Virus record (IMG/VR): IMGVR_UViG_3300043403_000146
Span: 1-20,040 of that record
From: a virus
Direction: 5' to 3' (one strand)
Length of the DNA: 20,040 nt
In this document: piece by piece, positions 1 to 20,040 of the stretch
Position numbering within the stretch: the stretch's first letter is position 1
Layout: every line of letters starts with the position of its first letter
The notes under the pieces: generated by a model
Database searches by the model: none
Told to the model about the DNA's origin: nothing
What the model saw: only the letters and a program-made list of their open reading frames with translations
Made by a program: the position numbers and the translations under genes

Positions 1-220
1 TAATAACGCGCTCAGCCGTAGCCTTTATATCTGGCTCTATGTGTTTCATCAGCTTTCCTAGGTAATCTTTTACTTCTGGCCGTGCAAATGTGTAACTGGC
101 AACAACCTCGGGATTTTTAGCTCGTGATCCTGCTCGCCGCGCCGCCTTGGCTCCATCGAAGTCAATCAGGTATTCGTGACAAAGCTTGCGCTGGAAAAGT
201 GTGAGGCCATCTTTTTTCAT
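1..220 (-). CDS. terS: Terminase small subunit, N-terminal part (runs off left edge)
   Basis: The 73 visible codons carry the Terminase_2 small-subunit signature: LTLFQRKLCHEYLIDFDG followed by AKAARRAG and PEVKDYL, matching the family's 'LT..Q..F..EYL.D.N...A..RAG...V..YL' helix-turn-helix region. Small terminases bind the packaging site on concatemeric DNA and hand it to the large-subunit ATPase/nuclease. The start is the ATG at 220, which overlaps the stop of the upstream gene as ATGA. The preceding Shine-Dalgarno sequence is weak, so translation is probably coupled. The large subunit would be expected next, beyond the left edge. Family assignment rests on N-terminal motif recognition only; the C-terminal oligomerisation region is outside the window. 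Confidence 0.8.
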   Translation of the reverse strand, partial: MKKDGLTLFQRKLCHEYLIDFDGAKAARRAGSRAKNPEVVASYTFARPEVKDYLGKLMKHIEPDIKATAERVI

Positions 221-618
221 TGTACAGTATCCGATGATGGGAAGTTATCGTTTGCCTCACCGGTTTCAAGCTTAACTGGCGCGCCAAGGAACTCGAGATT
301 TAGGCTTTCAATTTTCTTGTTGAACTCATTAGCAATAGCTTTGCTTGCCTCAGTACCCTCATCAGCAAGTTTATGTGTCGCTTGGATATGATCATAATAC
401 TTTTGCCTATCCTCAGCAGTGGCATTAATAGCTGGCAGGTCAATATTGTAAGTATCCTTACCGTCAAGCACGCGCACCTGAGCGCGCTGATCAACGCTGA
501 GAAATATACCAATTATTATACCTTCGCCTTCATGTGGCTCGGTTTTCATCGTTTTTACGTCCGTCCGGAGGCGGCAATATGTTACTCGTTTCCCCAATAA
601 TTCAACTTCCTTGTACAT
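217..618 (-). CDS. Unknown phage protein, 133 aa
   Basis: I do not recognise this protein. The start is set at the ATG at 618 because AGGAGA lies about 8 nt upstream. A longer reading to 807 would cover most of the upstream gene's C-terminus. From 618 the protein begins MYKEVELLGKRV. Residues about 30-55 look like a small beta-barrel (GEGIIIGIFLSVDQRAQVRV, like SH3/KOW-type phage proteins). A helical, charged segment follows (about 60-105), with a polar tail ending SSDTVQ. It overlaps the previous gene by 17 nt and the terminase gene by 4 nt (ATGA), so it sits in a tight translational chain between replication and packaging genes. A role in either process is inference only. Confidence 0.7.
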   Translation of the reverse strand: MYKEVELLGKRVTYCRLRTDVKTMKTEPHEGEGIIIGIFLSVDQRAQVRVLDGKDTYNIDLPAINATAEDRQKYYDHIQATHKLADEGTEASKAIANEFNKKIESLNLEFLGAPVKLETGEANDNFPSSDTVQ

Positions 619-1159
619 CACCTGTCTCCTTTTCAGTGTTAAATATTCTAGCGTTAAGTTCATCCATACGACGAGCCCATAAAAGCTGGTCTTCGGCCCT
701 TTCAGGATCAAGCCCAGCACGCCGCATTGCCATCTGGGTACGCCATTCCTTCCGATCCTCAAAGTGCTTTCCAACGCTATCCTTATAGGCTGTTGTAACA
801 TAATCAAGCTGTTGCCGCAAATGAGTATACGCTCCCTCTATCCTATCCAAACGTGGAAGCATTGAGGTAAGCATATCAATTTGATTGAATAGCTGGGTAT
901 TCATCTCGACCATATGCGCTACCTCGTAATTCATCCGCGCTGTATCAGCCTCAAGGTTCAAACGAGGATAATGAGGGTTTGGCTTCCCCTCAGCAGTCAT
1001 CTTGCTTTTATCTGCATGCTTGCGTTTTGCTAGCCAGTCTTCGCATAAAGCATGTCGAGCCTTCACATCAGAATACTTCATGCGCAGGAACTCGCGCTCA
1101 CTTTCATCGCTCATTGCGCCCCAGATATCACCATCATCAAAGTCCATTGGCTTTTTCAT
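602..1159 (-). CDS. Unknown phage protein, 185 aa, helical
   Basis: No family recognised. The protein is highly charged and predominantly helical. It starts MKKPMDFDDGDIWGAMSDES, has a Lys/Arg-rich stretch (LAKRKHADKSK, about residues 43-53), then a long heptad-like segment from about residue 75 to 135 (MNYEVAHMVEMNTQLFNQID, RLDRIEGAYTHLRQQLDYV) that could form a coiled coil. The ATG at 1159 overlaps the helicase stop as ATGA, with GGGTGA just upstream. Co-translation with the helicase and with the following gene suggests a replication- or packaging-associated job, but no motif supports a specific function. Confidence 0.75.
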   Translation of the reverse strand: MKKPMDFDDGDIWGAMSDESEREFLRMKYSDVKARHALCEDWLAKRKHADKSKMTAEGKPNPHYPRLNLEADTARMNYEVAHMVEMNTQLFNQIDMLTSMLPRLDRIEGAYTHLRQQLDYVTTAYKDSVGKHFEDRKEWRTQMAMRRAGLDPERAEDQLLWARRMDELNARIFNTEKETGDVQGS

Positions 1160-2952
1160 ATATCACCCGGCTCATAAGATTTTATACCATCTCCACTTTC
1201 GCCGTACTTATAGCTTGGCGTAACATCCAGAGGCGAGTATCGGCCGGTGCGCGTATCATAGGCCAGCTTAGTATTGCCACGCCTACCGATGTGCTTGAAG
1301 CGCACCTTGTTGACGTATATCTCAGTGGCATCATCTACGCTATCTGCGCGGTGGACCACTATCCCATTGTCGCACATATTCACAAAGTGGGCAGAGCCTG
1401 CGCAGTCATACAAAGATGGTGGTGGTATCTTCCCAGTCTTTCGATCCTTCTCTTGCTGCTTTGGGTGAACTACCAGCCATGTATGCACACCGTAGTTGGC
1501 ATTGAAGCGGAGGATTCTGGGTAGGGCCTGAGCAACGTAATCAGTCTCCGACCTCATACCATCCATCTTCTTCTCAATGCGGTTCCACGGGTCTATAATG
1601 AGGCCCTTTATGCCCTTACGGAGAACTGCATCGACAGCACGATCGAGAATCCAGTCTAAGGTAGGCATCTCATCCTTGCTCTCAATGAAAGTCCAATGCT
1701 TTCGCACCCAAAGTGATCCTTGGTGGAACGTATCAAAGCTCATGCGTTCCTTGTGTTTTGGATCTGCACTCATCTCGACGCGCTTCTCAATCAGCTTGAT
1801 TGAATGAAGCTCCTTGCCATTTTCAGGAGAGAATGCAGCAAACTTCCAGCCGTGGTTCAGCGCGAGGTTGACATTTAGGGCATCGATCCACTCCGACTTA
1901 CCACTGTTCGGGATGCCCGTCACAAGAGTGAGGCCCGGGGTCGATACGGTGTAGAGCTCATCAACGTTCTTCCAGCCAGTACCAACACCTGAGGCCATGC
2001 CATCGGTAAACATCGAGATAAGCTCTTTCTCAAAGTCATCGATCTCATATAGGCCGCTAATAGGTAGGGGCTTTGCCTCATTGATATCCGCGCACACATC
2101 ATTCTCACCCATCTCTTGCTGAGTTTTTAGCAGCGTGCCACGCAGGTACTTCACCACCTTACACTTGCCGGGCCCAATACGCCGTGCCAGCTCTTGACGC
2201 ATTGCCATACCAGCAGCACCATCATCAAAGGCAAATATTACAGTGTCGCATTTCTGGATGAGGTCAGCCGCTGCAGATAGGAATCGATAGCGATCACTCT
2301 CTGGCTCGTATTCATCTGTGCGGCCATCCGGTACATCGCCGCCATTTGGAACAGCGAGAACATTATCAAAGCCAAGTGACGTTAGGGCTATGGCATCAAG
2401 CTCTCGGTGGGAAATAATAACTGTTTTGATGAGAGGATTAAATCTATCCAACCCATAGAACACTACCCGACGCGCTGAGGCAAGTCTGCTTGCGCCAGTT
2501 GGTACTGATATTAACGCACTATTAATGAATTCGGCCCCATCAAAGTACGGGACTTTGATTGATGAGCTATCAGCATGCCACGACAGCTTGCGTAAATGAG
2601 CAGCCTCAATCCCAATTCCATAACCACGAAGAAAATCAAGTGCCGGTATTGGGAGCTCAGATGTAGGCTGTACTAGTTCACTGACAGGAGCCTCACACGG
2701 AAAGGCGGTAGGTTCTTGGGCCTTTACTGGTTCCGTGCCGATGTGCCCACTCCAGAGGCAATGGCGGCACTTCCAGCGCGCGTAGTCAGGCGGGGCTATG
2801 TCTACCCGCAGAGGGGTTGGATCAGTGCCCTTGCGGGCCGCTTGGCAGTATTCCTTGGGGCAATCAATCTCGAAGTGGCTAGGGTGTATATGCTGGGCCG
2901 TAAGCTTGAGGATAATACCCTGCTCCTTGAGCTGCGTAGATAGTTTCTTCAT
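1156..2952 (-). CDS. Replicative DNA helicase-primase, T7 gp4/Twinkle type, TOPRIM degenerate
   Basis: The 598-aa protein has the domain order of phage T7 gp4 and mitochondrial Twinkle. An N-terminal zinc finger has four Cys (C31, C36, C62, C65). A TOPRIM-like region spans about 175-295. A RecA-fold DnaB-type helicase spans about 325-580, with Walker A GIPNSGKS (346-353), Walker B LIIDPW (451-456) and the H4-like segment SAHFVNMCDNGIVV (520-533). Such proteins unwind DNA as a hexameric ring at the fork, and gp4 also makes RNA primers. Here the TOPRIM acidic residues are altered: the usual 'tEGE.DA' reads SHRELDA (181-187) and the usual 'DnDepG' reads DDGAAG (243-248). Helicase activity is therefore well supported, while primase activity is doubtful. 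The start at 2952 overlaps the upstream stop as ATGA. Confidence 0.93.
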   Translation of the reverse strand: MKKLSTQLKEQGIILKLTAQHIHPSHFEIDCPKEYCQAARKGTDPTPLRVDIAPPDYARWKCRHCLWSGHIGTEPVKAQEPTAFPCEAPVSELVQPTSELPIPALDFLRGYGIGIEAAHLRKLSWHADSSSIKVPYFDGAEFINSALISVPTGASRLASARRVVFYGLDRFNPLIKTVIISHRELDAIALTSLGFDNVLAVPNGGDVPDGRTDEYEPESDRYRFLSAAADLIQKCDTVIFAFDDGAAGMAMRQELARRIGPGKCKVVKYLRGTLLKTQQEMGENDVCADINEAKPLPISGLYEIDDFEKELISMFTDGMASGVGTGWKNVDELYTVSTPGLTLVTGIPNSGKSEWIDALNVNLALNHGWKFAAFSPENGKELHSIKLIEKRVEMSADPKHKERMSFDTFHQGSLWVRKHWTFIESKDEMPTLDWILDRAVDAVLRKGIKGLIIDPWNRIEKKMDGMRSETDYVAQALPRILRFNANYGVHTWLVVHPKQQEKDRKTGKIPPPSLYDCAGSAHFVNMCDNGIVVHRADSVDDATEIYVNKVRFKHIGRRGNTKLAYDTRTGRYSPLDVTPSYKYGESGDGIKSYEPGDI

Positions 2953-3386
2953 AGTGAGAATCCGCGACGATCAAGGGTGGTAGCACTGGCGCGCTTCACT
3001 CTCGGGCTGTCGGGCTTTATCGAAAGGAATCCTTTATTGAAATAGTTTTGAAACGCCGCTCTAAAGTCTGCGTAAGGCTTTGCCTTGCTGATCATATCGG
3101 TGCGGAACTCTTCGACGAGCTGGGCCATTGTGTCGATTGCGTAATTATTGCGATCTAGCCAGTCGATCATCATACGAATATCGAGGCGTTTGCCTTGGGC
3201 GGTTTCCCACTCTTGCAAAGTAATTGCTGTTTTAGAAGCTTTCGCCTTTGGAGTACGGATGGTCTCCGCTTTTTTTTCCTCAATCCGCTCTACAGCAAGA
3301 TTGATAATACGAATGGTTTGCTTTTTTGAATCTGGTGAAAGTTTCGAGTTTCTGATTTCTTCGACAACTTGCTTGATGGTAGCCAT
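2949..3386 (-). CDS. Unknown, possible replication accessory protein, 145 aa
   Basis: The start ATG at 3386 has AGGAG about 7 nt upstream. Residues 1-60 are charged and helical (MATIKQVVEEIRNSKLS). The C-terminal half (about 60-130) contains EWETAQGKRLDIRMMIDWLD and then YADFRAAFQNYFNKGFLSIK. The latter resembles the short helical 'F..yw..kG' segments at the C-termini of phage replication initiators and helicase loaders, but this is a loose likeness. Its position, first in the operon and directly coupled to the replicative helicase (ATGA overlap), is where phages often place an initiator or loader. This supports the guess without proving it. The repeated element at 3438-3455 lies just upstream. 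Confidence 0.75.
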   Translation of the reverse strand: MATIKQVVEEIRNSKLSPDSKKQTIRIINLAVERIEEKKAETIRTPKAKASKTAITLQEWETAQGKRLDIRMMIDWLDRNNYAIDTMAQLVEEFRTDMISKAKPYADFRAAFQNYFNKGFLSIKPDSPRVKRASATTLDRRGFSL

Positions 3387-3421
3387 AAATTCTCCTGTTT
3401 TAAGTTCGCCCGTTTCCCGCA

Positions 3422-3438
3422 GGCATATCTGTTATGCC
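3422..3438. promoter_or_regulatory. Perfect 6-5-6 palindrome, candidate operator
   Basis: The sequence reads GGCATA-TCTGT-TATGCC: perfect 6-bp arms around 5 bp. It lies 36-52 bp upstream of the start at 3386 and directly abuts the repeated element at 3438-3455. There is no T-run, so it is not a terminator. In this position it could be a repressor site in the leftward promoter region or a hairpin in the 5' leader. Confidence 0.4.
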
Positions 3439-3455
3439 ACAAATTTATTTTCGTG
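3438..3455 (-). promoter_or_regulatory. Repeated control element, copy 1
   Basis: The 17-mer ACAAATTTATTTTCGTG (3439-3455, + strand) recurs exactly at 6237-6253. With the preceding C it forms an imperfect dyad, CAC....GTG at the ends, with 12 of 18 positions symmetric. Both copies lie 40-55 bp upstream of the first gene of a leftward operon. That placement suggests an operator or promoter element shared by the two operons. No clear -35/-10 pair is visible at this copy. Confidence 0.5.
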
Positions 3456-3598
3456 TGAAGTAGTTTCTTGATTGGGTTTTGATTAATTTATGTTGGTGGT
3501 GGTGGATCAGGAATGTTTTGGGAAACGCCGACCCACCACCGAGGCTTTACTCCGCACAGGATACGAAGAAGCATCTCGTATTATGCTATAAAAAAAAC

Positions 3599-3973
3599 TT
3601 ACTGGCAATCACGATTCTTAAGATATGATGAACACATTGAGCAAAGAGCTCTTTCTTTAGGGATTGAATCACCGCATCCATCAAGCGCGTGCATAGCCTG
3701 TGGCCCTTGGTTCTCAAGCTTGCATACCGTCCCAAATCCAATTATTATATGTGCCTTACTTGATAATTTATCTTCATTCCACCCATACCGCATCGGGCCT
3801 CGTTTTTCAAGTATCTGCATAGCAACTTTTTTACGCTTTAATTTCTTTTTTAATTTGCGCTTCCATTTACTGGTCGTATTTTTAGGTTTGTTACCTCTAC
3901 CATCAATAGACCCTTGATAAGCTATCTTTGCGGTAAGAGTAGCTTTTTCCCAATTCATTTTAGCCATAAACAT
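3599..3973 (-). CDS. Unknown Lys-rich, Cys-containing protein, 124 aa
   Basis: The start is placed at ATG 3973 (MFMAKMNWEK), 6 nt after GGAGG. A second ATG at 3967 is possible. The same frame stays open to a GTG at 4096, but that extension has no good ribosome site at its start. The protein has a strongly basic patch (SKWKRKLKKKLKRKK, about residues 34-48) and a C-terminal half with several Cys: GTVC, GCGD, CSMC and a Cys near the end (NRDCQ). This could be a zinc-binding, nucleic-acid-associated protein. I do not recognise the family. It is the last gene before the second control region and lies downstream of the resolvase gene, separated by the candidate small-RNA locus. Confidence 0.6.
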   Translation of the reverse strand: MFMAKMNWEKATLTAKIAYQGSIDGRGNKPKNTTSKWKRKLKKKLKRKKVAMQILEKRGPMRYGWNEDKLSSKAHIIIGFGTVCKLENQGPQAMHALDGCGDSIPKERALCSMCSSYLKNRDCQ

Positions 3974-4303
3974 TCCCTTCCTCCATAGCTTCGCACTTTC
4001 CCTCCTGCGAGTATGTGCGCAGGCCAGTGACCAACCGGAGGCATTATTGCCTAGGTACTCATTTACTTTCGGGGCCTTTCGACCCCACATAGTCACACTC
4101 TACTATGCCCTCCGCCACATTTTTTAGGCTGTGGCCTATTATCTCTTATTCCCTTGGTCAAGGGGCTGGACGTGATAACAGTGATCGCCCTTCCGGGGGA
4201 TGCCCGAACAAACTCGCAGGTTCCTGTTGTCAGTGCTCGACAGCGCAGGACTTTTTTCACATTTTTGAAAGCGGTAGATGTGCAAACCGTGAGCCACACA
4301 TCA
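3974..4303. other. 330 bp without a convincing gene
   Basis: Three short frames are open here: + 4105-4308, - 4093-4299, and the 5' extension of the 3599-3973 gene. None has a ribosome site and recognisable protein features together. Small dyads are present: GCCACA...TGTGGC at about 4114-4135 and CCCTTG-GT-CAAGGG at 4151-4164. Neither is followed by a T-run. This would be the leader between the resolvase gene and the next leftward gene. I see no clear leftward promoter in it. Confidence 0.5.
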
Positions 4304-4345
4304 CATAGTTGACAAATTGCTAGAAAACTCTAGAATCTAACTATG
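4304..4345 (+). promoter_or_regulatory. Sigma70-type promoter inside nested inverted repeats
   Basis: TTGACA at 4309-4314, a 16-bp spacer and TAGAAT at 4331-4336 make a near-consensus rightward promoter, with a predicted start near 4343. It is bracketed by CATAGTT (4304-4310) and AACTATG (4339-4345). Between -35 and -10 sits a second dyad, CTAGA-AAAC-TCTAG (4320-4333), which overlaps the -10. A bound dimer there would block the polymerase, so this looks regulated. No rightward protein gene follows; the product appears to be the short RNA at 4343-4416. Confidence 0.6.
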
Positions 4346-4416
4346 TATCGAGGACTGCGGCTACAGACTCGATATGGGCCTCGGTATTTTAGGATCACCG
4401 GGGCCATTCTTTTTTT
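4343..4416 (+). ncRNA. Candidate small RNA of about 74 nt with two hairpins
   Basis: A promoter just upstream and an intrinsic terminator at the end delimit a short RNA on the + strand, opposite the leftward operon. Hairpin 1 has a perfect 7-bp outer stem, TATCGAG (4346-4352) with CTCGATA (4368-4374), and an inner CTG/CAG stem (4355-4357 with 4364-4366) around the loop CGGCTA. Hairpin 2 is the terminator stem. The RNA is antisense to the intergenic stretch just after the resolvase stop, and its last two bases overlap that stop codon. The arrangement resembles phage antisense RNAs such as lambda OOP. Sequence homology is not claimed. An AUG at the predicted start opens a frame through the terminator, but this looks like chance. 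Confidence 0.55.
4377..4416 (+). terminator. Rho-independent terminator (rightward)
   Basis: GGCCTCGGT (4377-4385) pairs with ACCGGGGCC (4397-4405) over 9 bp with one T-G wobble around an 11-nt loop. It is followed by ATTC and a run of seven T (4410-4416). The T-run lies on the + strand side, so it ends rightward transcripts. On the other strand no T-run follows the stem. Confidence 0.7.
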
Positions 4417-4981
4417 ATGCTCCCTTTACACCCACGTTGTCAAGCATCACTTGCTGAGTCGCAGCGAAGCTAGGTTTTATACCCCTGCGCATAGCAACCA
4501 CCCAGAAGAGGGCAATAGCGTCGCATTCGTTATCATTATTGCGTGTGCCGCGTGTGCCGTTCTTCCAACCAAGGTTCATTGCTACTTCACACATAGCTTC
4601 CTTCTTGGCATTCCCGCTGCCGGTAAAATCTTTTTTGATGGTTCCCACTGGTAACGAGCGAAGTGGGATATTGTGCACGAGAGAAAACACCTCAAGCTGG
4701 CCCAGCATACGGCCATACATAATCGCGGCACTATTGCCCTTAAAAAACATTGTGACTTCTTCAAAGATAATTTCATGAACCAAGTGCACCGGCTCGCCAT
4801 TGCGTTCCCCGATGCAGTTCTCGTAGAGCCATTCCTGAAAGCGTAGGAGGCGTTTACCAGGATGAGTGCGTAGTTTATCAAAGAGGGCTACCTCACCACT
4901 CCTCTCAATCATGCCCTCAACGCCAAGGGCGAAGCCTATGGTGCTGCCAAGATCAAGTGCTAGAGTGGTGAGGCCCGTCAT
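4415..4981 (-). CDS. RuvC-like Holliday junction resolvase (RNase H fold)
   Basis: The 188-aa protein has the motif order of phage RuvC-type crossover-junction nucleases: LALDLGSTIGFAL with D10, IIFEEV with E74/E75, a mid-protein KK pair (126-127) after GSGNA, and DNECDAIAL with D150 and D154 near the end. These enzymes cut four-way and branched DNA using an acidic, two-metal site; phages use them to resolve replication and recombination intermediates before packaging. All expected acidic residues are present and the length is normal for the family. ATG 4981 follows the upstream stop by 1 nt (TGATATG), with GAGAGGG as ribosome site. The strand assignment and motifs make this call firm; preference for particular junctions cannot be read from sequence. 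Confidence 0.9.
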   Translation of the reverse strand: MTGLTTLALDLGSTIGFALGVEGMIERSGEVALFDKLRTHPGKRLLRFQEWLYENCIGERNGEPVHLVHEIIFEEVTMFFKGNSAAIMYGRMLGQLEVFSLVHNIPLRSLPVGTIKKDFTGSGNAKKEAMCEVAMNLGWKNGTRGTRNNDNECDAIALFWVVAMRRGIKPSFAATQQVMLDNVGVKGA

Positions 4982-4982
4982 A

Positions 4983-5414
4983 TCAACCCTCTCTGTGTAG
5001 GGTCTCTACAGAGGTCTTGTTGCTTGGATCAACATACTCTTCTTCAGTGCGTGCAATCGTATCCGCATTAAGATCAAGTGAGTGCTGATAGCCAAGCGCA
5101 ATCTTGAGATCAGCATGACCGCTCTCAAACTGTACGCGCGCATCATTCGCAAGCTTGCGCAGGCGCATCTCATGAGCAAAAACACTCGAGAGAACACCGT
5201 ACTCAGATTTTACCTTGTTACGGATATCACGCTCTGCCTTGCCAAGAGCCTTCTTCTGCTCGTTAATGGCAAGCATCTCATCAACCGCAGCAACAAGACC
5301 CCCTACAACTTCAGCACTATTATGGCCAATAGTTTTGATAGGGGTAACTACGGCTTTTTCTTTCTTTGGTTTTTTCACTTTCTCGAAGTGTTCTTTTACA
5401 GCTGCTTTAGGCAT
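4983..5414 (-). CDS. GapR/DUF2312-like DNA-binding protein
   Basis: The 143-aa protein has a Lys-rich N-terminus (residues 1-25) and then KTIGHNSAEVVGG. IGHNS is a hallmark near the start of many alphaproteobacterial GapR-type proteins. The rest follows the GapR helical layout: an 'E.KKAL....DI' helix (NEQKKALGKAERDI), a G about 15 residues later, RLRKLAND, and an ending IALGYQ like the family's 'ALGM'. GapR coats AT-rich, overtwisted DNA ahead of replication forks and acts with topoisomerases. A phage copy beside the resolvase could aid replication or compete with host GapR; that is inference. AGGAG lies 7 nt before the ATG. Its start overlaps the upstream stop by 8 nt (ATGCCTAA). The N-terminal 25 residues and about 25 extra C-terminal residues are longer than typical GapR. 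Confidence 0.6.
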   Translation of the reverse strand: MPKAAVKEHFEKVKKPKKEKAVVTPIKTIGHNSAEVVGGLVAAVDEMLAINEQKKALGKAERDIRNKVKSEYGVLSSVFAHEMRLRKLANDARVQFESGHADLKIALGYQHSLDLNADTIARTEEEYVDPSNKTSVETLHREG

Positions 5415-5919
5415 TGGTTTTCTCCTCTAGTGCATGCTGCGCAACATGATCATTTAGGTGAATAATTGCATCTCCAAGACTGCGCAGGATCTCAGATTGC
5501 GTGGTAGATTGTTCAAGCAGTCCTTCATAACGAATTTTTGAAGCGCGAACAAAGCCATTGATTGCAGCAGCAAGTTGTTGCTCTGGGCTAGTGTCAGATG
5601 CCGGAACAACTACTACATCACTGTAAATAGCCTTTTCCATGTGAGCATTCGCTTCTTCTTGGGACAACTCTTCTTCAAGATTAGATATGTTTTGAGCAAC
5701 TGCAGCTAAAACATCAGGATTAACAAACATGCGCGGAGCTTCATTCGTGGCGGGGATAGCAGATCCCACCGCAAGCGAGGCATCGGATTGCACCCCGAAT
5801 GATGCGTCTAAGTGGGTCGCGGCAGCAACATCCAAAGGGTCGGCTTGTGATGCCTCCTGATTCTGAGCGGCACTTTCTAAATGCTCAATGGTAGTGGTAA
5901 CTATTTCTGGATTACTCAT
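5407..5919 (-). CDS. Unknown acidic protein, 170 aa
   Basis: No family recognised. Residues 1-60 are Ala/Ser/Asp/Glu-rich and probably disordered. From about residue 65 the protein becomes helical: LAAVAQNISNLEEELSQEEA, then an ending with ILRSLGDAIIHLNDHVAQHA that could form an oligomerising helix. The start ATG 5919 has AAGGAGA about 6 nt upstream. It overlaps the gene before it and the one after it by 8 nt each (ATGAGTAA and ATGCCTAA), so it is the middle member of a coupled early trio. Overall acidity and small size would fit a protein-binding or DNA-mimic role, but nothing specific supports that. Confidence 0.7.
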   Translation of the reverse strand: MSNPEIVTTTIEHLESAAQNQEASQADPLDVAAATHLDASFGVQSDASLAVGSAIPATNEAPRMFVNPDVLAAVAQNISNLEEELSQEEANAHMEKAIYSDVVVVPASDTSPEQQLAAAINGFVRASKIRYEGLLEQSTTQSEILRSLGDAIIHLNDHVAQHALEEKTNA

Positions 5920-6199
5920 AAATTCTCCTTGTTAATTTAATGGGGGTTAGAACAGCTTTATCCCACTTCTTAGGTGGAACTGGGTTTTGAATAAAGGCGA
6001 GGATATCATCCATCTTACTGGTACGCACATCCCCTCCACTTTCAAGCCTTTCCCATAGGCCAGAATCACGACAAGCGGCCCAGCCGAATGCCTCACCATC
6101 CAGCCACCCGTGCGCAAGATTTGCGTCAAGGAAGCGATGGATGTTGTGGAGCAGCCATGCTCTGGTAGTGTCAAATTGTGGTTCCTGTAGGTAAGCCAT
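5912..6199 (-). CDS. Putative small HTH regulator, 95 aa
   Basis: This is the first gene of the leftward early operon. Residues about 14-70 (WLLHNIHRFLDANLAHGWLD, then EAFGWAACRDSGLWERLESG, GDVRTSKMDDILAFIQ) follow the layout of a small helix-turn-helix family common in alphaproteobacterial genomes: 'F......S...G..A..D...V..LR.G......T...V..FI'. The tail (about 72-95) is Lys/Pro-rich. First-gene position beside the divergent control region suits a Cro- or antirepressor-type regulator that acts on the repeated element 38 bp upstream. Function is inferred from this likeness and context. The ATG at 6199 has only a weak ribosome site; the 8-nt ATGAGTAA overlap with the next gene supports the frame. 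Confidence 0.6.
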   Translation of the reverse strand: MAYLQEPQFDTTRAWLLHNIHRFLDANLAHGWLDGEAFGWAACRDSGLWERLESGGDVRTSKMDDILAFIQNPVPPKKWDKAVLTPIKLTRRIYE

Positions 6200-6231
6200 A
6201 GTGTCCGCAACTTACATCACCTACTGCTAAT

Positions 6232-6253
6232 AGTATACAAATTTATTTTCGTG
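6232..6253 (-). promoter_or_regulatory. Leftward early promoter -10 with repeated control element, copy 2
   Basis: On the minus strand the element CACGAAAATAAATTTGT (6253 to 6237) runs straight into TATACT (6237-6232), a five-of-six match to the -10 consensus. The element thus fills the spacer region of a leftward promoter, where a bound protein would control it. No good -35 is seen, which would fit an activator-dependent promoter. Transcription would start near 6225, about 25 nt before the 95-aa gene. Confidence 0.5.
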
Positions 6254-6259
6254 GGACTG

Positions 6260-6304
6260 TTGACATTATCAATTTATGCGTTTAATATCCTACTCATGAT
6301 GAGT
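6260..6304 (+). promoter_or_regulatory. Rightward early promoter with palindrome at the start site
   Basis: TTGACA (6260-6265), a 17-bp spacer and TAATAT (6283-6288) make a good sigma70 promoter starting near 6295. A perfect dyad, ACTCAT-G-ATGAGT (6292-6304), covers the start site and could be an operator. Downstream, GTTT-GCGGG-AAAC with outer GATGA/TCATC arms (about 6299-6325) could form a leader hairpin before the first gene's ribosome site (AGGAGA). Confidence 0.65.
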
Positions 6305-6345
6305 TTGCGGGAAACTGATTCATCACAACAAAAACAGGAGATTCT

Positions 6346-6552
6346 ATGATAAATTCAACTTACGGCGCGGGATTCCGCGCAGGTTTTGCTAGACCAGCTT
6401 TAAGCAAACCTCGTGCTGACGGCACAAGATTAATACTCGAACCTGTATGCCCATTTCCATCATGGAGGTTTATCAGCTTTGCATTATGGCATAGCGGTCG
6501 CATTGATGGGCAAATGAAACGCCTTGTAAACCCGAATAGAAAGACTTGGTAA
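6346..6552 (+). CDS. Unknown small protein, 68 aa
   Basis: First gene of the rightward operon, with a good ribosome site (AGGAGA, 5 nt before the ATG). The product is basic and aromatic (MINSTYGAGFRAGFARPALS ... WRFISFALWHSGRIDGQMKR) and has no recognised domain. The stop shares one base with the next start (TAATG), so it is coupled to the exonuclease gene. First genes of early phage operons are often host-takeover or anti-defence factors; nothing in this sequence tells which, if either, applies. Confidence 0.7.
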   Translation: MINSTYGAGFRAGFARPALSKPRADGTRLILEPVCPFPSWRFISFALWHSGRIDGQMKRLVNPNRKTW

Positions 6553-7454
6553 TGTCACTTCAATATCCAATGGGCATGCCCGAGGGCATCTACTTTAACC
6601 TGAGTAATGATGAGTATCATAGTGACCCAGCTCTTAGCCACTCTGGTATGACGCAAGTGCTGATCAGCTGGCAAGACTATTGGGAGCGTTCTTGCCACAA
6701 TCAAGATAAAAGTCAGTATGCCCCTACCGATGCAATGAAGCTTGGTGAACGCACCGGCATGCTATTGCTTGAACCTAAACGCTTCCGCGAGAAATATAAC
6801 AGCTTCGGGAAAGCCCCTACTGCCGCCAAAGGCATATATTTGAGCAGCGTCGAGTATGATAAAATTAAGCGCGCCGTCGACGACGTGATGAGTGTACCAA
6901 AGGCAGCAGCATATTTTGAGCATGGTTATCCCGAGGTAAGCTTCTTCTGGCGTGACCGTACCACCGGCGTGCCACTGCGCGCGCGTATCGATTACCTTCG
7001 CACATTCGGAGCCATCGATTTTAAGCGTATTGCTGGCACTGGCCCGTTTACTATTGGTAAGGCTGTAAAATCACAAGGCCTCGACATTCAGAACTTTCTT
7101 TACCTTGAAGCATTGAAAGCCGGTAGAGATTGGTTGCGACGTATGAAGCCACAAGAATTTGGGATCTATGCTGCTGTGCAAGGGGTAGATCTAAATTGGT
7201 TGACTGCATTCATGGAGGAGGAGGACTTACTTTTCCGCTTTCTCTTCCAGCGTAGTACACCGCCATATATCTGGAAGATCCGAGAGCTTGAGCAGGAAGT
7301 GCTCATCGAGGGGGCAAACGCTACGTTTGAGGCCATGAAGCGATACAATGAAGGCCTCGCACGTTTCGGCACTGGTAAGCCTGATATGGGCGACGGTGAA
7401 CTAGGTACAGTTTCAAAATTCCATGTTCCAAGGAGGGAATACGACTATGAATAA
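6552..7454 (+). CDS. RecE-type PDDEXK exonuclease (DUF3799-like)
   Basis: The 300-aa protein matches the phage exonuclease VIII/RecE-like family. It has an N-terminal 'Y....ALS.S' segment (EYHSDPALSHSGM, about 21-33), then KLGERTGMLLLEP (63-75), then the nuclease core: YPEVSFFWRD with E128, ARIDYLR with D147 and AIDFKRI with D156-x-K158, followed by a Q/YLEA segment. These residues form a PDDEXK metal site. The enzyme chews one strand of double-stranded ends so that the annealing protein encoded next can pair the exposed single strands. The start is ATG 6552 (TAATG junction) rather than the TTG at 6546. It overlaps the ERF gene by 8 nt, which fits the usual exonuclease/annealase pairing. Confidence 0.88.
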   Translation: MSLQYPMGMPEGIYFNLSNDEYHSDPALSHSGMTQVLISWQDYWERSCHNQDKSQYAPTDAMKLGERTGMLLLEPKRFREKYNSFGKAPTAAKGIYLSSVEYDKIKRAVDDVMSVPKAAAYFEHGYPEVSFFWRDRTTGVPLRARIDYLRTFGAIDFKRIAGTGPFTIGKAVKSQGLDIQNFLYLEALKAGRDWLRRMKPQEFGIYAAVQGVDLNWLTAFMEEEDLLFRFLFQRSTPPYIWKIRELEQEVLIEGANATFEAMKRYNEGLARFGTGKPDMGDGELGTVSKFHVPRREYDYE

Positions 7455-8379
7455 GCCAAAGAAAAAACCAGAGCCAAAAGCTACCACTTACGCTCGTGAG
7501 CATCTTCTCCCACCATCTAAGCAGCAGGTGCTGGCTCCAGTAGCTGAAAAGCTTGTAAAGGAAGGCCGCGCACAAAGCCATTACCTGATTGATACACTCT
7601 CAAAGACCGCGCTGTCGATTGCAGGTAGTGATGGTGCAGTTGATAAGGTGGCAGTCATCGAACGACTATGGGCTATGCAGAAAGATGCTGAGGACCGTGC
7701 AGCGGAGCGTGAGTTTGGTATTGCAAAGGTTGCTCTGGCGATGCAACTACCTGAGATACCAAAAAGCAAAAAGATCGAGTTCATCGATAAAAATAACCAG
7801 AAGCGTGAAACACCCTACGCTGATCGAGCTGATATCGAGAAGGTGCTTGATCCATTGTGCCGGTCGCATGGGTTCAGCAAGGAATACACGACGGATACTA
7901 TCGATGGTAAAGCGTGCCAAGTTCTAACCGTACGCCATGTAGGTGGCCATAAAGAGGTGTTTCGCTCGCCTTATATGATGATTGATACCTCAGGTAGCAA
8001 GAATAACAACCAAGGCGCAGGTAGTACAGCAGAGTATGGCAAGCGGTATGCTCTCGTAGGTGCGTTCAATATTATCGGTGTAGATAAAGATGATGATGGA
8101 AACCTCGGGAAGAACCCCGAAGAAAAACCAAAGGATGCCTTTGCCGCGCGCGTGGAAGAGCAAACACCTGCTCAGACAATCACTGAGGAGGAGAAGCTGC
8201 ACGTTGCTGCTAACACCCTCACTGACCTACTCACCAATGCCCAGAGCAAGCAGAAGCGCGGTGAGATCCTAATGAAGAACATCAAGATCGTATCACGCCT
8301 TGAAGATGGTAATGACGAGCACAAAGCACAAGCAGCAGCAATACGTGAGCTTGCAGAACAGGAGCCAGCCAATGGATAA
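7447..8379 (+). CDS. erf: ERF-family single-strand annealing protein
   Basis: The protein is 310 aa from ATG 7447, chosen because AAGGAGGG lies about 9 nt upstream and the start overlaps the exonuclease stop (ATGAATAA). The ERF core is at about residues 86-217: EFGIAKVALAMQLPEIPKSK, then TPYADRADIEKVL, a DPLCRSHGF segment, STAEYGKRYALVGAFNIIGV and the acidic DKDDDGN. These match the family's 'TPYA.L', 'G..S..SYA.RYAL' and 'D.DDD' marks. ERF proteins bind ssDNA as rings and promote strand annealing. The N-terminal 20 residues are Lys-rich, and the C-terminal 90 are charged and helical, a usual variable tail. Confidence 0.9.
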   Translation: MNKPKKKPEPKATTYAREHLLPPSKQQVLAPVAEKLVKEGRAQSHYLIDTLSKTALSIAGSDGAVDKVAVIERLWAMQKDAEDRAAEREFGIAKVALAMQLPEIPKSKKIEFIDKNNQKRETPYADRADIEKVLDPLCRSHGFSKEYTTDTIDGKACQVLTVRHVGGHKEVFRSPYMMIDTSGSKNNNQGAGSTAEYGKRYALVGAFNIIGVDKDDDGNLGKNPEEKPKDAFAARVEEQTPAQTITEEEKLHVAANTLTDLLTNAQSKQKRGEILMKNIKIVSRLEDGNDEHKAQAAAIRELAEQEPANG

Positions 8380-8548
8380 TCTTACCCCCGAGGGGATAGC
8401 CAGAGAGATACGTTTAAAGGTTCAGGATATAAATGATCTAGTGCTATTAGCCGCTCTTGCTGAGGTAGATATTGAGTTTATGCCTACAGCATTGGAGAAC
8501 GCACCGCGCACGCAAACGCTATCTGTTTATATTTCACAGGCGGTTTGA
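8372..8548 (+). CDS. Unknown small acidic protein, 58 aa
   Basis: The start is ATG 8372, with AGGAG about 8 nt upstream and an 8-nt overlap with the ERF stop (ATGGATAA). The short product starts MDNLTPEGIAREIRLKV and is helical and acidic, with a hydrophobic centre (LVLLAALAEVDIEFM). No family is recognised. It is followed after 1 nt by the HNH nuclease gene. Reading the frame from further upstream (8300) would run inside erf and is unlikely. Confidence 0.65.
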   Translation: MDNLTPEGIAREIRLKVQDINDLVLLAALAEVDIEFMPTALENAPRTQTLSVYISQAV

Positions 8549-8549
8549 T

Positions 8550-8921
8550 ATGAACATCACCGGCCGCCCCCCAGTGCAAAAAGGAATCAAACCACGATTA
8601 TCACGGGGGAAAGCACGCCAAGCGACAAGACAAGAGCGAATGCAATGGGAAAAAATACGGGCTTTAGGTTGCATTCTTGATAATAAACTGGAGTGCTCAG
8701 GCCGTATTACAATCCATCACTGCGGCACTGGAGCCGGTGGCCGGAAGGATCATGCTAAAGTCATCCCCTTATGTCATGAGCACCACCAAGGCCATAGCGG
8801 CATTGATGGTAAGCGTATGAGTAAGCGGGAATGGCAAACACAATACGGTAGCGAAGAGAAGCTACTTAAGAGAGTACAACGTCGATTAGAATCACCATGG
8901 AAGGATGAAAACAATGAATGA
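8550..8921 (+). CDS. Ref-like RecA-dependent HNH nuclease
   Basis: The 123-aa protein starts at ATG 8550 (MNITGRPPVQKG), 1 nt after the previous stop. It has a basic N-terminus, then ALGCIL (38-43), ITIHHCGTGAGGRKDHAKVI (54-73) and PLCHEHHQGHSGID (73-86), ending with WQTQYGSEEKLL. This is the layout of the phage P1 Ref family, which uses an HNH-type metal site (H56/H57, H76, H78/H79) to cut DNA at RecA-made D-loops and boosts recombination. The position, two genes after erf and three after the exonuclease, fits a recombination role. The family is recognised from motif layout; dependence on RecA is family knowledge, not visible here. Confidence 0.8.
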   Translation: MNITGRPPVQKGIKPRLSRGKARQATRQERMQWEKIRALGCILDNKLECSGRITIHHCGTGAGGRKDHAKVIPLCHEHHQGHSGIDGKRMSKREWQTQYGSEEKLLKRVQRRLESPWKDENNE

Positions 8922-9192
8922 ACCCGCCAAACCACTTTTACTTGCTGCGCACGATATTATCAATGGCGAGCGCATGCTAACCTATGGCCCGGCAGAAAAT
9001 GGTATGCAGGGAGTTGCAGACCAGTGGGCACTCTACCTTCGCCAAAAATATAAAATTGATATTCATCTTACGGCCGAGGACGCATGCTGGATGATGGTAG
9101 ACCTAAAGAAGTTTCGCCAGATGCACAAATCAAAGCGCGATAATATTATCGATGCAGCTGGATATATTGGAATTATAGAGAGGGTAATATAA
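8914..9192 (+). CDS. DUF6378-like phage protein, 92 aa
   Basis: The start is ATG 8914, because AAGGA lies 8 nt upstream and the ATGAATGA overlap with the previous stop matches the 8-nt style of this operon. An ATG at 8905 is the alternative. The protein carries the pattern INGERMLTYGPAEN ... VADQWALYL ... EDACWMMVDLKKFRQ ... RDNIIDAAGYIGI. This corresponds to the widespread small phage family with 'NG.R...YG...', 'DV..MM..LK..R' and 'D...D.AGY' marks (DUF6378). The acidic and Asp-rich helices recall all-alpha nucleotide pyrophosphohydrolases, but no activity can be claimed. Confidence 0.7.
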   Translation: MNEPAKPLLLAAHDIINGERMLTYGPAENGMQGVADQWALYLRQKYKIDIHLTAEDACWMMVDLKKFRQMHKSKRDNIIDAAGYIGIIERVI

Positions 9193-9422
9193 TGCCCGAA
9201 TTTCAAAAAGACCACATGGATTTTATTAGCCAAGCTATACAACGCGGCCTGCGCGAGGAAATTGAAAAAGCCTTAGCTGAAGAAATGCGAGAGATAGAGA
9301 AGCGTGTTGCCGAGCGTGTGGGTGAGTGTGCTGATCGAATTGCCTTAGCTGTGTTCGCTCATTACGACATGAGATACGCTGGTAGGAATTTAATCATTAC
9401 TGTGAAAAAGGAGTTGCCGTGA
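9192..9422 (+). CDS. Unknown coiled-coil-like protein, 76 aa
   Basis: The stop of the previous gene and this ATG share a base (TAATG), and GAGAGGG is upstream. Residues about 15-55 form a long charged helix (LREEIEKALAEEMREIEKRV), likely a coiled coil. The ending is NLIITVKKELP. The protein is not recognised. Its own last codons contain AAGGAG, the ribosome site for the next gene, which begins with GTG overlapping this stop. Confidence 0.65.
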   Translation: MPEFQKDHMDFISQAIQRGLREEIEKALAEEMREIEKRVAERVGECADRIALAVFAHYDMRYAGRNLIITVKKELP

Positions 9423-9730
9423 GATATCAAACAAGATTTCGCACCATCGAAGCATACCAGTGGTTTAAAAGTATGGGATCAGGACGTGGTGTGCGCCAAG
9501 TAGTGGCCCATAGCATTGACATGACAAAGAAAGATGCATCAGGCAAAGAGATAGGCCGAGGCATCATTCACGAGGCTCCTGAGCGTTATGTATGTGATTC
9601 ACATCTAGGAAGCCTTGTGGTGAGTGAAGGTGATTATATCGTCACTGGAGCTCATGGATATTATATTGTTGATCCAACTACCTTTGAAGCACAGTACGAA
9701 CCATTTAAGGAGGGTGAGCAGAATGGCTGA
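9419..9730 (+). CDS. Small phage protein with GDYIV motif, 103 aa
   Basis: The GTG start at 9419 has AAGGAG 6 nt upstream and a GTGA overlap with the previous gene. The protein follows a common small phage family of unknown function: an 'R....EA.QW' start (RFRTIEAYQWF) and a closing 'GDYIV.G..G.Y..DP..FE..Y' (SEGDYIVTGAHGYYIVDPTT, then FEAQYEPF). Such proteins are widespread in accessory regions of tailed phages. No enzymatic residues stand out. It ends in an 8-nt overlap with the next start (ATGGCTGA). Confidence 0.7.
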   Translation: MRYQTRFRTIEAYQWFKSMGSGRGVRQVVAHSIDMTKKDASGKEIGRGIIHEAPERYVCDSHLGSLVVSEGDYIVTGAHGYYIVDPTTFEAQYEPFKEGEQNG

Positions 9731-9911
9731 TATTTCAAAATGCAGCGGAGAAGGCTGTGCAAAAAAGCTTTTGTGCTACCGATACACAGCACCAAGCGGA
9801 TTCTGGCAATCATGGGCAGAGTTTGAACCCGATGCAGTTACGGGCAAGTGTGATGACTATTGGCCCAATGTTGTAGCTAACCCAAATAACTTAAGGATTT
9901 ACACAAAATGA
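9723..9911 (+). CDS. Small Cys-containing phage protein, 62 aa
   Basis: The start is ATG 9723 (MADISKCSGEGCAKK), preceded by AAGGAGGG. The protein holds four to five Cys (CSGEGC, LLCYRY, GKCDDYWP), in a spacing seen in short phage proteins with 'C...C.....CYRY.A' and a closing 'C.YW'. Metal binding is plausible, but the function is unknown. The frame is open further upstream, inside the preceding gene, but the ribosome site and overlap fix the start here. Confidence 0.65.
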   Translation: MADISKCSGEGCAKKLLCYRYTAPSGFWQSWAEFEPDAVTGKCDDYWPNVVANPNNLRIYTK

Positions 9912-10270
9912 TGCAATTTGATTTATCAAAGCCGGGGGTGACGACGCATTTTAGCTGTGGCACACTTGCTGACGGCCAGCACTATGCAATGGCTGAAATG
10001 GGGCAGATTGAGAATAAGGTTGCGCAAGATATGTTTAATGCTCTGAGTAAGTATGCACCAACTCCACCAGCCGAAAACCTAAAGCTTAAAGCGATAGAGG
10101 TAACCGATTATAAATCGTTTCATAATCACAAGCTTTACAAAGTCCATATCCTTTGCGTATTTCGAGATGATATTACTCATGAAAAATACCAGATTAAAGT
10201 AGACCTCCTACCGGATCAGGTACATGCAATATACAAGCTCTTCTCAACAACGGAGGGGCTATGCAAATAG
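9908..10270 (+). CDS. Unknown protein, 120 aa
   Basis: ATG 9908 overlaps the previous stop (ATGA) and has AAGGAT about 9 nt upstream. The N-terminal third is Gly/Thr-rich (VTTHFSCGTLADGQHYAMAE). The C-terminal half looks like alternating strands (LYKVHILCVFRDDITHEKYQ, IKVDLLPDQVHAIYKLF), suggesting a small alpha/beta fold. The family is not recognised. The last codons overlap the next gene by 10 nt. Confidence 0.65.
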   Translation: MMQFDLSKPGVTTHFSCGTLADGQHYAMAEMGQIENKVAQDMFNALSKYAPTPPAENLKLKAIEVTDYKSFHNHKLYKVHILCVFRDDITHEKYQIKVDLLPDQVHAIYKLFSTTEGLCK

Positions 10271-10437
10271 GTGATAGGGTAAAAGTCATTGAACGCACCC
10301 ACGTGCTTTTTAGCACGACAGGAGAGATTAAGGCATTTCAGCAGCCTGACTATAGATATAATGGCTTTCGCTTGCTGGTGGCTACAGATGACGGAAGAAA
10401 CGGGCTATTTACACCAGAGGAGTTGAGGGCAGCATGA
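10261..10437 (+). CDS. Small SH3/KOW-like protein, 58 aa
   Basis: This short gene has a strong GGAGGGG site just before ATG 10261 and ends in an ATGA overlap with the next gene. It encodes MQIGDRVKVIERTHVLFSTT, then GEIKAFQQP, a strand-rich middle and DDGRNGLFTPEELRAA. 'GD.V.V' followed by 'G.I' and a late 'DDG....F.PEEL' is the usual look of a small beta-barrel domain of SH3 or KOW type. The role is unknown. The ribosome site and precise junctions on both sides make it likely real despite its length. Confidence 0.7.
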   Translation: MQIGDRVKVIERTHVLFSTTGEIKAFQQPDYRYNGFRLLVATDDGRNGLFTPEELRAA

Positions 10438-10694
10438 ACACACAAAAACAAAACGAGGCATCTATGTCGGACTATTTACAACAACTTTATGATTTATCCA
10501 CAGAGATAACCATTAAGCCACATAACCCAAACGTTGCGGATTCAGAAGTCATCGTTAACGTGGGAATAGTGATAAAACGCCCTGACGGTAAGTATCAATA
10601 TGCAAAACTATATGGAGGCGGAAAAACCGTTCAAGCCGCGATTGTTGATTGCATAAAAATGGCCAATGCTTTGAAGGATTCGTGCAATGGATAA
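10434..10694 (+). CDS. Unknown small protein, 86 aa
   Basis: ATG 10434 overlaps the previous stop (ATGA), with GAGGG upstream. A second ATG at 10464 (MSDYLQQLYD) with GAGG before it is possible. The central part reads VIVNVGIVIKRPDGKYQYAK then LYGGGKTVQAAIVDCIKMAN: strands followed by a helix, as in many small phage proteins of unknown role. It is not recognised further. It ends with an 8-nt overlap (ATGGATAA) into the next gene. Confidence 0.65.
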   Translation: MNTQKQNEASMSDYLQQLYDLSTEITIKPHNPNVADSEVIVNVGIVIKRPDGKYQYAKLYGGGKTVQAAIVDCIKMANALKDSCNG

Positions 10695-11262
10695 TTTAAA
10701 ACAAAACGCGATTCTGGTAAGGGATGCGCTGATTTATGCACAAGAAGATCTACATAAGCAAACCATGCAGAATGCAAAGTCATCATTAGAACTAGTGCGT
10801 ATTCATGACAAAATATGGTCAGCTATCCCCGCAGCACAAGCACTGGTGGATGGGGTGGGCAGCTGCGCTGAACAGCCGTATGATTGCGTCGAATTAGAGT
10901 CGTTGATATGGCGAACTTTAATTCCCTGCGTAAGAAGCAATTTGGGTATGAAAGAAACTGCTAAGCGTATAGCAGAGGCCATCACAGCTACGCCCAAGCG
11001 GGAATCCGGCGGCCAACCACCCATTCAAAACCAGCCACAAAATGAACACATCAGCGATACGTGTTCAAAGATTGAAGCTATCGGAGTTCATGGATATGAG
11101 ATTTCGGGCGACACCATCTACATAGGCCCGATGCGCCCTGACCGCATAAAGGTAGCGGATGTTACCTGTACGATTGATTGGGATGAAGCCTACACTGATG
11201 AGGCCAAGAAGCGCAGGATTCGTGATGCGGAGCGTATTTGTAGGGGGCTTGACCGTGATTAG
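10687..11262 (+). CDS. Unknown protein, 191 aa
   Basis: ATG 10687 is preceded by AAGGA and overlaps the previous stop by 8 nt. There appear to be two parts. Residues 1-105 are a helical segment (ILVRDALIYAQEDLHKQTMQ, then LESLIWRTLIPCVRSNLG, KETAKRIAEAI). A polar linker rich in Q, P and N (about 105-125) leads to a C-terminal part (about 130-191) with strands and a final charged helix (AYTDEAKKRRIRDAERICRG). No family is recognised. The linker suggests a modular accessory protein. Confidence 0.65.
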   Translation: MDNLKQNAILVRDALIYAQEDLHKQTMQNAKSSLELVRIHDKIWSAIPAAQALVDGVGSCAEQPYDCVELESLIWRTLIPCVRSNLGMKETAKRIAEAITATPKRESGGQPPIQNQPQNEHISDTCSKIEAIGVHGYEISGDTIYIGPMRPDRIKVADVTCTIDWDEAYTDEAKKRRIRDAERICRGLDRD

Positions 11263-11467
11263 CCAGAAAGAGATAGGAAAGATGCCGCTCACAAAGGTAA
11301 CGATGTCGCGTGAACTAGTAGAATGGCATCGGCAATGGTTTCGCGATATCATAGAAAGGCACGCCCCCACTGGAAATATTTACGGAATGTTACACGAGGC
11401 ATATCTCTTGGGGATGCACCACTGCATGAAAGTTTCCGAAAAAGAAAACCAACCCAACCAGCCATGA
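11255..11467 (+). CDS. Unknown small protein, 70 aa
   Basis: GTG 11255 is chosen because AGGGGG lies 7 nt upstream and the junction with the previous stop (GTGATTAG) is again 8 nt. ATG 11282 is an alternative. The helical, His/Met-rich product contains SRELVEWHRQWFRDIIERHA and GMLHEAYLLGMHHCMKV. It is not recognised. It is followed by 13 non-coding nt and a new ribosome site. Confidence 0.55.
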   Translation: MISQKEIGKMPLTKVTMSRELVEWHRQWFRDIIERHAPTGNIYGMLHEAYLLGMHHCMKVSEKENQPNQP

Positions 11468-11480
11468 AGGGAAATGATTT

Positions 11481-11894
11481 ATGAAAGATGAACTTTTAAA
11501 TGACTTAAACGAGCTATCAGACGAAAACAGAAAACGTGATGGAACCGGATTATTGTCGCCATTAGAAGCCTTTAGTGTAATGCTTCCTTACCTAAACACC
11601 TGCGCAGACGAGCGCAATAGCGGGGTGGATAAAGCCGCCCTTATTGTATTGCTTGATAATGCTCATTCAACAAAGCTCGAAGCGACTGGCGTTGATAGCC
11701 TAAATTCCACTGAGGTTATCAAACTACTAAGCCCCTATCTCACCACCAAGCTACAGGACGACATGGAAGTGATACTCGAAAAGGCAATTGTTGCTTTTGA
11801 TACAAGTCTCAGAACCTCTATTGGTGAGCAGCCTGAGGAGTTAAACTCATGCGCTTTATCGTGTATCCTAACAGCAGCAAAAGAAAATTTATGA
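11481..11894 (+). CDS. Unknown helical protein, 137 aa
   Basis: ATG 11481 has AAGGGAA about 7 nt upstream. The product is acidic and helical (MKDELLNDLNELSDENRKRD, then SPLEAFSVMLPYLNT). It has two segments of similar shape, 'LSPLEAFSVMLPYL' at about 25-38 and 'STEVIKLLSPYLTTKL' at about 78-93. This hints at repeated helical units, though the match is weak. No family is recognised. It ends in an ATGA overlap. Confidence 0.6.
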   Translation: MKDELLNDLNELSDENRKRDGTGLLSPLEAFSVMLPYLNTCADERNSGVDKAALIVLLDNAHSTKLEATGVDSLNSTEVIKLLSPYLTTKLQDDMEVILEKAIVAFDTSLRTSIGEQPEELNSCALSCILTAAKENL

Positions 11895-12313
11895 GCAATA
11901 AACCACCACCAAGCCTGCGTGAGCAGATGATCAGAAGACTTGTTGAATATGGCATTGCCAATGTGGATATAGACCCTTGGAAGCTCTTTGATGAAGCTAT
12001 TATGCCCATCCTTCAAAAAGCCATGGATGCAGGTCAGCTCCTTGTCAGCCGTAACACGCAGGACCGCGTACCAGTTGATAAATCCATCATAGAGTGGCTG
12101 GAAAAGATATGTGAGCATGTAACCCTTCTTCAGGAAAATGAGGCTGTGATAAGCAAGAAGCAATGCCTCAAGGTAATATATCAGTTTGGAACAGAAGCTG
12201 AGAAAGCTCTTTTTGAGGCAAAGCGACACAATGATATGATAAAAAAAGAAATCATTGATGGAAAAATTTACCAAAGAGGAAGCTTTAAAATTAATAACCA
12301 AATCTTTAAATGA
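11891..12313 (+). CDS. Unknown helical protein, 140 aa
   Basis: ATG 11891 (MSNKPPPSLREQMIRRLVEY) overlaps the preceding stop as ATGA. There is no strong ribosome site, so translation is probably coupled. The frame is open 14 codons further upstream, but that would intrude into the previous gene. The protein is helical and charged (WKLFDEAIMPILQKAMDAG, IIEWLEKICEHVTLLQENEA), with a Lys-rich end. It is not recognised. The next gene starts inside its last 56 nt. Confidence 0.6.
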   Translation: MSNKPPPSLREQMIRRLVEYGIANVDIDPWKLFDEAIMPILQKAMDAGQLLVSRNTQDRVPVDKSIIEWLEKICEHVTLLQENEAVISKKQCLKVIYQFGTEAEKALFEAKRHNDMIKKEIIDGKIYQRGSFKINNQIFK

Positions 12314-12428
12314 GCGCGGATTTGAAACTAAACCTGAAACCCTTGCAGTGACTCGTGATAAAAAAGAAATAACGATTGATATTTGGACACAGTGTGGTCG
12401 GAGATTCACTAAAACGATAAGGTTTTGA
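12258..12428 (+). CDS. Possible small protein, 56 aa
   Basis: The frame from ATG 12258 encodes MEKFTKEEALKLITKSLNER, then GFETKPETLAVTRDKKEITI and a strand-like end (IWTQCGRRFTKTIRF). It reads like a real alpha-beta mini-protein. The weak point is the start: it would overlap the previous gene by 56 nt, and only an A-rich stretch serves as ribosome site. No other in-frame ATG is available. It ends 2 nt before the next gene's ATG. Confidence 0.45.
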   Translation: MEKFTKEEALKLITKSLNERGFETKPETLAVTRDKKEITIDIWTQCGRRFTKTIRF

Positions 12429-12430
12429 AA

Positions 12431-12601
12431 ATGACAATCGAAGAAAAACGATATGAAGATGTGCTTGTCGCTGTACAGGCACTAATGCAAACCGGCAGAA
12501 ATGCCTTTGTCAGGGACGTGCTGATCAAACTGGCTTACTCAATTCTGCGTCATTATGGGTATGAGGTTATCGATGCTTCCGCTCAGATTCCAAAAAGCTG
12601 A
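12431..12601 (+). CDS. Unknown small protein, 56 aa, last of rightward operon
   Basis: ATG 12431 follows AAGG at a normal distance and the previous stop by 2 nt. The product is MTIEEKRYEDVLVAVQALMQ, then TGRNAFVRDVLIKLAYSILR and a short polar tail: two or three helices, not recognised. Its last 35 nt overlap, on the opposite strand, the 3' end of the Rz-like spanin gene, so the rightward and leftward operons meet tail to tail here without a visible terminator. Confidence 0.6.
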   Translation: MTIEEKRYEDVLVAVQALMQTGRNAFVRDVLIKLAYSILRHYGYEVIDASAQIPKS

Positions 12602-12998
12602 TACAAGTCATTACTTCGGAGCGATAACGCTCGCAGGTAGCGGCATAGTCTCGGAAGTCGTCGGTACTCCCAGTAACAACTCCATCTCTTCCTGCATATT
12701 CGGCCCCACTGGCCCGAAGCTCGGACTTGCTGGAAGGGATAATACAGGACACTGGGTGCATGCGCTTATAGCGAGTAGCATCAGCAGCGATCCGATCACG
12801 GTCGTTTTGAAGTGTGTCATTGGCTTCCCTCGTAATTTGTTTCTGAGCTTCACATTCTTTTACATCGGATACTTTCTGCGCTTCTAAAAGTGCTGGCACT
12901 CGTAAAGACTTCTCATGCCACCCAGTACCAAATCCTACTACCACGCACGCCGCGCACGCGATAAGCCAATACTTTCCCTTGGTGAATAAATCCAGCAT
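12567..12998 (-). CDS. Rz: Rz-like inner-membrane spanin
   Basis: The 143-aa protein has a single N-terminal membrane segment (YWLIACAACVVVGFGTGW, about residues 10-27) and then a periplasmic coiled-coil-like region (LLEAQKVSDVKECEAQKQIT, TLQNDRDRIAADATRYKRM). That is the layout of i-spanins, which join an outer-membrane partner and fuse the two membranes at the last step of lysis. It starts 1 nt after the endolysin stop (TGATATG), and the o-spanin gene is embedded within it in another frame, the classic Rz/Rz1 arrangement. Cys at about 49, 85, 122 and 132 could form disulfides. Family sequence is poorly conserved, so context carries much of the call. Confidence 0.8.
   Translation of the reverse strand: MLDLFTKGKYWLIACAACVVVGFGTGWHEKSLRVPALLEAQKVSDVKECEAQKQITREANDTLQNDRDRIAADATRYKRMHPVSCIIPSSKSELRASGAEYAGRDGVVTGSTDDFRDYAATCERYRSEVMTCISFLESERKHR
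12611..12820 (-). CDS. Rz1: Rz1-like outer-membrane spanin lipoprotein (embedded)
   Basis: The start is ATG 12820, 6 nt after GAGGG, lying wholly inside the Rz gene in a different frame. The 69-aa product has a lipoprotein signal peptide (VIGSLLMLLAISAC) with lipobox ISAC and Cys21 as the lipidated residue. A Pro-rich mature part follows (CPVLSLPASPSFGPVGP, then a Pro-containing end). These are the standard features of o-spanins, which pair with Rz across the periplasm. The frame is open to 12853, but the extra residues spoil the signal peptide. Confidence comes from lipobox, proline content and nesting together. Confidence 0.82.
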   Translation of the reverse strand: MTHFKTTVIGSLLMLLAISACTQCPVLSLPASPSFGPVGPNMQEEMELLLGVPTTSETMPLPASVIAPK

Positions 12999-12999
12999 A

Positions 13000-13518
13000 T
13001 CAGGCTTCCCAATCTTCCCCAGTGCGCATCATTGCAACCAGCCGGACTCCTCGAGTCCCAACTTGCTTATACCACAAGCTATCCTTTAAGTCATCAGCTG
13101 CCGCACTATAAGAGCCGGTACGTAAATTCCTGAGGAAGTTGCGGAAGCCAAGAAGCTTGGTAATACCCATATTGAAGCAAAGATCGACAAGCACACGCGC
13201 ATGGATCTCGTCGAGGTATTCCCACCACGGAATGCTATTATCTAGCACACGACATACATTAGCGATATCATGGTCAAGCAGCATAAGGGCCTGCTCATGG
13301 GTAATCGGACGAGTGCGACCATCATGCCCTATGATCTCCTGCTCCATTTTGGTCAGTGGGTTGCCATCAAGGTTGCGGCCTATACCTATGGTCAGCTTCC
13401 CGCGACAGATGCCCATAGAGGCTACAGGACGGCCTGTGGCATCATCGTATGGCATCAGGCGTAACCCCTCTTCGAGTATTAGCTGGCTATGCAGCCTTTC
13501 CATATTAAGCTGTGCCAT
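13000..13518 (-). CDS. Endolysin, T4-lysozyme type (GH24 muramidase)
   Basis: The 172-aa protein has the lysozyme signature EEGLRLMPYDD (16-26) and LTIGIGRNLD (42-51). By alignment with T4 lysozyme the catalytic triad is E17, D26 and T43. About 11 extra residues sit between D26 and T43 compared with T4, a form common in other GH24 phage enzymes. Near the end, WYKQVGTRGVRLVAMMRTGE matches the family's conserved 'R..RR....LF..G' region. It cleaves the MurNAc-GlcNAc bond of peptidoglycan. No signal peptide or SAR segment is visible, so a holin is needed for export. GGAG lies 8 nt before ATG 13518. The spanin genes follow directly. Confidence 0.92.
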   Translation of the reverse strand: MAQLNMERLHSQLILEEGLRLMPYDDATGRPVASMGICRGKLTIGIGRNLDGNPLTKMEQEIIGHDGRTRPITHEQALMLLDHDIANVCRVLDNSIPWWEYLDEIHARVLVDLCFNMGITKLLGFRNFLRNLRTGSYSAAADDLKDSLWYKQVGTRGVRLVAMMRTGEDWEA

Positions 13519-13539
13519 ATAATATCTCCAGTTGCTGAA

Positions 13540-13788
13540 TTAGTGTGAAAGGATATGTAGGTACGTAGCAATCTTTGTGCGGTTTTTATATACCCAGTAC
13601 GCAAGACCAAGAGCAAGAAGCAATACTGATGAAATAGCGGCCTTTGTATTTATAGGGTCCATTACAACAAGCATCGCAGTAATTGCTGAAAATATGAAGA
13701 AATGCTTTGCCACAAAACCATCGCAAAAACGTTTGCTAAAAATAGCCCATGAGCAAAATGAAAAAATTACTAAGCCAAGCAATATCAT
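13540..13788 (-). CDS. Small membrane protein, holin candidate (82 aa)
   Basis: Three hydrophobic segments are visible: MILLGLVIFSFCSWAIF (1-17), FFIFSAITAMLVVM (30-43) and SSVLLLALGLAYWVYK (53-68). A short basic/polar end follows. Size and topology fit a class I holin, and the gene lies directly before the endolysin gene, 21 nt away. The start overlaps the previous stop as ATGA. The preceding gene also encodes a holin-like protein, so one of the two may be the holin and the other an antiholin or unrelated. Confidence 0.65.
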   Translation of the reverse strand: MILLGLVIFSFCSWAIFSKRFCDGFVAKHFFIFSAITAMLVVMDPINTKAAISSVLLLALGLAYWVYKNRTKIATYLHILSH

Positions 13789-14117
13789 AAGTCACTCTTT
13801 TTCCCAACACGTTGTTGAATCAATGCCCATATATCCGAGTTTTTAATAGCGCGGAAAATAGTTGAGCATACCGACATACCAAAAAGACCAATCAAAAATC
13901 CGATAGTCTCCTGATAGTCCTCTGCATGAAATAAAAAAGCAATAAGGGGTGCAAGGTAATGGGCCATTGCCATTCCTGACGCTATAGCAACAATCCGTTG
14001 CTTTTTATTCATGCCATCGACAAAACTCATAGAGAGCAATCCACCAATCATCCCAGCCAATATTACTGATTTGGCAAGAACAATATCACTCACTGAGTCA
14101 TAAATTGAGTCTCTCAT
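13785..14117 (-). CDS. Membrane protein, probable holin (110 aa)
   Basis: The start is set at ATG 14117 (MRDSIYDSVSDIVLAKSVIL), where ATGA overlaps the upstream stop. A start at 14144 would overlap the upstream gene by 31 nt. Hydrophobic stretches are SVILAGMIGGLLSMSF, a small/Met-rich helix IVAIASGMAMAHYLAPLIAF and IGFLIGLFGMSVCSTIF, with a charged Lys-rich C-terminus. This layout (membrane span, short charged turn 'KKQR', span, span) resembles a holin-like family common in phages of Proteobacteria. Location two genes before the endolysin supports a lysis role. Confidence 0.6.
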   Translation of the reverse strand: MRDSIYDSVSDIVLAKSVILAGMIGGLLSMSFVDGMNKKQRIVAIASGMAMAHYLAPLIAFLFHAEDYQETIGFLIGLFGMSVCSTIFRAIKNSDIWALIQQRVGKKSDL

Positions 14118-14611
14118 AGGTATAAGCCAGAATATGGTTTCCATGGGTTAATCGCAAATACAAACGGGGCAAATAGCCCGGCATCTTTAATCTTCCAGCC
14201 AATACGCACGCGGATACACCTTGCAGCCCCAAATAATATATATGGCTTTACCCAGTAATACTCCCATGCACCTGCATTTGAGAATGCTGAATAAAATCCC
14301 CCTGCTATTTTATCACCAATATTAGGATTGCCAATTAACCTGCTTGAAAGGCATAGGGTGGCGAGAGTTACTGAATGTAGGTTATTGACAGGATTGCGCC
14401 AGATCAACCACACCAGCTCCTGCCCAAAGCCTTTTGTTGGAAATGAGAAGTGGTTGTTACCTCTCCCCCACTTCTCATTTCCAAAAATAGTTGTGCGACC
14501 ATCCCACTTTGTCAGCAACATTAGAGGGACAAAAAATATTGAGGTCGCTATTGCTGGCAAAATGATAAACAAATACATAATGAATGATAAGAAACATCTA
14601 ATCATCATCAT
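14114..14611 (-). CDS. Membrane-anchored phage protein with NPWKPYSG motif, 165 aa
   Basis: ATG 14611 is preceded by AGGGAG at 5 nt. The N-terminus is a membrane anchor (SFIMYLFIILPAIATSIFFV). The soluble part has conserved-looking aromatic motifs: WLIWRNPVNNLHS, GAWEYYWVKPYILF, RCIRVRIGWKIK and FAINPWKPYSGLYL. I recall proteins with this motif series near the tail-fibre and lysis genes of several phages (possibly the DUF7338 group), but their function is unknown. The Trp- and Arg-rich segments look like a binding surface. Its end overlaps the holin-like gene by 4 nt. Confidence 0.65.
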   Translation of the reverse strand: MMMIRCFLSFIMYLFIILPAIATSIFFVPLMLLTKWDGRTTIFGNEKWGRGNNHFSFPTKGFGQELVWLIWRNPVNNLHSVTLATLCLSSRLIGNPNIGDKIAGGFYSAFSNAGAWEYYWVKPYILFGAARCIRVRIGWKIKDAGLFAPFVFAINPWKPYSGLYL

Positions 14612-14632
14612 AATCACTCCCTATCAAATAAT

Positions 14633-15040
14633 TTACACGGCTTCCATAATAGGAAGTTCAACATTTGTTACTTCATCAACCGCCACTTTTGGGAGAGCCT
14701 CTAAACGTTTAAGCCATTCATAAATTTCCGGTGAAATGAACCCATACCTTTTAGCCTTAATATGTTTTATAATAGTGGCGTGGATAGCGTCTTCAACTAG
14801 CAACAACCTATCTTCTATCTCTCCGGGTTTAACCATACTTGGGATAGAGCGTGTTACCTCCTCAAATACTGGTTTAATTATATTTATTGCAGCAATTGCC
14901 TCCGCCTGTCCTTCTAGGTTTACACTTTCATGAATAGGGGTGCGTAACGCTTCCATGATTAAACCACCGGCGGTAACAAGTGCGGATTGATTGCTTGCTG
15001 TAAAAATAATAAAATTTTCAGCAATGTTTACCTTTTTCAT
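14633..15040 (-). CDS. Unknown protein, 135 aa
   Basis: AGGAGG lies 9-10 nt before ATG 15040, a strong ribosome site, and the previous stop is 1 nt away. The product has a short hydrophobic stretch near the start (NFIIFTASNQSALVTAGGLI), then amphipathic helices (GQAEAIAAINIIKPVFEEV, IEDRLLLVEDAIHATIIKHI) and ends with ISPEIYEWLKRLEALPK. No family is recognised. Lying between fibre and lysis genes, it may be a virion accessory or fibre-assembly protein; that is inference. Confidence 0.65.
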   Translation of the reverse strand: MKKVNIAENFIIFTASNQSALVTAGGLIMEALRTPIHESVNLEGQAEAIAAINIIKPVFEEVTRSIPSMVKPGEIEDRLLLVEDAIHATIIKHIKAKRYGFISPEIYEWLKRLEALPKVAVDEVTNVELPIMEAV

Positions 15041-15041
15041 A

Positions 15042-15239
15042 TTAAATTTCCTCCTGTGTTACAGCTACTGAATTAAGCATTAAAATCCGCTCTTGAATTT
15101 GCAATATTTGCAGTTGAAGGTGCGCATTTTGATCTTCAAAGTTTTTAACTTGCATGGCATGCATACGGTTTATCCCTCCAATGCGATTGTTATTATCTTC
15201 AATACGTTTTTGCAAATTAATAATTGCCTGATTTTCCAT
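15042..15239 (-). CDS. Small coiled-coil protein, 65 aa
   Basis: ATG 15239 follows AAGGAG and lies 1 nt after the fibre stop. Nearly the whole protein is one heptad-rich helix (IINLQKRIEDNNNRIGGINR, then NAHLQLQILQIQERILMLN), very Gln/Asn-rich. It may trimerise alongside the fibre encoded just before it. The function is unknown. Confidence 0.6.
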   Translation of the reverse strand: MENQAIINLQKRIEDNNNRIGGINRMHAMQVKNFEDQNAHLQLQILQIQERILMLNSVAVTQEEI

Positions 15240-15240
15240 A

Positions 15241-16782
15241 TTATGCTGCTCCTTTAATAAGCCCCATAGTGACTAGATCACTACGAAGCTGGTTTGTTAA
15301 TGTTTTTAATTCTCCTACCTCAGTAATTAAATTATCTGCCTGCGCTGCGGTTGTATAACCATACGGCGTAATATTTGTGGCGGCTGTAGTAGCAACTGTA
15401 GTTGTCACCGCAGCTTGATTTGCAGATGCAGGCTGGATAACCGGCGTTGCATTCCAAAAAGCTATCTTCTGACTTGTTGCTGTACCTATTTTAGTTCCTG
15501 TTGTTGTTCCAACAGATATATTTTTAGCATCACCAACACCAATGCCCCCATTGACGATAAGCGCGCCAGTAGTCGATGATGTAGAGGCTGTGGTATTGCT
15601 AATAGTTACATCACCAGCCGCACTACAGACAAGAACGGCTGTTCCCCCACCCGATGTCCCAGCAACTATGTTTGCGCGAGAATCTCTATAAAATCCACCT
15701 GTTCCTGTGTTGTCGTAGGTTATGGTAGCCCCAGATGAGCCGACAAGCATTGCTACTGCTTTCCCTCCACTGGCGGCAATGGAAGCATTAGGGGTAATAT
15801 TTGACGCACCTTTATGGAATAACAATGTATTCCCTCCAGATGCAAAATAGTGTAGCTGGTTAGCAGTATCGATAGTATAAATCGAGCTCCCAGCTTGGTT
15901 CTTGAACTGGTAGCCTGTCGTGTAATTTGCAGCAGGCTGCCATGCAAGACCGCTTGTGCTTTGGAAAAATACAACATAATTGCCTATATCGTATGCTACT
16001 CTAAGTTGACTTCGAGTAGTTGATATAGCTTCCAATTGCGCGTATAATGGGGCAGTCAATCCAGCCGCAAAGCCACCGTCGGCATCATAGCCGCATTTTG
16101 AATTGAAATAACCAGTATTATTTTGCCCAAGAAATGTTTGGGCACTATGCAGGTAAATATCACCGTTATTTTTGACATCAAGTGCCGTAACACTAATATT
16201 AGGTATATTTACCTGAAAAGATGAGCTAGCACCATCATTGGAAACATTAAAATCATTAACTGTTAGCGATACGTTATAATCAGACGAATTACCATTTATT
16301 ACCTCTGAGCCATCGACTTGCAGGCATGGTGGGCCAGATGCATATAGGCTATTATCGCCAGTAATATATAGGATATGAGATGCGCCGTATTGAACACCAT
16401 AACCATAGTTATAAGGGTTCGCCCCGAAATAAGCATTGCCATCATTCGCACTAAACCCGACGAAATCACCAGACCCCCACAAGGAGCTTGTTAAATTAAA
16501 ATCACCATCAGCAGTGCCAATAATATGCCCAACCGATAGATAGTGTCCGGGTGCATCTAACTGAATATCAGTTACCGCTAAGTTATTAAGAGTTGCCCTA
16601 TCCGCATAAAGACCAAAGCCGCCAAGATCAACATCAGACGTTGCACCTATGTAGGGGACAGCACCAACGTCACTGGCCGTGAGAACGACAACACCAGCCA
16701 TCCCATTTACGGAGACAACGCTACCGTCAGCTTCCTGACCAATAATAGATCCAATATTTGAACCGGCAACGGCGAAACTCAT
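15241..16782 (-). CDS. Tail fibre/structural protein, 513 aa
   Basis: The N-terminus holds the common fibre motif SVNGMAGVVVLTASDVGAVP (24-43), followed by a long Gly/Ser/Asn/Thr-rich beta region. Around 395-450 lies TTGALIVNGGIGV and then GTATSQKIAFWNATPVIQP, a pair of motifs seen near the C-termini of many phage fibres and neck/tail appendage proteins. The last 30 residues (ADNLITEVGELKTLTNQLRS) form a trimerising helix. No T7-type adaptor is present, so it would attach through another protein, perhaps the fibre at 17760-19379. A host-surface-binding role is likely; the receptor cannot be read. The start shares a base with the previous stop (TAATG). Confidence 0.8.
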   Translation of the reverse strand: MSFAVAGSNIGSIIGQEADGSVVSVNGMAGVVVLTASDVGAVPYIGATSDVDLGGFGLYADRATLNNLAVTDIQLDAPGHYLSVGHIIGTADGDFNLTSSLWGSGDFVGFSANDGNAYFGANPYNYGYGVQYGASHILYITGDNSLYASGPPCLQVDGSEVINGNSSDYNVSLTVNDFNVSNDGASSSFQVNIPNISVTALDVKNNGDIYLHSAQTFLGQNNTGYFNSKCGYDADGGFAAGLTAPLYAQLEAISTTRSQLRVAYDIGNYVVFFQSTSGLAWQPAANYTTGYQFKNQAGSSIYTIDTANQLHYFASGGNTLLFHKGASNITPNASIAASGGKAVAMLVGSSGATITYDNTGTGGFYRDSRANIVAGTSGGGTAVLVCSAAGDVTISNTTASTSSTTGALIVNGGIGVGDAKNISVGTTTGTKIGTATSQKIAFWNATPVIQPASANQAAVTTTVATTAATNITPYGYTTAAQADNLITEVGELKTLTNQLRSDLVTMGLIKGAA

Positions 16783-17084
16783 TACCGCCCCTCAATCGTT
16801 CCAACAACAGTTCCTGAAGTGAAGTTACCGGTTTTAGCACCGAAACGATAATTTGCGGCAGTCTCTGCTGGCCCAATAGAATATGTACCATTTCCGGTTG
16901 CAGTGAATGCAACACCTGAGTTATTGGTAACATCAACCCACTGTGCGCCCACAATATCATAACGCTGTACGCTTACCGTTGCTACCCATGTACCGCTAAG
17001 GGTCAGGATTCCACCTTTCTTCAAGGTCATTGCAGGTGAAAAAGTATTCTGCGCAGTAATATTTACTGATCTAGTCCTAGCCAT
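16782..17084 (-). CDS. Small beta-rich virion/fibre accessory protein, 100 aa
   Basis: The protein is strand-rich: SVNITAQNTF, KKGGILTLSGTWVATVSVQR, then WVDVTNNSGVAFTATGNGTY and YRFGAKTGNFTSGTVVGTIE. This is the layout of a small beta-sandwich found in phage structural clusters ('SG.W.ATV.VQR....W.DV' and 'YR.G.KTG..TSG'). It probably decorates or caps the fibre. It lies between the coiled-coil gene and the second fibre, joined to the latter by a TAATG junction. Confidence 0.65.
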   Translation of the reverse strand: MARTRSVNITAQNTFSPAMTLKKGGILTLSGTWVATVSVQRYDIVGAQWVDVTNNSGVAFTATGNGTYSIGPAETAANYRFGAKTGNFTSGTVVGTIEGR

Positions 17085-17085
17085 G

Positions 17086-17565
17086 TTAAGCCTCCAATTG
17101 GTTTAATAGTTTCAATTTAGCTGCATACTGCTCGCGCACTTCTTCAGCTTCCTGAATTTTTGCATTAAGAACATTATCTTTATTTGCAAGATCTAAGGCT
17201 TGCCCTTCAAGAGCACTAGCTTTTAAATCATTTTTCTCCACCACCTCTTCTGCGGATTTCTGCAAAGCAATAGCTGCAGCAAGAGCAGAATCAGCCTCTA
17301 CCTGCTTCTGATTGATCTCCTGAGCGCGTGCTTCAAGAGCAACACCTAAATCAGTGAGCTCCTGCAAGCGTGCTGTATTTGAAGCCTGTAATTGCTCCGC
17401 GTCGTACAAGGCTGTTTTTATCTCCACTGAACGCTTAAGGATATCACGAGCTTCAGTTAGACCCAAAATTAAAGGATCAAGGTCTGTGGCCTCAAGAACT
17501 GGCTTTATGTCGCGGATAGCTGCTGCAACATCTAAAAGAATATCAAGTGTTCTACCGTTTAGCAT
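17086..17565 (-). CDS. Coiled-coil structural protein, 159 aa
   Basis: AAAGG precedes ATG 17565. After a short start (MLNGRTLDILLDVAAAIRDI), residues about 45-159 are almost unbroken Ala/Glu/Gln/Lys heptads (AEQLQASNTARLQELTDLGV, RAQEINQKQVEADSALAAAI, NAKIQEAEEVREQYAAKLKL). A long alpha-helical rod is expected. Similar proteins occur in podophage tail clusters, but their role is not settled. It ends just before the small beta protein, with a 1-nt gap. Confidence 0.7.
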   Translation of the reverse strand: MLNGRTLDILLDVAAAIRDIKPVLEATDLDPLILGLTEARDILKRSVEIKTALYDAEQLQASNTARLQELTDLGVALEARAQEINQKQVEADSALAAAIALQKSAEEVVEKNDLKASALEGQALDLANKDNVLNAKIQEAEEVREQYAAKLKLLNQLEA

Positions 17566-17592
17566 ATCAATAACCTTTCTTTAAATTCGTTG

Positions 17593-17763
17593 TTATAATT
17601 CCGTATATGGTTCAATTTCATTTCCCTCAGCTAACCACTCCAGTACTTCACGCGCACTTACAAGGCTAGAATCAATCCTACAATCACCGGCTTCATTTGG
17701 TGGCCATATGCGGTTGACAACGGTTTTCTCTGCGTTTGCGTATTTCCAGCTAAGTGGCATCAT
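17593..17763 (-). CDS. Small protein, 56 aa, downstream of tail fibre
   Basis: ATGATG at 17763-17758 gives two possible starts. The first overlaps the fibre stop as ATGA and GGGG lies about 7 nt upstream. The product reads MMPLSWKYANAEKTVVNRIW, then PPNEAGDCRIDSSLVSAREV and LEWLAEGNEIEPYTEL. The ending 'W...GN.I.PY' recurs in small phage proteins encoded near tail genes. A fibre-assembly role is possible but unproven. The gene fills the stretch between the two fibre-related genes. Confidence 0.65.
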   Translation of the reverse strand: MMPLSWKYANAEKTVVNRIWPPNEAGDCRIDSSLVSAREVLEWLAEGNEIEPYTEL

Positions 17764-19379
17764 AGTTCGCACCCCGTTGCAATAAGTTTAAATGATGATG
17801 AATTTGAAGCTATGAGGCATGCATTACCTGCCGTCAGTCCCGACATGCCAGTGATGTTGAGTTGTGTGAGACCAGAAGCATTCGATGAATTGAAGGCAAC
17901 GCCAGTGGCTGCAGTAGCAGCACCCGTAGACTGCAAACCTTGTACATGTGAAGCAGCACTTATGCTGATACCTGTAGGGGCTTGAACCGCAGGGACAAGA
18001 AATGGTAGGTTTAGCTGCGCTGCAGTACCGGAGATTGCCTGAGCGGATCCAAGAGGGCAGGTAGCACCACTCCACACAGGCGCGTATGGATAGCATAATA
18101 TTCCTTCTATAGAATCATTGCGATCATCGAATTTAGTGGCAACGCTTCCGCTCTCAAGTTGAATGCCACTGATATAAACATTATCATCCGCACCAGCGGT
18201 TCCAGTTGGAATATATCCGATCCTGACACCTACTTGTGAGTATCCGGCAGGCACTGTTCCAGTGAACTGGTAACGAACCACCCCGCCAGTTGTAACTGCT
18301 TGATTTGTGTTTACTACGGTGGAGAGACTTGTCCATGAAGTCATACTGGCCGCAGATTCATTTGCTCCCGCGCCCGCGTAAACAGCCACAAAAAGTTGCA
18401 AACTAGTCGGTGAAAAATTTGCACCCGCTCTGGCGTAGAAAGATAAAACTACAGAACCACCTTGCAATGCGATAGAATTTTCAGTTCGCAAGGCTTGGCG
18501 AATTTCGATCGCGCCCGTAAGTGCACTACCAGCGTTTCGCCCAAGCTTGCCACAATACCGCAGGCCGCTAGCAACATACCCTGCCGTTTGATCGCGCGCC
18601 CAGATACCCGCCGCGCTAGTGGCCATAAATGCGGCCCATCTATTTGCACCGCCATACGCTGCTGTGGTAGTGAGCGCGTAGCTAGTAGCATAGTCCCAAT
18701 GGCTTAAAACACCATTTATGAGTTTGTTAGTGAAACCAACAAGAGGACTGCCGTTTATAGAGGTAATGCCATTGAGAGACGTGATATCAGAATTTGCACC
18801 TGAAGCAGCCGCTCCCATAGCGGCGCGTGCAAGCGGAAGAGTTGTAGCAGACACAACAGGAATCATTGCAGGAGAAACTGTAGCGGTAGCACCGGCCCCT
18901 ACTGTAGGAGCACCTAAAGAGTCAAATACAAGGTTTAAGTTGGCACGAGTAGCAGCAGGTGGAAGAATAACCGATGTCGTATCACCAAGCGGAAACGTTA
19001 AAGAGCGATCTACAGCATCAGCAAGATCTTGTGTAATGGCTGTGAGCTTATCAAAGCTAGCCTCAACCACATCCCCTTGAAAGCCTTTTGAAGTGCGATA
19101 TGGGTCAGTTTGATCCTGAGCTACTTCTCGGCCAATAACCACATAATACGCGCTGGTAGGGGCAGTATTGAAGGTTACTGTGAAGCCAGAGGCATTGAAT
19201 ACAAGGGTATACTGCGCAGCACCTGCACCTTCTGTTACAGGAGTCTGCACGCCCGTAACGGCATCCTCGAGGTATACGCGAGCATAAGCAGAGGCAATCA
19301 TATTCCAATTGCCAGAGAAGGCTACTGTAACTCCATTGCCGATTTGCCGTAATGGCACATAATTATCTGAAATACTCAT
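17760..19379 (-). CDS. Tail fibre with T7 gp17-type adaptor and C-terminal sugar-binding-like module
   Basis: Residues 1-130 match the N-terminal T7-tail-fibre adaptor that plugs fibres into a podovirus tail: YVPLRQIGNGVTVAFSG, ARVYLED, a 'YTLVFNASGFTVTF' strand pair, VVIGREVAQDQTDPY, then EASFDKLTAITQDLADAVDR. A linker follows, and at about 218-440 there is a module common to many phage fibres: NKLINGVLSHWDYATS, GANRW (243-247), a jelly-roll-like body and YISGIQLESGSVATKFDDR with ILCYPYAP. This type often binds host surface sugars. The C-terminal 100 residues are Ala/Ser/Gly-rich. Length 539 aa is normal. It is likely the main receptor-binding fibre. GGGGG lies upstream of ATG 19379. Confidence 0.88.
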   Translation of the reverse strand: MSISDNYVPLRQIGNGVTVAFSGNWNMIASAYARVYLEDAVTGVQTPVTEGAGAAQYTLVFNASGFTVTFNTAPTSAYYVVIGREVAQDQTDPYRTSKGFQGDVVEASFDKLTAITQDLADAVDRSLTFPLGDTTSVILPPAATRANLNLVFDSLGAPTVGAGATATVSPAMIPVVSATTLPLARAAMGAAASGANSDITSLNGITSINGSPLVGFTNKLINGVLSHWDYATSYALTTTAAYGGANRWAAFMATSAAGIWARDQTAGYVASGLRYCGKLGRNAGSALTGAIEIRQALRTENSIALQGGSVVLSFYARAGANFSPTSLQLFVAVYAGAGANESAASMTSWTSLSTVVNTNQAVTTGGVVRYQFTGTVPAGYSQVGVRIGYIPTGTAGADDNVYISGIQLESGSVATKFDDRNDSIEGILCYPYAPVWSGATCPLGSAQAISGTAAQLNLPFLVPAVQAPTGISISAASHVQGLQSTGAATAATGVAFNSSNASGLTQLNITGMSGLTAGNACLIASNSSSFKLIATGCEL

Positions 19380-19418
19380 CCTTTACCCCCTTGATTTGCT
19401 ATAGCATAAAACATTGGC

Positions 19419-20040
19419 TTAATCTCTTCCTTTTTTCTTTTTGTCTTTCTCAATTTTGGCTTTGCCACCACCAAACCACCAGTAATAAAACTTACCTACA
19501 CCCGGCACATAGCTGAGGCTCCGCGCATCCTTTGGATTCATCTGCACCCATTTTCCGCTGCGCTTATCTTCATGACCAATTATATCGCTTACGTCCTTCA
19601 CTGCATTATCGACTGGAGCATATAGCGGAGGCACAAAGAAATATTGTAGCATGGTATTTGCTACACCGTCCGTTTTGCTCTGGTAAATCTGATATTTCGT
19701 AATACCCATCGTTTTAAGGATATTGTCGATTACCATATTTTCGAGCTGGATCGGTCGGCCTAAGATAAGGTCCTTCAGAGCATCGCTTCCCATGCCCATC
19801 AGCATGAGAGCTGTTGCTAGTCGTATAAGCATGACTAAGCCTTCTCCGGCGAGTTTTGGATCATTGATCGGATGGCGCATCTTATCGAATACTTCATTGC
19901 GGTAGAGGTCAATTTGCTTAATGGTATAGGTTTTTAGCATGTAGAGTGATCGCCAGTTGCCTCCACGCAGATATGCGACAGGCATCTCGGCCAGTGAAAT
20001 TGGCTGTACATTGCTGAGCTCGCTGTAAAGCAACTCTTTA
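19419..20040 (-). CDS. Large virion protein, C-terminal end (runs off right edge)
   Basis: The frame is open to the window edge, so only the last ~206 residues are visible. They contain YLRGGNWRSLYMLKTYTIKQ, then DLYRNEVFDKMRHP, a hydrophobic helix GLVMLIRLATALMLMGMG, DALKDLILGRPIQLENMVID, and an end SYVPGVGKFYYWWFGGGKAK followed by a Lys-rich tail. This closing pattern (small helix, 'P..GK.YYWW.G.G') is one I associate with the ends of very large podophage internal or polyvalent proteins, possibly the LPD38 domain. Such proteins are ejected with the DNA. The link is from memory of the pattern and remains tentative. The gene precedes the tail fibre by 39 nt. Confidence 0.6.
   Translation of the reverse strand, partial: KELLYSELSNVQPISLAEMPVAYLRGGNWRSLYMLKTYTIKQIDLYRNEVFDKMRHPINDPKLAGEGLVMLIRLATALMLMGMGSDALKDLILGRPIQLENMVIDNILKTMGITKYQIYQSKTDGVANTMLQYFFVPPLYAPVDNAVKDVSDIIGHEDKRSGKWVQMNPKDARSLSYVPGVGKFYYWWFGGGKAKIEKDKKKKGRD

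Follow-up and report, generated by a model that had tools for sequence, protein, structure and literature searches.

We report a probable small-RNA gene in a 20,040-base IMG/VR virus record (hereafter the window), and estimate the probability that it is genuine and new to be roughly 85%. The predicted RNA is ~70–75 nt in length (positions 4343–4417, + strand, both ends placed from the sequence), is composed of two adjacent hairpins preceded by a σ70-type promoter, and is convergent with the gene for a RuvC-like Holliday junction resolvase. From this one sequence alone, the first-pass annotation had proposed that a stand-alone small-RNA gene lies opposite the leftward transcript, immediately after the stop codon of the resolvase gene; when distant relatives were compared, the proposal stood up, supported by a conserved promoter and covarying stems. 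The locus offers a concrete and cheap target for RNA experiments.

Architecture of the locus

All genes flanking the locus (217–6199) point leftward. The resolvase gene, ruvC (4415–4981, − strand), matches PHROG 159 (E 2.6e-14) and PDB RuvC chains (E 0.004–0.006). Beyond a gap lies the next operon, which contains a 145-aa gene of unknown function and a primase/helicase gene (1156–3386, − strand; PHROG 239, E 6.7e-47 for the primase/helicase). As the first-pass annotation had noted, no rightward protein gene follows the small RNA: the first family-matched rightward gene is an exonuclease near 6546. No nucleotide similarity between the window and known phages was found, and a search of viral contigs for the exact promoter pattern gave no match.

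The promoter (4309–4336, + strand) consists of TTGACA (4309–4314), a 16-nt spacer and TAGAAT (4331–4336), and agrees with the consensus at 11 of 12 positions; the window holds two sites of at least 11/12, compared with 0.35 expected from shuffles. The 5′ hairpin (4346–4374) has a 7-bp lower stem, TATCGAG/CTCGATA (4346–4352/4368–4374), followed by a small internal loop, a 3-bp upper stem and a 6-nt loop. The second hairpin (4377–4405) is GC-rich and terminator-like, with a 9-bp stem, GGCCTCGGT/ACCGGGGCC (4377–4385/4397–4405), that includes one U-G pair and closes an 11-nt loop. A run of seven T (4410–4416) begins 4 nt past this stem, after the spacer ATTC, and overlaps the ruvC stop codon (4415–4417). 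The near-consensus promoter, the 7-bp hairpin and the 9-bp GC-rich stem with seven T had all been claimed beforehand, and all are present. We rejected the idea that the ATG at 4343 opens a leaderless mini-gene: reading in that frame meets no stop codon ahead of the T run and carries on through ruvC on the antisense strand.

The RNA 4343–4417 folds at −29.6 kcal/mol, compared with −16.8 (s.d. 3.0) for shuffled sequences (z −4.3); none of 200 shuffles was as low. Because the T run starts four bases past the stem, intrinsic termination is plausible rather than textbook, and this distance, together with the 11-nt loop, is why a strict terminator scan omits the window hairpin. Across the copies described below, the T tract generally lies 4–5 nt from the stem.

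Two dyads span the promoter. The outer one, of 8 bp (ACATAGTT/AACTATGT, 4303–4310/4339–4346), has a counterpart of that length in 67 of 5,000 shuffles; the inner one, of 5 bp (CTAGA/TCTAG, 4320–4324/4329–4333), is equalled in 53% of shuffles, and the two centres differ. The dyads had been read as nested elements that switch the promoter on and off. They do exist, but are weak in the window and significant in only three of six phages (L016, L004 and L017), so that an operator shared across phages was rejected; in the window they are at best a possible, weak candidate operator.

Relatives carrying the locus

Using primase/helicase and RuvC alignments, we identified six further IMG/VR phages with the cassette p143–ruvC–gap–145-aa gene–primase (L002, L003, L004, L005, L016 and L017), with RuvC proteins 45–62% identical to that of the window. 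The 145-aa and primase/helicase genes are found in all seven phages. The gap between ruvC and the 145-aa gene measures ~540–900 bases in all of them, and contains a small open reading frame in the window, L002 and L004. A terminase-based search gave no additional phage with the whole cassette, and a scan of the genome collection for the primase returned distant relatives only.

Five of the six cassette relatives (L003, L004, L005, L016 and L017) carry a copy at the same place and on the same strand. The shared plan is a σ70-like promoter, a hairpin, 1–3 nt, a GC-rich hairpin and usually a T-rich tail (poor in L003), and in every cassette phage carrying it the unit ends within ~50 bases of the ruvC stop, on the opposite strand. 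L002 does without the small RNA despite having the cassette; an open reading frame follows its ruvC, and no copy was found there. A probable copy outside the cassette occurs in L050, a phage found through its terminase: TTGACA-17-CATAAT and the same hairpin plan, ~18 bases after a gene that follows the one for a RusA resolvase; on the other side of the gap is an HNH gene. In four phages with related resolvases (AcaML1, WO and two Manatee Spring phages), no copy scored above chance.

Conservation of the promoter and covariation of the stems

Promoters were found at the corresponding place in all five relatives: TTGACT-17-TAAAAA (L003), TTGTTT-17-TAAATT (L004), TTGATT-16-TAAAAT (L005), TTGACT-17-TATACA (L016) and TTGACA-16-TAGATT (L017). 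The L004 promoter is weak (7/12, equalled in 43% of shuffles) and not significant alone; compared with shuffles of each flank, the relatives' promoters have a combined p of 3e-6. A standard scan picks up several of these elements on its own: both promoter and terminator in L005, the terminator in L004 and the promoter in L017. We also searched the seven phages (222 kb, counting both strands) with a mechanical descriptor made up of a promoter, two adjacent hairpins and a T tract. It gave five matches with a promoter of at least 9/12, four of which are the small-RNA loci, where ~0.8 would be expected anywhere, a surprise that is overstated because the descriptor was written after the loci had been seen.

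The stems are only 28–61% identical between phages, yet their pairing is maintained. In an alignment of five phages, 99% of cells are paired and both partners have changed in 18 of 23 pairs (11 of 11 in the 5′ hairpin, 7 of 12 in the GC-rich hairpin). Every slide or shuffle used as a control fell far below the real alignment. On a hand-made alignment, RNAalifold gave −34.2 for the + strand, compared with −2.8 for the best of 300 column shuffles. The 5′ hairpin came out misaligned when MAFFT was used by itself, which is why the sequences were aligned manually, with N as padding. Hand alignment favours structure, and we therefore used L004 as a held-out test: a covariance model built from five phages without L004 (R1) found the L004 copy as its best match in 19 kb (E 0.0011). 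The L050 locus is likewise the model's best match in that phage, but a weak one (E 0.78); the match in the window itself (4309–4417) arises by construction. The two comparisons suggested in advance, retention of the promoter and compensatory stem changes in relatives, thus both came out in favour of the gene.

These results bear on the simplest alternative, a chance adjacency of promoter-like and hairpin-like sequence. Single promoter matches of 9–10/12 are indeed common, but the same unit, with covarying stems, is present in five other phages; short of an error in the alignment, this contradicts chance adjacency, which we regard as very improbable. The curated Rfam score gave no match in the window or in L002–L005, except a tRNA in L005, and permissive thresholds applied to the window and L050 gave none or chance matches. 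Because shape and place are kept but letters are not, similarity searches miss such genes.

Strand of the functional RNA

Our initial idea, that the hairpins belong to the leftward (sense) RNA, was lowered after two strand tests. The first counted wobble pairs: there are five G-U cells among the counted pairs on the + strand and none on the other, and the count of 5 to 1 obtained when an unpaired C/A in L003 is read as G-U on the other strand is, for that reason, not decisive alone. The second compared folding energies: the + strand fold is more stable in six of six phages (in L003 by only 0.2 kcal/mol) and also in L050, and RNAalifold gives −34.2 for the + strand compared with −30.1 for the opposite one. 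Both tests point to the + strand, though they are suggestive and not decisive.

Both strands can nevertheless form the two hairpins, and further conserved sense-strand structure is present in the gap beyond. The functional RNA might then be the ruvC-sense strand, with the hairpins after the ruvC stop serving as a cis element of the mRNA (for example a 3′-end stabiliser, an attenuator or a put-like antitermination site that helps polymerase on into the replication genes) and the + promoter being secondary. The put sites of HK022 are comparable, with two stem-loops close together in ~70 nt (PMC9378689), but they act in cis and lie on the strand of the early mRNA, with no T run behind them. Model R1 matched no put site in HK022, its two chance-level matches there (33042 and 36877) being far from the cI–cro early promoter region, and in our phages only the + strand shows conservation of the promoter and the T-rich tail. 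We consider a sense-strand element unlikely.

The gap and the leader of the replication operon

The gap contains a non-coding stretch (3974–4302, − strand) that is structured in the window (fold z −2.1) and also in the relatives. Conserved sense-strand elements occur in window 4302–3974, L003 ~5010–5366, L004 4700–5060, L005 4935–5264 and L016 4030–4360; they include an inner hairpin enclosed by GUGYG..CRCAC pairing, the motifs ATATAGCGG and AAAGGGGGGTAGGGGGG (the latter without differences between L004 and L005) and CCGCACACCWCCGCAAAAACTCAGCA, common to L005 and L016. The small open reading frames in the gap differ per phage (window 3599–3973, − strand; L002 1943–2234; L004 5254–5491), and the lysine-rich 124-aa product of that in the window has no Pfam or PHROG match.

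A candidate leftward promoter of the next operon, TTGCCA-17-CATAAT (10/12), lies at 3580–3608 (− strand). By eye, counterparts of the type TTGxxx-17-xATxxT (7–10 of 12) precede the leader in all seven phages. The leader itself contains, in all seven, two hairpins with complementary loops (8–10 bp), the second of which is located just upstream of the next gene's start (window 3540–3408, − strand; L002 2554–2752; L003 5428–5530; L004 5122–5234; L005 5337–5530; L016 4433–4541; L017 4035–4141). The loop pair GUUUCCCAAA with UUUGGGAAAC changes together to UUUCCAAA/UUUGGAAA and to UUUCCAGA/UCUGGAAG; this looks like a conserved loop–loop element of the replication operon's leader, and may be more unusual than the small RNA itself. 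In L005, a tRNA-Met (CAT) is inserted in the leader hairpin region (5376–5450, + strand).

The small RNA could be one part of a group-specific, RNA-based control region that also comprises the sense-strand structures and the complementary-loop hairpins, and that would set replication or early–late order largely by RNA. We hold this to be doubtful; if true, such a combination would have no precedent among the lambdoid models that were compared.

Proposed function

We hypothesize that the small RNA works in the manner of lambda OOP, a reading by analogy to which we give about even odds and which is likelier than any single rival. The promoter at 4309–4336 would drive a ~75-nt two-hairpin RNA ending at the ruvC stop codon. 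Within the window's gap, the standard scan reports no terminator for leftward transcription, so that a polymerase leaving ruvC in this leftward early operon would enter the small-RNA gene and make its exact complement. The small RNA could then base-pair with the ruvC mRNA in its 3′ flank, so that the duplex would be cut and the message would decay; polymerases heading for the replication genes may also be hindered by the opposing promoter. The net effect would be that a convergent promoter and antisense RNA limit read-through from the ruvC operon into the next one. As a candidate promoter for leftward transcription lies past the small-RNA gene, the RNA could not govern replication-gene expression as a whole and would do no more than adjust read-through. 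Moreover, ruvC itself need not be the target, because L002 lacks the small RNA and the probable L050 copy adjoins a different operon.

Transcription might matter where the RNA does not: a convergent promoter and terminator would form a roadblock at which leftward polymerases are stopped by collision. The geometry is convergent in all copies, and in lambda the firing of pO lowers pR transcription and affects replication (PMC3985674). However, a roadblock needs only a promoter and a terminator, which leaves the 5′ hairpin unexplained, and both RNA stems covary. A pure roadblock is thus unlikely, although we rank it first among the alternatives.

The RNA might instead act in trans on host or other phage mRNAs, its place being conserved as a regulatory hub. 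The probable L050 copy beside a different operon would fit, as would the recurrence of some loop letters (GUGCCA in L005 and L017). However, the RNA is nearly fully paired and offers almost no single-stranded seed of the kind that trans-acting RNAs usually have, and none of the eight early gene starts compared (some at approximate positions) pairs with it above chance. Action in trans therefore appears improbable, more so than either the roadblock or the sense-strand element, and we retain the OOP-like antisense RNA as the preferred reading.

Comparison with known systems

Plasmid copy-control RNAs are short, structured and transcribed from a promoter opposing their target. The same is true of P22 sar and lambda aQ (PMC12197685). 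The sar, aQ and plasmid RNAs cover a gene start, coding sequence or a replication leader, whereas the window RNA faces only a 3′ flank.

Lambda OOP, which promotes decay of the cII mRNA through RNase III (PMC12197685), had been named as an analogue by the first-pass annotation. The analogy holds for plan and position, but not for sequence: model R1 had no match in lambda 37500–40500 at E up to 5, and no sequence similarity to OOP was found. There are further differences. OOP overlaps the coding end of cII, whereas the window RNA lies next to ruvC and reaches no further into that gene than the stop codon; the genes on both sides are others; and a second leftward promoter candidate lies beyond the window RNA. 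Put through the same steps, OOP nevertheless displays the same plan: its own σ70 promoter (TTGAGT-17-CATAAT), a 5′ hairpin and a GC-rich hairpin followed by T6, in an RNA of similar length that is convergent with the early operon, at the cII end and in front of the replication gene O, as the window RNA is in front of its replication genes. This suggests that OOP-type convergent RNAs before replication genes also occur in phages whose lineage has no sequence relationship to lambda.
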